Source: Actinosynnema sp. ALI-1.44 (GTDB lineage: Bacteria > Actinomycetota > Actinomycetes > Mycobacteriales > Pseudonocardiaceae). Taken from it: a stretch of 64,000 nucleotides of DNA. The notes under the pieces were generated by a model. That model did no database searches and had not been told where the DNA came from. It saw only the letters and a list, made by a program, of their open reading frames with translations. This document shows, piece by piece, positions 1-64,000 of this stretch (position 1 is the first letter of the stretch; each line of letters begins with the position of its first letter). The stretch covers positions 124,001 through 188,000 of the forward strand of contig NZ_MTQO01000045.1 of the NCBI RefSeq assembly GCF_001984155.1. Reading direction: 5' to 3'. Made by a program: the position numbers and the translations under genes.

Positions 1-1360
1 TCTTCCGCAGCCGGTACCGCAACGTGTGCCGGTGGATTTCCAGCCGCGCGCTCGACTCGCCCCAGTTGCCGTCGCACGCCAAAAAGGTCCGCAGCGTGCC
101 GATCAGATCGACGGTGGACTCGTACGCGCGCAATGGAGCCAGCAGGGCGTCGGCGTAGGCGCGCACTTCCGGGGTGTTCACGTGGGACACCAGGCCCTGG
201 TCGACGACGTCGGCCTTGGTCACGATCACCGGTCCCGTGCCGAGTAGCGCACCCGAAAGCTTCACCACTTCGGCCGCCGCGTCCGGCACCTTTTCCCACG
301 CCACGGCCTCACTGACAGCGGCCCGTCCACGTCCGTCCAGCAGGTCGGCCAACTGGCGAACACCATGACGTTCAAACACGCACAACAGGTAGTCGCTGCC
401 CTGGACGAACAGCGCGTCCGGGATCTCCCTCTCCACAACGGCAGCAACGTCAGCGGACGCCACGTCACTACGAACGACCGCGACGCGGACCGGGGGTTTG
501 GGCAACACGACCCCGGTGCCCAAGGCGTCCTCGCTCAGACCGTGGATCAGGAATTTGGCGGCAGCCGCTCGCAACGAACGCTCCACCCGCCGGACAGCTG
601 TCACCTGGTCGCCCTGGAACGCCAACAAACTCAGCGCCATGCCGATCACGCTGTGCCCGTCCGTGGTCAGCTTCGGCGTGCCGACAGCCAGATAGCCGCC
701 AAGGTGATCAACCGGATGCACGGACACCTGCGCTTTGTCGGCCGACCACGACAGCGAGAACCGCCCAGCGGGCGACACCCGGTCCACCTCGGCCTTGACC
801 CGTTTGAGCTCGCGCCTGGCCTTGGCCGGGGCCGCCGCCACGGTACGAAAGTCCTGGTCAAGCAGCATGGCCCAGCCGTTGAGCCATCGCGCCAGGTGGC
901 GGACGATCTCGCCGGGCACGTCGGGCGCGGCCAACGAACGGATGAGCGCGCGTTCGACGTCGGCGGTCGAGCGCGCGGCGCGGACGGCGGTCCGTGCCAT
1001 GTCGTCGGCCACGTATTTGGTGATGTCCGAGAACCTGGTCTCCAGCGGTACTTCGACCAGCGGCATACCCGCGTCCTGGCAAGCTTTGAGCAGCCCGGCC
1101 GGGACGGCCTTGTGCGACAGCCCCACGCCGAACCCGATGCCCACCACACCGGCCTGGCCGAGTCGCGCCACGTATGGGCCGGGCGGCCCCAGTTGCAGGC
1201 CTGTGGTCAGCAGCAGCGTCCCGGCGCGCAGGAACGGCCCCGGGTCGGCGAGCTCGCTGACGTGCACCCAGCCGACCTGGCGGTTGGTCGCCTCGTCACC
1301 CGCCAACACCCGCAGACCGAATTCGCGCTGGCGGACAAGTGCGGCCAGAGTGAGTGTCAC
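1..1360 (-). CDS. PucR-family transcriptional regulator, 3' end cut by window start
   Basis: A continuous minus-strand frame runs from GTG at 1360 off the left edge (about 453 codons present). The N-terminal part (LAALVRQREFGLRVLAGD, then GWVHVSELADPGPFLRAGTL) matches the PucR purine-catabolism-regulator domain. The last visible residues (RLEIHRHTLRYRLRK, positions about 3-50) are the typical PucR C-terminal helix-turn-helix, so only the final residues are missing. PucR proteins are cytoplasmic regulators, often of nitrogen or purine metabolism; the target here is unknown. The start is an inference: the two other GTGs just upstream run into stops, and no clear Shine-Dalgarno is seen. The family call is firm. 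Confidence 0.85.
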   Translation of the reverse strand, partial: MTLTLAALVRQREFGLRVLAGDEATNRQVGWVHVSELADPGPFLRAGTLLLTTGLQLGPPGPYVARLGQAGVVGIGFGVGLSHKAVPAGLLKACQDAGMPLVEVPLETRFSDITKYVADDMARTAVRAARSTADVERALIRSLAAPDVPGEIVRHLARWLNGWAMLLDQDFRTVAAAPAKARRELKRVKAEVDRVSPAGRFSLSWSADKAQVSVHPVDHLGGYLAVGTPKLTTDGHSVIGMALSLLAFQGDQVTAVRRVERSLRAAAAKFLIHGLSEDALGTGVVLPKPPVRVAVVRSDVASADVAAVVEREIPDALFVQGSDYLLCVFERHGVRQLADLLDGRGRAAVSEAVAWEKVPDAAAEVVKLSGALLGTGPVIVTKADVVDQGLVSHVNTPEVRAYADALLAPLRAYESTVDLIGTLRTFLACDGNWGESSARLEIHRHTLRYRLRK

Positions 1361-1436
1361 GGGCTCACTGTCGCACGCGGTGGCCAGGCCGACCGGGACG
1401 CAACGCTGAAGATCGACACCGAGCAAAGGAGACGTG

Positions 1437-2324
1437 ATGTCCGAATCCGCACACGACGCTGTTGTCGTCGGCTACGACGGCTCGCCTTCGGCGCGCCGGG
1501 CAGCGCACTGGGCCGCGAGGGAGGCGGCCACGCGGCGCAGGCGACTGGTGATCGCGCACGCGTTCCGTTGGCCGTTGACCGAACTGACGCAGCTACGCAC
1601 CGAAATGGTGGTGCTGTCGGAGGACCCGTTCCGTGGCGAATACCAGAGACTCGTCGACGAACTCGTCGCAGAGTGCCAGCCGCTGGCCGGTGGCAACGAA
1701 GTTCAGGGCGCGGTGATCACAGGCGACCCGGTCGACGTGTTGGACCGACTCGGGTCGAGCGCGAACCTGCTCGTGCTCGGTTCGTCCGGCCATGGTGCTG
1801 TGCACCAGGTGCTGTTGGGGTCCACATCCGCGGAGCTTGTCCGGTCTACGAACGCGCCCGTCGTGGTGGTTCGCGAAACCGACCAGCCCGCTCGACGCCG
1901 CCGGGTAGTGGTCGGCGTCGACGGTTCCGCAACGAGCACACGCGCGGTCGATTTCGCGTACGACTTCGCCACGCGGCACAACGCCGACCTGGTCGCCGTG
2001 CACGCGTGGAGCGATCTGCCGTTGGAGGCGCTCGGTGCGGTCAGCGAGCGGGGCGTGAACTGGAGTGTTGTCACCGACCAGGCCAAGGCCGTGTTGTCCG
2101 AGGCGCTGGCCGGCCACTCGGCCCGGTACCCGGATGTGCGGGTGCAGCCGCTGGTAACGATGAGCAAACCGGTCGAGGCCCTGCTGGCCCAGGGCGACAA
2201 CGCGGACCTGGTCGTCGTGGGCAGCCATGGCCGCGGTGCCGTACGCCGGATGCTGCTCGGCTCGGTCAGCCAGGCGGTCCTGCACTACGCGAAGTGCCCT
2301 GTAGCGGTTCTCAGGCCGGAGTGA
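1437..2324 (+). CDS. Universal stress protein, tandem UspA domains
   Basis: The protein has about 295 residues and two UspA domains in tandem. Each ends with the ATP-binding signature G-2x-G-9x-G(S/T): GSSGHGAVHQVLLGS near residue 120 and GSHGRGAVRRMLLGS near residue 265. Two-domain Usp proteins of this length are common in actinomycetes, are cytoplasmic and bind ATP during dormancy or hypoxia; the specific role here is not shown. The Shine-Dalgarno AAAGGAG at 1425-1431 is better spaced for ATG 1437 than for the adjacent in-frame GTG 1434. It is divergent from the PucR gene, with about 76 bp between the starts. Confidence 0.93.
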   Translation: MSESAHDAVVVGYDGSPSARRAAHWAAREAATRRRRLVIAHAFRWPLTELTQLRTEMVVLSEDPFRGEYQRLVDELVAECQPLAGGNEVQGAVITGDPVDVLDRLGSSANLLVLGSSGHGAVHQVLLGSTSAELVRSTNAPVVVVRETDQPARRRRVVVGVDGSATSTRAVDFAYDFATRHNADLVAVHAWSDLPLEALGAVSERGVNWSVVTDQAKAVLSEALAGHSARYPDVRVQPLVTMSKPVEALLAQGDNADLVVVGSHGRGAVRRMLLGSVSQAVLHYAKCPVAVLRPE

Positions 2325-2340
2325 CCGCCACGTCCACTGG

Positions 2341-3269
2341 GTGGGCACAGTTGATTCCTGGCCAGGCATTCCGACTTTTGAACAGGTGGGGTCCTCCAGG
2401 ACAGTCGCGATCGTCGGGGCAGGCCCACGCGGAACCAGTGTGCTGGAACGGCTGGGCGCCAACATCGATCTGCTTGGCTCTGGCGAACTGGATGTACACC
2501 TGATCGACCCGTACCCGCCTGGCCCCGGCCGGGTGTGGTGGCATGCCCAGTCGCCGCTGCTGCGGATGAACTCCATGGCCGAGGACGTCACGATGTTCAT
2601 CGACGACAGCGTCCAATGCGAAGGTCCGGCCATGCCTGGCCCGTCGCTGGCACAGTGGGCGAGCCAGGTCCGCTCCGGCGAGGTCGACGCGACCGGGACG
2701 GACCGGGATGCTCACGGAGATCCATGCGTTGACTGGCACGAGTTTCGCGACGCGCCACGTGCAGAGCGCCTATCTGTCCTGGTTCTTCACGGACATCATG
2801 GCCAAACTCGGCGACAGCATTTCAGTGAAACTGCACAAGGACACCGTGCTGCGGGTCACGGGTGGGGTGGCCGAGCCGCAACTGGTCTGGCTGGCCACGA
2901 GTGCCACGCCGATCATGGCGGATGTCGTGATCTTCACGCCGGGCCACCTGGACACCCTGCCCACCGAGGAGGAGTCCGGCCGGCGCCGCAATCCAGCGCA
3001 CCGGCAACGTGCTGCTCAGATCACTGTACGAATCCGGTGACGGCGCGGCGGAAGTGCTGTCCGGACCGCGCCACGAGACCGGTCGATTGCTGGTGACACC
3101 GACTGATCTGCGGCTGGTGGACAGTTCAGGCCGTGCCCAGCCGCGGCGGTTCGCGTTAGGGCGCCGACGAGTGTGGTCGCGGTGGCGGCGTTCGCCCGCC
3201 CGAACGTCAACTCGCCGGCGTTCCGTCAAAACGACGTCGTTTGCCCGTGCCGCCCTCAGGAAGCTGTAG
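2341..3269 (+). pseudogene. Decayed FAD/NAD(P)-binding protein (multiple frameshifts)
   Basis: The pieces of one protein are spread over several frames. Frame 1 gives a Rossmann motif (TVAIVGAGPRGTSVLERL, about 2400-2455) and PGPGRVWWHAQSPLLRMN. Frame 2 from about 2708 gives EIHALTGTSFATRHVQSAYLSW through VVIFTPGHLDTLPTEEE. Frame 3 from 3009 gives NVLLRSLYESGDGAAEVL. A switch near 3170 gives VAVAAFARPNVNSPAFRQ, and a return to frame 3 ends in AALRKL and the stop at 3267-3269. This needs at least four indels and the middle appears deleted, since family members (FAD-NAD(P)-binding, often near 600 residues) are about twice this size. The intact relative resembles flavin-dependent N-hydroxylase-like enzymes, but no specific function is claimed. 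The 3' end overlaps the SDR gene by 14 bp. Confidence 0.82.
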
Positions 3270-4143
3270 CGGGAACGATCCATTTGCGCAGCCTTGGCGG
3301 GAGGCGCTTCTCCAATCCGTACGGCTCCAGGTGCGCCTGGAAGACCTCGTTGAACGCGTGCTCGACGCCGTCGGAGTCCCAGACGTCACGTTCCAGGATG
3401 GGTGCTTTGAAGTACGGCTGCCCGACGATGTGCAGCTGCGGGCCATTGCACCGGACCACCTGCCCAGTGATCCCGTGCGCTCGGTCGGACAGCAGGAAGA
3501 GCGCCACCGGACTGATCCGGCTCGCGGTGCGGTCCGGCGGGCACGCCCGCAACGAGCGCTCCGACTTCCACACCATCCTTGTGTGCGCCAAGGGACACAA
3601 CGCGTTGACCCGGATTCCCGCGTCTTCCATGTCCAGCGCCCACGAGTACGTCAGCGACGCGACCGCACCCTTGGTCGCCGCATAGGTTCCCAGCTTTCTT
3701 TGCCCGAGATGAGCTCCTGAGGACACGTTGACGATCGAACCGCCACCCTGTGCCCGCATCTGCCGCGACGCCGCGACACCCACGTACATCACCCCGAGGA
3801 CGTTGACCTCGACCAGCTCCCTCATCTGGTCGAGGTCCTCGTCCCACGGCAACGACTCGTAGTTCAGCCCGGCGTTGTTGATCAGGCCGTCCACCGAGCC
3901 GAACTCCCGGACACACAGGTCGATGATGGCCTGCGCTTGGCCGGGATCGGCCACCGAGTGGTCGCTTGCGACGACCTTGCCGCCTTGGGCACGGATGTTC
4001 TCCGCGGTCCGTTCCGCCAAGTCGCTGTCTATGTCGTTGACCACGACAGCCGCGCCCGCGTGGGCGGCGTGCAGCGCGAACGCCTCCCCAAGGCCGCGCC
4101 CAGCCCCGGTTACGACCACTGCCTTCCCGTCCAAGAACCTCAT
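3256..4143 (-). CDS. SDR-family oxidoreductase
   Basis: A classical short-chain dehydrogenase of about 295 residues. It has the cofactor motif TGAGRGLG near the N terminus, NNAG in the middle, and the catalytic set Ser (NVSSGAH) and YxxxK (TYAATKGAV). It should reduce a carbonyl or oxidise an alcohol using NAD(P)(H); the substrate is unknown. ATG 4143 (MRFLDGKAVVVTG) is preferred because the Rossmann strand normally starts within 10 residues of the N terminus. An in-frame ATG at 4206 would add 21 unrelated residues. No strong Shine-Dalgarno is seen at either. It lies downstream of the SARP regulator in the same direction, with a 357-bp gap that contains candidate binding repeats. Confidence 0.85.
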   Translation of the reverse strand: MRFLDGKAVVVTGAGRGLGEAFALHAAHAGAAVVVNDIDSDLAERTAENIRAQGGKVVASDHSVADPGQAQAIIDLCVREFGSVDGLINNAGLNYESLPWDEDLDQMRELVEVNVLGVMYVGVAASRQMRAQGGGSIVNVSSGAHLGQRKLGTYAATKGAVASLTYSWALDMEDAGIRVNALCPLAHTRMVWKSERSLRACPPDRTASRISPVALFLLSDRAHGITGQVVRCNGPQLHIVGQPYFKAPILERDVWDSDGVEHAFNEVFQAHLEPYGLEKRLPPRLRKWIVPATAS

Positions 4144-4398
4144 GGAGTCCAGTGTCGACACCGGCCTGAGCCCGGATGGGTGACCGGCGACGAACGGTCT
4201 GGACATTGCGCCAAACGTCTCAACGAGTTCACCCGCGCCGTAGAGCGGCGCCTATCACCGAACAACGCGAAGTTGTGAATCCAACTGCCGATCCTCGGCG
4301 CGAAATTGCCGGTCCCCCATTGAGGACGGGCCTATAACAGCAGCTCAGAGCGTGTTTGAAGCTGCCGTTGAACACCGTTCGGAAGTACAGGGAATCTT

Positions 4399-4415
4399 CA
4401 CTGTAGATCCACTGT
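4399..4415. promoter_or_regulatory. Direct repeat CACTGT x2 at 11-bp period (possible SARP box)
   Basis: CACTGT at 4399-4404 recurs at 4410-4415, exactly 11 bp apart, in the gap upstream of the SDR gene. SARP regulators are known to bind short direct repeats spaced one helical turn apart near the -35 region. The neighbouring upstream gene encodes a SARP, which is why it is listed. Two six-base copies could be chance. Confidence 0.3.
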
Positions 4416-4444
4416 CCAAGACTAACGTTCCAGATACCCGGAAC

Positions 4445-4480
4445 GCGTATTACGGCATCGGGGGGTATGTCGTAATACGC
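4445..4480. repeat. 10-bp perfect inverted repeat between SARP and SDR genes
   Basis: GCGTATTACG (4445-4454) and CGTAATACGC (4471-4480) are perfect inverted arms around a 16-base centre, 20 bp beyond the SARP stop codon. No T-run follows, and the arms are AT-rich for this genome. It could be an operator for the SDR promoter or a weak terminator. The rest of 4144-4500 holds no recognisable gene. Confidence 0.5.
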
Positions 4481-4500
4481 ACCGGGCACCGATGGACAGC

Positions 4501-7500
4501 TCACAGGTCCTCGACCGGGGGTACGCCGAGCGCGGTGAATATCGCATCCGCGGCACCGCGCTCGACCATCGCTTCCCCCGCCTCACCCAGGCCGCGCAGC
4601 ACGAGGCTCTTCGCCTGGCGCGCCCACGCCTCCACCAGCCGTTGCCCCGTTTTTCGCGCGATGGCCAACGCCTGCTGCGCGTGGTCGTACGCCCTGGAGA
4701 AGTCATTGAAGGCCAGGTGGCCCAACGCGAGCACCGTCAACGCCCTCGCCTCCAGCAACCGCATGCCGGAGTCCCGCATGACGGCCAACGCGTCACGCGC
4801 CGCCGTGAGCGCTTCCGCAACGTGCCCTGACCGGCGCAGCGCGGCGGACATCCCGATCAGCACCGAAGTCTCGCCATACCGGAATTCGATGTCCCTGGCC
4901 AGCTGCAGTGCGTCCCGGTAGTGGCTCAACGCGATGCCCGTGTGGCCGCGTCGCATGTGTGCGGTCGCCACGATGTCCAGGCCGCTCACTTCGTGACGCC
5001 GCTCGCCCAGCTGACGCCCTTGCGTGATTCCCGTACGCGCCAGCACGACCGCTCGCCGGTAACGCCCCGCGTCGCAGTGGGTCTCGGCGAGGCAGATGAT
5101 CGTGCTCACCTCCCCGTGCCGGTCGCCCAACTGGCGGCACGTTGCGAGCGCGCGCAGGTGACACTGCACGGAGTTGTCCAATTCGCCCATGGCCCAGTGC
5201 GCGAGCCCCGCGCCGTTCAAGGCGCGCGCTTCCACGTATCGGTTGCCCAGTTCACGGGCGAGCATGATCGACTGTTTGTGCCAGCTCAATGCTTGGTCCG
5301 GACGGCCAAGGGACAGTTGCGCGACGCCGACGTAGTTCAAGCCGGTCGACTCGCCGACGCGATTGCCGGTCTCGCGGTGGATTGTCAGGGCCTGCGAGTA
5401 GTAGCTGGCCGCCTGCGCGGGCCTGCCCAGTTGGGAGTGCACGCGCCCGAGGTTGTGCAACGACGCGGCCTCCCCGGCGCGATTGCTGATTCGCCGGTTG
5501 AGCGCGAGCGCTTCGTTGTGGTGGGTGATCGCGCGCTGGTAGTCGCTGAGGTTGTAGTACAGAAGACCGAGGATGTCGAGCATCGACGCCTCGGCCAGCT
5601 GGTCGCCTTCCTGCCTGGCCGCGTCGAGCGCCACATGGCAGCTCTCCAGGCCGTCGACTCCGTGACCGCGGCTGATGAAGTACCCGCGCAGCACATCGGT
5701 GATGAGCCAGGCGTACTTGCGTGGCCCGTTGGCCGCCGCCCAGTTCACCGCGGCGATCAGGTTCGGGCGTTCGGCGTCCAGCCAGCTGATCGCCTCGGTC
5801 TCGTCGGCCAGCATGACCACGTGCGCGCCGTCGGCCATCTTGGGCACCGACAGCCGGGACGTGTCCGGGAACAGCAGGCTCGTCGCCGCGTGTGCGGTGT
5901 GCAGGTAGAAGTCGAGCAGCCGGTCCAGTGCCTCGGTCGCGTCGTCTTCACGTGCCCGGAGGCTCGCGTATTCGGCCAGCAGGTCGTGCAGTCCGTAACG
6001 GTCGTTGGGTTCCGGGTGCACGAGGTTGGCGGACACGAGGTGGCCGAGCCCGCGGCGCACCTTGGCCGGGGTGCCGCCGGTGACCGCGATCGCCGCGTCC
6101 GGGGAGAAGTCCGTGCCGGGGATCAGGCCAAGGAGGCGGAACAGGTTCTGCGAGTCCGGTTCGAGTTGGGCGTAGGACAGGTCGAACGCGGCCTGGACCG
6201 CGCCTTGCTCGTCGCCCTCGACACTCAGCCCGGCGAGCCTGCCGTGCCTGCGGAGGTCCGCCGTGTACGCCGCGATCTCGGTGTGTGGCCCGGAGTTGAT
6301 GTTGGCGGCGGCGATGCGCAACGCCAACGGCAGGTAGGCGCACGCTTCCAACAGGTCGGCGACGGACGCGGACTCGTCACGCATCCGGTCCTGGCCGATG
6401 CTGCGGGCCAGCAGCGCCTTGGCCTCGTCGGGGTGCAGGCCGTCCAACGCCAGCCGGTAGGCGCCTTCGCGTGCCGACAACCCGCCGAGCCTGCCACGGC
6501 TGGTCACCAGGACCAGGCAGCCCGCGCTGCCTGGCAGCAACGGCCGGACCTGGTCGACGCCGCCGGCGTTGTCCAGCACGATGAGGACACGCCGGTTGGC
6601 CAGCAGCGTCCGGTACAGGCCCATGCCCTCTTCGACGTCGATCGGGACCTGCTCCGAGGGAACCCCCAGGGCGTGCAGGAACCGGGACAGCGCGTCCAGT
6701 GGCCGAACAGGTGCGCCAGAGGCGTACCCACGCAGGTCAACATACAACTGGCCGTCCGGATACCGGCTGCGCACCCGATGCGCCCAATGCACGGCCAACG
6801 CTGTCTTGCCGACGCCCGCGATGCCTTCGATGGTCACGATGATCACCGCGCTGGCCTGGCTCCCCTCGGGGACCAGGGCGTCCAGCGCGTCCAGTTGGGC
6901 CTCGCGACCGGCGAACCCGGTGACGTCCGCGGGCAGTTGCGCCGGGACGCTGCGGCCCGGTGACGGGGCCACCAGGGTCGTCGCCGGTGATTCCCGTTGC
7001 AGGATCCGCAGGTGGGCCTCGCGCATCTCCACACCGGGCCGGACGCCGAGCTCATCGGCCAGCCGGTCACGGACTTCGCCGAACAGCCGCAGCGCGGCGG
7101 CCTGCTGCCCGGATCCGGCCAGTGCCAGCATCAGCCGCGCGTTGAGCCCTTCGTGCAGGCCGCCGTGCAGCGGATCCTCGCCGGTCAGCCGTTGCAGCTG
7201 GACCGCGGCGTGTTCGTGCTGGCCCAGCGCCATGGCCAAGTCGGCGTAGCTCAGCACGACCGCCAGGCGGCGCTGCGCGAGAGCCATCGCGGCCGGATGC
7301 TGGCGCAACCGGTCCGGCATGTCCGACAGCACACCGCCGCGCCAACACTGCAGCGCTTCGACAAACGTCACCTCGGCGGTGTGCGGGTCGCTGTTCGCCA
7401 ACGCCCGTGCCCGGGTGGCCAGTCCGTCGAACCGCAACACGTCCAGGCTGCCCTCGTCGGCTTTCAGCAGGTAGCCGCCATGCGCGGCGGCGATCGGCTG

Positions 7501-7935
7501 GGCCGGGTCCAACGAACGTCTAAGTCGTGCGACATATGTATAAACGAGGTTCAACGAGGACTTCGGCGGGTGCTCTCCCCAGAGCACGTCCACGATTTCC
7601 TCACGGGTGACGACCTGGTTCGGCTGCAGCGCCAGCAACGCCAGCAAGGACCGGGGCATCGACGGCCCGATGTCGACAGGGCCCGCTCCCGTCCGCACGC
7701 TCAGCGGCCCCAGCGCACCGATCCGCAGTTCGGTGCGGCCGTCCAGCACCAGGCCGACGACCTCGGCCAGCCGTCGCATCGACGCCGGTCTCGGTTTGGC
7801 GACTCGGCCCTGCTCGATGTACCGGACCGCCCGAACGCTCACTTCGGCGCGGTCGGCCAACTCCTGCTGGGTCAGCCCAGCACGGACCCGGTGAGCGCGC
7901 AGCAGCTCACCCAACTCGTTCGGCCCGGACGCCAT
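4501..7935 (-). CDS. AfsR/SARP-family regulator with XRE, BTAD, NB-ARC and TPR domains
   Basis: A large cytoplasmic regulator of about 1,144 residues. Domains in order: an XRE helix-turn-helix (RAGLTQQELADRAEVSVRAV, about residues 17-36); an OmpR-like winged helix (MPRSLLALLALQPNQVVTREE, WGEHPPKSSLNLVYTYVARL, about 90-165); a bacterial transcriptional activator domain (about 175-320); an NB-ARC ATPase with Walker A GIAGVGKTAL and Walker B RVLIVLDNA (about 370-650); and many tetratricopeptide repeats to the C terminus. AfsR-type proteins control antibiotic and secondary metabolism. The extra N-terminal XRE domain is seen in some actinomycete SARPs. ATG 7935 is chosen because it begins directly before the HTH and is preceded by GGCAGGA. 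The frame stays open upstream to 8568, but that part lies over the phospholipase gene. Confidence 0.92.
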   Translation of the reverse strand: MASGPNELGELLRAHRVRAGLTQQELADRAEVSVRAVRYIEQGRVAKPRPASMRRLAEVVGLVLDGRTELRIGALGPLSVRTGAGPVDIGPSMPRSLLALLALQPNQVVTREEIVDVLWGEHPPKSSLNLVYTYVARLRRSLDPAQPIAAAHGGYLLKADEGSLDVLRFDGLATRARALANSDPHTAEVTFVEALQCWRGGVLSDMPDRLRQHPAAMALAQRRLAVVLSYADLAMALGQHEHAAVQLQRLTGEDPLHGGLHEGLNARLMLALAGSGQQAAALRLFGEVRDRLADELGVRPGVEMREAHLRILQRESPATTLVAPSPGRSVPAQLPADVTGFAGREAQLDALDALVPEGSQASAVIIVTIEGIAGVGKTALAVHWAHRVRSRYPDGQLYVDLRGYASGAPVRPLDALSRFLHALGVPSEQVPIDVEEGMGLYRTLLANRRVLIVLDNAGGVDQVRPLLPGSAGCLVLVTSRGRLGGLSAREGAYRLALDGLHPDEAKALLARSIGQDRMRDESASVADLLEACAYLPLALRIAAANINSGPHTEIAAYTADLRRHGRLAGLSVEGDEQGAVQAAFDLSYAQLEPDSQNLFRLLGLIPGTDFSPDAAIAVTGGTPAKVRRGLGHLVSANLVHPEPNDRYGLHDLLAEYASLRAREDDATEALDRLLDFYLHTAHAATSLLFPDTSRLSVPKMADGAHVVMLADETEAISWLDAERPNLIAAVNWAAANGPRKYAWLITDVLRGYFISRGHGVDGLESCHVALDAARQEGDQLAEASMLDILGLLYYNLSDYQRAITHHNEALALNRRISNRAGEAASLHNLGRVHSQLGRPAQAASYYSQALTIHRETGNRVGESTGLNYVGVAQLSLGRPDQALSWHKQSIMLARELGNRYVEARALNGAGLAHWAMGELDNSVQCHLRALATCRQLGDRHGEVSTIICLAETHCDAGRYRRAVVLARTGITQGRQLGERRHEVSGLDIVATAHMRRGHTGIALSHYRDALQLARDIEFRYGETSVLIGMSAALRRSGHVAEALTAARDALAVMRDSGMRLLEARALTVLALGHLAFNDFSRAYDHAQQALAIARKTGQRLVEAWARQAKSLVLRGLGEAGEAMVERGAADAIFTALGVPPVEDL

Positions 7936-7984
7936 AGCGATGATCCTGCCCGAACAACCCGGCCAGCCATACCGGATCCGAGGG

Positions 7985-8013
7985 CCCACCCCACCGCGTG
8001 ATCCCGGGGTGGG
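7985..8013. promoter_or_regulatory. Inverted repeat between divergent SARP and phospholipase genes
   Basis: CCCACCCC (7985-7992) and GGGGTGGG (8006-8013) form perfect 8-bp arms in the 93-bp divergent gap. They lie just before a TAGTTT -10 element at 8017-8022, which is six bases before the GTG at 8029. That places the repeat where a repressor or activator could act on the plus-strand promoter. The binding protein is unknown. Confidence 0.45.
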
Positions 8014-8028
8014 CGGTAGTTTCGGCGT

Positions 8029-9975
8029 GTGCGCAGGTTGCTGGGGGTGTTGGCGGTCACAGTCGCGGCTTTGACTTTCGGGATAGTCGCGTCCCGCCCG
8101 GCGCCACCACCTGGCCTCCTTCCCGCGGACGGCCCGCTGGCGGCGGACATCGGGGCGGCAGCGCGCACGATCGAGGCGCAATTGGACTCCGCGTCCGGTG
8201 TCGATCCGATCGCCCTGTTGCCCGCTGACTTCACTGCGGTGGAGAAAGTCGTGCCTGGTCGGCTGCGTGCGCCAGACGGAACCATGCGCGCGGTCCACGT
8301 GGACGGTGGCTGCTCCACGCCAATGGGCGACGAGAACACCAGGTGGGACTACAGCGTCGGATGCAAGGCGCACGACCTGGGGTACGACCTGCTGCGGTAC
8401 GCCGAGAAAAAGGGCCACCCGCTGCCCGCCGACCTGCGCCGCAGACTGGACGACCAGTTGTCCAGGGACATGCACAAACAGTGTGAGCTCAATCCGCAGA
8501 ACTCCGCGGGCACGTGCCGGATCGTCGCCGACGTGTACACGGCCGGGCTGGTGGTCAACTCGTGGCACCAGCGGTGGGGGCCGCCGCGGGCGGAACCGAT
8601 CTCGTCGTGGGCTGTCGGCCTGATAGTGGTGGTCATGCTGCTGGCCGGACGGCCACCGTGGAGCCGTTTGCGCAGGTCAGCGCCTGACCCTCCGGAAGCG
8701 CCACCCGTTGACTACATGTCGATGCTGCGGGTGCTGAGCGTGGCCGGGATCGTTGTCGGCGAGACCGTCCTGGCGTTCACGCACACCGGCGGTCTCTGGC
8801 TGTTGCGGCTGGCTCCGTTGCTGTTCTTCGCAGGTGGACACGCCAACCTCATGGCGTGGCGTTCCTCTGGCCACGACTACGGGTCCTATCTCGCGATCCG
8901 GATTCACACACTGCTCAGACCGGTGTTCGCGTTCGTGCTGGCCTGGCTGCTCATCCCGTTGACCCTGGAGTTGCTGGACGCCCCCGAGGACACGATCACG
9001 TCGGTCGGGTCGCTGGTGCTCGAACCTCTCTGGGTACTCGGACTGTTCCTGGTGACGGTGGCCGCGTGCCCGGCGATGCAGTGGCTGCGTGACCGATTCG
9101 GCGCCGTTGTTCCCCTGGTGCTGCTGGCCGGTTCGACGGCCGTGCACGTGGCGGGGTCGACCGGTGCGTACCTGTTGACCAGCGGGCTGTTGCTGGCTGT
9201 CGGATTCGGCCAGTTGGCGTTCCACTGGGACGACGGCACGTTGCGCCAGATCCCCCGCCCGGTGCTGTTCGGGGTGGCCGGTGCGGCGCTGATCGCGTTC
9301 GTGCTGCTCGGGTACATGCCCCTGTTGGGTATCGCTCAGGTCAGTCTGGCGTGCACGGTCCGGTCGTTCGCCTGGGTGCCGGTGCGGACTGTCGGTTTCC
9401 TGCGGTCCCGGCCCATGACGGCGTATCTGGTGTACGTCGGGATCGTGCTGGTTTTCGCGGGCCTGACCAGTTCCGCCGGGTTCGACTGGTTCACCCGGCC
9501 ACGTACGTGGCTGGCGGTCTCGATGATCGCGGCGGCGACGCTGGTGGCGTTCCTCTGGTACGAACGTCGCCCCCGTCCGGTGGCCGAACTACCTGGCCCG
9601 ATCAACGGCGTGCGGACGCTCGCGTGCGCACTCGGCGTCGGCTACGCGACGCTCGGTGTGCTCGGATTCGCGGTCACCGGCGTGACCTGGCAGGTTGGCG
9701 CGCCCGCCGTGTTCGGCATGGCCTTGGACCCGATGGCCAATTTGATCCACCTGATGCTCGGCGGGTACCTGCTGCACGTGGTGCACAGCGGAAAAACCGG
9801 CAGAACTTGGCCATGGCTGTTGACAGCGGCCGCCTGCGTCCCGCCGATCATGTCCACGTGGAGTGTGTCCGGTGCGATCGTGCACGGTGCGACTGTGATC
9901 TTGGCGCTGGCGGTCGCCGGGAACGTCACGGTGACCAGGCGGCGTGACCGAGCGAGTGTCGTCAACGCTCGGTAA
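8029..9975 (+). CDS. Phospholipase A2-domain / polytopic membrane fusion protein
   Basis: About 648 residues. An N-terminal signal-like helix (residues 5-22) is followed by a prokaryotic phospholipase A2 domain (about 60-180) with the catalytic His-Asp pair in YSVGCKAHDLGYDLLRY and several cysteines (GGC, VGCKAH, KQCEL, TCRIV) that could form disulfides. From about residue 190 to the end there are roughly a dozen hydrophobic segments. The last 100 residues (VFGMALDPMANLIHLMLGG) resemble DUF4383, and the middle resembles acyltransferase-3-like membrane proteins. Known bacterial PLA2 enzymes are secreted single-domain proteins of about 120-150 residues, so this fusion is unusual. It may hydrolyse or remodel phospholipids on the outer face of the membrane (inference). 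The GTG start is supported by a leaderless-type -10. Confidence 0.8.
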   Translation: MRRLLGVLAVTVAALTFGIVASRPAPPPGLLPADGPLAADIGAAARTIEAQLDSASGVDPIALLPADFTAVEKVVPGRLRAPDGTMRAVHVDGGCSTPMGDENTRWDYSVGCKAHDLGYDLLRYAEKKGHPLPADLRRRLDDQLSRDMHKQCELNPQNSAGTCRIVADVYTAGLVVNSWHQRWGPPRAEPISSWAVGLIVVVMLLAGRPPWSRLRRSAPDPPEAPPVDYMSMLRVLSVAGIVVGETVLAFTHTGGLWLLRLAPLLFFAGGHANLMAWRSSGHDYGSYLAIRIHTLLRPVFAFVLAWLLIPLTLELLDAPEDTITSVGSLVLEPLWVLGLFLVTVAACPAMQWLRDRFGAVVPLVLLAGSTAVHVAGSTGAYLLTSGLLLAVGFGQLAFHWDDGTLRQIPRPVLFGVAGAALIAFVLLGYMPLLGIAQVSLACTVRSFAWVPVRTVGFLRSRPMTAYLVYVGIVLVFAGLTSSAGFDWFTRPRTWLAVSMIAAATLVAFLWYERRPRPVAELPGPINGVRTLACALGVGYATLGVLGFAVTGVTWQVGAPAVFGMALDPMANLIHLMLGGYLLHVVHSGKTGRTWPWLLTAAACVPPIMSTWSVSGAIVHGATVILALAVAGNVTVTRRRDRASVVNAR

Positions 9976-10203
9976 TCTCGCATGGATGTGGCGCACGCAA
10001 CGCGCCACATCGGTTCCGACGGAGTCTTCGCTGGTCAGATGGGTCGAAAGATCGATCAGGGCGGCTGCGGCACGCCGTACCGTGACGTGGTGGACGCCCC
10101 GGCCGGGATGGTGTGCCACCCTACCGGTCAACCGGAGGCCCTCCCGGAGCGTCCATTGATAGGTAGTCGGGACAGGGCACAGCCGAGGTGACGGGAGAGG
10201 TAG

Positions 10204-11946
10204 TTGGAGTACGGGCCGCCTAGGTCGAGCGGCCGCGCTGGCGACCAGGGTCGAGGAGGACGTCCGGTGCCGCCGCGTGGTCAGCAGGGTGCGCCACCCC
10301 GTCGACGGGTGCCGCCATCCGGTCGTGACCAGCTCCCCCGAGATCGCCAGTCCGCACGTCCGCCGATGCACGACCAGGACTTCCGAGACGAAGGTCCGCG
10401 CTCGCGGTCGGTTCCGCCCCGCGATCGCACACGACCGCGCGTGGCCAGTGAGCCGCGCCGTCCGAAGATGGTCGGGGGCAAGGTCGCGGTCGCCGTCGTC
10501 TCGCTGATCCTGCTCGGTGCCACCGGCTACGGCTACAACAAGTACAGCGAGATCGTCGACGGCTACACGACCGCGAACGTGATCGACGGGGACGCGGGCG
10601 GCCCGAAACCGGCGGACGGCGCGACCGACATCCTGCTGGTCGGCCTGGACAGCCGGGTGGACAACCAGGGCAACCCGTTGCCCAAGGAAGAGCTGGCCAG
10701 GCTGAACGGCGGCAAGGCCGACGGCGAGCTGAACACCGACACGATCATCCTGATGCGCATCCCGAACGACGGCGGCAAGGGGATCGGTATCTCGATCCCG
10801 CGTGACTCGTACGTCAACATCGCAGGCGGCTTCGGCAAACACAAGATCAACTCCGCGTATGGCCGCGGCAAGGTCAGCGAGATGCGCAAGCTGAAGAACC
10901 AGGGCATCAAGGACCAGCCGAAACTGGAGGTCGAGTCCAACAAGGTCGGCGCGAAGACCCTGGTCGACACGGTCCAGGAGCTGACCGGGGCGCGGATCGA
11001 CAACTACGCCGAGATCAACCTGTTCGGCTTCGCCGACATCACCGACGCGATCGGCGGCATCCCGGTCTGCCTGGTCAAGGCGGCCAACGACCCCCTCTCA
11101 GGCGCTCACTTCCCCGCCGGGGAGCAGGAGGTGTCCGGTCCGGCGGCGTTGTCGTTCGTCCGCCAGCGGCACGGTCTGCCCAACGGCGACCTGGACCGGA
11201 TCGTGCGCCAGCAGGTGTTCATGAAGAGCATGGCCAACAAGGTGCTCAGCGCGGGCACCCTGACCGACCAGGGCAAGCTGGACAAGCTGCTCGCCGCGAT
11301 CAAGAAGTCGATCGTGCTCAACCAGGGCTGGAACATCGTCCAGTTCGCCAAGCAGATGCAGGGCATGTCCGGTGGCGCGTTGAACTTCAAGACCATCCCG
11401 ACCGGCCGTCCCGACCTCAAGACACCGGAGGACGGGGACGCGGTCGAGATCAAGCCCGCCGAGGTGAAGTCGTTCGTGCAGGGCCTGCTCAACGGTGGGC
11501 AGGCGGCCCCGTCGAGCGGCGCGCCGTCCCCGTCGGACAAGCCCGGTGACTCGGACAACAAGGCGATCACGGTCGACGTGCGCAACGGCAACGGCAAGAC
11601 AGGGCTGGCCAACCAGGTTTCCGAGGCACTCGGCGGCAAGGGCTTCACCGCTGGTGAGACCAGCAACGTGAAGACCAGGACGACGTCCGTGGTCCGCTAC
11701 GCGCGCGGCGAGAAGGAAAACGGTGACAAGGTCGCCGCCGCACTCGGCGGGGACTACACAGTGGAGCAGGACACCACGCTCGCCAAGGGCCACGTGGCCG
11801 TTTTCCTGGGCAAGGACTACAAGGCGACCAATGGCCTCGCAGGAGAGCCCTTGCTGCAACTCGACCCCGGGCCTGCCCGGACCCAGCAGCAGCCCGGTGG
11901 CTCGGCGCCGAGGATCGGCTCCAACGGCGCGCCCTGCGTCAACTGA
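10204..11946 (+). CDS. LCP (LytR-CpsA-Psr) family cell-wall glycopolymer ligase
   Basis: About 580 residues. A disordered Arg/Pro/Gly-rich cytoplasmic tail (1-90) and one membrane helix (VAVAVVSLILLGATGYGY, about 98-115) precede the LCP catalytic domain with DILLVGLDSR, TDTIILMRI, SIPRDSYV and FVRQRHGLPNGDLDRIVRQ (about 140-410). A LytR_C domain (about 455-545) and a Pro-rich end follow. LCP enzymes attach arabinogalactan or teichoic-type polymers to peptidoglycan outside the membrane. The TTG start is preceded by GGGAGAGG. The 228 bp upstream hold no recognisable gene and presumably carry its promoter. Confidence 0.93.
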   Translation: MEYGPPRSSGRAGDQGRGGRPVPPRGQQGAPPRRRVPPSGRDQLPRDRQSARPPMHDQDFRDEGPRSRSVPPRDRTRPRVASEPRRPKMVGGKVAVAVVSLILLGATGYGYNKYSEIVDGYTTANVIDGDAGGPKPADGATDILLVGLDSRVDNQGNPLPKEELARLNGGKADGELNTDTIILMRIPNDGGKGIGISIPRDSYVNIAGGFGKHKINSAYGRGKVSEMRKLKNQGIKDQPKLEVESNKVGAKTLVDTVQELTGARIDNYAEINLFGFADITDAIGGIPVCLVKAANDPLSGAHFPAGEQEVSGPAALSFVRQRHGLPNGDLDRIVRQQVFMKSMANKVLSAGTLTDQGKLDKLLAAIKKSIVLNQGWNIVQFAKQMQGMSGGALNFKTIPTGRPDLKTPEDGDAVEIKPAEVKSFVQGLLNGGQAAPSSGAPSPSDKPGDSDNKAITVDVRNGNGKTGLANQVSEALGGKGFTAGETSNVKTRTTSVVRYARGEKENGDKVAAALGGDYTVEQDTTLAKGHVAVFLGKDYKATNGLAGEPLLQLDPGPARTQQQPGGSAPRIGSNGAPCVN

Positions 11947-12079
11947 CCGGCTCGAACTCCGACCACAGGCCACCTGGCTGAACCCGGGCCCACGCGACCC
12001 GGGTTCACTCGTTCGGCGTAACACTGGAAGAAAAAGCTACTTTCGCGTAAGAGTGCCGCTACTGGCGAGTTTCACCTGT

Positions 12080-12667
12080 GTGTTGTTCGACGTGGTTGTG
12101 TACCAGCGGGTGCTCGGGGACGAGATCCGCAGGTTGCGCAAGAAGCGCGGCCTGACTCGCAAGCAGCTCAATCGCCGCTTGCAGAGTGACATCTCGCTGC
12201 AGACGCTGGCCACCTACGAACTGGGCACGCGGCAGTGCTCGATGGTCCGGTTCGTGGAGATCTGCCTGGCGCTGGACGAGCTACCCCATGAGTTGATCGC
12301 ACGCGTGCACGAGCGGGTGTTCACCGACTCGCCACGCGGCCGGGTCCGGATCGACCTACGCCAGGTCGTCCGCGACGACCATCCCGAACTACTGCCGCTG
12401 CGGCGCTGGGCACGGGACAGACTCGACCACCATCCCGCGGGACACACCGTGGGCGCCGCGGAGGTCCACCTCGACTTCGCCGCTCTTGAACGCATGGCCG
12501 AGCTGTGCGGCATGGACACCGTTGACCTGATCGGCCTGCTGCGCCGGATCGGGGGCGCGCCCAGCGAGCCCCCCATCTACCTGGACCACGTCGACGACCA
12601 CGACGAGAAGCGGAACGGCAACCACAGCGCGGGCCCGGACGGCAGCGGGGGGAACGGAGCAGGCTGA
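12080..12667 (+). CDS. BldD-like helix-turn-helix regulator
   Basis: An XRE-type DNA-binding domain fills the first 80 residues (YQRVLGDEIRRLRKKRGLTR, LQTLATYELGTRQCSMVRF). This is the pattern of BldD-like developmental regulators of actinomycetes. A second helical region and a polar Gly/Asp/Asn-rich tail complete about 195 residues. The start is uncertain: in-frame GTG codons lie at 12053, 12080 and 12092. 12080 gives an N terminus close to the homologous YQRVLG start, while 12053 has a TACTTT -10-like hexamer nine bases upstream. Its targets are unknown. It is convergent with the monooxygenase gene, with a terminator between them. Confidence 0.82.
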   Translation: MLFDVVVYQRVLGDEIRRLRKKRGLTRKQLNRRLQSDISLQTLATYELGTRQCSMVRFVEICLALDELPHELIARVHERVFTDSPRGRVRIDLRQVVRDDHPELLPLRRWARDRLDHHPAGHTVGAAEVHLDFAALERMAELCGMDTVDLIGLLRRIGGAPSEPPIYLDHVDDHDEKRNGNHSAGPDGSGGNGAG

Positions 12668-12733
12668 GGGCCTTGTGCCGCGGGGCCTCCCTGGCGCCCC
12701 GCGGCACGAGACCACTTCGCGTCGAATCTTTCA

Positions 12734-12767
12734 GCTGGGCTTCACAGCGAGGGTTGTGAAGCCCAGC
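12734..12767. terminator. Bidirectional terminator, 13-bp perfect stem
   Basis: GCTGGGCTTCACA (12734-12746) and TGTGAAGCCCAGC (12755-12767) are perfect arms around an 8-base loop, placed between two convergent genes. The core GAAGC-x-AGCTTC/GGCTTC recurs in other hairpins in this window. Confidence 0.85.
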
Positions 12768-12786
12768 TTCACGAGCCGTGCGGCGG

Positions 12787-14256
12787 CTAGCTGATCAGGT
12801 CGAAGTCGGCCGGATCGACCGAGCGCGTCTCCAGCCAGTAGCGCCACGTGAAGCCCGGCCACACAGTCCGGTTCACGCCCATCGAGTCCAGGTACCAGCT
12901 CTTGCACCCGCCCTGCGTCCACACGCCGTTGACGAGCTTGCGCTGGATCCGGTCATTGAAGCCGTCCTGCACAGCGGGCTTGACGTTCAACGCCTTCGCC
13001 GCACTGCGCTCGACGAGCTCGATGGCGTCGGCGACATACCGGATCTGGGACTCGATCATGAAGACGACCGAGTTGTGCCCGAGCGCCGTGTTCGGGCCGA
13101 GCAGGAAGAACAGGTTCGGGAAGCCGGAGACGGTGATGCCCTTGTGCGTCTGCATCCCCCGGTCGCTCCACACCTTCGCCAGGTTCTTGTCCTCGAGCCC
13201 CACCACTTCCAGTTCGTCGAACGCATCGGTGACATGGAAGCCGGTCCCGAAGATGATCGCGTCGACCTCGTGCTCGGTGCCGTCAGCCGCGATCACACTG
13301 TGCTCACGCACATGCGTGACGCCTTCGGTGACCACGTTGACGTTGTCGCGCGCCAGCGCCGGGTAGTAGTCGTTGGACACCAGGACCCGCTTGCAGCCCA
13401 TCGTGTAGTCCGGCGTCAGCTTGCGGCGCAGTTCGGGGTTGCTGATCTGGCGCGCCATGTGGCGGCGAGCGAGCCACTCGCCCGCCTTCATCAGGCGTGG
13501 ATTGCCGTTGAACCCGATGGCCCGCGCCTCGAGCAACCAGTAGATGGCGTTGCGGTACAGCCGCTGCGCTCCGGGCACGGACTTGAACACCCGCTTGCTC
13601 CACTCCGGCATCGCGTGGTCCGGTTTGGGCATGATCCACGGCGGGGTGCGCTGGAACAGGGTGAGCTCGGCGGCTTCGGGGGCGATCTGGGGCACGAACT
13701 GGATCGCGCTCGCACCTGTCCCGATCACCGCGACGCGCTTGCCACGCAGGTCGTAGTCGTGGTTCCACTCGGCCGAGTGGAAGACCTCGCCCTTGAACTC
13801 CGGCAGGCCTGGCAGTTCGGGAATCCTCGGGATGTGCAGACCGCCCATGCCCGAGACGACGAACTTGGCGACGTACTCGTCGCCGTTGCGCGTCCTGAGA
13901 TGCCAGCGGCTCTCGTCGGCGTCCCACCGCGCGCCGACCATCTCGGCGCCGAACCGGATGTAGTCGCGTACGCCGTACTTCTCGGTGACGCCGCGCAGGT
14001 AGTCCCAGATCTCGGGCTGCGGCGAGAAGGAGCGGCTCCACTCCGGGTTCTGCTCGAACGAGAAGGAGTACATGTGCGACTGGATGTCGCAGGCGCACCC
14101 GGGGTAGGTGTTGTCACGCCATGTGCCGCCGACGTCCTGCGCCTTCTCCAGGACCAGGAAGTCGGTCCGGCCTGCTTTGCGCAGCTGGATGGCCATCCCC
14201 AAGCCGGAGAACCCGGTGCCGACGATCACGACGCCGGTCTCGTACCGCTTGCCCAT
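12787..14256 (-). CDS. Flavin-containing (Baeyer-Villiger-type) monooxygenase
   Basis: A 489-residue flavoprotein. It has the FAD-binding motif GTGFSGLG (residues about 13-20), the Baeyer-Villiger fingerprint FxGxxxHxxxW (FKGEVFHSAEW, about 155-165), a second NADPH-binding motif GTGASA (about 178) and a conserved GTGFHVTD near 345. It should insert oxygen into a ketone, or oxygenate a soft nucleophile, using NADPH and O2; the substrate is not known. The length fits type I BVMO or group B flavin monooxygenases. It is divergent from a TetR gene with an operator-like sequence in the 79-bp gap, so control by that regulator is likely. Confidence 0.9.
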   Translation of the reverse strand: MGKRYETGVVIVGTGFSGLGMAIQLRKAGRTDFLVLEKAQDVGGTWRDNTYPGCACDIQSHMYSFSFEQNPEWSRSFSPQPEIWDYLRGVTEKYGVRDYIRFGAEMVGARWDADESRWHLRTRNGDEYVAKFVVSGMGGLHIPRIPELPGLPEFKGEVFHSAEWNHDYDLRGKRVAVIGTGASAIQFVPQIAPEAAELTLFQRTPPWIMPKPDHAMPEWSKRVFKSVPGAQRLYRNAIYWLLEARAIGFNGNPRLMKAGEWLARRHMARQISNPELRRKLTPDYTMGCKRVLVSNDYYPALARDNVNVVTEGVTHVREHSVIAADGTEHEVDAIIFGTGFHVTDAFDELEVVGLEDKNLAKVWSDRGMQTHKGITVSGFPNLFFLLGPNTALGHNSVVFMIESQIRYVADAIELVERSAAKALNVKPAVQDGFNDRIQRKLVNGVWTQGGCKSWYLDSMGVNRTVWPGFTWRYWLETRSVDPADFDLIS

Positions 14257-14290
14257 CTGACCTCCAAGCCTGTCAGGGTCCGCCCGATGT

Positions 14291-14325
14291 TACCGATAGT
14301 AGGTTACTTCAAGTAGGAAACGGTA
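14291..14325. promoter_or_regulatory. Operator-like palindromes in monooxygenase/TetR intergenic region
   Basis: TACTTCAAGTA (14305-14315) is a perfect 5+1+5 palindrome. It is nested in outer arms TACCG (14291-14295) and CGGTA (14321-14325). A TAGACT -10 at 14324-14329 lies six bases before the TetR GTG. The arrangement fits an autoregulated divergent promoter. Confidence 0.55.
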
Positions 14326-14335
14326 GACTCAACTT

Positions 14336-14974
14336 GTGACAAGTGCGGAGACCAGGACCGAACGCCGCCGCCGGATGCCACGGGCAGACCGGGAGCGGCA
14401 GATGATGACGATCGCCGAAGCGGTCTTCGCCGAGCGCGGGTACGCCGCGACCTCGATGGACGAGATCGCCGACCGCGTGGGCGTGTCCAAACCGATGATC
14501 TACGAGTACTTCGGCTCGAAAGAGGGCCTGCTGGTCGCCTGCATCCGGCAGGTGCGCACTGAGCTGCGGGAACAGACCGCGCAATCGGTGATCGGGGCGC
14601 GCTCGCCCGAAGAGGCCCTGCGCAACGGCCTGGTGGCGTTCTTCCGGTTCACCGACGACCACCGCCGGTCATGGGAGTTGCTGCTGCGCACCGAGACAGC
14701 TGTGGTCGGCCCGGCTGCCGTCGCCGAGATCGAAACGGCCCGCCAGGAGCAGATCCAGCTGCACATCGCCCTGTTCTCGGCGTACATGCCGGACGCGGAC
14801 GAGCAGTCGCTCGAAGCGGCCGCGGAGATCCTCGTCGGCGCGTGTGAGCGCCTGTCCGTCTGGTACGTGCGACATGACGACGTGACACCCGAACAGGCGG
14901 CTGAGCACATCATGCGGATGACGTGGTTCGGCCTTCAAGGGGAGGTCACTCAGCAAGATGACCACCCTCAGTAG
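14336..14974 (+). CDS. TetR-family transcriptional regulator
   Basis: About 212 residues. The N-terminal helix-turn-helix (AEAVFAERGYAATSMDEIAD, VGVSKPMIYEYFGSKEGLL, about residues 27-68) is typical of TetR. The rest is an all-helical ligand and dimer domain that I cannot place in a subfamily. It starts at GTG 14336 and looks leaderless. Its position back-to-back with the flavin monooxygenase suggests that it represses that gene and itself; the ligand may be the monooxygenase substrate (inference). Confidence 0.92.
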   Translation: MTSAETRTERRRRMPRADRERQMMTIAEAVFAERGYAATSMDEIADRVGVSKPMIYEYFGSKEGLLVACIRQVRTELREQTAQSVIGARSPEEALRNGLVAFFRFTDDHRRSWELLLRTETAVVGPAAVAEIETARQEQIQLHIALFSAYMPDADEQSLEAAAEILVGACERLSVWYVRHDDVTPEQAAEHIMRMTWFGLQGEVTQQDDHPQ

Positions 14975-15100
14975 CAGACCGAGGCGAGGGGTAACACTCT
15001 GGATCGATCACCCGCTGCTGAAGTGTCGAGATAGGCTCGTAAGACGTCTAATGGTGACGAGCAAGCTCGACGAAGGAGCCGCGGCGAGAGGGGCCGGCCC

Positions 15101-15550
15101 ATGATCGAACCGATCGAAGCGAACTACGTGCCGGATGGCGACGACTGGACCATCACGATCGTCGGCAGAGGTAAAACCCTCACCGCCACAGCACCGGGAC
15201 TGATAGCGGCCCGCGACCGGGCGGATCAGATGGTCGACGAACTCGCCGGCGACGAGAAGAACCGCACCGTGGTGCACCGCCTTGACGGCGACGCGCTGGA
15301 GTTCACCACGGCGTACCTCAACGCCAGACTGGCCAAGCCGCAGCACGTCGACGAGCTCGCGGACGACAAAGCAGCCGCGACGGCGCCGGACACCGAGAAC
15401 GCGACCGCGGAGAAGGACAAACCCGAACGGGCCAGGCCCACCGAGCGGGCCTCCCCGGCAAAGGCCTCGTCAGCCAAGGACGGCGCGGCACCGGCCGACG
15501 CCGGGAAGACCGCGGGAGACGAGCCGGCGGAAGCGGCTACCGGCTCGTAG
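15101..15550 (+). CDS. Hypothetical protein, compact N-terminal domain and Ala/Lys/Pro-rich tail
   Basis: 149 residues. The first 80 (MIEPIEANYVPDGDDWTITI, then LIAARDRADQMVDELAGDE) look like a small folded alpha/beta domain with some resemblance to the HicB/DUF1902-type fold. The remainder is a low-complexity Ala/Thr/Lys/Glu tail. The start ATG follows a GAGAGGGG stretch. There is no partner toxin gene beside it, so no toxin-antitoxin role is claimed. It is convergent with the DUF3618 gene, 15 bp apart. Confidence 0.75.
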   Translation: MIEPIEANYVPDGDDWTITIVGRGKTLTATAPGLIAARDRADQMVDELAGDEKNRTVVHRLDGDALEFTTAYLNARLAKPQHVDELADDKAAATAPDTENATAEKDKPERARPTERASPAKASSAKDGAAPADAGKTAGDEPAEAATGS

Positions 15551-15565
15551 TCCCCACGAGGTGGC

Positions 15566-15787
15566 TCAACGGAAGAGCCCCCGCACGACGACGACCGCGA
15601 CCAGCACGCCGACGCCGATGAGCGCGGCCTTCACCCTCGGGTCGTCGAACTTCGACTTCACGCTCGCCGTGGCGTCGTCGACCAGCTTCTTCGGGTTGGC
15701 TTTGACGCTGAGCTGGTCGAGTGTGGACGCCAGCGCGTCACGGGCCTGCTCGATGTCGCGCTGAATGGTGTCAGGATCGCGGGCCAC
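15566..15787 (-). CDS. DUF3618 single-pass membrane protein
   Basis: 73 residues from GTG 15787, which follows GGAGG at ideal distance. The sequence ARDPDTIQRDIEQARDALAS, then LSVKANPKKLVDDATASVK, is characteristic of DUF3618. A C-terminal membrane helix (VKAALIGVGVLVAVVVVRG) is followed by LFR. Such proteins are small, amphipathic and membrane-anchored, and of unknown function in actinomycetes. Confidence 0.88.
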   Translation of the reverse strand: MARDPDTIQRDIEQARDALASTLDQLSVKANPKKLVDDATASVKSKFDDPRVKAALIGVGVLVAVVVVRGLFR

Positions 15788-15921
15788 ATGTCCTCCAAAG
15801 CTGCCTGGCTCTCGGCGCACCACGGTAGATCACCCGGCCCGCACCCGCGGCCCCGGGATATGACCGGCGGCGGACTGGCCACCGCCCACTGCCACTAGGC
15901 TATGGCCCGCGAAGTCGAAGA

Positions 15922-15995
15922 GGGGCCGTAGCCCAATTGGCAGAGGCACACGGTTTAGGTCCGTGCAAGTGGGGGTTCAAGTCCCCCCGGCCCTA
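15922..15995 (+). tRNA. tRNA with UAG (Leu, CUN) anticodon but class-I structure
   Basis: A complete 74-nt cloverleaf. The acceptor GGGGCCG (15922-15928) pairs with CGGCCCT (15988-15994) with a G-U first pair. The D-arm has GG in the loop. The anticodon stem CACGG/CCGTG encloses the loop TTTAGGT, with anticodon TAG at 15956-15958 and G37. A 5-nt variable loop CAAGT and a T-arm GGGGG-TTCAAGT-CCCCC follow. The discriminator is A and CCA is not encoded. Canonical bacterial tRNA-Leu is class II with a long variable arm (over 80 nt), so this is not a normal leucine tRNA. The charging amino acid cannot be told from sequence. Confidence 0.88.
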
Positions 15996-16505
15996 CACGT
16001 ATGGCGTGACCTGCGCAAAACCAGCGTTTCCGGGCCAGTGAATCGGGCGCTGAACCGTCTCGGGACGACTACGGGGCGACGGAGATCAACACCCGGACGT
16101 CCCGGGGCGCAGCGAAGCCCCCGGGATCGTCAGCTTGGCCGCGCCGCCCGCTGCTGCCGTTTCCGATCCGATGCTGGGGTCGAGTCGCAGGCGGTGAGGC
16201 TCAACAGCACGTGGCAGCGGCACGCTCACACGATCGTGGGGCAACACGGGACGGTTCTTGACATGCATCGGATCCGGACCTCTCAGGGATGCAGCGATCC
16301 GGCGTTCGGCCGCGGTGAGCAGCGCCAGTCTGCCGAGTGGCATCGCAATGCCGTTGCGATCGGGCTGTCTGCCGATGCCTGATCGCGGCGGACATATTCG
16401 TGATCTTCAATTCGCGTTTGGACACTCCGTATTCGCATATACGGCAGGAAACCCGCACCATTGGGCGACTTGTGCGACAAGCCCGGCCACGCCAGGGTTC
16501 AACGC
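15996..16505. other. 510-bp region without a supported gene
   Basis: No frame here has a convincing coding pattern on either strand. A minus-strand frame at 16086-16343 begins MPLGRLALLTAAERRIAASL, which faintly recalls the start of a LuxR-type helix-turn-helix, and could be a gene remnant. An AT-richer patch at about 16380-16445, with inverted arms CCGTAT (16427-16432) and ATACGG (16439-16444), probably holds the promoter of the next small gene. Confidence 0.45.
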
Positions 16506-16715
16506 ATGACCTATCGAGATCTGACCATCCGGGTGCTAGGTGATTTCACCAACCGGCAGTACGCGAGCCTCGCCTACGAGGTGGGCCTGCGCCTCGAGGC
16601 CGCGGGCCTGGGCAAGCAGGCGATTCTGATGACCGACGGCAAGATCTCGGGCATCGAAATGGACATGGCGTACTCCTCACCGGACACCGCACCGCCCACG
16701 CGGGTCAAGAATTGA
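16506..16715 (+). CDS. Small hypothetical protein, 69 residues
   Basis: Starts MTYRDLTIRVLGDFTNRQYA and continues with an amphipathic helix (SLAYEVGLRLEAAGLGKQA) and a polar C terminus. The composition and strong codon bias support real coding. No family is recognised. Upstream, an inverted repeat and AT-rich DNA suggest its own promoter. Confidence 0.55.
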   Translation: MTYRDLTIRVLGDFTNRQYASLAYEVGLRLEAAGLGKQAILMTDGKISGIEMDMAYSSPDTAPPTRVKN

Positions 16716-16803
16716 TTTGTGATCATTCGACGCCCGGCTCGCCGCCGATAATCGGGTTCTCCGGAATCCCGGCCACCCGCTGAATTGCTCCCGGCTCGCG
16801 CTG

Positions 16804-16819
16804 TACGGTTGCGGCCGTA
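16804..16819. promoter_or_regulatory. Operator-like inverted repeat upstream of TetR gene
   Basis: TACGG (16804-16808) and CCGTA (16815-16819) are inverted around six bases, 22 bp before the TetR start. Together with the preceding TG it gives TGTACGG, identical to a half-site of the 15-bp palindrome at 18055-18069. That links this regulator to both promoters. Confidence 0.5.
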
Positions 16820-16841
16820 AGGGGCGCTGCGGGAGGCATCG

Positions 16842-17624
16842 GTGATCGAGTACGGCGGTTCAGGGGATCCTTCGCGAAGCCTCGCGTTGCTGTGGCGCAC
16901 GACCGAACGGCCAAGCCGGGGCACCAAACCCGCGTTGACCGTCGACCGCATCGTCCGGACCGCGATCGACCTGGCCGATCAGGAAGGCCTCGCGGCGCTG
17001 TCGATGCGCCGGGTCGCCGACCAGCTCGGCGTCGGGACGATGACCCTCTACACCCACGTTCCCGGCAAGGTCGAACTGCTGGACGTCATGGTGGACACCG
17101 TCTACGGCGAGACCTCACGGCCGGACATGGACGGCAGGGCGTGGCGCGAACGGCTGGACCAGGTTGCCCGAGAGAACCTGGCTCTCCATTCGCGCCACCC
17201 CTGGCTGCTGCACGTCCCGACCACCCGCCCGCCGCTCGGGCCGAACCTGATCGCCAAATACGACTACGAGCTGCGGGCGGTCGCCGACACCGGGCTGAGC
17301 GAGGTCGAGATGGACGCCGTGCTCACCCTCGTCCTGCAGTACGTGCACGGCGCCGCTCGCGTCAGCGTGGAAAAGACCCGCGCCGAACGCGAGACGGGGA
17401 TGACGGACAACGACTGGTGGGCCGCGCACCAGCCGTTCCTCGCTCAGATCGGGGACGCGGAGAAGTACCCGGTCGCGGCGACCGTCGGCGCCGCCGCCGG
17501 TGCGGCGTTCGACGGCACGATCGACCCCGCCTTCGCGTTCGAGTTCGGGCTGGACCGGCTGCTCGACGGGATCGAGGTGTTCGTCAGCCGCTCAGCTGAT
17601 CGCCCCAGCCGCCCTGCACCATAG
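16842..17624 (+). CDS. TetR-family regulator with tetracycline-repressor-type C domain
   Basis: About 260 residues, long for TetR. The helix-turn-helix lies at about 33-75 (RIVRTAIDLADQEGLAALSM, VADQLGVGTMTLYTHVPGK). The C-terminal region with HPWLLHVPTTRPPLGPN and FEFGLDRLLDGIEVF fits the TetR_C (class A tetracycline-repressor-like) domain found in many actinomycete regulators. GTG 16842 follows GGGAGG. Its 3' end overlaps the convergent NTF2-like gene by 41 bp. Shared half-sites suggest that it controls itself and the NTF2/NUDIX promoters. Confidence 0.9.
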   Translation: MIEYGGSGDPSRSLALLWRTTERPSRGTKPALTVDRIVRTAIDLADQEGLAALSMRRVADQLGVGTMTLYTHVPGKVELLDVMVDTVYGETSRPDMDGRAWRERLDQVARENLALHSRHPWLLHVPTTRPPLGPNLIAKYDYELRAVADTGLSEVEMDAVLTLVLQYVHGAARVSVEKTRAERETGMTDNDWWAAHQPFLAQIGDAEKYPVAATVGAAAGAAFDGTIDPAFAFEFGLDRLLDGIEVFVSRSADRPSRPAP

Positions 17625-18033
17625 TCTGGAACAGCCACTGGCCGTCCTTTTTGACCAGCAGGTCCGCGTAGCGCACCGACTGGGCCACGCCGTCGATCGT
17701 GAACGTCGCGTCGGTGACCACGAGGACCAGCTGCTTGGTCAGGAAGATCGGTGTCCGGTTCGACTCCATCTTCAGGTCGCCCGCACCGCCGACGACCTGG
17801 GACATGCTCTCGACGAACTGCTCACGGGTCTGCTGAGCCGCGCCGCCGTTGCCCGACTCGTCGCTGTCACTGACGATGTTGAGCGGGAACAGGGCCATGT
17901 CGGCCATCTGCTCCAGTTCGGCGTTGGCCACGTGCCCGTCGTACTTCGCGAACCACGCCTCGACGCTGGCCACGTCCTCGGCCGACGCCTCGAATGTGCC
18001 GCTGGCCGCCACTGCTTCCGGAAGATCCGCCAT
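17584..18033 (-). CDS. NTF2/SnoaL-like protein
   Basis: 149 residues with the pattern of the NTF2-like fold. An N-terminal helix (AEDVASVEAWFAKYDGHVAN) precedes the usual strands (VSDSDESG, TREQFVESMSQVV, RTPIFLTKQLVLVVTDATFT) and ends DGQWLFQTMVQGGWGDQ. Members act as small ligand-binding proteins, isomerases or cyclases; no catalytic residue can be assigned. The ATG is preceded by AAAGGCAGGG. The promoter contains a perfect 15-bp palindrome shared with the divergent NUDIX gene. Confidence 0.8.
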   Translation of the reverse strand: MADLPEAVAASGTFEASAEDVASVEAWFAKYDGHVANAELEQMADMALFPLNIVSDSDESGNGGAAQQTREQFVESMSQVVGGAGDLKMESNRTPIFLTKQLVLVVTDATFTIDGVAQSVRYADLLVKKDGQWLFQTMVQGGWGDQLSG

Positions 18034-18054
18034 ATCCCTGCCTTTCGATGCTTA

Positions 18055-18069
18055 CCGTACAGTGTACGG
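18055..18069. promoter_or_regulatory. Perfect palindromic operator CCGTACA-G-TGTACGG
   Basis: Seven-base perfect arms around a single G lie in the 62-bp gap between the divergent NTF2-like and NUDIX genes. The size and symmetry fit a TetR operator. The nearby TetR gene has a matching TGTACGG half-site in its own promoter. Confidence 0.65.
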
Positions 18070-18095
18070 CATGGTCCGCGTAGCAGGATCGACCC

Positions 18096-18539
18096 ATGAC
18101 CGACCGGCACATCGTGGACGTCCACCTGCTGTTGATCAGGAACGGCGAACTGCTGCTGAGCCGTCGCCGGGATCCGTCACCCCGTTTCGACCGCCAGTGG
18201 CACATGCCGTCCGGCAAGCTCGACGCCGGCGAGTCGGTGCTGGCCGCCGCGGCGCGTGAGGCCGAGGAGGAGATCGGCGTCCGGATCGAGCACGACGACC
18301 TCAGGCACGTGCACACGTCCCACGTGACCAGTTCCGGGATCGAGCCGAGGCTGGGGTTGTTCTTCGAGACACTGCGGTGGACGGGTGAACCGGTCAACCG
18401 CGAGCCGTCGAAGTGTTCCGAACTCGGCTGGTTCGACCCGGACGACCTGCCGGACGACATGATCGAGTACTCGGCGGCCGGCGTGCGCGCGTACCGCGCC
18501 AACCAGGGGTTCGCCCAACTCGGGTGGCCGACAACCTGA
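18096..18539 (+). CDS. NUDIX hydrolase
   Basis: 147 residues with a complete Nudix box Gx5Ex7REUxEExGU: G at KLDAG, then ESVLAAAAREAEEEIGV (about residues 41-63). It should cleave a nucleoside diphosphate linked to another group using Mg2+. The substrate is unknown and could be an oxidised nucleotide or a sugar nucleotide. It is divergent from the NTF2-like gene and shares its operator region. Confidence 0.9.
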   Translation: MTDRHIVDVHLLLIRNGELLLSRRRDPSPRFDRQWHMPSGKLDAGESVLAAAAREAEEEIGVRIEHDDLRHVHTSHVTSSGIEPRLGLFFETLRWTGEPVNREPSKCSELGWFDPDDLPDDMIEYSAAGVRAYRANQGFAQLGWPTT

Positions 18540-18565
18540 GGTGGCCGAATTCGCGCGCCACCAGA

Positions 18566-19108
18566 ATGGGTCACGTGACACAGCTGCAAACGGCGCACAC
18601 GGCCGACCTGGACACCGCTACCCGGAGCGCGATCCGGGCACTGATGCTTTCCGCCTTCGACGGTGACTTCTCCGACGACGACTGGAACCACGCCCTGGGC
18701 GGCATGCACACCCTGCTCTGGGACGGTCAGGACCTGATCGCGCACGGTGCCGTCGTACAGCGACGGATGCTCGTCAACGGGCGTTCTCTGCGGGCCGGGT
18801 ACGTCGAGGCTGTGGCCGTGCACCCCGCCCGACGCCGCCAAGGACACGGCGGCACGGTCATGGCGGACATCGAACGGATCGTGCGAGGCGGCTACGACCT
18901 CGGCGTGTTGGGTGCCAGCGACGACGGCGCGGCCCTGTACAGGGCACGCGGGTGGCGACTCTGGACAGGACCGTCGTCGGTGCTCACGCCTGAGGGTGTC
19001 GTCCGCACCGACGACAACGACGGCAACATCCATGTCCTGCCGGTGGCTGTCCAGGTGGACCTGTCCGCCTCGATCATCTGCGACTGGCGGGAAGGCGACG
19101 TGTGGTGA
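18566..19108 (+). CDS. aac(2')-I: Aminoglycoside 2'-N-acetyltransferase
   Basis: 180 residues, the size of the mycobacterial AAC(2')-I enzymes. Residues match that family along the whole length: HTADLDTATRSAIRALM, then DDWNHALGGMHTLLW, the acetyl-CoA-binding region YVEAVAVHPARRRQGHGGTV, and the C terminus SASIICDWREGDVW. This is a GNAT enzyme that acetylates the 2'-amino group of aminoglycosides such as gentamicin. In mycobacteria it is chromosomal and of unclear physiological role. ATG 18566 gives the family-typical length; GTG 18575 is the alternative. It follows the NUDIX gene by 26 bp and may be co-transcribed. Confidence 0.9.
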   Translation: MGHVTQLQTAHTADLDTATRSAIRALMLSAFDGDFSDDDWNHALGGMHTLLWDGQDLIAHGAVVQRRMLVNGRSLRAGYVEAVAVHPARRRQGHGGTVMADIERIVRGGYDLGVLGASDDGAALYRARGWRLWTGPSSVLTPEGVVRTDDNDGNIHVLPVAVQVDLSASIICDWREGDVW

Positions 19109-19127
19109 CCACAGGTACGTTGTGGAC

Positions 19128-19361
19128 ATGACGACGCCCGGGTCACTGCCGCAGCGCTCGGTCTGCCATGGCTGCCGTCAGGTCACCCACATCCGCCTCG
19201 AGGACGAGGACGACGTAGCCATCCTCCGGCCGATGACTGTGCCCGGCCAGGGCTCGATCTACCACGAGATCGCCCCGGGTGTCATGGTCGAACGGCCGTG
19301 CGCGGTCTGCGGCGATTCGGACGACCCCGGCTGGATCGACGGGTTCACCCCGCCCGTCTGA
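19128..19361 (+). CDS. Small protein with two CxxC metal-binding pairs
   Basis: 77 residues with CHGC near the N terminus and CAVC near residue 60, the spacing of a zinc-ribbon-like fold. The middle is acidic and hydrophobic (HIRLEDEDDVAILRPMTV). No family is recognised. A TACGTT -10 at 19116-19121 lies exactly six bases before the ATG, so the message is probably leaderless and starts independently of aac(2'). Confidence 0.7.
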   Translation: MTTPGSLPQRSVCHGCRQVTHIRLEDEDDVAILRPMTVPGQGSIYHEIAPGVMVERPCAVCGDSDDPGWIDGFTPPV

Positions 19362-19525
19362 CTCTCCCGAAGTGGCTGCTCCGCACGACCACACCCCGGG
19401 TTCCGGTTCTCCACCGGCTCGATCCCGGGCGACCGGCCTGTTCCGGCGATACTCCACCCGGTGGCTTGACCATTCCGGACAAACTGACACCATGTCGAAG
19501 GACTGGTCGACTGGAGGTCTGGACC

Positions 19526-19708
19526 ATGCGAGGACTCGAACCGCTGCGGCGGGCGCTTCGCGTGGTTGACTGGTTCGAGGCGCGCGGCGTCTACGTCCCC
19601 GGCGAGGACAACCACCCTGTCTCGCCGTGGCGGGACTTCGGCTGGCTGATCGCCTCGTGGCTGGTCACCGTCGGCCTGTTCGTGGTGTTCTTCGCCATGG
19701 CGGCCTGA
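19526..19708 (+). CDS. Small membrane protein, 60 residues
   Basis: Starts after GGAGG with good spacing. An N-terminal basic region (MRGLEPLRRALRVVDWFEAR) is followed by a conserved-looking PGEDNHPVSPWRDFGW and one C-terminal membrane helix (LIASWLVTVGLFVVFFAMA). No function can be given. Confidence 0.65.
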   Translation: MRGLEPLRRALRVVDWFEARGVYVPGEDNHPVSPWRDFGWLIASWLVTVGLFVVFFAMAA

Positions 19709-19881
19709 TCCGGCCCACGGGGTGTCCACGGTCACTCCTGGTGCCTTTTCGGTTACGGAATGGCCACATCACGACACCAGCTCCGACTCGACCCGGGCAT
19801 CGCTGTGGGTATTTCACGCGACAAGCCCCACCCTGTGGGAGTCGTACATCCTCACTCCCCATAGGCCGAAAGCAGGAACCC

Positions 19882-20415
19882 GTGAGACCCGTCGGACTGG
19901 CGGTCGCCGCATGTGTAGTCGCTGCGCTGGCAGCAGGGTGCAACGCGGGTGTGATGAGCAGCGCGAGCGCGACCGGGGTCTCCCCCGCCGCCGCCCCGGA
20001 CACGATCTCCGAACGACCCGCCAAGTTCGGTGAGCGCAGGACGGTCAGTCGCGGGTCTTTGACGGTCACCGTCCTGGCGCCGAAGTCGTTCGTCCCCGGG
20101 AACACCGCGTACCCGCAGTCGCCGCGTGCCGTCGCGTTCGAGGTCGTCCTGGACAACCAGGGCAGCCGGACGTACCGGCCCGCCCAACTCGTGGTCAAGG
20201 CGACCGGTCCCGCGGGCAACGCGGTGGACCCCGTGGTGGACAAGACGCAGGGTTACGCAGGTGGCGTCAACGCCGACGCGGAGGTGCCGCCGGGCAAGAA
20301 CATCCGGGTGACGTTCGCGTTCGCGGTCCCGGCCGACCCGATCGACCTGACGGTCACGGTGCAGCCCGACATCGCGGCCGCGGCGGACCGCGCCGAGTTC
20401 GAAGGCACCTCCTGA
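19882..20415 (+). CDS. Putative lipoprotein with Ig-like/DUF4352-type domain
   Basis: 177 residues from GTG 19882, preceded by AGGAA. The signal peptide ends in a lipobox (ALAAGC, Cys at about residue 21). After a short Ala/Ser linker the mature part (GSLTVTVLAPKSFVPG, RAVAFEVVLDNQGSRTYRP, GKNIRVTFAFAVP) has the beta-sandwich pattern of DUF4352/telokin-like domains. It is probably anchored on the outer membrane face; the ligand is unknown. The bcp gene follows after 20 bp. Confidence 0.78.
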   Translation: MRPVGLAVAACVVAALAAGCNAGVMSSASATGVSPAAAPDTISERPAKFGERRTVSRGSLTVTVLAPKSFVPGNTAYPQSPRAVAFEVVLDNQGSRTYRPAQLVVKATGPAGNAVDPVVDKTQGYAGGVNADAEVPPGKNIRVTFAFAVPADPIDLTVTVQPDIAAAADRAEFEGTS

Positions 20416-20435
20416 GCCGGGTACCTTCTGCGGCT

Positions 20436-20909
20436 ATGAGCGAGCAGAAGAGGCTGGCCGTCGGCGACCCGGCTCCAGAGTTCACCCTCCCCGACAGCAC
20501 CGGCAAGCCGGTGTCGCTTTCGGACTACCGCGGCCGGTCGGTTGTCGTCTACTTCTACCCCGCCGCGGGCACGCCGGGATGCACCAAGCAGGCGTGCGAC
20601 TTCCGGGACAACCTGGCCGAGTTGAACGACGCCGGTTTCGACGTCGTCGGCATCTCCCCGGACAGCCCGGCGAAGCTGGCGAAGTTCGTCGAGGCCGAGG
20701 AGTTGACCTTCCCCCTGCTGTCCGACGAGGACCGCTCGGTGATGACGGCGTGGGGCACCTTCGGCGAGAAGCAGAACTACGGCCGGACCGTGATGGGAGT
20801 GATCCGCTCGACGTTCATCGTCGACGGTGACGGAAAGATCACCAAGGCCGGCTACAACGTCAAAGCGACCGGCCACGTCGCCAAACTGCGCCGCGACCTG
20901 GGCGTATAG
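20436..20909 (+). CDS. bcp: Thioredoxin-dependent peroxiredoxin, Bcp/PrxQ type
   Basis: 157 residues. The peroxidatic cysteine is in GTPGCTKQACDFRD and the second cysteine four residues later is the resolving one, as in PrxQ enzymes. The core begins FTLPDSTGKPVSLSDYRG. It reduces hydrogen and organic peroxides in the cytoplasm with thioredoxin. A TACCTT hexamer at 20422-20427, eight bases before ATG, suggests its own short-leader promoter. Confidence 0.95.
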   Translation: MSEQKRLAVGDPAPEFTLPDSTGKPVSLSDYRGRSVVVYFYPAAGTPGCTKQACDFRDNLAELNDAGFDVVGISPDSPAKLAKFVEAEELTFPLLSDEDRSVMTAWGTFGEKQNYGRTVMGVIRSTFIVDGDGKITKAGYNVKATGHVAKLRRDLGV

Positions 20910-21025
20910 CCTTTTTCATCCATGGCTCAACCTCCGGGCGAGCAGCCGCACTGACGCACTGACCTGCCCGAAAGTTGAGTCCATCCGGAATCAACTTGGG
21001 ATCCCGCCTCAAGCGTTTGCTGGGC

Positions 21026-21964
21026 ATGAGGCGGACACCTTGGACGTTGGCGGCGGTCGCGCTGGCGACCGCCGTGGCAGGGCTCAGCGGATGCGCCACA
21101 CCACAGGCGGGCCCACAGCCCACACAGGAGATACCGATCCTGACCGGACCACCGGACGCACCGGCGCCGCCGGAGTGGACGAACCCACCGGGCGAGAAGT
21201 TATCCGCGGCGTCCGCGACGGCCGCGTCGCCGTCCAACGTGGCGCAACCACCCAAGAGCCTCAACATCGACGAGGTCGTCCGCAGAGTCGCGAGGTCGGA
21301 GAAGGCCGCGGCGGTCGTCGTGAAGGACCGCACCTCCGGCACCGTTGTGCTGTCGGAGAGGGCGGACCGCTCGTTCTACGCAGGCTCGCTGGTCAAGCTG
21401 ATGGTCGGGGTGGACGCGCTGATGCGCCACCCTGGTGACAGCAGGATGGCTCAAGACGTCAACTACATGATCAAACGCAGCGACGACCAGATGTGCAGCA
21501 GGTTCTGGATGTCCGAGGGCGGCGGCGTGGCGATCCTCAGCCGCATGCGCCAGCAGATGGGCCTCAAGGGAACGAAGGCACCGACGGATCCCGGCCAGTG
21601 GGGCAACACCTTCATCACGGCCAACGACATGGTCCGGGTCTACGAGTACATCCTGACCCAGGCGCCGGCGGCGATCCGAACGGTCATCGTCGACGCGATG
21701 GCCAACGCGACCGAGTACGGGTCGGACGGCGTCCGGCAGTGGTTCGGCATCCCGTCCTACGGCACCAAACAGCAATGGGCCGTCAAACAGGGCTGGACGA
21801 CCAGCGGCAAGGGCCAGATGTCCGTGCACAGCACCGGCCTGGTCGGGAAGAACTGGCACTACATCGTGATCCTGCTGACCGAGCACCCGGAAGGTCAGAA
21901 GTTCGAGGTCCCGATGCGCTCAGTCACCACGGCCGCCGCGGCTGTCGAGCCGTACCTGACGTAA
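21026..21964 (+). CDS. Lipoprotein of the serine beta-lactamase / PBP-like fold
   Basis: About 312 residues. A signal peptide with lipobox (AGLSGC) and a Pro-rich linker precede a class-A beta-lactamase-like domain. The SxxK motif is in YAGSLVKLMVGVDAL, an SDD in IKRSDDQMCSRFW takes the SDN place, and KQGWTTS replaces the KTG strand. It may be a beta-lactamase, D,D-carboxypeptidase or inactive relative; the altered KTG argues against a typical penicillinase. ATG 21026 starts directly at the signal peptide (MRRTPWTLAAVALA). An upstream TTG at 20975 would add 17 residues. Confidence 0.82.
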   Translation: MRRTPWTLAAVALATAVAGLSGCATPQAGPQPTQEIPILTGPPDAPAPPEWTNPPGEKLSAASATAASPSNVAQPPKSLNIDEVVRRVARSEKAAAVVVKDRTSGTVVLSERADRSFYAGSLVKLMVGVDALMRHPGDSRMAQDVNYMIKRSDDQMCSRFWMSEGGGVAILSRMRQQMGLKGTKAPTDPGQWGNTFITANDMVRVYEYILTQAPAAIRTVIVDAMANATEYGSDGVRQWFGIPSYGTKQQWAVKQGWTTSGKGQMSVHSTGLVGKNWHYIVILLTEHPEGQKFEVPMRSVTTAAAAVEPYLT

Positions 21965-21971
21965 CCGCAGG

Positions 21972-23114
21972 TCAGTCAGTTGTACTAGGGGGAGACCAGT
22001 TGTACATCTGGCTGAACGAGCGCACCATCGCCGAGGCAGGCACCAGTTTCATCATCCGGTCCCTGGCGGCCGCCACCACGGCCGAGGTCGTGAGGCCCAC
22101 CCGGCCGACCTGCCTCGACCTCCTGACGATCGACTGGGTCCGGCGCAGGCGCAGGCTGTCGTAGCGAACCAGCGCCGAGGTGAGGTCATTGCTGCGGGCG
22201 ACCACACCGAGGGTCACGGCGTCCTCCAGCGCCTGGCACGCCCCTTGCCCCATGTTCGGCGTCATGGCGTGTGCGGCGTCGCCGACCAACACGACCGGCC
22301 CGTGCACGTAGGACTTGAGCTTCGGCAGGTACGCCAGATCGTGCCGGAGGATCTTGTCCGGTGTCGCCTCGCTGAGCAGTCGCGGGATCGGATCGGTCCA
22401 GCTGTCGAACCTGCGGTGCAGTTCGGCCAGTTCGCCGTCCGGGCTGCGGCCACCTGCCGGGACGGTCGCACCGGCGAACATGTACACCTGGTCCTGGGGA
22501 AGTGGGACGAGGCCGAACTCCTCGCCGCGGCCGTAGAACACGCCGGCGACGTCCAGCCGCTTGCCAGGTCGGTCCAGGACCGCGCGCCAGGCCGTCGCGC
22601 CGGCGTAGACCGGATCACTGCCCGGCCAGAACCGGGACCGCACGACGCTGCGGTGCCCGTCCGCCGCGACCAGCAAATCCGCAGGTGACTCCCCATGGCT
22701 GTGTGAAACGACCACTCCTTGCCCGGCCAGGCGAGCGCCGGTGATCTTCGTACCCGTGCGCAGCACACCCGGCGGCACGGCCTCGAGCAGCGCCGCTTGC
22801 AGCTCCGCCCGGTGCAGTGCCACAGCCGGTCCGAACCGACGGTCCAGCAGGGATGTGTCGGCGCGGATCAGCCAGTTGCCGCGAGAATCCATGACCCCGC
22901 CGCTGCCCGCGAGCACTCCGACGTCACGGACGCGGTCGCCGAGTCCAATGTGGTCGAGTGCCCGCAACGCGTTCGGCCAGAGGGTCAGCCCGGCGCCCAC
23001 TTCGCCGAGTTCGGGCGCCTGCTCGTAGACCTCGACGTCCCATCCCGCCCTGTGCAACGCGATCGCGGCCGCGAGGCCACTGATTCCCCCACCCGCGATC
23101 ACCGCTGTGGCCAC
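21972..23114 (-). CDS. FAD-dependent monooxygenase (PHBH fold)
   Basis: 380 residues. GGGISGLAAAIAL is the FAD-binding motif (about residues 8-20), VAADGHRSVVR is the DG motif near 155, and VVLVGDAAHAMTPNMGQG is the GD motif near 285. This is the aromatic hydroxylase group using NAD(P)H and O2. The substrate is unknown; similar enzymes act on urate, salicylate or polyketide rings. It is divergent from a TetR gene with two perfect operators in the 43-bp gap, which predicts substrate-inducible expression. Confidence 0.92.
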   Translation of the reverse strand: MATAVIAGGGISGLAAAIALHRAGWDVEVYEQAPELGEVGAGLTLWPNALRALDHIGLGDRVRDVGVLAGSGGVMDSRGNWLIRADTSLLDRRFGPAVALHRAELQAALLEAVPPGVLRTGTKITGARLAGQGVVVSHSHGESPADLLVAADGHRSVVRSRFWPGSDPVYAGATAWRAVLDRPGKRLDVAGVFYGRGEEFGLVPLPQDQVYMFAGATVPAGGRSPDGELAELHRRFDSWTDPIPRLLSEATPDKILRHDLAYLPKLKSYVHGPVVLVGDAAHAMTPNMGQGACQALEDAVTLGVVARSNDLTSALVRYDSLRLRRTQSIVRRSRQVGRVGLTTSAVVAAARDRMMKLVPASAMVRSFSQMYNWSPPSTTD

Positions 23115-23124
23115 GACGCCCCTC

Positions 23125-23158
23125 CTCTACGCCTGTAGAGGACTCTACACTTGTAGAG
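23125..23158. promoter_or_regulatory. Tandem perfect operators CTCTAC-N4-GTAGAG
   Basis: Two identical 16-bp palindromes lie at 23125-23140 and 23143-23158, centre to centre 18 bp, between the divergent monooxygenase and TetR genes. The second ends on the first base of the TetR start codon. A TACACT -10 (23146-23151) is inside it, six bases before GTG 23158. Occupancy would block both promoters. Confidence 0.8.
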
Positions 23159-23739
23159 TGCCTGACCGTCGAGCCGAGCTGCTCAATGCCGCGATCGTCA
23201 CACTCGCGCGTGAGGGCATGCGTGGACTCACGCACCGTGCCGTCGATCGAGCAGCCGGTGTCGCGGAAGGATCGACCTCGTACTACTTCCGCACCAGGGA
23301 GGCGCTGCTGGCCGCTCTGCTCGACCATCTCGCCGCGTTGAGCGCAACAGACATCGACACCGCGGACATCGACACCGTGAAGATCGACACCGGCCGCACC
23401 GAGGATCTCGACGCGGTCGCCGGACTGATCGAGCACTGGGCAACCGCGGGACGTGACCGCATGATCGCCCGGTTCGAGTTGACGCTCGAAGCCACGAGGC
23501 GGCCGCAACTCCGCCACGCGTTGGACCAACTCGGCGGCCGTTTCCGCTCGATGGCCGAGGAACTCCTCGCCGCGAGGCGGGTGCCCGATCACACGCGCCG
23601 CGCCGCGAACCTGGTGGCACACATCGACGGCCTGCTGTTCGACCAGATCGCCGGGGCGGGCCCCGTCCGGTCCCGCGACGACCTGAGGGACGCGCTCATC
23701 CCGCTGTTCGCCGCCGCCCTGGCCGACCAAGAGCTGTGA
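23158..23739 (+). CDS. TetR-family regulator of the adjacent monooxygenase
   Basis: 193 residues. The helix-turn-helix is at about 5-50 (LLNAAIVTLAREGMRGLTHR, VAEGSTSYYFRTREALLAAL). After it comes an unusual Asp/Thr stretch with three copies of xIDT (TDIDTADIDTVKIDTG, about residues 62-77) before the helical C domain. The start GTG overlaps the second operator and gives a leaderless message. Regulation of itself and of the flavin monooxygenase is strongly implied by the doubled operator. Confidence 0.92.
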   Translation: MPDRRAELLNAAIVTLAREGMRGLTHRAVDRAAGVAEGSTSYYFRTREALLAALLDHLAALSATDIDTADIDTVKIDTGRTEDLDAVAGLIEHWATAGRDRMIARFELTLEATRRPQLRHALDQLGGRFRSMAEELLAARRVPDHTRRAANLVAHIDGLLFDQIAGAGPVRSRDDLRDALIPLFAAALADQEL

Positions 23740-23785
23740 AGTCCAGCTTCACAAGCGGCGACCGCCGTCTTGTGAAGCTGGACTT
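23739..23785. terminator. Bidirectional terminator, 17-bp perfect stem
   Basis: AAGTCCAGCTTCACAAG (23739-23755) pairs perfectly with CTTGTGAAGCTGGACTT (23769-23785) around a 13-base loop that itself contains CGGC/GCCG. It starts on the last base of the TetR stop codon and ends five bases before the rdgB stop, so it serves both convergent genes. It shares the GAAGCTGG core with the stem at 12734. Confidence 0.9.
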
Positions 23786-23790
23786 GAAAG

Positions 23791-24399
23791 TCAGGACGAC
23801 GCCAGCGCGCGCAGGTGCGGAAGCAACAGGTCCAGCGCACGGCCGCGGTGCGAGATGCGGTCCTTCTCGACCGACTCGAGCTCCGCCGAACTGCGGGTCT
23901 CGCCCTCCGGCACGAAGATCGGGTCGTAGCCGAAGCCGTTGGTGCCCCTGGCCTCCCGGATGATCCGGCCCGGCCACACGCCCCGCACGACCACGTCCTC
24001 CTGGCCCGGCACGACAAGCGCGAGCGAGCACACGAACGCGCCGCCCCTGCGCTCATCCGGCACGTCACCGAGCTGGTTGAGCACCAGATTCAGGTTCGCC
24101 GAATCGTCGCCGTGTGAACCTGCCCAACGCGCGGACAGCACGCCCGGCATGCCGTTGAGAGCGTCCACCTCAAGGCCCGAGTCGTCCGCGACCGTGGGCA
24201 GCCCGGTCGCCTTGACCGCGTCCAGCGCCTTCGCGTGCGCGTTCTCCTCGAACGTCGCACCGGTCTCGGGCTCCTCCGGGTACTCGGGCACATCGTTGAG
24301 GCTGACCACCTCGATGCCCGAGATACCGGCTCCTTCGAGGATCCGGCGCATCTCCACCAGCTTCTTGGCGTTGCGGGTGGCCAGCAGGAGACGCTTCAC
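23791..24399 (-). CDS. rdgB: XTP/dITP pyrophosphatase (RdgB/HAM1)
   Basis: 202 residues. The family signatures LLLATRNAKKLVEM at the N terminus, DDSGLEVDALNGMPGVLSAR near 75, GFGYDPIFVPEG near 150 and ISHRGRAL near the end are all present. It removes non-canonical purine nucleotides from the pool. GTG 24399 overlaps the rph stop (TAGTG), so translation is coupled. The rph-rdgB order matches M. tuberculosis Rv1340-Rv1341 from memory. Confidence 0.96.
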   Translation of the reverse strand: MKRLLLATRNAKKLVEMRRILEGAGISGIEVVSLNDVPEYPEEPETGATFEENAHAKALDAVKATGLPTVADDSGLEVDALNGMPGVLSARWAGSHGDDSANLNLVLNQLGDVPDERRGGAFVCSLALVVPGQEDVVVRGVWPGRIIREARGTNGFGYDPIFVPEGETRSSAELESVEKDRISHRGRALDLLLPHLRALASS

Positions 24400-25172
24400 T
24401 ACTTCGCCTTCTTCCTGCGCGGCGACGGCTCCGGCAGCTCGCCGGGATACGGCTGCGCGAGCACCTCGGCCTGCATCCGGCAGAGCTTCTCGGTCCCCGC
24501 CAGCGCCAGGTCCAGCATCTGGTCGAGGGTCGAACGGGCGAACGTCGCGCCTTCGCCGGTGCCCTGCACCTCGACGAGAGTGCCCGCGTCGGTGGCGACC
24601 ACGTTCATGTCGACCTCGGCGATCGAGTCCTCCTCGTACGGCAGGTCCAGCCGGACACGGCCGTTGACCACGCCCACGCTCACCGCGGCGATCGCGCACG
24701 ACAGCGGCTTCGGGTCGGCGAGGCGATCCGCCGCGCCGAGCCACGTGACCGCGTCGGCCAGGGCGACGTACGCACCGGTGATCGCGGCCGTCCTCGTGCC
24801 ACCGTCGGCCTGGATCACGTCGCAGTCGATCATGATCGTGTTCTCGCCGAGCGCCGACAGGTCGATGCACGCCCGCAACGACCGGCCGATCAGCCGGCTG
24901 ATCTCGTGCGTGCGTCCGCCGACGCGGCCCTTGACCGACTCGCGGTCGCCGCGGGTGTTGGTCGCCGACGGGAGCATCGCGTACTCGGCGGTCACCCAAC
25001 CGAGCCCGGAGCCGACCCGCCAACGCGGTACGCCCTCGGTGACGCTCGCCGCGCACAGCACCTTGGTGTTGCCGAACTCGACCATCACCGAGCCGGCCGG
25101 CCACTTCTGGAAGCCACGCGTGATCCGGACTTCCCTCAGCTCGTCATCGTTTCTGCCGTCACTTCGCGCCAC
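24399..25172 (-). CDS. rph: Ribonuclease PH
   Basis: 257 residues with the RNase PH core: [40 protein letters not shown], the Arg-rich [20 protein letters not shown] and the phosphate-binding [15 protein letters not shown]. It trims tRNA 3' ends phosphorolytically and forms hexamers. A TAGGGT element six bases before GTG 25172 suggests an internal leaderless promoter in addition to read-through from upstream genes. The end has a short basic tail (PSPRRKKAK). Confidence 0.97.
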
Positions 25173-25195
25173 CCGGCCACCCTACGAGATACGCC

Positions 25196-25966
25196 TCAGA
25201 CGGTGTACGTGTCCCCAAGCTCGACCAGCCGGGCGTCGCCTTGGTAGGCCTGGCGCGCCTCCGCGAGCACGGCCTCCCGGTCGGTCCACGGCGGCACATG
25301 GGTGATCAGCAGCCGCCGGGCACCCGCACGGCTGGCCAGCTCACCGGCTTCCCGGCCGGACAGGTGCAGGTTCGGCGGACGCCCCGGCTCGTGCGTCCAG
25401 GACGCCTCGGCCAGCAACACGTCCGCACCTTCGGCGAGTTCGTCCAGCGCGTCGCACGGGCCGCTGTCGCCGGTGTACACCAGGGTCCGGCCGCCGTGTG
25501 AGATGCGGAACCCGAAGGCTTCACAGGGGTGGTCCACCGGGCGCGCCATCACCTCGAACGGCCCGACCTGGACGGTGTCCGCGGCGAGCGCCCGGAACTC
25601 GAAGACGTCCGACAGGTCGGTACCGGCCAGTTCGGCGCGGTCCGGGGCGTAGGCACGGGCGAGCCTGTCCGGGGCCTCCTTGGGCGCGTACACCTGCAGG
25701 CGCTGCGTCCTGGGATCCCTGGACGGCTTGGGGTGGTAGCGCCGGAAGACCGTCAGCGCGGTGAAGTCCGCGCAGTGGTCAGGGTGTAAGTGCGACAGGA
25801 GCAACGCGCCGAGCAGGAACGGATCGCAATAGCACTGCAGCTCGGCAAGCGTGCCGTTGCCCAGGTCCATCGCCATCAGGAAGTCGTCGGCCTCGATCAG
25901 ATATCCCGAGGCAGGCGAGTTCGGGCCGGGAACGCTTCCCGAACAGCCCAGCACGGTCAGCAACAC
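25196..25966 (-). CDS. Metallo-beta-lactamase-fold phosphodiesterase (Rv1339-like)
   Basis: 256 residues. The metal-binding motif SHLHPDHCAD (HxHxDH) is near residue 60, with further ligands in DHPCEAFGF, YTGDSG and the C-terminal LLITHVPPWTD. The position between murI and rph is that of M. tuberculosis Rv1339, reported as an atypical cyclic-nucleotide phosphodiesterase. By synteny and sequence a role in cAMP turnover is likely, though tRNase Z-like or other activities are possible. The start is a GTG (GTG TTG CTG) without Shine-Dalgarno. Confidence 0.88.
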   Translation of the reverse strand: MLLTVLGCSGSVPGPNSPASGYLIEADDFLMAMDLGNGTLAELQCYCDPFLLGALLLSHLHPDHCADFTALTVFRRYHPKPSRDPRTQRLQVYAPKEAPDRLARAYAPDRAELAGTDLSDVFEFRALAADTVQVGPFEVMARPVDHPCEAFGFRISHGGRTLVYTGDSGPCDALDELAEGADVLLAEASWTHEPGRPPNLHLSGREAGELASRAGARRLLITHVPPWTDREAVLAEARQAYQGDARLVELGDTYTV

Positions 25967-25977
25967 GATGCACAGCG

Positions 25978-26007
25978 TTACATACCGCGAGCCAACAACG
26001 GGTCAAT
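25978..26007 (-). promoter_or_regulatory. Putative promoter for the phosphodiesterase-rph-rdgB genes
   Basis: On the minus strand TTGACC is followed about 16-17 bp later by TATGTA. This is close to the sigma-70 consensus and lies about 12 bp before the GTG of the phosphodiesterase, inside the murI 3' end. It suggests that the last three genes can be transcribed separately from murI. Confidence 0.45.
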
Positions 26008-26809
26008 TTCGCGCCATCGGCCTAACCGCGGCCACTTCCAGCCCAAGGAATCGGCGGGCCAGCCGGTGAAACGGGGCGACTGGCCCGGTGGCGAGGAACT
26101 CATGCACCGGGTCGTTGTCACCTGGTTCGCGTAACCGGTCGCGCTCGGTGAGCACGCGGACCACGTCCTTCGCGGTCTCCTCGGCACTGGACACCTGGGT
26201 GACGCCGTCGCCCATGACGATCTGCAACACCCCTGTCAGCAACGGGTAGTGGGTGCACCCGAGGACCATGGTGTCCACGTCCGCGCGTTGCAGCGGCTCC
26301 AGGTAGCTCTGCGCCAGCCCGAGGACCTGCCTGCCGGAGGTCACCCCGCGTTCGACGAATTCGGCGAACCTCGGGCACGGGACCGCCGTCACGGTGATGT
26401 CCTTGGCCGCGGCGAACGCGTCCTGGTAGGCCCCCGACCGGATCGTGCCGACGGTGCCGATCACACCGATCCTGCCGGTCCTGGTGGTTGCGACGGCGCG
26501 GCGGACCGCGGGCAGGACGACCTCGACGACCGGGATCGAGTACCGCTCCCTGGCGTCCCGCAGGCACGCCGACGACGCCGTGTTGCACGCGATCACCATC
26601 AGCTTCACACCGCTGTCGACGAGTTCGTCCATGATCGCGAGCGAATGGGCACGGACTTCCGCTATCGGCTTCGGGCCGTACGGCGTGAACTCGGTGTCCC
26701 CGATGTAGCGCAGTTTCTCAGCGGGCAACTGGTCACGGATCGCACGGGCGACCGTCAGCCCGCCCACACCGGAGTCGAAGATCCCGATCGGGGCGTCGGC
26801 GGAGATCAA
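26003..26809 (-). CDS. murI: Glutamate racemase
   Basis: 268 residues. The two catalytic cysteines are in [11 protein letters not shown] (about residue 74) and [11 protein letters not shown] (about 185), and the N terminus has [17 protein letters not shown]. It makes D-glutamate for peptidoglycan. The TTG start (26809) overlaps the rhomboid stop as TTGA; no better start exists before the conserved IGIFDSG motif. A frame that stays open upstream to 27163 lies inside the rhomboid gene and is not coding. Confidence 0.96.
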
Positions 26810-27462
26810 GCCGGCAGCTCCGGAACGGCCGGGCTCGTGGGCTCGACCTTGCCTTTGCCGCGGTTGGCGCGCGAGGTGAGCCAGGCGGTCAGCACCCCGG
26901 CAAGGGCTCCGAAGAGATGGCCCTGCCAGGAAATCTGCGGGTTGCCGGGAAGCACGCCCAGCAGGGTACTTCCCCAGTACAGGAACAACACGAGCGCCAC
27001 CGCGAGCTGTTTCATGCTGCGGTTGAAGATGCCGCGGACCAGGAGGAACGCCAGCCAGCCGAACGCGAGGCCGGACGCGCCGACGGTGATCACGCCCGAC
27101 GGCGCGGTCAGCCACACGCCGAGGCCGCTGACCAGCCAGATGGTCACGGTCACGGCGATCCACTGGCCCAATCCGCCAGCCATGGCCAGGAACCCGAACA
27201 GCGCCACCGGCAGGGTGTTGCTGACCAGGTGGCTCCAGCCGTCGTGCAGCAGCGGCGCCCAGATCACGCCGTCGAGGCCCGACCAGGACCGGGCGAGGAT
27301 CCCCCAGCGGTCCAGGCTGACCGGCAGGATCATGTCGACCAGCTCGACGAGGTACATCAACGCGGTGAAGCCGAGGACCACCAATGCCGCCTGTTTCGGG
27401 TTCGGCGGCACGACCCGGTTCAGCGGGCCGGGAGCGGCGGGCACAGCAGGCAAAGTGGTCAC
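26806..27462 (-). CDS. Rhomboid intramembrane serine protease (first copy, Rv1337 position)
   Basis: 218 residues with about six membrane helices. The catalytic serine is in [10 protein letters not shown] and the histidine in [22 protein letters not shown] carries the HxxxN motif of the oxyanion region. It cleaves membrane proteins within the bilayer; the substrates are unknown. It lies directly upstream of murI with overlapping codons, as in mycobacteria. It is a paralogue of the adjacent gene at 27517-28176. Confidence 0.92.
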
Positions 27463-27516
27463 ACTTCGAGGCTACGTCTCCGCAAGGGGCCCGGGATCAG
27501 GTGAAACCCCGGATGT

Positions 27517-28176
27517 TCACCCGGGAAGAGCGGGCCGCGCGGTGGTCTGTTTGAACGAGCGGCCGACCAGCCACGCCGCCACGATGCCGCCGACACCCCC
27601 GCTGAGGTGCCCCTCCCACGAGATGCCTGACTGGGTGGGCAGCACGCCCCACAACACCGAGCCGTACACCGCGAACACCGCCACGGCGATCACGATCTGC
27701 GGGAGGCTGCGCACGAACAGGCCGCGCACGAGCAGGAACGTCAGGAATCCGAACACGACGCCGGACGCGCCGAGGTGCACGCCGGGCTGGCCGATCAGGA
27801 ACGTGCCGACGCCGCTGAACAGCCAGATGATCGCGGTGACGCCGAGGAACTGGCTCATCCCGCCTGCCGTCGCCAGGAAGCCGAGCACCAGGAACGGGAC
27901 CGCGTTGGCGGTCACGTGGTCCCAGCCGACGTGCAGCAGCGGGGCCCAGAGGATGCCGTCCCACTCGTCCATGTCACGCGGCCAGATGCCGTGCATGTCG
28001 AGGGTGTGGCCCAGCGCGGTGTCCAGCGCCTCGATCACGAACAGCAGCGCGACGAACCCGCCGACCACGACGAGGGACTGCAACGGGTTCGGCGGGATGA
28101 TCCGTTTGGCCAGCGGTGTGGGCTGCCTGGGTGGTTTCGGCGGCTCGTACGCGCTGGGGAATCCGGTGGGTTCCAC
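27517..28176 (-). CDS. Rhomboid intramembrane serine protease (second, tandem copy)
   Basis: 219 residues from GTG 28176. Catalytic Ser is in HLGASGVVFGFLTF and His in SWEGHLSGGVGG; HVGWDHVTAN is the HxxxN motif. It is clearly homologous to the next gene (PPNPLQSLVVVGGFVALLFV against [20 protein letters not shown]), so this is a tandem duplication. The start is supported by a TACTGT -10 seven bases upstream (leaderless) and avoids overlap with the divergent SMP-30 gene. The frame open to 28425 is not coding upstream of 28176. Confidence 0.9.
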   Translation of the reverse strand: MEPTGFPSAYEPPKPPRQPTPLAKRIIPPNPLQSLVVVGGFVALLFVIEALDTALGHTLDMHGIWPRDMDEWDGILWAPLLHVGWDHVTANAVPFLVLGFLATAGGMSQFLGVTAIIWLFSGVGTFLIGQPGVHLGASGVVFGFLTFLLVRGLFVRSLPQIVIAVAVFAVYGSVLWGVLPTQSGISWEGHLSGGVGGIVAAWLVGRSFKQTTARPALPG

Positions 28177-28198
28177 AAAGATGACAGTATCTCGGTTC
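28177..28198. promoter_or_regulatory. Compact divergent promoter between rhomboid and SMP-30 genes
   Basis: Only 22 bp separate the two predicted GTG starts. On the minus strand TACTGT (28189-28184) is seven bases before GTG 28176. On the plus strand GTATCT lies six bases before GTG 28199. The two -10 elements overlap, so the messages would be leaderless and mutually exclusive. An ATG at 28181 is an alternative SMP-30 start. Confidence 0.45.
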
Positions 28199-29056
28199 GT
28201 GACTGATCGTTTCGACATCGCGGTGCGTGCCGAGGCCTCGCTCGGTGAGGGGCCGACCTGGGACGCCATGTCCTCGACTCTGCTGTGGGTCGACATCCTC
28301 GCGCCGGAGGTCCATCGCTGGAACCCGTCGACGGGCGTGGACGAGAGGACGACCGCGCCGCAGCACGTCGGCGCCGCCAAGCCGAGGGCGGGCGGCGGGC
28401 TCGTGCTGAACCTCCGCGACGGCATCGCGATCGTTGATTCCGCAGGTCAGCACCGGTGGCTCAGCTACTGGGCCAGGGACGGCGTGCGCGGGAACGACGC
28501 GGCGGTCGACGCGGCCGGGCGGCTGTGGGCGGGCACCATGCGGTACGACGAGGGGGAAGGTGGCGGCTGGCTGGCCCTGGTCGAACCGGACGGCAAGGCC
28601 ACCGTGGTGCTCGACAAGGTGACCATCAGCAACGGCATCGGGTGGAGTCCGGACAGCACGCTGATGTACTACGTGGACACGCCAACTGGCCTGGTCGACG
28701 TGCTCGACTACGACGTGGCGACTGGCTCGGTGTCAGGGCGCCGGCGCTTCGTGGACGTGGACGGCTCGCCGGACGGGCTCTGCGTCGACGCCGACGGCTG
28801 TGTCTGGGTCGCGTTGTGGGGCGCGGGCCAGGTGCGCCGCTACACGCCCGACGGCAAGCTCGACCGGACGATCACCGTGCCCGCGAGCAACACGACGGCG
28901 TGCTGTTTCGGCGGCGACCGGCTGACCGACCTGTACATCACCACGGCGCGGGCCGGCCTGTCCGACGCGGAGCTCGCGCGTGAGCCGATGTCCGGGTCGG
29001 TGTTCGTCGTCCCGGACGCCGGAGCAGGCCTGCCATCCACGGTTTACGCGGGGTGA
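28199..29056 (+). CDS. SMP-30/gluconolactonase-like beta-propeller
   Basis: 285 residues. AEASLGEGPTWDAMSSTLLW, the metal ligand region VRGNDAAVDAAGRLWAGTM and NGIGWSPDSTLMYYVDTP match the SMP-30/regucalcin family. These are calcium- or zinc-dependent lactonases in sugar oxidation, for example gluconolactone hydrolysis. The gene interrupts the otherwise mycobacterium-like order between cysM and the rhomboid genes and is on the opposite strand, so it is probably an insertion in this lineage. Confidence 0.9.
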   Translation: MTDRFDIAVRAEASLGEGPTWDAMSSTLLWVDILAPEVHRWNPSTGVDERTTAPQHVGAAKPRAGGGLVLNLRDGIAIVDSAGQHRWLSYWARDGVRGNDAAVDAAGRLWAGTMRYDEGEGGGWLALVEPDGKATVVLDKVTISNGIGWSPDSTLMYYVDTPTGLVDVLDYDVATGSVSGRRRFVDVDGSPDGLCVDADGCVWVALWGAGQVRRYTPDGKLDRTITVPASNTTACCFGGDRLTDLYITTARAGLSDAELAREPMSGSVFVVPDAGAGLPSTVYAG

Positions 29057-29081
29057 CAGGCCTGGTCCGAAATTCGCGCCA

Positions 29082-30310
<1,229 letters not shown>

Positions 30311-30355
30311 GGAAATCCTCCGGCTTCGGGTGTTGACGTGGCGCGATGTGGGAAG

Positions 30356-30811
30356 TCAGCCGCGGTCGGGGACGTCGTCCGCCCCGGTGTGCGAGAACAG
30401 GTACGAGTCGACGACTTCCACCGGCTCCTCGGTGACCTCGCCGTCCACGATCCGGTACGACCGCAGCTCGATGTCCTCCGGGTGCCGCGTGGAGACCAGG
30501 ACGTAGTGCGCGCCGGGCTCGCCGGCGAGCGCGATGTCGGTGCGCGACGGGTACGCCTCGGTCGCGGTGTGGGAGTGGTAGATGACCACCGGCACCTCGT
30601 CGTTGCCGTCCATCTCGCGATACAGCCGCAACTGCTCGGCGGAGTCGAACTCGTAGAACGTCGGCGAACGGGCGGCGTTGGTCATCGGCACGAACCGTTC
30701 GGGCCGGTCGGTCCCCTCCGGTCCGGCGATCACGCCACACGCCTCGTCCGGGTGGTCGCGCCTGGCGTGGGCCACCATCTCGTCCACGAGGTCACGGCGG
30801 ATCTGCAACAC
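30356..30811 (-). CDS. mec: JAMM-family metallo-peptidase Mec
   Basis: 151 residues with a full JAMM zinc motif: Glu in HPDEACGVIAG, HSH followed by TATEAYPSRTD (HxH-x7-SxxD). It releases cysteine from the CysO-cysteine adduct, the last step of the pathway. It starts at ATG 30811. A double hairpin upstream insulates it from the P1 peptidase operon. Confidence 0.94.
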   Translation of the reverse strand: MLQIRRDLVDEMVAHARRDHPDEACGVIAGPEGTDRPERFVPMTNAARSPTFYEFDSAEQLRLYREMDGNDEVPVVIYHSHTATEAYPSRTDIALAGEPGAHYVLVSTRHPEDIELRSYRIVDGEVTEEPVEVVDSYLFSHTGADDVPDRG

Positions 30812-30894
30812 AGTCCCATCCTAAGGGCTGGGTGGGCCGTTCCCACTCGGTGAGAAACACCACCGGTTCGCCGGGAATGCCTCCCAGCCTTGAC

Positions 30895-30954
30895 AGCTCA
30901 GCTTCACTCAGCCCTGTGCAGCGCGGCTGCACAGCACTCCTTTGAAGCTGAGCT
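30895..30954 (-). terminator. Nested double hairpin downstream of P1-peptidase operon
   Basis: Outer arms AGCTCAGCTTCA (30895-30906) and TGAAGCTGAGCT (30943-30954) are perfect. Inner arms CTGTGCAG (30914-30921) and CTGCACAG (30927-30934) are also perfect. A further short hairpin GAAGC-GCG-GCTTC lies at 30970-30982. The outer arms carry the GAAGCTGAG core found in other terminators here. Confidence 0.8.
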
Positions 30955-30991
30955 TCAGATGCCACCTGGGAAGCGCGGCTTCACAGGGTTG

Positions 30992-32020
30992 TCAGCGTGC
31001 CTTTTCCGGCCAGAGGTCGCGGTAGGCGGGCAGTTGCCCGTTGGTCCGCGCGGCGAGCAGGCCGTGGACCATCGCGCGGGAGAACGTGTCCGCCGCCGCG
31101 GTGCAGAGCCGGTCCAGGCCGAGCGCGCGGAGTGGCTCTTTCGCGTAGCCATCGTCCTCGACCAGGGTTTTCGTTCCCGTCGCGAGGGCGAAGATGGTGT
31201 CTCCGTTGAACATGGAGTGGGCCGGGTGCACCGCGCGGGCCAGACCGTCGTGCGCGGCCACGGCCAGCCGCCGGGTCTCCGCCTTGGCGAGTTTCGCGTC
31301 CACGGCGATCACGCCGATCGTCGTGTTGAGCAGCCTGCGCGGGATGTCCGGGAGGGTGGCCGCCCTGTTGGGCCACGGGCCGCCGAACTCCCCGTTCACC
31401 CCGAATCCCGCGGCGAACGGCACACCGGTCAGGTCGTCGACGGCCTCGCCCACAGCGTTGACCACCGCGAGCGCGCCGACAGTGAAACCGTCGACCACAG
31501 TGCTGGCCGTGCCGACACCGCCCTTGAGCGAACCGACACGTGCGCCCGTTCCGGCGCCGACGCTCCCCTGCTCGACCGGGCCGTCCGAGGCGGCCTCGCA
31601 CGCCGCGCGGCCGAATCGACTGTCCGGCCGGTTGCCCCACGCGTTGACCGGCAGGTCGAACAGCACGGCCGACGGCACGATCGGCACAACCTCATGCGGT
31701 CGCGCACCGACTGGCAACCCTTCGTTGCGCTCGGCTAACCACTGCATCACGCCGTCCGCCGCGGCCAGCCCGTAGGCACTGCCACCCGACAAGCAGACGG
31801 CGTTGACGTACTGCACGAGGTTTTCGGGCAGGAGCGTGTCCGTCTCCCTGGTTCCCGGTGCCCCGCCGCGTGCGTCGACCGCGCCGACGGTTCGCGGTGG
31901 CGTGAGAATGACGGTTGTGCCTGTTGCCCAACCGTCGCCGACTCGCTGGTGGTGGCCGACCCGAAGGCCCTCGACGTCGGTGATCGCGTTGAGCGGCCCT
32001 GAAGCACTCGTGGCTGTCAT
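30992..32020 (-). CDS. P1/DmpA-family aminopeptidase-like hydrolase (Rv1333-like)
   Basis: 342 residues. The Ntn-type fold of DmpA is supported by SGGSAYGLAAADGV, GSVGAGTGARVGSLKGGVGT with the likely autoprocessing region, and MFNGDTIFALATG near the end. Members are L-aminopeptidases or D-esterases that self-cleave; some are described as nylon-oligomer hydrolases. ATG 32020 overlaps the previous stop (ATGA). The position next to mec agrees with Rv1333 of M. tuberculosis. Confidence 0.9.
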   Translation of the reverse strand: MTATSASGPLNAITDVEGLRVGHHQRVGDGWATGTTVILTPPRTVGAVDARGGAPGTRETDTLLPENLVQYVNAVCLSGGSAYGLAAADGVMQWLAERNEGLPVGARPHEVVPIVPSAVLFDLPVNAWGNRPDSRFGRAACEAASDGPVEQGSVGAGTGARVGSLKGGVGTASTVVDGFTVGALAVVNAVGEAVDDLTGVPFAAGFGVNGEFGGPWPNRAATLPDIPRRLLNTTIGVIAVDAKLAKAETRRLAVAAHDGLARAVHPAHSMFNGDTIFALATGTKTLVEDDGYAKEPLRALGLDRLCTAAADTFSRAMVHGLLAARTNGQLPAYRDLWPEKAR

Positions 32021-32574
32021 GTGCTCATCGCGTGGATGAGTTCCTCCTGCATCACTGTCAGCCAGTGATAAACCGGCAGGTGACCGGCTCTGGGGTCGTC
32101 ATCGGGCAACTCGTCGGGCATGTCGTCGTCGACGTCCAGCGCGGTCCCCAGCGCCAGGCGCACGTCGTTGAGCGCGGACAGCCAGGCGTCCGCCTGTTCC
32201 AGGCTCAGCCGCACCGGGCCGCCGTCCCGCGGGCACGTGTCCAGCACGATCGCGGCCACACCGGTCTTCATGTCCAACAGCGTCGGCTCGTGCAGTGACC
32301 GCAGCGCCGCGGCGGAGTCCATGTCCTCCTTGGACGGCTGGTCGGCGTCCAGCCGGTGGAAGTCCGGCAGCAGCCTGGACAGGATCGGGTCGTCCGGCGC
32401 GGTCGCCGGTCCGGTCCTGATCCCGGTCAGTTCCGACAGCTCGTCCTGGGGCGCTTCCTCGGCCCTGGCCATCAGCATGTCGTTGATCTGGCTGACCAGG
32501 CCGCGTAGCAGGCCCGACTCGTGCTGTTCCAGCTCTGTGACGACCTCGTCGCCGTCCCGGCTCCACGGCTTCAA
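32017..32574 (-). CDS. DUF2017 protein (Rv1332-like)
   Basis: 185 residues, helical and acidic ([40 protein letters not shown]). It corresponds in sequence type and position to the conserved actinobacterial DUF2017 gene between clpS and the P1 peptidase. It overlaps both neighbours by four bases, so the three are one translation unit. The function is unknown; the constant link to ClpS hints at a role in proteolysis (inference). Confidence 0.87.
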
Positions 32575-32858
32575 GAGTTACGCTCCATCGTGGCCCATAG
32601 TCCGGCGGCGTGCAGACGGGCCACATCGGCCTCGACCTTGTCCTTGTCCCCGGATGACACCACCGCTTTGCCCTTGTGGTGCACGTCGAGCATCAACTTC
32701 GTGGCCTTGTCCCTGGTGTACCCGAACAGCTTCTGGAACACGTACGTCACGTACGACATCAGGTTGACCGGGTCGTTCCAGACGATCGTCTGCCACGGCT
32801 TGTCCTCGGCGCCCAGGTCCGCACCGTGTGTCTTCCCCAGCTCGACTGGCGTGGTCAT
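32571..32858 (-). CDS. clpS: ClpS adaptor protein
   Basis: 95 residues with the N-end-rule recognition motif [19 protein letters not shown] and the helix [19 protein letters not shown]. ClpS delivers substrates to the ClpC/ClpP protease. It is the first gene of the operon and divergent from pncB with 102 bp between. Confidence 0.95.
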
Positions 32859-32960
32859 ACCCCAATGGTGGCATGCGCCCGCTACACCGTTGTGTCCAGT
32901 TCAGCGGTTTGCCGCCGCCGGGTGATCGCCGCGCGCGGAGGCGCCATAGGCTCTGAGTTC

Positions 32961-34256
32961 ATGAACGGACCCGGCGTGACCACTGCGCTGCTCACCGACC
33001 ACTACGAGCTGACCATGCTGGCTGGTGCCCTCGCCGATGGCACAGCACAGCGGCCATGTGTTTTCGAGGTGTTCGCCCGCAGGTTGCCCGACGGCCGCCG
33101 GTACGGGCTGGTCGGCGGGACGCAGCGGGTACTGGACACGATCGCCCGGTTCCGGTTCGGCGACGACGAGCTGAGCAGGCTGAGCGAGTCGAACGTGGTC
33201 GACAAGCAGACCGTGGACTGGCTGGCGTCTTACAGATTTTCTGGAGACGTCGACGGCTACCCTGAAGGCGAGCTTTACTTCCCCGGCTCTCCTATCCTGA
33301 CCGTCCGAGGCACGTTCGCGCAGGCGGTGGTGCTGGAAACGGTCATCCTGTCGATCCTCAACCACGACAGCGCGATCCTCTCCGCGGCGGCGAGGATGGT
33401 CAGCGCCGCCAACGGGCGGCCGATCATCGAGATGGGGTCGAGGCGTACCCACGAGCACGCGGCCGTGGACTGCGCGCGAGCCGCGTACATCGCGGGCTTC
33501 GCGACCACGTCGAACCTCGAGGCAGGCCGCACCTACGGGATCCCGACCGCAGGCACGTGCGCGCACGCGTTCACGCTGTTGCACGACGACGAGCGCTCCG
33601 CCTTCCAGGGCCAGGTCGACGCGCTGGGCGTCGACACGACGCTGCTGGTCGACACGTACGACATCACCAACGGCATCAACACCGCGATCGAGGTGGCCGG
33701 GCCGGACCTCGGTGCCATCCGGATCGACTCCGGTGACGTGGGTGTGCTGGCGCGCCAGGCGCGTGAGCAACTGGACTCGCTGGGCGCCAAGGACACCCGC
33801 ATCGTCGTGTCCGGCGACCTCGACGAGTACGCGATCGCCGCGCTGCGCGCCGAGCCGGTCGACGCGTACGGCGTGGGCACCTCGCTGGTCACCGGATCCG
33901 GCGCGCCGACCGCGGGAATGGTCTTCAAGCTGGTCGAGGTGGACGGCCGCCCGGTGGCCAAGCGGAGCTCCCACAAGGAGTCACGTGGTGGGCGCAAAGG
34001 CGCGATGCGCCGCCACAAGCCGACCGGCACGGCGCTGGAAGAGGTCGTGTACCAGCCGGACAAGCAATGGCCGCAGATGAGCGACAACGACCGCGACCTG
34101 CAAGTGCCGTTCCTGCGTGGTGGACAGCCGGTGGCCGACCCGCCCACCCTGGAGCAGTGCCGCAAGCGCGTGAAGCGGGGCCTGGTCACCCTGCCGTGGG
34201 AGGGTCTGAAGCTGTCGCACGGCGACCCGGCCATCCCGACCGTGTTCATCGACTAG
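32961..34256 (+). CDS. pncB: Nicotinate phosphoribosyltransferase
   Basis: 431 residues. It begins LLTDHYELTMLAGALADGTA, the usual NAPRTase start, followed by YFPGSPILTVRG and the autophosphorylation-site region MGSRRTHEHAA with its histidine. AIRIDSGDVGVLARQ is the PRPP-binding part. It converts nicotinate to NaMN for NAD salvage. A TAGGCT element lies eight bases before ATG. It corresponds to pncB1 (Rv1330c) by position. Confidence 0.96.
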   Translation: MNGPGVTTALLTDHYELTMLAGALADGTAQRPCVFEVFARRLPDGRRYGLVGGTQRVLDTIARFRFGDDELSRLSESNVVDKQTVDWLASYRFSGDVDGYPEGELYFPGSPILTVRGTFAQAVVLETVILSILNHDSAILSAAARMVSAANGRPIIEMGSRRTHEHAAVDCARAAYIAGFATTSNLEAGRTYGIPTAGTCAHAFTLLHDDERSAFQGQVDALGVDTTLLVDTYDITNGINTAIEVAGPDLGAIRIDSGDVGVLARQAREQLDSLGAKDTRIVVSGDLDEYAIAALRAEPVDAYGVGTSLVTGSGAPTAGMVFKLVEVDGRPVAKRSSHKESRGGRKGAMRRHKPTGTALEEVVYQPDKQWPQMSDNDRDLQVPFLRGGQPVADPPTLEQCRKRVKRGLVTLPWEGLKLSHGDPAIPTVFID

Positions 34257-34266
34257 AGGAGTCACC

Positions 34267-34836
34267 GTGGCGAACGCGTTGATCGTCGTCGACGTTCAGA
34301 ACGACTTCTGCGAAGGCGGCTCCTTGGCCGTGACCGGTGGCGCCGCGGTCGCCGCGGCGATCAGCGAGCACATCGGGCGCACGCCGTACGACATCGTGGT
34401 GGCCACCCGGGACTACCACATCGACCCAGGCGCGCACTTCAGCGATAACCCGGACTACGTCGACTCGTGGCCGGTGCACTGCGTCGCGGGTACGGCGGGA
34501 GCGTCGTTCCACCCGGAGTTGGACGTCACGGCGATCCAGGCGGTGTTCTCCAAGGGCGCGTACGCGGCGGCGTACTCGGGTTTCGAGGGCTCGGCTTCGG
34601 ACGGCAGCGCGTTGGCCGACTGGTTGAAGGCGCGGTCAGTGACGAACGTGGACGTTGTCGGGATCGCGACCGACCACTGCGTGCGGGCCACCGCTCTCGA
34701 CGCGATACGCGCGGGTTTGCCGACGCGGGTCCTGCTTGAGCTGACCGCGGGCGTGGCTCAGCCGACGGTCGAGTCCGCGCTGGAGCAGTTGCGAGCGGCG
34801 GGCGCCGACCTGGTTGGCACGCCCCGGGTCGGCTAG
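34267..34836 (+). CDS. pncA: Nicotinamidase (isochorismatase fold)
   Basis: 189 residues. The catalytic triad is Asp in VVDVQNDFCEGGSLAV, Lys in FSKGAYAAAYSGFEG and Cys in IATDHCVRATALDA. The metal site is in RDYHIDPGAHFS. It deamidates nicotinamide to nicotinate, feeding the PncB encoded 10 bp upstream. GTG follows GAGGAG. The pair forms a complete salvage step in one operon. Confidence 0.95.
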   Translation: MANALIVVDVQNDFCEGGSLAVTGGAAVAAAISEHIGRTPYDIVVATRDYHIDPGAHFSDNPDYVDSWPVHCVAGTAGASFHPELDVTAIQAVFSKGAYAAAYSGFEGSASDGSALADWLKARSVTNVDVVGIATDHCVRATALDAIRAGLPTRVLLELTAGVAQPTVESALEQLRAAGADLVGTPRVG

Positions 34837-34909
34837 TGCCGGGATCCGCTCGTCGCAACCCTGGCAACCGATGTCGCATTCGTTGCGTTCATGTGGGTGC
34901 GCAGGCTGA

Positions 34910-35860
34910 TCAGCGTCTGCGCCACTGACCGGGGACCGGCCGGTTTGACCGGCTCAGCAACACGCCGACGATGATCAACGCCGCGCCCGCGACGGTGTTC
35001 GGGCCGACCGGTTCGGCCAGGAACACCGCGCCGAGCGCGGTGGAGAACAACGGCGTGATGTAGGTGACGGTGGACGCGACTGTCGATCCGGCGGCGCGGA
35101 TCACTGTGAAGTTCAACTGATAAGCCACTCCCGTGCCCAACGCACCCAGGACCAGCAACGCGGCCATGGCGCCGTAGCCCGGCCATGTTGGCGCGCCCTC
35201 GACCACAGGTGTGACCACCGCCAGTTGCAGCGCTCCGCACGTGACCTGGACGGTCGCGAGGACCAGCGAGGATTCCGGCCGACCGGACATGAACCTGCGG
35301 GAGTACGCGAACGCGGCGCCGTAACAGGTCGTCGCGCCCAGACAGGCCAGCGTGCCGACCAGTGGACCTGTGTCGACGCCGTTCCATATCCCGAGGACCA
35401 CGAGCACACCGGCGAACCCGATGGCCATCCCGACGAGCCGTCGCGCGGTCGGCCGTTCGTCCGGCAGCAGGAACAACACGAACACCAACGTCGCGAGAGG
35501 CACAGTCGCGTTCCACACGCCTGCCAGCACCGAGCTGATCTTCGTCTCGCCGAACGCGAACAGCGGGAACGGCACGGCGTTCAGCAGAAGCGCCACCACC
35601 GCACCGTGCCCCCACGCCGCCGGGTCGCGCGGCAGCCGCTGGCGGGTGACGAGAACCATCAGCCAGAGCGCGGTCGCGCCGAAGACGCAGCGCCACAGCC
35701 CGACCCACATCGGGCCGACTCCGGCGTTCACCGCGATCTTGATCAGGAAGAACGTCGATCCCCAGATCATCGACAGCACCAGGAACGCGGCGATCCACCG
35801 ACGGTCGTTCCCGGTGGCGCTCGTCTCGCGCCACCCGGGCCGTAACTGCAGTTTGTTCAT
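34910..35860 (-). CDS. EamA-family (DMT superfamily) transporter
   Basis: 316 residues with about ten membrane helices in two EamA repeats (SMIWGSTFFLIKIAVNAG and LACLGATTCYGAAFAYSRRF). These are drug or metabolite exporters; the substrate cannot be predicted. ATG 35860 follows GGTGGAG. It is divergent from a LysR regulator that probably controls it. Confidence 0.9.
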   Translation of the reverse strand: MNKLQLRPGWRETSATGNDRRWIAAFLVLSMIWGSTFFLIKIAVNAGVGPMWVGLWRCVFGATALWLMVLVTRQRLPRDPAAWGHGAVVALLLNAVPFPLFAFGETKISSVLAGVWNATVPLATLVFVLFLLPDERPTARRLVGMAIGFAGVLVVLGIWNGVDTGPLVGTLACLGATTCYGAAFAYSRRFMSGRPESSLVLATVQVTCGALQLAVVTPVVEGAPTWPGYGAMAALLVLGALGTGVAYQLNFTVIRAAGSTVASTVTYITPLFSTALGAVFLAEPVGPNTVAGAALIIVGVLLSRSNRPVPGQWRRR

Positions 35861-35978
35861 CACGCTCCACCTTGACCGCGTCCACCGGGCGTTGTCCGGC
35901 GGTCTTCGGACACGAGGTTCGCCGAGTCAGGCATGATGAGTCCAACAAGTCATTCGCCAAGATCCATGAGAGTCGCTC

Positions 35979-36839
35979 ATGACCGTGAACCTGGCCCAGT
36001 TGCGCGCGCTGCTCGCCGTGGTCGACGAGGGTGGCTTCAGCGCCGCCGCTCCCGCGCTCGGAATCAGCCAGTCCGCGGTCTCGCACGCGATCGCGGCGCT
36101 GGAACGCTCGGTCGGCAGCCCGGTTCTGCACCGCACCAAGCAGCCGCGGCTGACGACGTTCGGCAACCGCCTGGTCGAACACGCCCGCGCGGCCGTCGGT
36201 GCGGCCGCGGCCATCAATGACCTGGTGGCCGAGAACGCCAACCAGCCCACCGGCACGATCCGGCTCGCCGCGCCCGCCACCGTGTGCCAGGGCTTGCTGC
36301 CGGGGTTGCTGGCTCAGTGGCGGGGTGACCTGCCGGGCGTCAAGATCCGGTTGTTCGAGGGTGAGGACCACGAGATCGTCGAGTGGCTCGCCGAGAAGAC
36401 CGTCGACGCCGCCGTGCTGGTCGACCCGGAGGGCCACGACGGTGTCCGGATCGGCGCGGACGAGTTCCAGGCTTTGCTGCCGCACGACCACCCGCTGGCC
36501 CGCGAGGACGAGATCGGGGTCCCGGATCTGGACGACGACCCGTTCCTGCTGTCCGACGGCGGATGTGAACGGCACGTCCGCGAGCTCTACCGGCGCACGA
36601 CGAGCCGGTTGCGGCCGACCCACCGGGTCAGGGAATGCGCCACGCTGATCGCGATGGTGCAGGCCGGCATCGGTGTCTCGATCGTTCCCGGGCTGATGGC
36701 AGCCATGGTCGGCACCCGGGCGGTGCTCGTGCCTTTGAAGCAGAAGTTGACAAGGCGACTCGTGTTGACCGGTCCGGCCACAGGATCGTGGCACCCGGCC
36801 GTTACCGCTCTGGTCGACGCGACGCGGTCAAGGGTCTGA
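35979..36839 (+). CDS. LysR-family transcriptional regulator
   Basis: 286 residues. The winged helix (NLAQLRALLAVVDEGGFSAA, LGISQSAVSHAIAALE) occupies residues 4-62 and a periplasmic-binding-like effector domain follows (GTIRLAAPATVCQGLLPGLL). Back-to-back placement with the EamA transporter gene is the standard LysR arrangement. The effector is unknown. Confidence 0.93.
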   Translation: MTVNLAQLRALLAVVDEGGFSAAAPALGISQSAVSHAIAALERSVGSPVLHRTKQPRLTTFGNRLVEHARAAVGAAAAINDLVAENANQPTGTIRLAAPATVCQGLLPGLLAQWRGDLPGVKIRLFEGEDHEIVEWLAEKTVDAAVLVDPEGHDGVRIGADEFQALLPHDHPLAREDEIGVPDLDDDPFLLSDGGCERHVRELYRRTTSRLRPTHRVRECATLIAMVQAGIGVSIVPGLMAAMVGTRAVLVPLKQKLTRRLVLTGPATGSWHPAVTALVDATRSRV

Positions 36840-36874
36840 AATGGATGTCGGAGCCTGCCGGTAGGTTCGTTTCC

Positions 36875-38917
36875 GTGCCCACACCCGCCGACACCCTTCC
36901 CTCGCTACGCGAACTGCTGACCACCGCCGTCGAAGCGGTCGGCGGCGCCGAGCGGCCCGGTCAAGTGACCATGGCCGAGGCGGTGCACAGGTCGATCAGG
37001 ACCGGCGAGCACCTCGCCGTCCAGGCGGGCACGGGAACTGGCAAGTCGTTGGCGTACCTGGTCCCCGCGGTGCGCCATGCGATCGAGACGGGCCGGACCG
37101 TGGTGGTGTCGACGGCGACCATCGCGTTGCAGCGCCAACTGGTCGACCGGGACCTGCCGCGACTGGCCAAGGCGCTCAAGCAGGCGATCGGGCGTGAGCC
37201 GACGTTCGCCATCCTCAAGGGCCGTCGCAACTACCTCTGCCTGCACCGGTTGGACACCGGCGCACCAGAGGAGCCAGACGACGGCGCGCTGTTCGACCCG
37301 TTCGCGGTGTCGGCGCTCGGCAGGCACGTGAAGCGGCTCTTCGAATGGTCCTCCGACACCGAGACCGGCGACCGCGACGAACTGGTTCCCGGCGTGACCG
37401 ACCAGGCCTGGCGGCAGGTGTCCGTGACAGCGAAGGAATGCCTGGGCAAGGACAAGTGCCCGTTCGGCACGGACTGCTTCGCCGAGAAGGCCAGGGCCGA
37501 GGCCGGGCAGGCCGACCTCGTGGTCACCAACCACGCGTTGCTCGCGATCGACGCGTTGCAGGGCTACCAGGTCCTGCCCGAGCACGACGTGGTGATCATC
37601 GACGAGGCACACGAACTGGTCGACCGGGTCACGTCGGTCGCGACGGCGGAACTGACCGGGGGCATGGTGTCCGCGGCGGTCAAGCGCTGCGGCCGCCAGA
37701 TCCCCGAGGACATCGTCGACCGGCTCGAAGAGGCCAGCGAGGGCATCAAGGAGATCTTCGAGGACCTGCCGCAGGGCAGGCTGGACGATCTGCCGCGCCC
37801 CCTCGAAGGTGTGCTGCGGGTGACGCGTGACGCGGCGCACGCCTGCATCACCGCGTTGGGACCGGACAGGTCCTCGTCTGACCTCGAGTCCACAACGGCG
37901 CGCCGTCAGGCCATCGCACTGCTTGAGGAAATCCACGACACCGCGGTGCGTGTCCTGGAGTCGTTCGACACCGACACCGCTCAGCGCAGGGATGTCGTGT
38001 GGCTCAGTTCGGACATGGTCGGTGGCAACCTGCGCCCGCCGGCGCTCCGCGTCGCGCCGTTGGGCGTGGCCGGGTTGCTCCGTGAGCGGTTGTTCGGCGA
38101 ATGCACCACGGTCCTGACGTCCGCGACATTGACGCTCGGCGGCTCATTCGACGCGCTGGCGCGCCAGTGGGGCCTGCCGGTCGAGCAGCGGCCCTCGCAG
38201 AAGGCCGAAGGCACGGCCACCGACATCGCGCCGCCCGCCGACGACGACGTCCCGAGTTGGTCGGGCATCGACGTCGGTTCGCCGTTCACCCACGAGAAAA
38301 GCGGGATCCTGTACGTGGCGCGGCATCTTCCGCCGCCTGGCCGCGACGGCCTGCAACCCGCGTTCTTCGACGAGCTGGAAGGCCTCGTGAACGCCGCGGG
38401 CGGCCGGACGCTCGGGCTGTTCTCCTCGATGCGCGCGGCCAGGCAGGCCGCGGACGAACTCAGGGAGCGAGTGGACTTCCCGATCCTGTGCCAGGGCGAG
38501 GACTCCACGTCGCTACTGGTGAGCAAGTTCGCCGACGACGAGGCGACCTGCCTGTTCGGGACGTTGTCGCTGTGGCAGGGCGTGGACGTGCCGGGGTCGT
38601 CGCTGCAACTGGTGGTCGTCGACCGGATCCCGTTCCCCCGGCCGGACGACCCGCTGGCGTCCGCTCGTCAGCGCGCGGTGGAAGCCCGGGGCGGCAACGG
38701 TTTCCTCACGGTCGCCGCGACCCACGCGGCGCTGTTGCTGGCGCAGGGAGCAGGCCGGTTGCTGCGCTCGAACGACGACAAGGGCGTGGTCGCGATCCTG
38801 GACTCGCGGCTGGCGACGGCGCGGTACGGCGGGTTCCTCCGCGCCTCGTTGCCTCCGTTCTGGACTACCTACGACCCGTCAGTTGTACGAGGTGCATTGA
38901 CGCGGCTCAATAGTTGA
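36875..38917 (+). CDS. dinG: DinG/XPD-like ATP-dependent DNA helicase
   Basis: 680 residues, superfamily 2 iron-sulfur helicase. Walker A is AGTGTGKSLAYLVPA near residue 50 and the DEAH box is DVVIIDEAHELVDR near 240. Cysteines YLCL, AKECLGK, DKCPFG and TDCF are placed to bind a 4Fe-4S cluster. The C-terminal motif LLLAQGAGRLLRS is motif VI. It unwinds DNA in repair. GTG 36875 is chosen because TAGGTT lies seven bases upstream (leaderless); ATG 36845 would add ten residues. It is the equivalent of Rv1329c. Confidence 0.94.
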   Translation: MPTPADTLPSLRELLTTAVEAVGGAERPGQVTMAEAVHRSIRTGEHLAVQAGTGTGKSLAYLVPAVRHAIETGRTVVVSTATIALQRQLVDRDLPRLAKALKQAIGREPTFAILKGRRNYLCLHRLDTGAPEEPDDGALFDPFAVSALGRHVKRLFEWSSDTETGDRDELVPGVTDQAWRQVSVTAKECLGKDKCPFGTDCFAEKARAEAGQADLVVTNHALLAIDALQGYQVLPEHDVVIIDEAHELVDRVTSVATAELTGGMVSAAVKRCGRQIPEDIVDRLEEASEGIKEIFEDLPQGRLDDLPRPLEGVLRVTRDAAHACITALGPDRSSSDLESTTARRQAIALLEEIHDTAVRVLESFDTDTAQRRDVVWLSSDMVGGNLRPPALRVAPLGVAGLLRERLFGECTTVLTSATLTLGGSFDALARQWGLPVEQRPSQKAEGTATDIAPPADDDVPSWSGIDVGSPFTHEKSGILYVARHLPPPGRDGLQPAFFDELEGLVNAAGGRTLGLFSSMRAARQAADELRERVDFPILCQGEDSTSLLVSKFADDEATCLFGTLSLWQGVDVPGSSLQLVVVDRIPFPRPDDPLASARQRAVEARGGNGFLTVAATHAALLLAQGAGRLLRSNDDKGVVAILDSRLATARYGGFLRASLPPFWTTYDPSVVRGALTRLNS

Positions 38918-38980
38918 ACCGCTTTCCCAATGTCGTCCGTAACACCCTACGGAGGCATCGGAAGGCGAGGAGACAGCCGC

Positions 38981-40168
38981 ATGGGGTCGCATCGGGTCGC
39001 TGGAGCACGCCCGCTCAACCGCAAGGTCCTTTTGGGGCTCGTGATCGGTGTGACGTTGTCGGCTGGGATCACGGTGATCGCCACCGCCAACCAGACACCG
39101 GTGGCGCAGCAGACTGTCGAAGTCGGCTCGTCGACCCCGCTGGACTCGTCTTCGCGTGAGGACGTCCGGCTCACGCCCGTCGAGGCCGCCACTCGAGCCC
39201 GCGCGGAGGCGGATCTCGGCAGAACTGTCGACTCGTTGCGCCGCAAGCTGGGCAGCGCGTACGCGGGCGCTTGGTACGACAGCACGAAACGCAAGCTGAT
39301 GGTCGGGATCATCGATCGGCTGTACGTCGGCGACGTGCGCCAGGCCGGTGCGGAACCGCGGATGATGAAGAACAACCTGGCCGGTCTGTACGGCCAGAAA
39401 ACGCGGCTCGACCGGCTCGCCGCGTCGGCCCCGCCCGCCGTCGTCGCCTGGTACGTCGATCCGGCCACCAACAGCGTGGTGATCGAAGCGCGGAAGGAAC
39501 CGGTCGCCGAGGCGTTCATCGACAAGGCCAAGGGCACCGGCGACCTGGTCCGGGTCGAGTGGACCGACCGGGGTCCGCGTGCGCTGGCCGACGTGGTCGG
39601 CGGAGGCGGCTACACCGTCGGCGACTTCCGTTGTTCGATCGGGTTCTCCGCGACCGGGCCCGCCGGGACCAAGCACTTCATCACCGCGGGGCACTGCACC
39701 GCGGGAGGGGGCGTGGTCCTCAGCGACGGCCAGGAACTGGGCCGGGTCGACGCGGGCACGTTCGACACCGACGGGGATTTCGGCCTGGTCGACGTGACCG
39801 ACCCCGCCGCGCAGGCGACTCCGTCGGTCGACACGCGTGACGGTGGCCCGATCACCGTGACCGGGACCGATCCCGCGCCGATCGGCGCGTCGGTGTGCAG
39901 GTCGGGTGCGACGACCGGATTCCGGTGCGGGGAGATCACCGGTGTCGACGAGACCGTGAACTACGGCGAAGGCAAGATCGTGCGTGGTCTCACTCGGACG
40001 TCGGTGTGCGCCGAGCCTGGTGATTCCGGTGGGCCGTTCCTCAGCGGCACGCAGGCGCAGGGTGTGACGTCCGGTGGGATCGGCGACTGCGCGAGCAACG
40101 GCAGCACGTTCTTCCAGCCGGTCGTCGAGGCGGCGACGAAGCTCGGCGTCAGCGTCGTGACCGGCTGA
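38981..40168 (+). CDS. Secreted S1-family (alpha-lytic/streptogrisin) serine protease
   Basis: 395 residues. A signal anchor (KVLLGLVIGVTLSAGITVIA) is followed by an alpha-lytic-type propeptide (about 50-205) and the mature chymotrypsin-fold domain. The triad is His in FITAGHCTAG, Asp in TDGDFGLVDV and Ser in EPGDSGGPFLSG. Cysteines are placed for three disulfides. It is exported and self-processed. ATG 38981 follows GAGGAG; the frame begins at 38930, but that extension is unsupported. Confidence 0.93.
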   Translation: MGSHRVAGARPLNRKVLLGLVIGVTLSAGITVIATANQTPVAQQTVEVGSSTPLDSSSREDVRLTPVEAATRARAEADLGRTVDSLRRKLGSAYAGAWYDSTKRKLMVGIIDRLYVGDVRQAGAEPRMMKNNLAGLYGQKTRLDRLAASAPPAVVAWYVDPATNSVVIEARKEPVAEAFIDKAKGTGDLVRVEWTDRGPRALADVVGGGGYTVGDFRCSIGFSATGPAGTKHFITAGHCTAGGGVVLSDGQELGRVDAGTFDTDGDFGLVDVTDPAAQATPSVDTRDGGPITVTGTDPAPIGASVCRSGATTGFRCGEITGVDETVNYGEGKIVRGLTRTSVCAEPGDSGGPFLSGTQAQGVTSGGIGDCASNGSTFFQPVVEAATKLGVSVVTG

Positions 40169-40207
40169 CGCCCCCTGGTTCTCAGCAGGTCAGCCGGAGG
40201 TGGTCGA

Positions 40208-42222
<2,015 letters not shown>

Positions 42223-42243
42223 TCAGGCCTTCACCGTGTCTCA

Positions 42244-42278
42244 AAAGTCCCCGTCCGCGACAGCGGAACGGGGACTTT
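42244..42278 (-). terminator. Rho-independent terminator of ctaD
   Basis: AAAGTCCCCGT (42244-42254) pairs with ACGGGGACTTT (42268-42278), continued inward by CCGC/GCGG. On the minus strand it is followed by a run of T. It lies between ctaD and serB, both on the minus strand. Confidence 0.88.
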
Positions 42279-42288
42279 GAGACGCGGG

Positions 42289-44046
42289 TTACTTCTGGTG
42301 CGGATCGCCGCCGGTGATCGAGTCCGGCTGGGTCTTCTCGGCGAGGATCTCGCCAGGGGTCGCCTTGTGGTTGCCCACGTGACCCTCGCTACGGATCCGT
42401 TCGACCATGTGCGGGTAGTGCAGTTCGAACGCCGGGCGCTCGGACCGGATCCGCGGCAGTTCCTTGAAGTTGTGCCGCGGCGGCGGCGACGAGGTGGCCC
42501 ACTCGAGCGAGTTGCCGTAGCCCCACGGGTCGTCCGCCTCGGCCAGCTGGCCGTAGCGGTAGCTCTTGAACACGTTCCAGATGAACGGCAGCGTCGAGGC
42601 ACCCAGGATGTAGGCGCCGACTGTCGAGATCGTGTTCAGCGTGGTGAACCCGTCGGACGCCATGTAGTCGACGTACCGGCGTGGCATGCCCTCGTTACCG
42701 ACCCAGTGCTGGACGAGGAACGTGCCGTGGAAGCCGATGAAGGTCGTCCAGAAGTGCAGCTTGCCCAGCGGTTCGTCCATGAACCGGCCGGTGATCTTCG
42801 GGAACCAGAAGTAGATGCCGGCGAAGGTCGCGAACACGATCGTGCCATAGAGCACGTAGTGGAAGTGCGCCACCACGAAGTACGTGTCCGACACGTGGAA
42901 GTCGATCGCGGGCGCGGCGAGCAGGATGCCGGTCAGGCCACCGAAGAGGAACGTGACGAGGAAGCCGATCGAGAACATCATCGGCGTCTCGAACGTCAGC
43001 TGGCCCTTCCACATGGTCAGGATCCAGTTGAAGAACTTCACGCCGGTGGGCACCGCGATCAGGAACGTCATGAACGAGAAGAACGGCAGCAGCACGGCGC
43101 CGGTCGCGTACATGTGGTGCGCCCAGACGGCCACCGACAGCGCGGCGATCGCCAGCGTCGCGTAGACCAGCGGCTTGTAGCCGAACAGCGGCTTGCGGCT
43201 GAACACCGGGATGATCTCGGAGATGATCCCGAAGAACGGTAGGGCGACGATATAGACCTCTGGATGGCCGAAGAACCAGAACAGGTGTTGCCAGAGGATC
43301 ACACCGCCCGACGCCGGATCGAAGACGTGGGCGCCGATATGCCGATCGGCCAGCAGGCCGAACAGGGCCGCGGTCAGGATCGGGAAGGCGATCAGCACGA
43401 GGATCGCGGTGATCAGGATGTTCCAGGTGAAGATCGGCATCCGGAACATGGTCATCCCCGGTCCGCGCAGGCAGATCACGGTCGTGATCATGTTGACCGC
43501 GCCGAGGATCGTGCCGAGCCCGGAGACCGCGAGGCCGGTGATCCACAGGTCCGCGCCGACGCCCGGTGAGTGGATCTTGTCCGACAGCGGGGTGTAGGCG
43601 AACCAGCCGAAGTCGGCGGCGCCACCCGGGGTCAGGAAGCCGGAGATCACGATGATCCCGCCGAACAGGTACAGCCAGTACGAGAACGCGTTCAGCCTCG
43701 GGAACGCCACGTCCGGCGAGCCGATCTGCAGCGGCAGCACGAAGTTCGCGAAGCCGAACAGGATCGGCGTCGCGTACAGCAGCAGCATGATCGTGCCGTG
43801 CATGGTGAACAGCTGGTTGTACTGCTCCTGCGAGAGGAACTGCTGTCCCGGCACGGCCAGCTCGGTCCGGATCAGCATCGCCATCGCGCCGCCCACCATG
43901 AAGAAGGCGAACGCGGTGACCAGGTACATGATCCCGATCTGCTTGTGGTCCGTCGTGCGGAACAACCGCAGGAGGTACGAACCCTTGACCGTCTTGCCCG
44001 CCGGGAACGGTCGAGTCGCGATCGGCTTGGGAGCTACCGCCGTCAC
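42289..44046 (-). CDS. ctaD: Cytochrome c oxidase subunit I (aa3 type)
   Basis: 585 residues with twelve membrane helices. Heme and copper ligands are visible: [14 protein letters not shown] (low-spin heme His), [17 protein letters not shown] (CuB His and the cross-linked Tyr), AHHMYATG (two CuB His) and [11 protein letters not shown] (both heme irons). It is the catalytic subunit of the terminal oxidase in the membrane. GTG 44046 follows GGAGG; the longer frame to 44163 lies over the promoter. The other oxidase genes are not beside it, as is usual in actinobacteria. Confidence 0.97.
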
Positions 44047-44112
44047 TTCCGTGCCTCCAGTGGTGGTTCTCGTTCGGGAGCGCGCCAAGACAGCTGTCCC
44101 AGCGACGTGGTG

Positions 44113-44120
44113 GATAGTAT
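44113..44120 (-). promoter_or_regulatory. Probable -10 region for ctaD
   Basis: On the minus strand the sequence GATACTAT contains a near-consensus -10 hexamer TACTAT about 67 bases before the ctaD GTG, in an otherwise GC-rich gap. No clear -35 is visible. Confidence 0.4.
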
Positions 44121-44212
44121 CCCCCGCTACATATGCGGGCCGCGCGAGGGGAGCCAACCACACCCTTTGAGCCGTTGACTCGTCGGATGTGTCACAGTCT
44201 GGCCGGTTCGGG

Positions 44213-45442
44213 TCAGTGAGCTGGGACGACCGCGTACTGGCGGAGGCTCAGGTCGGTGTAGGTGACCGGTCCGCGCGGGCCGGGCACCTTGTCGATGTTG
44301 ATCCCGGTCTCCGGCACCGCGAGCAGTTTGAACCCGTCGAGAAGCCTGGTCGTGGCGTTCCAGAACACGCCCGTCCCGGTGTACGCGGTCATGAACGCGT
44401 CCGCGGTGGCTGAGTTCTCCGTCACGATGCCCGCGGCGAGTCCCGACGTCTTCTCGTTGGCGACCTGCGCGGCCTGGACAGCGTCGTCGACCGGGGAGAC
44501 GGTCACGGTCGCCTCGTGGTCGGAGTCCAGTGCCCACTCGTAGCCGATCGGGTGGTCGTGCGGCGGCAACGAGGCCCGCACGCCCGCCTTCTCCAATGTC
44601 TCCAGAACGCTTTGAAGAACGTCTGCATAGACGGCGGAGTCGATGAGCAGCAGGTTGAGCCGGTTGCACACGCCGAGCCGGTCGAGGCTGCGGGCGATGA
44701 GGTCGTGTGCTTTGGCCAGGTCCGCGTCGCCGTCCAGGTAGAGCACGCCGCCGCCGTCGGCGTGGGCCAGCGTCCGCACACCGTGCTTGGCGGCCTCGAA
44801 GCCCAGCTCACGGGTGCTGTCGCCGCTGCCACGCAGGATCACCAGCGGGACCAGGTCGGGAAACCGGACCAGGGCCGCGGCGGCTGCCCGGTCGGCGCTC
44901 GGCACGAGCTGGATCACGGCGGGGTCGATGCCCGCTTCGGCCAGCGCGGGCGCGATGACCTCGCCGACCAGCGCCGTGGCCGAGCCGAGCGCGGCCGACC
45001 CGGTGCGCAGGACGCCCGCGTTGCGGGACTTCACCAGCTGGGAGGCGACGTCGACGGTGACGTTCGGCCTGGCTTCGTAGTTGGCGCCGATCACGCCGAC
45101 CGGCCTGCGGCGCTCCACCAGCCGCAGGCCGTCCGGCAGGTCGCGGATCGGGGTCTCGCGTGGCGCGTGCGGGACGCCCGCGAGCAGGTCCAACGCGTCG
45201 GCCATCGCGGTGAGCCTCGCCTCGGTGATGGTCAGCCGGTCCAACAGGCCCGAGCTCATCCCGCCTGCCTTGGCTGCCCCGATGTCCTCGGCGTTCGCGT
45301 CGAGCACGGCGGTCGCGCTGGCGCGCAGCCGTCGCGCCATCCCGGTCAGCGCGGCGTCGATGGCCTGTTCGGACGCCGCGGCGAGGGACGGCGCCGCCTG
45401 CTTCGCCGCGCGTGCGCAGGCCTCGACAACCTGGTCAACCAC
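44213..45442 (-). CDS. proA: Gamma-glutamyl phosphate reductase
   Basis: 409 residues, ALDH superfamily. [17 protein letters not shown] and [13 protein letters not shown] form the cofactor region and [13 protein letters not shown] carries the catalytic cysteine. It makes glutamate semialdehyde for proline synthesis. GTG 45442 follows AAAGGAGAG; an earlier in-frame start at 45481 adds 13 residues. No proB is in the window. It is divergent from the amidase. Confidence 0.95.
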
Positions 45443-45532
45443 CGTTCTCTCCTTTCCGGGGGAGTGACTAGTCTGCCGCACGAGGTGACGTCCACCTCAC
45501 GCGAGGCGAAACACAAGTCCACTGGAGGCGTT

Positions 45533-46897
45533 GTGACGGAGTTCGTTGGCCTGCGGCGGACCGCTGAGATGGTCGCCTCGGGCAAGACGAGCTCGGTCGA
45601 ACTGGTCAGCGAGGTGCTCGACCGGATCGAGAAGTCGCAGCCGAGCCTCAACGCGTTCCGGCGGGTGCGCCGCGAGGCTGCGCTGGCCGACGCGGCCGTG
45701 GCCGACAAGCGCCTGGCCGAGGGCGAGCGAGCGCCGTTGCTGGGCGTGCCGGTCGCGGTGAAGGACGACACGGACATCGAAGGCGAGCCGACGGCGTTCG
45801 GGTGCGCGGGCGAGTTCCCGCTCAAGACCGCGGACTGCGAGATGGTCCGCCGGTTGCGCCAGGCCGGTGCGGTGATCGTGGGCAAGACCAACACGCCGGA
45901 GTTCGGCCAGTGGCCGTTCACCGAAGGCCACGCGTTCGGAGCCACCCGCAACCCGTGGGACATGGGCCACTCCCCCGGCGGGTCGTCCGGCGGGTCCGCC
46001 GCCGCGGTGGCCGCGGGCCTGGTTCCGGCGGCGACGGGATCCGACGGGCTGGGTTCGATCCGGATCCCGGCGGCGTGGACCGGGCTGGTGGGCGTGAAGC
46101 CGACGCGGGACCTGGTGGCACGGGACCCGATCGGCAACTGGAACGGTCTCGCGACGCACGGCCCGATCGCCAGGACGGTCGAGGACGCGGCGTTGTTGCT
46201 TGACGTCATCGCGGACACCGGCACCCGGATGAGCGATGGCGCACAGGGCGCGCCAGGGCGGTTGCGGATCGCGCTGGCGCTGCGGGTTCCGTTCACGCTG
46301 GCGCCCGCGCGGCTGGATCCGGAGGTGCGCTCGGCGGTGGTGCGGCTCGGGCGTGTGCTGGCCCGGCTGGGTCACGAGGTCAAGCTGGCGAGCCCGAACT
46401 ACGGGATCGTCGGGCTCGGTGTGCTGCCGCGTTCGCTCGACGGCCTCAAGGCCGCCGCGTTCGAGGTGCCGGACCTGCGCCTGCTGGACAAGCGCACCCA
46501 GGCCAACCGCAGGCTGGGCAAGCTGGTCGGGCCCCTGGTCAAGCTGTCGCGCCTGCACGAGCGGTACGAGCGGCACCGGATCGGGAAGATCTTCGACACG
46601 GCGGACGTGGTGCTGGCCCCGACCACCGCGACGCCGCCGACCCCGATCGGCCGGTACGACGGGCTGTCGAACTTCGCCACGAACAACGCCATGATCGCGG
46701 CGTGCCCGTACGCGTGGCCGTGGAACATCCTCGGGTTGCCGGGTGTGAACGTGCCCGCGGGCCTGACGAGCAACGGGCTGCCGATCGGCGCGCAGATGAT
46801 CGGCCGGGAGAACAGCGAGCCGTTGCTGTTGTCGTTGGCCGCGCAACTGCAGGGTGAGGAGCGCTGGCAGGACCGCGTCCCGCCAGGGATCGGCTGA
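45533..46897 (+). CDS. Amidase-signature family hydrolase
   Basis: 454 residues. The Ser-cisSer-Lys triad is visible: Lys in [14 protein letters not shown], the first serine in [16 protein letters not shown] and the nucleophile in [16 protein letters not shown]. It hydrolyses an amide; the substrate is unknown. GTG follows GGAGG. A weak hairpin (46908-46913 with 46923-46928) just after the stop may end transcription. Confidence 0.92.
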
Positions 46898-47115
46898 CCG
46901 GCCACCGGTTCGTGGTGACCCGACGAACGGACGGGCTGCCGCCGGGTGGGCTCCGTTCGGCCGCCGCCGAAAGACGGGTGCGTGGACGTGGCTCGCGCCG
47001 GGGGCCGCGCGTGCCGTCCGATGCGAACGGCGGGCACCAACTCGCCCGATGACGTCCGTGCGGTCCAGACATCCGACGTGCCACCGGCGCCCAGCCGCCT
47101 TCGTTCAGCTCCGCT

Positions 47116-47823
47116 TCACGAAGCCAGCACCGGCTCCAGCAGCCACATCCCACCGAGCAGTACCGCGCCCAACGAGATCAGCATGAACATGGCCACCCAG
47201 AACAGCCCAGGCGCTCCGGTCAGCCGCGCGAGCTGGTCGGCGTCGGAGTCACGGGCCTGCCTGCGGCTGCGTTTCGCCTGCAGTTCCCAGACCGGCCGGA
47301 CGCCGCCGAACAGCAGGAACCACGCGACCAGGCACGCGAACGCGGCCTGCACCTGGGGTGAGGTCACGAGTGAGACCGTGACCAGGACGGCGCCGGTGGC
47401 CACCACCGACACCACGCCGAACACGTTGCGGATCATCACCAGCACGGCCAGCATCAGCACCGTCATCACCCACAGCAGCAGGGTGATCTTGCCCGCGACC
47501 ATGAGCGCGGCCAGGCCGAGGCCGATCAGCGACGGCGCCACGTAACCGGCGAACGCGGTCAGCACCATGCCCGGACCCGTCGGTCTGCCCCGCGACACCG
47601 TGACGCCGGAGGTGTCCGAGTGCAGGGTGATGCCCCGCAATCTGCGGCCAACCAGAACGGCCGTCAACGCGTGTCCGGCTTCGTGGACGATCGTGATCAC
47701 GTTCCGGGCCATCCGCCACGGCTCGCCGGAGAGCACCAGCAACAGCGCCGCTCCGCCGGTCACCAGGACAACGGCCGTCGGTGGGTCCGGCTGCGTGCCG
47801 AAGAGCTCATCCCAGAAATCCAC
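47116..47823 (-). CDS. M50-family membrane metallopeptidase
   Basis: 235 residues with six or so membrane helices. The zinc motif HEAGHALTAVLVG is near residue 47, with LRGITLHSDTSGVTV after it as in the M50B-like actinobacterial proteins. The second metal ligand (usually NPxPxxxLDG) is not obvious, so activity is not certain. The 218 bp between its stop and the amidase hold no gene. Confidence 0.85.
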   Translation of the reverse strand: MDFWDELFGTQPDPPTAVVLVTGGAALLLVLSGEPWRMARNVITIVHEAGHALTAVLVGRRLRGITLHSDTSGVTVSRGRPTGPGMVLTAFAGYVAPSLIGLGLAALMVAGKITLLLWVMTVLMLAVLVMIRNVFGVVSVVATGAVLVTVSLVTSPQVQAAFACLVAWFLLFGGVRPVWELQAKRSRRQARDSDADQLARLTGAPGLFWVAMFMLISLGAVLLGGMWLLEPVLAS

Positions 47824-47965
47824 CGCGACACATCACCACACCGGGTGTGGGCGGCCGGTGAAACCGCCAGGTCATCGCAGGTGACGCGGCTGCCGAGCCT
47901 ACGCTCCCCAGGACACAGAAGATCACAAATCGGACCGCGGCGAGCTCACGGCACCGCAGAATGTG

Positions 47966-47978
47966 GTGCATCATGCAC
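47966..47978. promoter_or_regulatory. Palindrome GTGCAT-C-ATGCAC before the mannosyltransferase gene
   Basis: A perfect 6+1+6 palindrome lies 25 bp before ATG 48003 and could be an operator in the divergent gap with the M50 gene. It also contains an alternative in-frame ATG (47973). Confidence 0.35.
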
Positions 47979-48002
47979 ACGTTGACCGGCAAAGGGCGAA
48001 AG

Positions 48003-49136
48003 ATGACAGCGACGGCCTTGCGGTCCCGGCCGTACCTGCAAGCCGTCGGCGTTTTCCTGCTGGTCCGGCTATCCGGTCTGGTGATGCTCGCAATACTGGC
48101 GGGCAACCGTGACCGGGCCTTGTTCGACGTGTTGAAGTCGTGGGACGGCGACTGGTACCTGGCAATCGCCGAGAACGGTTACGACAACGTTCCGTCCAGG
48201 TTCGTCGACGCGGCGGGGCATCGCACGCCGTCCACTCCGCTGGCGTTCTTCCCGCTATATCCGATGCTGATTCGGGTGGTCGCCCCGATCACCGGTTCGG
48301 ATACCGGGGCCGCGGCTTTGCTCGTCAGCCTCATCGCCGGGTGCGCGGCCGCCGCGGGCATCTTCCGGATCGCCCGGATCGCCGACCCCCGGCCGAAGAC
48401 CGGGTTGTTGCTGGTCGCATTGTGGGCGGGCGCGCCAATGGCCATCACGTTGTCAATGGCCTACTCCGAGGCTGTTTTCACGGCGCTGGCGGTTTGGGCT
48501 CTGGTCGCGGTGCTGGAACGGGAATGGATCCTCGCCGGGTTCTACACCGCGATCGCGGGGCTGGCTCGCCCGTCGGCGTCCGTCCTCGTCGGCACGGTCG
48601 CGCTGGCGGCGTTGGTCACGGTGTTGCGTGAGGGGCGCAACTGGAAGGCCGCGACCTGCGCGGTCCTCTCCCCGATCGGCCTATTCGCCTGGTGGGGGCA
48701 CGTCGCCAACCAGACCGGGAGTCTGACCGGCTGGTTCGACATCCAGCGGGAGGGCTGGTTCAGCTACTTCGACGGTGGCGCGCAGACGCTGAAGTTCTTC
48801 GGCGAAGTCCTCGGCACCGGCAACTCCCTCATGGAGACGGTCACCGTCCTGGTGGTGCTGGCCGCCATCGTGCTGACGGTGCTGATCGTGCGTGACCGCG
48901 TGCCGTGGCCGTTGTCGCTCTACGGCGGCGGGACGGTGCTCATGGTCGTGGTCTCCGCCGGGATCTCGTATTCGAAGGCGCGGTTCCTGATCCCGGCGTT
49001 TCCGCTGCTCATCCCGGTCGCGCAGGGCCTGGCCAACCGGAAGGGCCACACGATGTACGCCGCCACCGCCGCGTTCGTGCTGTTCGGCGGCTGGTTCAGC
49101 GCGTACTCGCTGACCGGGTGGACGCTCGCGATCTGA
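48003..49136 (+). CDS. PIG-V-like polyprenol-dependent mannosyltransferase
   Basis: 377 residues with about ten membrane helices. Near the N terminus FDVLKSWDGDWYLAIAENGY and TPLAFFPLYPMLIRV match the GPI mannosyltransferase II/PIG-V-like family (GT-C fold), with the catalytic Asp region in the first outer loop. It should add mannose to a lipid-linked or cell-wall glycan outside the membrane. ATG 48003 follows AAAGGG; ATG 47973 is the alternative. Confidence 0.88.
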   Translation: MTATALRSRPYLQAVGVFLLVRLSGLVMLAILAGNRDRALFDVLKSWDGDWYLAIAENGYDNVPSRFVDAAGHRTPSTPLAFFPLYPMLIRVVAPITGSDTGAAALLVSLIAGCAAAAGIFRIARIADPRPKTGLLLVALWAGAPMAITLSMAYSEAVFTALAVWALVAVLEREWILAGFYTAIAGLARPSASVLVGTVALAALVTVLREGRNWKAATCAVLSPIGLFAWWGHVANQTGSLTGWFDIQREGWFSYFDGGAQTLKFFGEVLGTGNSLMETVTVLVVLAAIVLTVLIVRDRVPWPLSLYGGGTVLMVVVSAGISYSKARFLIPAFPLLIPVAQGLANRKGHTMYAATAAFVLFGGWFSAYSLTGWTLAI

Positions 49137-49171
49137 GACGCGTCGCCGTGGGCGGCGTTACCATCGCGGAC

Positions 49172-49723
49172 ATGACGCTCAGTACCGAGCTCACCGTCGG
49201 TGAGCTGGCCCGACGCGCCGGTGTCCCCGTTTCGACCTTGCACTTCTACGAGGCCAAGGGCCTGATCTCCAGCCGCAGGACCGCGGGCAACCAGCGCCGG
49301 TTCCGGCGGGACACGCTGCGGCGGATCGCGTTCATCCGGATCGGCCAGCGGGTCGGAGTGCCGCTCAACACCATCGCCGAGGTGCTGGACGAACTGCCCG
49401 ACGGGCGTGTGCCGACTCGTGCGGACTGGGGGCGGGTGTCGGAGATGTGGCGCGCTGAGCTGGACGCGCGGATCGAGCAGATGCTCCAGCTGCGCGACGA
49501 CTTCACCGACTGCGTCGGCTGCGGGTGCCTGTCGCTGGACAGGTGCGGCCTGGCCAACAAGGACGACCACTTTGGTACGCACGGGGCCGGGCCTCGCAGG
49601 CTGATCGAGGCCCGCACGAAGCAGACCGCGGGTTCGCTGCCCCAGAGCGAACCCACGGACTACGACTGTGCTGCCTCGCCTTCGTACTGCGTCACTCCCA
49701 CCGGAACAGACGGGACGCGATGA
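49172..49723 (+). CDS. soxR: Redox-sensitive MerR-family regulator SoxR
   Basis: 183 residues. The MerR helix-turn-helix (TVGELARRAGVPVSTLHFYE, RRTAGNQRRFRRDTLRRI) is followed by the [2Fe-2S] cluster motif CVGCGCLSLDRC (CxxCxCx5C) near residue 118. In actinomycetes SoxR senses redox-active antibiotics and activates transport or oxidoreductase genes. The C-terminal 40 residues exceed the usual SoxR length. TACCAT seven bases before ATG suggests a leaderless message. Its 3' end overlaps the convergent ABC permease gene by 32 bp. Confidence 0.95.
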   Translation: MTLSTELTVGELARRAGVPVSTLHFYEAKGLISSRRTAGNQRRFRRDTLRRIAFIRIGQRVGVPLNTIAEVLDELPDGRVPTRADWGRVSEMWRAELDARIEQMLQLRDDFTDCVGCGCLSLDRCGLANKDDHFGTHGAGPRRLIEARTKQTAGSLPQSEPTDYDCAASPSYCVTPTGTDGTR

Positions 49724-50504
49724 ACCCGACGACCAGCGTGAACCCGAGCAGCACGATGAGGTGCAGCGGCTTCGGGAACGCGCCGCTCCACGCCGCCTGC
49801 ATGGCCTGGGAGCCCGCGCCCAGCGGGGAGAAGTCCGAGATGCGCCTGACCACGTCGGGCATCAGCGGGCCGGGGGTCCACACGCCTGCCAGGAACGCCA
49901 GCGGGAAGAAGGCCACCGTGCCGATGCCGTTGGCCGCCTTGCCGGTCGGTGCGAGCGCGGCGATCAGCAGGCCGAGCGCGAACATCGCCGAGACGCACAG
50001 CACGAACGCCAGTACGAAGCCGAAGAACTGACGCGGCAGCGGCACGTCGAACGCGAGCCCGGCCAGCAGCAGCACGACCGCGGTGACCGACGACAGCAGC
50101 AACATGTTGACCAAGCCCTGCGCCAGCATGAGCGTCACCGGGCGGACCGGTGTGCTGGCCAGCCTGCGCAGCACCCCGCGTTCCCGGTACGCGGCCAGCA
50201 CGCCGGACAACGCGTTGAGCGCCATCATCGCGATGATCATCGTGAGGACCGGCGGCAGGTAGAAGTCGATGAACCGGCCGCCGCCGAACTCCTCGCTGGG
50301 ACTGCTCGTCGACGGCAGCAGGCCGAAGACCAGCACCAGCACGACCGGGAAGAACGCCACGAAGAAGATCCCCGGGTCACGCAGCATCAGCCGGAACTCG
50401 CTGCCCGTGAGCTTGCCGAGACCGGTGAGCACGCTTCCCGCTTTGCCCGGTGCGCGGTGGTCGTTTTCCTGCGCCACGTCCATGACCTGCGAAATCCCGC
50501 TCAT
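49692..50504 (-). CDS. ABC-2-type exporter permease (copy A)
   Basis: 270 residues with six membrane helices. After a polar N terminus come SEFRLMLRDPGIFFVAFFPV and YRERGVLRRLASTPVRPVTL, the ABC-2 signature, and it ends ASRLFRWE. It is paired with the ATPase gene, whose stop it overlaps (ATGA), after GGAGGAAGC. It is probably a drug or lipid exporter and is homologous to the permease at 56800-57525. Confidence 0.93.
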   Translation of the reverse strand: MSGISQVMDVAQENDHRAPGKAGSVLTGLGKLTGSEFRLMLRDPGIFFVAFFPVVLVLVFGLLPSTSSPSEEFGGGRFIDFYLPPVLTMIIAMMALNALSGVLAAYRERGVLRRLASTPVRPVTLMLAQGLVNMLLLSSVTAVVLLLAGLAFDVPLPRQFFGFVLAFVLCVSAMFALGLLIAALAPTGKAANGIGTVAFFPLAFLAGVWTPGPLMPDVVRRISDFSPLGAGSQAMQAAWSGAFPKPLHLIVLLGFTLVVGFIASRLFRWE

Positions 50505-51421
50505 GCTTCCTCCGTGATCAGCCGTCGCCCGGTCAGTGCGACGAACGCGTCTTCCAAGTTGGTCTGTTCGACTCGCAGGTCGAGCGGGACCACGTTGTGG
50601 GCTGCCAGGGTCGTGCTGACCACGTGCAGCAGGTTGCCGTTGCCGCTCACCACGACCTGGCTCGCTGTGTGCGCCACGCTCGTGACCTCGGGCAAGGCCG
50701 TCAGGATGCCTGCGTCGAACTCGACCGACGGCCGGAACCGCAGCCGCAGCCCGCCGCCGTCCACCCGGGACACCAGGCCCGCCGGGCTGTCGATGGCGAC
50801 CACGCGGCCCGCGTCCACCAGGGCCAGCCGGTCGCACAGGCGCTCGGCTTCCTCCATGAAGTGGGTGACCAGGACGACCGTCACGCCACGGTCGCGGATC
50901 TGCTCGATCAGCTGCCACGTGTCGCGGCGGGCCTGCGGGTCCAGGCCAGTGGTCAGCTCGTCGAGGAAGGCGATTTCCGGGTTTCCCACGAGCGCCAGCG
51001 CGATGGCCAGCCGTTGTTGCTGACCGCCGGAGAGCTTCTTGTACGGGGTGTGGCGCTTGGCCGTCAGACCCAGATCGTCGAGCAGCTTGTCCCCGTCTGC
51101 CGGATTTGCGTAGAACGACGCGTAGAGGTCCATCGCCTCGGACACCCGCATCTTCTCCGGCAGTTCGCTTTTCTGCAGCTGCACGCCGACCCGCCTGCGC
51201 AGTTCCAATCCGTCGGTGTGCGGATCGAATCCCAGGACCGAAATGCGACCGCCGTCCGGCTTGCGCAATCCTTCGACGCATTCGACCGTAGTTGTCTTGC
51301 CCGCACCGTTCGGTCCGAGAATTCCGAATATCTCGCCGCGCTCGACGCTGAAAGAAACGTCATCGACCGCGACGTGGTCGGCATATCGCTTGCGCAGGTT
51401 CGCGACCTCGATGACCGCCAT
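50501..51421 (-). CDS. ABC exporter ATPase (copy A)
   Basis: 306 residues. Walker A is GPNGAGKTTT, the signature is LSGGQQQRLAIALALVG, Walker B is IAFLDELTTGLDPQARR and the H-loop is LVTHFMEEAERLCDR. The C-terminal region is typical of DrrA-type antibiotic exporters. It starts at ATG 51421, after GGGGA, divergent from the split sensor kinase. It is very similar to the ATPase at 55815-56717. Confidence 0.94.
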   Translation of the reverse strand: MAVIEVANLRKRYADHVAVDDVSFSVERGEIFGILGPNGAGKTTTVECVEGLRKPDGGRISVLGFDPHTDGLELRRRVGVQLQKSELPEKMRVSEAMDLYASFYANPADGDKLLDDLGLTAKRHTPYKKLSGGQQQRLAIALALVGNPEIAFLDELTTGLDPQARRDTWQLIEQIRDRGVTVVLVTHFMEEAERLCDRLALVDAGRVVAIDSPAGLVSRVDGGGLRLRFRPSVEFDAGILTALPEVTSVAHTASQVVVSGNGNLLHVVSTTLAAHNVVPLDLRVEQTNLEDAFVALTGRRLITEEA

Positions 51422-51586
51422 TCCCCGCTCCCCTCGAATGTCTTCCGTGTCGATGGGGAGAACGTTATTCGCCGGCCGAAGCCGTGCGTATCCGTCTGGA
51501 ACCAGACTTGGGGTGGGGCTAGCTATACCTCACACCTACGTCTTTGCGTAGTGCACGACCGGCGGGCCATCGGTCAGACTGGCCGA

Positions 51587-52717
51587 ATGCTGCGCGAACA
51601 TGCCATTGCCCTGGCGCGTGGGCTGGCGTTGTTCGGGTTGTCCCTGGTGGCAGCGGTGCAGAGCGCGGCCGCGTTCGTGGCGTCCTGCGTCGGCCTCATG
51701 TCCGGATTCCGGGGGGAACGGCGGCTGCTCAACCAGATCAGACGGCTGGTGGCGCGCTGGACGGACCAGCGGATCCCGGTCCCGTACCGGCCGGAACCCG
51801 ACCCGCCGACACCGGACCACGACGGCTGGTACCGGTCGGGCAAGCAGGTCTACCGGCGGCCCGGCCCGGTCGCGCGGCTGGACCGGCTGCACTGGCTGCT
51901 GAAGGACCCGGCCTCGCACCGCGACCACCTGTGGGCCCTCTCCGCACCGGTGACCAGCGTTTTCACCGTGGGCCTGCCTGTGGTTCTGGTGGTGGCCGGA
52001 TTTTTCGTCCACCCCCTGGTCGCGCTGCCGACGGCGGCCATCGGCCTGGCGATCGCGCCTTTCACGCTCCAGACCTACGGCCGCTGGACTGGCGCACTGC
52101 TGCGGCCAACCGAGCGGACCACCCGCAACACCGTGTGGTCGTGGGTGGTGGCCCGCGGATACGTGCTGCTCAAGCTCGCGGCGACGGCCGGGCTGTCGAT
52201 GGTGGGCATCCTGTTCATCGGGATCACGGCCGCGGCGATCTCCGGAGTCCTCGGACCTCTGGCCGTCCAGCGCCAGTTCGGGCGGGTGTTCGTGTCCATG
52301 CGCCGCCAGCAGATCGGACGGTGGTCAGGCATTTCGATTGCACAGCCCTACCTGCCGATGCCACCACCACCCGTGCCCCGCCCGGACGGCAAATACCTGT
52401 ACGGCCGGACCCTGTACGACACGCCGCACGTCGCCATCTATTCCGCGACCGTCAAAACGCTGATGAAGGACAAGGCCACCTGGCGTGACCTGCTGTGGCT
52501 GGTCCTGGATCCGCTGGTCACGCTCGTGCTGGCGGTCCTGCCGGTGCTGATGGTCCTCGTCGGGTTCTTCGGCTACTTCTGGACGTGGGTCTGGGCCAGT
52601 CCCACGTCGCTGGTCACCGATTTCGACATCCGGGCGGGATGGGCCTACCTGGGCGATTTCATCCCGCCGCTGCGTGATCCCCCGGATGGCTCACGCCGGT
52701 CAGCGGGCTGGTCGTGA
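51587..52717 (+). CDS. Sensor part of a split histidine kinase (two tandem sensor domains)
   Basis: 376 residues, membrane protein. Two copies of the same sensor unit are visible: GWYRSGKQVYRRPGPVARLD with LLKDPASHRDHLWAL, and KYLYGRTLYDTPHVAIYS with LMKDKATWRDLLWLVLDPL. Each is followed by membrane helices (putative sensor domain family found in actinomycete NarL-type kinases). The frame then leaves the conserved path at a CCCCC run (52679-52683) and ends 34 bases later at 52717. One extra C would join it to the kinase core in the next entry. It is therefore either a frameshifted gene, a sequencing error, or a natural split. Confidence 0.8.
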   Translation: MLREHAIALARGLALFGLSLVAAVQSAAAFVASCVGLMSGFRGERRLLNQIRRLVARWTDQRIPVPYRPEPDPPTPDHDGWYRSGKQVYRRPGPVARLDRLHWLLKDPASHRDHLWALSAPVTSVFTVGLPVVLVVAGFFVHPLVALPTAAIGLAIAPFTLQTYGRWTGALLRPTERTTRNTVWSWVVARGYVLLKLAATAGLSMVGILFIGITAAAISGVLGPLAVQRQFGRVFVSMRRQQIGRWSGISIAQPYLPMPPPPVPRPDGKYLYGRTLYDTPHVAIYSATVKTLMKDKATWRDLLWLVLDPLVTLVLAVLPVLMVLVGFFGYFWTWVWASPTSLVTDFDIRAGWAYLGDFIPPLRDPPDGSRRSAGWS

Positions 52718-53481
52718 GCGCGGTGGCGCTCCTGGTGAGCCAAGCCTGTCTGCGGGCCCATGGGCGCTGGTCGAAGTCCCTGCTCGGCCCGACGAGGTCG
52801 GCCAAGCTGGCCCAGCACGTGGCCCACCTGCGCGAGACGCGCACGGAAGCGATCGACACCCAGGCCGCCGAGCTGCGCCGGATCGAGCGCGACCTGCACG
52901 ACGGGGCACAGGCCAGGTGGGTGGCCATGGGATTGCACCTCGGCGCGGTGGAGCGGCTGATCGACGACAACCCGGAAGCGGCCAAGAAACTCGTGGCCAA
53001 CGCCCGCAACGCGTCCGCCGAGGCGCTGGTCGAACTGCGCAGGCTGGTGCGCGGCATCATGCCGCCGGTGCTGGCCGAACGCGGGCTCGGCGACGCCGTA
53101 CGTGCGTTGGCGCTGGACAGCCCGCTGAAGGTGCACGTGTCCGTTCACCTGCCTGGCGCGTTGGACGCGCCAGTCGAATCGGCCGTGTACTTCGCGACCA
53201 GCGAACTGCTGACCAACGCCGCCAAACACGGCCAGGCCGAGCGGGTCAGCGTCGACCTCAGGTACTCCGGGGGTGTGCTGCGGGTGGCGGTCGCCGACGA
53301 CGGCCAGGGCGGCGCGGACCTGACCAGCGGCAGTGGCCTGTCGGGCATCCAGCGGCGACTCGCTACATTCGACGGCGTACTCACCCTGACCAGCCCACCA
53401 GGCGGCCCGACCACTGTGACCTTGGAGGTCCCGTGCGTGTTGTCCTCGCCGAGGACCTCTACCTCCTCCGAGACGGACTGA
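52714..53481 (+). CDS. Kinase core of the split NarL-type histidine kinase
   Basis: 255 residues. The HisKA_3 H-box is ELRRIERDLHDGAQARWVAM near residue 62 and the HATPase N-box is SELLTNAAKHGQAERV, with DDGQGGADLTSGSGLSGIQR. As read, it starts at GTG 52714 overlapping the sensor stop (GTGA). In the same frame upstream the DNA still encodes the last membrane helix (GWLTPVSGLVVSAVALLV), which shows that it was once continuous with the sensor. Its end overlaps the response-regulator gene by 49 bp. Confidence 0.82.
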   Translation: MSAVALLVSQACLRAHGRWSKSLLGPTRSAKLAQHVAHLRETRTEAIDTQAAELRRIERDLHDGAQARWVAMGLHLGAVERLIDDNPEAAKKLVANARNASAEALVELRRLVRGIMPPVLAERGLGDAVRALALDSPLKVHVSVHLPGALDAPVESAVYFATSELLTNAAKHGQAERVSVDLRYSGGVLRVAVADDGQGGADLTSGSGLSGIQRRLATFDGVLTLTSPPGGPTTVTLEVPCVLSSPRTSTSSETD

Positions 53482-54086
53482 CCCTGCTGCTGGAGGCGAA
53501 CGGGTTCACCGTCGTCGCGGCCGTGTCGACCGGGCCCGAGCTGGTCAACGCGCTCGACGAGCACCGTCCGGACGTGGCCGTCGTGGACGTCCGCCTGCCG
53601 CCGACGTTCACCGACGAGGGCCTGCAGGCGGCGCTCGCGGCGCGCCGCAAGGTCCCGGGTATGCCGGTGCTGGTGTTGTCACAGCACGTGGAGCAGTTGT
53701 ACGCGCGGGAGCTGTTGGCGGATGGCGCCGGAGCGATCGGCTATCTGCTCAAGGACCGGGTGCTCAATTCGGACCAGTTCATCGACGCGGTCCGCCGGGT
53801 CGCCGACGGCGGCACCGCCATGGACCCCGAGGTCATCTCGAAGCTGCTGGCCAGCAACGCGCGCCACGAGCCGCTGGCGGAGCTCAGCCCGCGGGAGCGG
53901 GAGGTGCTCGAGCTGATGGCGGGCGGGAAGTCGAACGCCGCGATCGCCGCGCAGCTGTTCGTCAGCGAGGGCGCGGTGGGCAAACACACCGCGAACATCT
54001 TCGCCAAGCTGCGGCTGGCGCCGTCCGACGACACCAACCGGCGAGTGATGGCCGTGCTCGCGTACCTCAACAGTACCGAAGCGTAA
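53433..54086 (+). CDS. NarL/LuxR-type response regulator (partner of split kinase)
   Basis: 217 residues. Receiver domain: acidic LAEDLYLLRDGLTLL, phospho-Asp in VAVVDVRLPPTFTDEG, Lys in IGYLLKDRV. The LuxR helix-turn-helix follows: LSPREREVLELMAGGKSN with AAIAAQLFVSEGAVGKHTAN. GTG 53433 follows GGAGG. It likely controls the divergent ABC exporter (copy A) or its own operon (inference from context). Confidence 0.94.
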   Translation: MRVVLAEDLYLLRDGLTLLLEANGFTVVAAVSTGPELVNALDEHRPDVAVVDVRLPPTFTDEGLQAALAARRKVPGMPVLVLSQHVEQLYARELLADGAGAIGYLLKDRVLNSDQFIDAVRRVADGGTAMDPEVISKLLASNARHEPLAELSPREREVLELMAGGKSNAAIAAQLFVSEGAVGKHTANIFAKLRLAPSDDTNRRVMAVLAYLNSTEA

Positions 54087-54093
54087 GCGCTGG

Positions 54094-54714
54094 TCAGAGG
54101 CGGTGGCGCAATTCCGCGGCCAGGACCGCGGCCTGGGTGCGCCTGCGCAGCCCGAGCTTGCCGAGCACGCTGGAAACGTAGTTCTTCACCGTCTTCTCCG
54201 CCAGGTTGAGCCGTTCGGCGATCTGCCGGTTGGTCAGGCCCTCGCCGATCAGCCGCAGGACCGAACGCTCTCGCCTGGTCAGCGCGTGCAACGGGTCGTG
54301 GGCCTGTTCGGGCTGCGGGTCCTGCGAGAGCAGCCCGCCCGCGCCGACGATCCTGATCGCGCTGGTCAACTCGGCCCCGGCCACGTGTTTCGGCACCACT
54401 CCGGCGGCGCCCGCGGCGATGGCCTCGGTCATGGTCTCCGGGTCGACGAACGGCGTCAGCATCAGGCATCGCACCTCCGGGCAGCGCAGCTGCAGGTCAC
54501 GGCAGAGTTGGACGCCGTCGCCGTCGGGCAGCCGGACGTCCAGGACGGCCACGTCCGGCAGGTGCTCGGGGACCTGGGCCAACGCCTCGACCACGGTGCC
54601 CGCCTGCCCGACCACTCGCATGTCGGTCTCGTCGGCGAGCAGGGACACGAGACCACGCCGGACCAGTTCGTGGTCGTCGACGATGAAAACGCTTGTTGTC
54701 ACGGGGGTTGTCAC
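54094..54714 (-). CDS. Orphan response regulator, DosR/DevR-like
   Basis: 206 residues. Receiver: FIVDDHELVRRGLVSLLADE, phospho-Asp in VAVLDVRLPDGDG, Lys in VVPKHVAG. The LuxR domain ends with LNLAEKTVKNYVSSVLGKLG, then RRRTQAAVLAAEL, close to mycobacterial DosR. No kinase gene is adjacent. A large hairpin lies 22 bp before the GTG start. Convergent overlap is avoided by seven bases with the neighbouring regulator. Confidence 0.92.
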   Translation of the reverse strand: MTTPVTTSVFIVDDHELVRRGLVSLLADETDMRVVGQAGTVVEALAQVPEHLPDVAVLDVRLPDGDGVQLCRDLQLRCPEVRCLMLTPFVDPETMTEAIAAGAAGVVPKHVAGAELTSAIRIVGAGGLLSQDPQPEQAHDPLHALTRRERSVLRLIGEGLTNRQIAERLNLAEKTVKNYVSSVLGKLGLRRRTQAAVLAAELRHRL

Positions 54715-54735
54715 ATCGCCAGCCGGTGGGTAGTC

Positions 54736-54777
54736 GGTGCGCCGTGCAGCACGGTCAAACGTGCTGCACGGCGCACC
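54736..54777. promoter_or_regulatory. 18-bp perfect hairpin in the leader of the DosR-like gene
   Basis: GGTGCGCCGTGCAGCACG (54736-54753) and CGTGCTGCACGGCGCACC (54760-54777) are perfect arms around a 6-base loop. It ends 22 bp before the start of the minus-strand regulator. It lacks a T-run on both strands. It may be an attenuator, an RNA-stability element or a strong terminator. Confidence 0.75.
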
Positions 54778-55235
54778 CGCGCCCGGCCGAGCGACGCGGC
54801 CCTGCCCCGCGTCGCTCGACCGCCGGTGCCGTCAGCACCGGGGGCTCTGTGCGGTACAACCCCGCGAGGTACTACGCAGCGACTCCGGGGTGACGGAATT
54901 CTGTCGATCAAAATAACCGCAAAAGAATTCAACCTCACCGGAACCGGACCGAGTCGCAACGTCTCCCACGCTACGTTTTTCGTTTGGGCCGGGCTCGTCT
55001 GACCGAGGTTCACTCGAATGGCGGAAGTGAGTCAACACCGTACCGCCGTTACAGTGAAACGCCCGATATGAGGTTGAGATTCTCACCACATGGGACACGG
55101 GCCGAATGGCCCTCCCGGCCTCATGGCACGCGGTAGATGCTTCTCAAAACGAGGGAAGAAATGTTCAAATAACAACTATTCAACATCGAGACGGCCCCTG
55201 CGCACGTACGTGGTGGGCCGATCGGGGGTGTGGTA
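54778..55235. other. 458-bp AT-enriched intergenic region before the sigma factor
   Basis: No gene is supported. It has two GAATTC copies (54896-54901 and 54925-54930), a palindrome TGAGA-T-TCTCA (55075-55085), several short AT-rich patches (around 55160-55185) and a 10-bp palindrome CACGTACGTG (55203-55212). It probably holds promoters for the divergent regulator and sigma-factor genes, and could include a small RNA. Confidence 0.4.
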
Positions 55236-55742
55236 ATGCCGGTCCCGGACGCACGTACGCGTACCGACGACTACTGGCAGGAGTGCATCAGGATCCGACC
55301 AGCGCTGGTCCGGATCGCCGCCCGGCGTTGCGCGGCACCGGTGGACCCCGATGACATCGTCAACGAAGCCCTGATCCGCGGGGCCGAGTTCGACGATCTT
55401 GACATGAGCAGGATCGAACAGTTCCTGGTCTCCACAGTCACCCGGCTGTGCGCGGACGAGATCAGGCGCCGCACGGTGGCCACCCGGATGGCCAACCACC
55501 CCAGGCTCGTCCCGCCGTCCGCCGAGGATCCGGCGGAATTCGCCTGTGACAAGGCAGAAGCGCGGTGGCTGGCGATCCGGATCCTCGCGCTGCCGCGCCG
55601 CGACCGCGCGCTGGTCGACATGCTGGCCGACGGGATGGGCCACAGCGAGATCGCGCGGGTGCTCGGCACGACGACGCAGGGCGCGCATTCGGCGCTCTAC
55701 CGGTTGCGCAAGCGGATCGGCGCACATCGACCGATCGGTTGA
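55236..55742 (+). CDS. Small sigma-70-family (ECF-like) factor
   Basis: 168 residues. Region 2: VDPDDIVNEALIRGAEFDDL followed by FLVSTVTRLCADEIRRRTV. Region 4: LPRRDRALVDMLADGMGHSE and IARVLGTTTQGAHSALYRLR. No anti-sigma gene is adjacent. It precedes the ABC/two-component operon by 72 bp and may direct its transcription. ATG 55236 is preferred; GTG 55230 is in frame two codons earlier. Confidence 0.86.
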   Translation: MPVPDARTRTDDYWQECIRIRPALVRIAARRCAAPVDPDDIVNEALIRGAEFDDLDMSRIEQFLVSTVTRLCADEIRRRTVATRMANHPRLVPPSAEDPAEFACDKAEARWLAIRILALPRRDRALVDMLADGMGHSEIARVLGTTTQGAHSALYRLRKRIGAHRPIG

Positions 55743-55814
55743 TGGGCCCATCCGCCGCGAAGATGGCTGGTGAGGCGATCCGGCGACCCGCCTCCGCAAC
55801 GCATGCTGCGTGGC

Positions 55815-56717
55815 ATGTCAGTCATCGAGGTAGCCAACCTGCACAAGCGGTACCGCGACAAGATCGCGGTACGTGATGTGTCCTTCGCCGTGGCCGAGGG
55901 TGAGATCTTCGGCATCCTCGGTCCCAACGGCGCGGGCAAGACCACTACGGTCGAGTGCGTCGCAGGTCTGCGGGTCCCCGACAGCGGCACGATCCGCGTG
56001 CTCGGAATGGACCCGCGGCGCGACGCACGGAAATTGCACACCCTGATCGGCGTGCAATTGCAGGAAAGTCAGCTGCAGGAGCGCATGAAGGTCTGGGAGG
56101 CCCTGCATCTGTACGCGTCGTTCTACGCCACCCCGGCCGACTGGGAGCGCCTGCTCGACGAGTGGGGCATGGCACGACACCGCGACGTGGCGTACGGCAA
56201 GCTCTCCGGTGGCCAGAAGCAGCGGCTGTTCATCATGCTCGCGCTGGTCGGACGGCCGAGGGTGGTGTTCCTCGACGAACTGACGACCGGCCTCGACCCG
56301 CAGGCGCGCCGGGAGACGTGGGAGCTGGTCGAACGGCTGCGCCAGACCGGCGTGACGGTCGTGCTCGTCACCCATTTCATGGAGGAGGCCGAGCGCCTCT
56401 GCGACCGGCTGGCCGTGATCGACGACGGCAGCGTCGTCGCCATCGATACCCCGGGCGGGCTGGTGGCCCGCGCGGACGACCGCCAGCGGATCCGGTTCCG
56501 CGTCACCGGGCCGCTCGACGAGCGCATGCTCACCGCGATTCCCGAGGTCAGCGAGGTGGCGCAGCAGGGCAGCCACGTCGTGGTGACCGGTCGCGGGGAC
56601 CTGCTTTACGCCGTAACGGCGGTTCTCGCACGCAACCATGTGGTCGCCGCCGATCTACGGGTCGAGCAGGCCAACCTGGACGACGCCTTCGTCGCGCTCA
56701 CCGGCAAACGCTTCTGA
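55815..56717 (+). CDS. ABC exporter ATPase (copy B)
   Basis: 300 residues. Walker A GPNGAGKTTTVECV, signature KLSGGQKQRLFIMLALVG, Walker B VVFLDELTTGLDPQARR, H-loop VTHFMEEAERLCDR. It aligns almost throughout with the ATPase at 50501-51421. The start is taken at ATG 55815 by alignment with that paralogue (MSVIEVANLHKRY); ATG 55803 is possible. First exporter gene of a four-gene set. Confidence 0.93.
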   Translation: MSVIEVANLHKRYRDKIAVRDVSFAVAEGEIFGILGPNGAGKTTTVECVAGLRVPDSGTIRVLGMDPRRDARKLHTLIGVQLQESQLQERMKVWEALHLYASFYATPADWERLLDEWGMARHRDVAYGKLSGGQKQRLFIMLALVGRPRVVFLDELTTGLDPQARRETWELVERLRQTGVTVVLVTHFMEEAERLCDRLAVIDDGSVVAIDTPGGLVARADDRQRIRFRVTGPLDERMLTAIPEVSEVAQQGSHVVVTGRGDLLYAVTAVLARNHVVAADLRVEQANLDDAFVALTGKRF

Positions 56718-56799
56718 CGTCCGAGGCGAGTTTTTGTTCGTCGTTTGCACTTCACAAAACGTCGTCGTCGCTCAAGAACAGCTTCATTAGGAGAACACC

Positions 56800-57525
56800 A
56801 TGCCCGCGACCGGCACGCTCACATTCACCGAGCTCAAAATTTTCCTGCGGGACCCGGCGTCGACCATCGTCACGATCGCGCTGCCCGTCGCGATCGTGGC
56901 CGTGTTCGGCGCGATCGCCAAACCCGGCGGCGAGCAGGACCCGATCATGACGTACTTCCCGACCATGGCGCTCGCGCTGGGCCTGGCGCAGCTGGCGCTC
57001 AACCTGACACCGACGACGCTGGCCGGGTACCGGGAGAAGGGCATCCTGCGCCGGATGTCGACCACCCCGATGAACCCGGCCCGGCTGCTGACGGCGCAAC
57101 TGCTGATCAGCGTCGGCCTGGCCGTGGTCGCGGCGGTGCTGGTCATCCTGGTCGGCCACCTGGCCTTCAAGTTCACGCTGCCGCAGAACTTCGGTGGTTT
57201 CCTCGCCGCGTTCGTGCTCGGCTGCACCGCTCTGTTCGCCGTCGGCCTGCTCGTCGCGGCGGTCGCGCCGACCGCGCGGATCGCGACCGGTGTCGGCGTC
57301 GGCCTGTTCTTCGTCAGCCTCGTGTTCGGCGGGGTGTTCATGCCCGCCGAGAACCTGCCGCCGTTCATCGTGCGCGTCGGTGACTACACACCGCTCGGCG
57401 CCACCATGCAGTCGCTTCGCGACAGTTGGAGTGGCACCATGCCTGAAATGCTGCACCTCGGCGTGCTCGGTGCGTACACAGTGGTCGCGGGGCTGGCGGC
57501 GGCCAGGCTCTTCCGGTGGGAATGA
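56800..57525 (+). CDS. ABC-2-type exporter permease (copy B)
   Basis: 241 residues, six membrane helices. TFTELKIFLRDPASTIVTIA, YREKGILRRMSTTPMNPARL and the ending AARLFRWE match copy A. ATG 56800 follows TTAGGAG. Its stop overlaps the kinase start (ATGA). Confidence 0.93.
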   Translation: MPATGTLTFTELKIFLRDPASTIVTIALPVAIVAVFGAIAKPGGEQDPIMTYFPTMALALGLAQLALNLTPTTLAGYREKGILRRMSTTPMNPARLLTAQLLISVGLAVVAAVLVILVGHLAFKFTLPQNFGGFLAAFVLGCTALFAVGLLVAAVAPTARIATGVGVGLFFVSLVFGGVFMPAENLPPFIVRVGDYTPLGATMQSLRDSWSGTMPEMLHLGVLGAYTVVAGLAAARLFRWE

Positions 57526-58778
57526 AAGGCATGTTCCAGATCAACGAGGTGGAGGCGGACAAGGCCAGGTGGATCTACACCTGGATCGCCTACGCCGCCC
57601 TGCTGGCCGCCGTCGCCTGGTCGGTGGTCGACCGGAGCGCGGCGCCGCACCTGCCGCTCACCCTCACACTGAGCGGGGTGGCCGTCGTCTGGATCGCGCT
57701 CATCGCCAGGTGGTGGCCGGTGTGGCCGCGCGACGCGGTCTGGGCGGTGGTCGCGTACGTCGGCCTGGTCGCCTTGAACACCGTGCTCATCGCCACCAGT
57801 GAAGCGTTCGTGTCGTTCGTGTGGATCGGCTTCCCCTACGCGTTCGCGATCTTCCCGGCGCGGTGGGCTGTGTTCGCGGTGACGGCGAACGCGATCAGCA
57901 CGTTCGCCATCCAGACAGACGGGCTGCGGGAGACCTCGCCGCTCGTGGTGATAGTGGCCGTGGCCGGTCCGGTGATCTTCGCGGGGTGGGTCGCCGGCTT
58001 CGAGAGCGAACGGCGCAAACGTGCGAACAGCCAGCTCGCCGAGACCAACCAGCGGCTGGCCACCGCGATGGAGGAGAACGCCGGCCTGCACGCCCAGTTG
58101 CTGGTGCAGGCGCGGGAGGCCGGTGTGCTCGACGAGCGCCAGCGGTTGGCCCGCGAAATGCACGACACGCTCGCCCAGGAGCTCGCCGCGTTGATCAGGC
58201 AGTTGCACGCCGCCAACCGGGTACGGGAGCACCCGGAGCAGTGGCAGCACCACATGGACCAGGTGCGGATGCTGGCCGAACGCGGTCTGTCGGAGGCGCG
58301 CCGGTCCGTGCAGGCGTTGCGGCCCGCGTCGCTGGAGTCCTCCCGGTTGCCGGACGCGATCTCGGAGATGGCGCACGTGTGGAGCCAGTCGTCCGGCGTG
58401 CCGGTGCAGGCCGAGACGACCGGCACGCCCGAGCCGATGATCACGGGTATCGAGGTTGCGCTGTTCCGGGTCGCGCAGGAGGCGTTGGCCAACGTCGCCA
58501 AGCACGCGAAGGCGACCAGAGCCGCGATCACCCTGTCCTATCTGGAAGACGTGGTCCTGCTGGACATCCGGGACGACGGCGTCGGGTTCGAGCCGGGCAC
58601 AGGAGGACCGGGCACAGGAGGACCGGGCGGCGACAGCGGGTACGGTCTTGGCACGATGCGTCAGCGATTGCTCGGGGTGGGTGGCACGCTGGAGATCGAG
58701 AGCATGCCCGGCGAGGGCACCGCGATCGGCGCGAGCGTCCCCGCCATCCGAGCCGAGTCGCCAGGGGTGACAGCGTGA
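57522..58778 (+). CDS. NarL-type sensor histidine kinase
   Basis: 418 residues. About five N-terminal membrane helices (20-165), a coiled linker (QLAETNQRLATAMEENAGLH) and the HisKA_3 H-box RQRLAREMHDTLAQELAALI near 210. The HATPase domain has QEALANVAKHAKATRAAI. A Gly/Pro insertion (GTGGPGTGGPGGDSG) from a 15-bp tandem repeat lies in the ATP-lid region, just before GYGLGTMRQR. It is coupled to the permease upstream and the regulator downstream. Confidence 0.94.
   Translation: MKGMFQINEVEADKARWIYTWIAYAALLAAVAWSVVDRSAAPHLPLTLTLSGVAVVWIALIARWWPVWPRDAVWAVVAYVGLVALNTVLIATSEAFVSFVWIGFPYAFAIFPARWAVFAVTANAISTFAIQTDGLRETSPLVVIVAVAGPVIFAGWVAGFESERRKRANSQLAETNQRLATAMEENAGLHAQLLVQAREAGVLDERQRLAREMHDTLAQELAALIRQLHAANRVREHPEQWQHHMDQVRMLAERGLSEARRSVQALRPASLESSRLPDAISEMAHVWSQSSGVPVQAETTGTPEPMITGIEVALFRVAQEALANVAKHAKATRAAITLSYLEDVVLLDIRDDGVGFEPGTGGPGTGGPGGDSGYGLGTMRQRLLGVGGTLEIESMPGEGTAIGASVPAIRAESPGVTA
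58593..58628 (+). repeat. 15-bp tandem repeat inside the kinase ATP-lid
   Basis: CCGGGCACAGGAGGA occurs at 58593-58607 and 58608-58622, followed by a partial third copy (CCGGGC). It encodes PGTGG repeats. Its copy number could vary between strains without a frameshift. Confidence 0.85.
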
Positions 58779-59395
58779 TCCGGTTGCTGATCGTCGACGA
58801 CCACCCGGTGGTGCGCGACGGGCTGCGCGCCACGTTCACCGGCGAGCCGGACATCGAGGTGGTCGGCGAGGCGGGCGACGGGCGACAGGCCGTCGAGATG
58901 GTCGCCGAGCACGGCGCCGACGTGGTCCTGATGGATTTGCGGATGCCGGAGCTGGACGGGGTGCGCGCGATCCGCAGGCTGCGGGAGACCGCGCCGGACA
59001 CCCGTGTCCTCGTGCTCACCACGTTCGACACCGACAGCGACGTGCTGCCCGCGATCGAGGCGGGCGCGACGGGCTACCTGCTCAAGGACGCGACCACCGA
59101 GGACCTGCTGAAAGCGGTGCGCTCAGCGCACCAGGGCCAGTCGGTGTTGTCGCCGTCGGTGGCCAACCGGCTCATCGGCCAGGTGCGCAAGCCGCAGCGC
59201 GGCACGCTCAGCCCGCGGGAGCTGGAAGTGCTGAAGCTGGTCGCGGAAGGTGCCACCAACCGTGAGGCCGCGTCGAAGTTGTTCATCAGCGAGGCCAGCA
59301 TCAAGACGCACCTGTTGCACATCTACGCGAAGCTCGATGTGCGTGACCGGGCCGCGGCCGTGGGCGAGGCGTATCGGCGCGGGCTGTTCGACTGA
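58775..59395 (+). CDS. NarL/LuxR-type response regulator
   Basis: 206 residues. Receiver with IVDDHPVVRDGLRATF, phospho-Asp in VVLMDLRMPELDGVRA and Lys in GYLLKDATTEDLL. LuxR helix-turn-helix: LSPRELEVLKLVAEGATNRE, then KLFISEASIKTHLLHIYAKL. GTG overlaps the kinase stop (GTGA). It is the last gene of the exporter operon and probably activates it when the kinase senses its ligand. Confidence 0.95.
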   Translation: MIRLLIVDDHPVVRDGLRATFTGEPDIEVVGEAGDGRQAVEMVAEHGADVVLMDLRMPELDGVRAIRRLRETAPDTRVLVLTTFDTDSDVLPAIEAGATGYLLKDATTEDLLKAVRSAHQGQSVLSPSVANRLIGQVRKPQRGTLSPRELEVLKLVAEGATNREAASKLFISEASIKTHLLHIYAKLDVRDRAAAVGEAYRRGLFD

Positions 59396-59435
59396 GCCCG
59401 TGTAGCTGAGCTTAATTGAGCAGGGCTTCAAAAAG

Positions 59436-59479
59436 GCCCCCTCGCGGCGAGCGGTCGGGGTGCTCGTGCACGAGGGGGC
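59436..59479 (-). terminator. Terminator after the flavoprotein reductase gene
   Basis: GCCCCCTCG (59436-59444) pairs with CGAGGGGGC (59471-59479) around a GC-rich loop. On the minus strand TTTTT follows. It ends the redox operon and may also serve the response regulator on the plus strand. Confidence 0.8.
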
Positions 59480-59534
59480 GGCACCGCGACGGCCGAGGGC
59501 CCGGCCGCCGCGGTGTGTTCGGCCAGCCGTGTCT

Positions 59535-61868
59535 CTAGCCGAACCCTCTGACCGCATCTCCTGACGGGAAGCGGCTGTCCTGTGCGCCGGGCCGTGCGAC
59601 CGGTTGCATCGACGGGAACGACGGGTGCTCCATGCCGGGTCGCGCGACCGGTTGCATCGACGGAAACGACGGATGCTCCATCAACGGCATCGGCGGCCGT
59701 TGAACCGGGCGCATCGACGGGAACGACGGGTGCTCCGTCATCGGCTCGCCGCCGGGCCGGGGCACTGGCTGCATGTTCGGGAAAGACGGGTGCTGGTTGC
59801 CCTGCATCGGCGGCATGGGCGGAAGCGACTTGCGGTCGCGCTCCGGCCGTCCGGCCCGGCGTTGCCGTGCCGGTGGCGGCGCCGGGCGCATGGCCGCCGC
59901 CGGGGTGTCCGGGACTTCGATGTTCGGCACGGACAGGTTCGACATCGACAGGTTCGGCGCCGTCAGGTTCGGGATCGCCGACGTCGGCGGCAGGTACGGC
60001 TCCGGACGGACGGGCGGCACCGGCTCGGTCAGCGGGCCGGGGTCGAGGCCGAACAACGGCATGTCCCCTGGGTCCGGCTTGGCGTGCCTGCCCGACGGTT
60101 GCTCCACCGGCCGCATGCCACGCGCGGACGGCGGCGGCGCCGAATGCCTGCCCGGCGGCGGCGCCATCCGGCCCGGCATCTGACCCGACGCGCCCTGGCC
60201 GGACGGCATCTGGCCCGAGGGCATCCGCCCCGCAGCGGCCCTCGGCATCGCGGGTATCGGCCTGGGCAGTGCCACGGACGCGCCGGCGGACGGACGACCC
60301 TGCGGAGGTGGCACCGGCGGCATGTTCCGGCCGGTGCCCGGCATCGGCGGCCTGCCGTCGCGCTGCGCGGCCGGTGGCCGGGCCACCGGCTGCATCGCCG
60401 GGGCGGACATCTGTGCGGAGACCCGCGCGGGGCCGACCGAGGCCATCGCGGGCGCCGACATCTGTGCCGAGACCTGTGTCTGCCCGGCCGAGGCCATCGC
60501 GGGGACCAGCGGCTGCGCGCCCGGGACCTGCGTCGGCATCTCGGCGAGCGTGTTCTGCCGGGCCGGGGGCATGGGCGGCCGGACCGACTGGCCGAACTCC
60601 TGCGCGGCCACGGGTTCGGTCGCCGGTGCCGGTGCGGGGGACTTGCTCGGCTTCGGCGCGACCGGGCGGCGGCGCTTGGTCTCGGTGGGGACCGGCAGTT
60701 CCTCGTGCAGCTTCTCGGTCCACTTGATCATCGCGCGCGGCGCGTCCCAGCCGCAGACGCCGACCAGCTTGCCGTTGCGGACGTACCCGGTGATGCCCGG
60801 CGTTCCGGCGGCGCCGTCGGCCAGGTGCACGGTGTCCGTGCCGAGCGACGGGATGCCCGAGATCTGCAGGCGCACACCGTACTGTCCGGACCAGACTCGC
60901 GGGATCGGCATGAACGGCGTGGCCTTCTCCCTGCCGAGCAACAGGTTCTCCGCCGCGTGCCGTCCCATTTCGACGGCGTTGATCCAGTGTTCGACGCGGC
61001 GTGGCGTGTCGTCGAACCGCAGGTTCGGCCACCGGCCGCAGTCACCCGCGACGACGACGTCCTGCGCGCCCGCGGCGAACAGCGTGGACTCGCACAGCAC
61101 GCCGTCTTCCAGCACGAGGCCGGACCCGCGCATCCACTCGACCGAGGGGATGGACCCGACGGCCATGATCACCGCACCGGCGACGAGCAGTTGGCCGTCG
61201 GTGGTGTGCATCGCCACGGAATCCTCGGCACAGACCCAGTTGCGGATGTCCGTGCCCATCGCCATCCGCGCGCGGTGCTTGCGGTGCAGCTTCTCCACCG
61301 CGGCGGCCACGTCGTTGCCCAGGTTGCGCAACGGGAAGCGGGAGCGGCCGACCATCGTCACGTCACGGCCCATCTTGCGGGCGCTCGCGGCGACGTCGCA
61401 GCCGATGTATCCGGTCCCGAGCACCACGATCGGCAAGTCGCTGCGGGAAATGACTTTCTTGACCGCCAGCGCCTCGTCCACTGTGCGCAGTGTGTGCACG
61501 CGTGGGCTGTGCCGTGGTACTCCCTTGAGGTGCCTCGGTTCGACGCCCGTCGCGATGATCAGGCCGTCGTACTTGATCTCCTCGCCACCCGGCAGGTGCA
61601 CGACTTTTCGTTGTGTTTCAAGCCGTTCCGCACGGGTACCCAGTCGCCAGCGCGCACCGGTGTCGATGTGGCGCTGCAGGGTCAGGTCGGCGGGGCGGTC
61701 GCTTCCGGCGAGCAAGTCCTTGGACACCAACGGCCGGTGGTACGGCCACCTGGCCTCGTCACCGATGATCACCAGTTCGCCGTCGTAGTCGAGTTCGCGC
61801 AGGCGTTCCGCGGCTCTCAGGCCGGCGACCCCCGCGCCGACGATGACGATGCGTTCGAAGTCGGTCAT
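59535..61868 (-). CDS. FAD-dependent ferredoxin reductase with long repetitive Pro/Met-rich tail
   Basis: 777 residues. Residues 1 to about 395 form a complete ferredoxin/rubredoxin-reductase-type flavoprotein: FAD motif IVIVGAGVAGLRAAERL, active region WPYHRPLVSKDLLAG, NAD(P)H motif VVLGTGYIGCDVAAS and AQDVVVAGDCGRWPN. The usual family length is about 400. The remaining 380 residues are disordered and rich in Pro, Met, Ala and Arg, with near-repeats: VSAQMSAPAM twice, MPSGQ several times and HPSFPxM-PVxRPG four times at the end. It should pass electrons from NAD(P)H to the ferredoxin encoded directly upstream, since its ATG follows the ferredoxin stop without a gap. The role of the tail is unknown; it may bind the membrane partner or form assemblies. 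Confidence 0.88.
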   Translation of the reverse strand: MTDFERIVIVGAGVAGLRAAERLRELDYDGELVIIGDEARWPYHRPLVSKDLLAGSDRPADLTLQRHIDTGARWRLGTRAERLETQRKVVHLPGGEEIKYDGLIIATGVEPRHLKGVPRHSPRVHTLRTVDEALAVKKVISRSDLPIVVLGTGYIGCDVAASARKMGRDVTMVGRSRFPLRNLGNDVAAAVEKLHRKHRARMAMGTDIRNWVCAEDSVAMHTTDGQLLVAGAVIMAVGSIPSVEWMRGSGLVLEDGVLCESTLFAAGAQDVVVAGDCGRWPNLRFDDTPRRVEHWINAVEMGRHAAENLLLGREKATPFMPIPRVWSGQYGVRLQISGIPSLGTDTVHLADGAAGTPGITGYVRNGKLVGVCGWDAPRAMIKWTEKLHEELPVPTETKRRRPVAPKPSKSPAPAPATEPVAAQEFGQSVRPPMPPARQNTLAEMPTQVPGAQPLVPAMASAGQTQVSAQMSAPAMASVGPARVSAQMSAPAMQPVARPPAAQRDGRPPMPGTGRNMPPVPPPQGRPSAGASVALPRPIPAMPRAAAGRMPSGQMPSGQGASGQMPGRMAPPPGRHSAPPPSARGMRPVEQPSGRHAKPDPGDMPLFGLDPGPLTEPVPPVRPEPYLPPTSAIPNLTAPNLSMSNLSVPNIEVPDTPAAAMRPAPPPARQRRAGRPERDRKSLPPMPPMQGNQHPSFPNMQPVPRPGGEPMTEHPSFPSMRPVQRPPMPLMEHPSFPSMQPVARPGMEHPSFPSMQPVARPGAQDSRFPSGDAVRGFG
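59570..59800 (-). repeat. Repeats encoding HPSFPxM-x-PVxRPG units
   Basis: Four copies of a unit of about 45-60 bp lie at the 3' end of the reductase gene, recognisable on the plus strand as GACGGGTGCTCC or close variants. They encode HPSFPNMQPVPRPG, HPSFPSMRPVQRPP and HPSFPSMQPVARPG twice. The last two are nearly identical, which suggests recent duplication. Confidence 0.85.
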
Positions 61869-62075
61869 CTAAACCCTGTCCACCTTGATGGCCTGCATGG
61901 GGCAGCAGCGCGCTGCCGCTGCCGCCTGCTCGACCTGATCCTCTTCCGGTCTCTTCGTGTAGAAAAGCCGCCCGTCGGGGCTCAGCTCAAACAGGTTCGG
62001 CGCCTCCATCTGGCAGATCGCGTACCGCTCACAGCGGTCGTTGTCCACTTTGACCCGAAGCCGACGGCCTCTCAT
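61869..62075 (-). CDS. Small ferredoxin, probably [3Fe-4S]
   Basis: 68 residues. Cysteines are in NDRCERYAICQMEAP (C-x5-C) and ARCCPMQAI (CP motif), the pattern of the [3Fe-4S] ferredoxins that serve cytochrome P450s in actinomycetes, although no P450 is near. ATG 62075 overlaps the upstream stop (ATGA) and follows GGAGG. The reductase gene begins on the next base after the stop. Confidence 0.92.
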   Translation of the reverse strand: MRGRRLRVKVDNDRCERYAICQMEAPNLFELSPDGRLFYTKRPEEDQVEQAAAAARCCPMQAIKVDRV

Positions 62076-62677
62076 ACCTGTTCCTCCACCAGACCGATCT
62101 GAACGAGCATCCGGGTGGGAACGAACCGCAGGACCGAAAGGGTCACTGTCGGGATCAGCAAAGTCAGTCCGGCGAGCCACAGTACCGCGAGGTGCCCGTT
62201 GGCCATCGCGCCGAGTATCGAGTGCACCACCAAAAGCCCTAGTGCCGCGTACGCTATTCGGTGTACCCACTGCCAGCGGCGGTAGGAAGTCCAGCGGTAC
62301 AGCCCGGCGGTGATGAAGATCGCGATCATCAGTTCCAGCCCGAGGATGGCGATCGCGTAGCGGAAGAAAACACCGTCTCCGAAGGGGATGCTGATCTGCG
62401 CGAACGTGAACTTGCCCTCGGCGAGGAACAGGAAGCCCATCGCGTGCACGACGCCGAACGTGATCGTCAGCGTGGCGAGAACCATATGCCCCGCGCGCAA
62501 GGTCTTGCGCTCACCGAATCTTCGCGCCCAGCCGGTCTTCGTGAGGATTCCCCAGCAGATCGTCAGGCACATCAACGCGTAGGCGGCACGTGCGGAGACC
62601 GCCGCGACCCCGCGCAGACCATCGTCGGACGGGCCGCCGACCGCGAGAACCACCACGTCAGTCACTGTGCGGGTCAC
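62072..62677 (-). CDS. Heme-b membrane protein, ferric-reductase/cytochrome b561-like
   Basis: 201 residues with about six membrane helices. Two pairs of histidines 13-14 residues apart (HMVLATLTITFGVVH and HRIAYAALGLLVVH) are positioned to bind two b hemes across the membrane, as in ferric-reductase-like proteins. No FAD/NADPH domain is attached; that activity could be supplied by the next two genes. GTG 62677 overlaps the DUF4142 stop (GTGA). Confidence 0.85.
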   Translation of the reverse strand: MTRTVTDVVVLAVGGPSDDGLRGVAAVSARAAYALMCLTICWGILTKTGWARRFGERKTLRAGHMVLATLTITFGVVHAMGFLFLAEGKFTFAQISIPFGDGVFFRYAIAILGLELMIAIFITAGLYRWTSYRRWQWVHRIAYAALGLLVVHSILGAMANGHLAVLWLAGLTLLIPTVTLSVLRFVPTRMLVQIGLVEEQV

Positions 62678-63471
62678 CGTGCGAGTTCCTTGTCCACGAA
62701 CAACCTGCTGCGCTTGCCGTTGCCGCGCCCGCGGCGATCGTCGCGGCGGTCGTCCTCGTCGTCCTCGTCGCCGTCCCGGCCGGACACGACGGACATCTGC
62801 TTGCGACGGCGGTTGCGGCTGGAAGCGAGCCACAGCAGGAACACCGTCAGCGCGACCATCAGCGGCACCAGCGTGACCGCGACGACCATGTCGGTACCTT
62901 CGGAGTCCGATGACAACGTCAGCGGAGTCGCGGCCGCCAACTGGGCGTAGTCCACGTTGTTCGTGCTTTCCAGGATCGTCATGTGCTTCATGACGACCGT
63001 GTTCGCCGTCGTCGCGAACTTCCGGATCTCGGCATCCGTTGTGGCCGCGCGGACCTTGGCGATAACGGGGAAGATCATCCCGTGCGCCGCGCGCAGCCGC
63101 ATCGCCCATACGGAGTCGAACTGGGCCCCGGTCGAAGTGGCCATCTCGGTGAGCCAGCTCTTCTGCGCGTCGTTGGGCTCACCGGGCAGCGGGCACGCGT
63201 ACGGCGCGGCGAGCTCGTTCACCGCCGTGTCGAGCATGGCGTGGTCCGTCTTGAGGGTGCGGCCGACCTCCTGCACCTTGGGATCTTCCGACCGGCTCTG
63301 GGCCATCTCGCCAGCGGGCATCTCCCACAGGCCGGCCAGCTTGACCTTGACGAGCAGTTCGCAGTCGATCTCGGTCAGCGGCTTGGACCCCGGCTGTGCG
63401 TGCGCGACGGACTGACCGGCCAGCAACAGCGTGGTCAACAGGAGCACCAACGACGCGAGGGATCGTTTCAC
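62674..63471 (-). CDS. DUF4142 exported protein with C-terminal membrane anchor
   Basis: 265 residues. A signal peptide (LASLVLLLTTLLLAGQSVAH) precedes a DUF4142 helical domain (about 30-180; LTEIDCELLVKVKLAGLWEM, VGRTLKTDHAMLDTAVNELA), a membrane helix (VVAVTLVPLMVALTVFLLWL) and a highly charged Arg/Asp cytoplasmic tail. DUF4142 is a ferritin-like four-helix fold; its function is not known. It is the first gene of the operon, after AAGGAAGG. Confidence 0.88.
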   Translation of the reverse strand: MKRSLASLVLLLTTLLLAGQSVAHAQPGSKPLTEIDCELLVKVKLAGLWEMPAGEMAQSRSEDPKVQEVGRTLKTDHAMLDTAVNELAAPYACPLPGEPNDAQKSWLTEMATSTGAQFDSVWAMRLRAAHGMIFPVIAKVRAATTDAEIRKFATTANTVVMKHMTILESTNNVDYAQLAAATPLTLSSDSEGTDMVVAVTLVPLMVALTVFLLWLASSRNRRRKQMSVVSGRDGDEDDEDDRRDDRRGRGNGKRSRLFVDKELAR

Positions 63472-63553
63472 GGCGTCCTTCCTTGTCTCTCCGGGCGTCC
63501 GCGATGGACGGACGAGTAAAGCGACGTTGCTGGAAAAGGCCGTGCTGGATCCA

Positions 63554-63577
63554 CTATGGGCAGTTCTGCTGCCATAG
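63554..63577. promoter_or_regulatory. Inverted repeat in redox-operon/sigma divergent region
   Basis: CTATGGGCAG (63554-63563) and CTGCCATAG (63569-63577) are inverted with one bulged base around a 5-base centre, in the 155-bp gap between the divergent operon and sigma gene. It could be an operator for either side. A second small inverted pair CGTCC/GGACG lies near 63500. Confidence 0.45.
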
Positions 63578-63626
63578 CGGGCCCACTGGTGCGTCCTGGC
63601 GGGGCACCTGGTTTACGCCTTCACCG

Positions 63627-64000
63627 ATGGATACGGGCGGGCCCGCCGGGCGGTTCAAACAAAAATTCCGCAACGATTTGACACTGGACGCGCAACGGCT
63701 GTCCCACCAGGATGTCACCGTGGGACGCCACAGCCATTCCGCAAGAGCCCTGTTGGGTGACGAGCTGCGTCGTCATGGACACACCGAGGAAGACCTGGCG
63801 ACAGCTCTGTACCGGGACTTCGGCACTCCATTGATGGCCTTCGCCCTCAGGCTGACCGGCAACGACCGGCACTGGGCAGAGGACGTCGTCCAGGAAACCC
63901 TGATCAGGGCTTGGCGCAACGCCGAGAAGCTGGACCGCAGCCCGGACATGCTGCGTGCCTGGCTGTACACGGTCGCCCGGCGCATCGTCATCGACGGCAG
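63627..64000 (+). CDS. ECF sigma factor, SigL-like, 3' end cut by window end
   Basis: The frame from ATG 63627 is open to the window end (about 124 codons). After a 50-residue N-terminal extension come region 2 motifs: ALYRDFGTPLMAFALRLTGN, HWAEDVVQETLIRAWRNAE and LRAWLYTVARRIVIDG, close to mycobacterial SigL. GTG 63720 is a possible later start that would remove about 31 residues. Region 4 is outside the window. Its divergence from the redox operon suggests that it may control that operon (inference). Confidence 0.87.
   Translation, partial: MDTGGPAGRFKQKFRNDLTLDAQRLSHQDVTVGRHSHSARALLGDELRRHGHTEEDLATALYRDFGTPLMAFALRLTGNDRHWAEDVVQETLIRAWRNAEKLDRSPDMLRAWLYTVARRIVIDG

Follow-up and report, generated by a model that had tools for sequence, protein, structure and literature searches.

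A conserved actinobacterial operon predicted to encode a sigma-controlled, ferredoxin-fed transmembrane electron exporter

Given that genes for an exported DUF4142 protein, a membrane protein with two His pairs (MEM), a small ferredoxin (FDX) and a flavoprotein reductase (RED) overlap or abut in the 64,000-nucleotide stretch of soil-actinobacterial DNA analysed here (the window; nearest named relatives of the source genome are Kibdelosporangium), we questioned whether these proteins act as one system and, if so, where their electrons would go. On balance, the operon probably encodes a sigma-controlled, ferredoxin-fed, two-heme transmembrane electron exporter. The initial annotation had proposed a path from NAD(P)H through FAD, an iron-sulfur cluster and heme b to the outside; conservation, gene fusions, invariant residues and predicted topology all fit this path, which is itself proposed rather than observed.

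Gene arrangement and conservation

The coordinates of the four-gene operon and its GTGA, ATGA and zero-base junctions were all borne out (Table 1). The gene set first described also stood, but the unit was drawn too narrowly: it further includes a sigma/anti-sigma pair, a promoter, frequent fusion of MEM with FDX and, in relatives, two more exported families.

Table 1. Positions of the operon genes and associated features in the window
Feature	Position	Strand	Details
DUF4142 protein gene	62674..63471	-	GTG start, 265 aa
Membrane protein (MEM) gene	62072..62677	-	GTG start within GTGA overlap, 201 aa
Ferredoxin (FDX) gene	61869..62075	-	ATG start within ATGA overlap, 68 aa
Flavoprotein reductase (RED) gene	59535..61868	-	Zero gap to FDX, 777 aa
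Pro-rich repetitive C-terminal tail of RED, residues 400-777	59538..60671	-	
Predicted ECF-type operon promoter, TGAACC-N15-CCGTA	63632..63657	-	Sole exact match within the window
Divergent SigL-like ECF sigma gene	63627..64000, truncated at window end (L004:7628-8278)	+	
zf-HC2 anti-sigma gene	Beyond the window (L004:8275-8988)		3' of the sigma gene

Joint conservation in relatives had been set beforehand as a check on the proposal, and all four genes occurred together in 55 of 76 loci (45 genomes, 13 genera). This sample comprised the strong homologous loci of 52 genomes of the host's family, Pseudonocardiaceae: a cut-off of E <= 1e-25 gave 77 places, one of which (G054:C4:6221903) is absent from the counts, and 18 weaker places were excluded. 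The core trio of MEM, FDX and RED was present in 66/76 loci from 16 genera, counts made with component profiles that derive from this very set of loci and so favour the host's family. It also occurred in 11/11 loci from another family of the class. Within the order, the best 12 loci (L209-L220) were taken from a longer match list for families besides the host's: 8 had the trio, fused in 7, and 4 encoded MEM with neither ferredoxin nor reductase within the 1.5 kb covered. Beyond the host's family, the core was found in one family of the class and in four additional families of the order. Chance gene order or the oddity of a single genus was rejected, given a core spread over 16 genera and other families of class and order. 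The chain is not strictly obligatory, since 6/76 loci had no recognised ferredoxin and 5/76 had no reductase downstream, where it was found in the other 71/76. A scan of the phylum (E <= 1e-15, 396 genomes, eight candidates scored in each) returned the source genome only (1/396), at a setting that may miss distant relatives.

Membrane protein, ferredoxin and reductase

Against Ferric_reduct (PF01794), MEM scored 26.9 bits, slightly below the cut-off of 28, and the fused homologue in locus L064 scored 31.7 bits, above it; the protein appeared FRD-like, with five predicted helices. The two His pairs noted initially were confirmed as H64/H78 and H139/H152, and these four heme-type residues were invariant (76/76 loci). 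A structure model of low confidence (pLDDT 46.9, 6 close sequences) placed the pairs in helices 57-85 and 132-159. The mean content of Lys plus Arg was 3.5 in loop 1-2 and 4.3 in loop 3-4 versus 0.7 in loop 2-3 and 0.1 in loop 4-5, charges that by the positive-inside rule place the MEM C-terminus inside the cell. In the predicted direction of flow, electrons would cross two stacked b hemes, an inner one held by H64/H139 and an outer one held by H78/H152, to reach the outer face.

The kind of protein is already known, namely FRD-type transmembrane electron transfer, of which the wiring proposed here would be a variant. With NOX/FRE proteins (PF01794) MEM shares the four-His, putative two-heme plan and the proposed outward direction of electrons, and its His spacing of 14 and 13 is that of NOX2. 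This spacing would suit, together with the best of three weak profile matches among PDB sequences (E 0.48, to an FAD-binding FR-type protein from a bacterium), a NOX-like generator of superoxide outside the cell; however, the 201-aa MEM chain carries no flavin domain, and a ferredoxin donor and exported partners are not known to belong to the NOX plan. We consider this reading very unlikely. MEM further differs from NOX/FRE in its five predicted helices, in the lack of an FAD/NAD(P)H domain within the polypeptide and in the predicted entry of electrons via a [3Fe-4S]-type ferredoxin, often fused to it. The separation of the flavin parts from the membrane chain, which the initial annotation had stressed, is real but not unique, since MsrQ, a heme b membrane protein, works with a distinct flavin enzyme in the cytosol, the reductase Fre, and has MsrP as its exported partner. 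The present set resembles that system in plan, with MEM as the putative heme b protein, whereas here a ferredoxin stands in between, the reductase is of the BphA4 type and the partners are DUF4142, Lipoprotein_15 and DUF1996. Inspection by eye of the listed neighbours showed no MsrP-like gene.

FDX matched Fer4_13 (40.1 bits) and Fer4_15 (40.0 bits), and it was close to a ferredoxin from mycobacteria as well as to a P450-ferredoxin fusion. Ferredoxins of the P450 type with a [3Fe-4S] cluster carry three Cys in the pattern C-x5-C ... C-P and lack the central Cys. In FDX the pattern was C15-x5-C21 ... C58-P; the three Cys were conserved in 70/70 proteins, and the residue at the centre of C-x5-C was Tyr in 55 and Phe in 15, never Cys. 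FDX is therefore predicted from its sequence to be a [3Fe-4S] ferredoxin resembling the P450 type. MEM and FDX were joined in one open frame in 39/76 loci, which is good evidence that both proteins work together, and FDX would dock at the cytosolic C-terminus of the five-helix MEM, the end at which it is fused in about half of the relatives. Because such natural fusions occur in many species, both ferredoxin-to-heme transfer and the question of the outer acceptor are addressable on a single purified chain. One of the weaker places outside the counts (G087, L092) also carries a MEM-FDX fusion with a reductase.

RED scored 164.8 bits against Pyr_redox_2 and 23.1 bits against Reductase_C (below the cut-off of 25), and its closest solved structures were BphA4 entries (E about 1e-38) and putidaredoxin reductase (2.5e-37). 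By these matches it is a predicted NAD(P)H-dependent FAD ferredoxin reductase of the BphA4/putidaredoxin-reductase type, which would pass electrons from NAD(P)H via FAD to the small [3Fe-4S] ferredoxin. The tail flagged as atypical in the initial annotation is real (378 residues past residue 399, 24% Pro, zero Cys), but was long only in the source genus and its nearest relative: reductases measured 736-820 aa in seven loci (L004-L010) versus 357-630 aa for the remaining complete copies tabulated from our own gene calls, with the L077 reductase, cut by a contig end, outside this comparison. A role for the tail as the functional key was therefore unsupported, and the long tail is accessory. In the other family of the class, Pro-rich extensions were seen instead at the N-terminus of the ferredoxin.

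Both FDX and RED thus resemble, by sequence, the pairs of P450-type [3Fe-4S] ferredoxin and BphA4/putidaredoxin-type reductase, but here they are tied to a predicted heme membrane protein and not to a P450 or dioxygenase. Their membership in oxygenase-type families, and a desaturase-like gene (judged by eye) that overlaps the reductase end in L073, would also fit a role in supplying an oxygenase or desaturase, whether in the cytosol or in the membrane, with MEM acting chiefly as an anchor or as a branch that leads inward. We regard this as quite improbable: the His ligands of MEM are invariant, the exported-partner genes share one promoter and a predicted transcription unit with the core, and the listed clusters (Pfam-scanned in part) showed no oxygenase family recurring next to the module.

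Sigma factor, anti-sigma factor and promoter

Among solved structures, the divergently encoded sigma factor was closest to SigL (4.4e-32) and the anti-sigma factor to RslA (3hug_B, 3.2e-8), and the zinc motif HxxxCxxC was present in 53/53 anti-sigma proteins. We accordingly describe the pair as SigL-like and RslA-like, a statement of likeness and not of orthology. The sigma gene probably starts further in than called, since the called start overlaps the predicted promoter.

SigL has a promoter that begins TGAACC; a search of the open-licence PMC literature listed no paper containing this string. Of the 59 intergenic regions lying between an operon gene and a divergent sigma gene, 52 carried the motif GAACC-N15-CCGT facing the operon and none (0/59) carried it in the opposite direction; in two more loci the sigma gene lay on the same strand as the operon. 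Among non-redundant regions, 22/27 contained the motif, versus at most 5 in 10 shuffles, and exact matches genome-wide numbered 6 versus 2 for a reversed control. One exact match in the source genome lies ~170 bp ahead of an LPMO_10 gene; we treated this link as chance, as no like spacer occurred among the matches listed for the other seven genomes of the genus, a minority of which had their neighbours read.

The SigL-like factor would turn the module on at this dedicated promoter and thus serve as its own stress switch, restrained until then by the RslA-like zinc anti-sigma factor, whose HxxxCxxC motif is of the redox type. Oxidised RslA is reported to lose both its zinc and its affinity for the sigma factor (PMC2877774). 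SigL-RslA of Mycobacterium tuberculosis is the closest solved pair and its zinc motif is conserved in our proteins, but the roles named in the accessible text concern lipids, stress and metals, whereas the target here is an electron-transfer module. If the proposal is right, it would supply a concrete electron-transfer target for a SigL-type sigma factor.

Exported partners and candidate acceptors

The DUF4142 protein matched PF13628 at 69.9 bits (cut-off 27) and combines a signal-like N-terminus, a ferritin-like helical bundle and, at the C-terminus, a membrane helix followed by a charged tail; three of its His residues were conserved in 50-53 of 55 proteins. Its profile gave nothing at E <= 1 among PDB sequences, and its model resembled DUF305, Dps, bacterioferritin and CopM, though with match strengths that can arise accidentally between helical bundles. 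The initial annotation had put this protein forward as the outside partner, and a partner it is in 55/76 loci, but not part of the core: it was not found upstream in 21/76 loci. In the other family of the class, the available flanks of the 11 loci, some ended by a contig, showed neither DUF4142 nor the other exported partners. Its candidacy as an essential acceptor is weakened accordingly, and DUF4142 is accessory. Relatives add the exported families Lipoprotein_15 (36/76 loci) and DUF1996, which are further or alternative partners of the module. We propose that DUF4142, or in relatives also Lipoprotein_15 and DUF1996, would accept the electrons or hold the metal or thiol being reduced, and that the final acceptor may be a thiol of the envelope or a metal, Fe or Cu, in oxidised form.

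A narrower form of this proposal is a specialised ferric or cupric reductase, in which Fe3+ or Cu2+ on the ferritin- or CopM-like DUF4142 protein and on other surface proteins would be reduced for uptake or detoxification. The FRD type of MEM and the structural resemblances of DUF4142 are consistent with it, albeit the latter at chance-reachable level, as are an EfeUOB-type iron-uptake set upstream in one locus and an EfeO-like gene in one other-family locus. A mycobacterial SigL mutant is reported to grow poorly at low iron (PMC10449499), but this phenotype comes from a different genus. EfeO-like genes were nearby in just 1/76 and 1/11 loci, on which grounds Efe iron uptake was rejected as a general role, and we consider the metal-specific form rather unlikely. 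MllJ of the methylolanthanin cluster is a metal-related precedent for an exported ferritin-like DUF4142 protein, but belongs to a metallophore biosynthesis cluster for which the accessible text names neither a heme membrane protein nor a ferredoxin (PMC11317620).

Alternatively, the module might serve envelope repair, reversing the oxidation of Cys or Met residues in exported proteins much as MsrQ feeds MsrP, with Lipoprotein_15 as a thiol carrier and the anti-sigma factor as an oxidative stress switch. A CxxxC motif in 36/36 Lipoprotein_15 proteins, the invariant HxxxCxxC and the behaviour of oxidised RslA point this way. However, Lipoprotein_15 was found in fewer than half of the loci and nothing like MsrP was recognised by eye in the neighbour listings; we consider this reading improbable.

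Returning to the electron exporter in its general form, the conserved gene set is apparently undescribed so far: we found no description in the open-licence PMC literature, which omits most subscription papers. We tentatively raise the possibility of a separate exporter class in Actinomycetota, an outward electron line of Gram-positive cells. Its heme pair would receive electrons straight from a [3Fe-4S] ferredoxin, which would take the place of the NOX/FRE flavin domain, and the line would end in the surface proteins DUF4142, Lipoprotein_15 and DUF1996 and be governed by a SigL-type redox switch. If true, FRD-type proteins would gain a new wiring, from ferredoxin to heme b, and these three exported families of unknown function would each gain a function and a testable partner.

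A probable operon for outward electron transfer in Pseudonocardiaceae

The initial annotation described four minus-strand genes joined by GTGA, ATGA and zero-base junctions, all of which were present as claimed (table below). They encode a DUF4142 protein, a membrane protein (MEM) resembling the FRD superfamily of Ferric_reduct (PF01794) proteins, a small ferredoxin (FDX) and a flavoprotein reductase (RED), with Kibdelosporangium and Actinocrispum as the nearest named relatives. We rate the module as FRD-type transmembrane electron transfer in a new form; no description of the gene set was found in the open-licence literature, where most subscription papers are missing.

Features of the operon and its upstream region (window coordinates)
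Feature	Position	Strand	Support or remark
DUF4142 protein	63471-62674	minus	Pfam DUF4142
MEM, membrane protein	62677-62072	minus	Pfam Ferric_reduct, 26.9 bits vs cut-off 28
FDX, ferredoxin	62075-61869	minus	Pfam Fer4_13/Fer4_15
RED, reductase	61868-59535	minus	Pfam Pyr_redox_2
Divergent sigma gene	63627 onwards, cut by window end		Upstream of operon, as is the anti-sigma gene
Predicted operon promoter	63632-63657		TGAACC-N15-CCGTA, sole exact match within window

Searching 150 genomes of the family for MEM gave matches in 65 (E <= 1e-3, own genome included) and 77 strong places (E <= 1e-25), 76 of which were taken with flanks (52 genomes, 16 genera), searched in six frames with profiles made in this analysis, and used for the locus counts within the family. 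RED lay downstream of MEM in 71/76 loci and DUF4142 upstream in 55/76, while FDX shared an open frame with MEM in 39, was separate in 31 and was not found in 6. The expectation that the four genes would be conserved together in relatives was borne out by the full set in 55/76 loci (45 genomes, 13 genera); the MEM, FDX and RED trio occurred in 66/76 (16 genera). Within about 7 kb, we found genes for ECF sigma factors (61 loci), anti-sigma factors (53), Lipoprotein_15 (36) and DUF1996 (20), with Pfam support for one example each of Lipoprotein_15 (PF03640), DUF1996 (PF09362), the sigma factor and the zf-HC2 anti-sigma factor.

Other arrangements were MEM and RED adjoining a sigma gene with no recognised ferredoxin (loci L110, L116, L117, L120, L122), a MEM-FDX fusion adjoining a sigma gene with no reductase (L070, L102, L105, L121), and MEM alone (L107). 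EfeU, EfeO and EfeB-type iron-uptake genes preceded the module in one genome (L064:1202-4379), and a desaturase-like gene, judged by eye, overlapped the RED gene end elsewhere (L073:6100-7071). A Kibdelosporangium-like copy (L010) is labelled Rhodococcus rhodnii NRRL B-16535, an assembly that is likely mislabelled.

Proposed electron carriers from donor to acceptor

The data are compatible with an outward path, regulated as a single module, in which electrons would pass from NAD(P)H through FAD, a [3Fe-4S] cluster and two successive hemes to an exported acceptor. On the donor side, the closest solved structures to RED were BphA4 and putidaredoxin reductase, and those to FDX were a fusion of P450-51 with ferredoxin and a ferredoxin from mycobacteria. 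Three FDX cysteines were kept in 70/70 proteins. A C-x5-C motif without a central Cys marks the [3Fe-4S] type, and because its centre was Tyr (55) or Phe (15) and never Cys (0), this cluster is predicted for FDX. The Pro-rich RED tail was long in L004-L010 only.

The two His pairs previously noted in MEM (H64, H78, H139, H152) proved invariant (76/76). The predicted model was poor (pLDDT 46.9) and showed five long helices, two of which (57-85 and 132-159) hold a His pair each. Mean K+R over the 76 proteins was 3.5 and 4.3 for loops 1-2 and 3-4, and 0.7 and 0.1 for loops 2-3 and 4-5, which places the C-terminus, the site of FDX fusion, inside; H64/H139 would thus hold the putative inner heme and H78/H152 the putative outer one. 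The His spacings of MEM, 14 and 13, equal those of NOX2. NOX/FRE proteins carry a flavin domain on the chain, whereas MEM does not, which rules it out as a member; its mode of working is probably like theirs.

Among exported partners, the DUF4142 protein starts with a signal-like N-terminus and ends in a helix; the helical bundle between them was modelled at fair confidence, the blocks of residues 31-170 having pLDDT 61-93. Its best structural matches were DUF305, Dps, bacterioferritin and CopM proteins, with scores of the kind that chance resemblance between helical bundles can produce. Three of its histidines were conserved (50-53/55). Lipoprotein_15 proteins carried CxxxC (36/36) and a likely lipid-attachment Cys (31/36). 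On the acceptor side, the electrons may go to reducing metals, to repairing thiols or proteins, or to other uses.

The sigma pair and a predicted promoter

The closest solved relatives of the sigma and anti-sigma factors were SigL (4.4e-32) and RslA (3hug_B, 3.2e-8) of M. tuberculosis, and HxxxCxxC was present in 53/53 anti-sigma proteins. RslA is described as releasing zinc and losing sigma affinity upon oxidation (PMC2877774), and SigL mutants as growing poorly in low iron (PMC10449499); by analogy, the present pair may respond to oxidation and contribute to growth in low iron. GAACC-N15-CCGT occurred in 22/27 non-redundant intergenic regions (best pattern per shuffle <=5, 10 shuffles), and in 52/59 overall (reverse, 0/59); the seven regions without it were L054 (one mismatch), L064, L070, L102, L105, L114 and L121. 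All eight genomes of the genus had a promoter-type match, just upstream of the operon in seven and, judging from an identical spacer, probably also in the eighth (G899).

Lipoprotein_15 genes accompany this type of sigma factor outside the electron module too. Two more Lipoprotein_15 genes in the own genome (L159:15383-17582 and L162:5434-7259, contigs C37 and C51) each adjoin a like sigma/anti-sigma pair, and promoter near-matches with one and two mismatches lie upstream. Seven of the eight genus genomes share a promoter-like match (L140, L183, L187 around 1501-1526) whose spacer is similar among them; in 3/4 loci read it precedes a ~490-aa gene with a sub-threshold HAMP match, a possible further regulon member. 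Another precedes a membrane sulfatase-like gene in three genus genomes (L145, L170, L181 around 1501-1526). An exact match roughly 170 bp upstream of an LPMO_10 gene, itself followed by a DUF305 gene (L159:5229-6828), was by its spacer confined to the own genome among the matches listed for the genus, and is probably due to chance.

Conservation beyond the family

An order scan gave matches in 50/298 genomes (E <= 1e-8). Among the best 12 loci from other families, eight (four families) had FDX and RED, with FDX fused in seven, DUF1996 in five and DUF4142 in one; the remaining four had neither FDX nor RED within 1.5 kb either side. The class scan matched 11/394 genomes, ten besides the own genome, all from one other family (11 loci). 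Separate FDX and RED adjoined MEM in 11/11, and the available flanks contained no DUF4142, Lipoprotein_15, DUF1996 or sigma pair. Several ferredoxins of this family bear long Pro-rich N-terminal extensions (L075, L076, L079, L083), a counterpart to the Pro-rich RED tail in the window, and one genome has an imelysin-domain gene upstream of MEM (L076:9429-10706). The phylum scan (E <= 1e-15, eight candidates scored per genome) matched the own genome alone (1/396). That genome also encodes a second, distant FRD-like membrane protein (G000:C23:3261-3752, E 3.7e-17).
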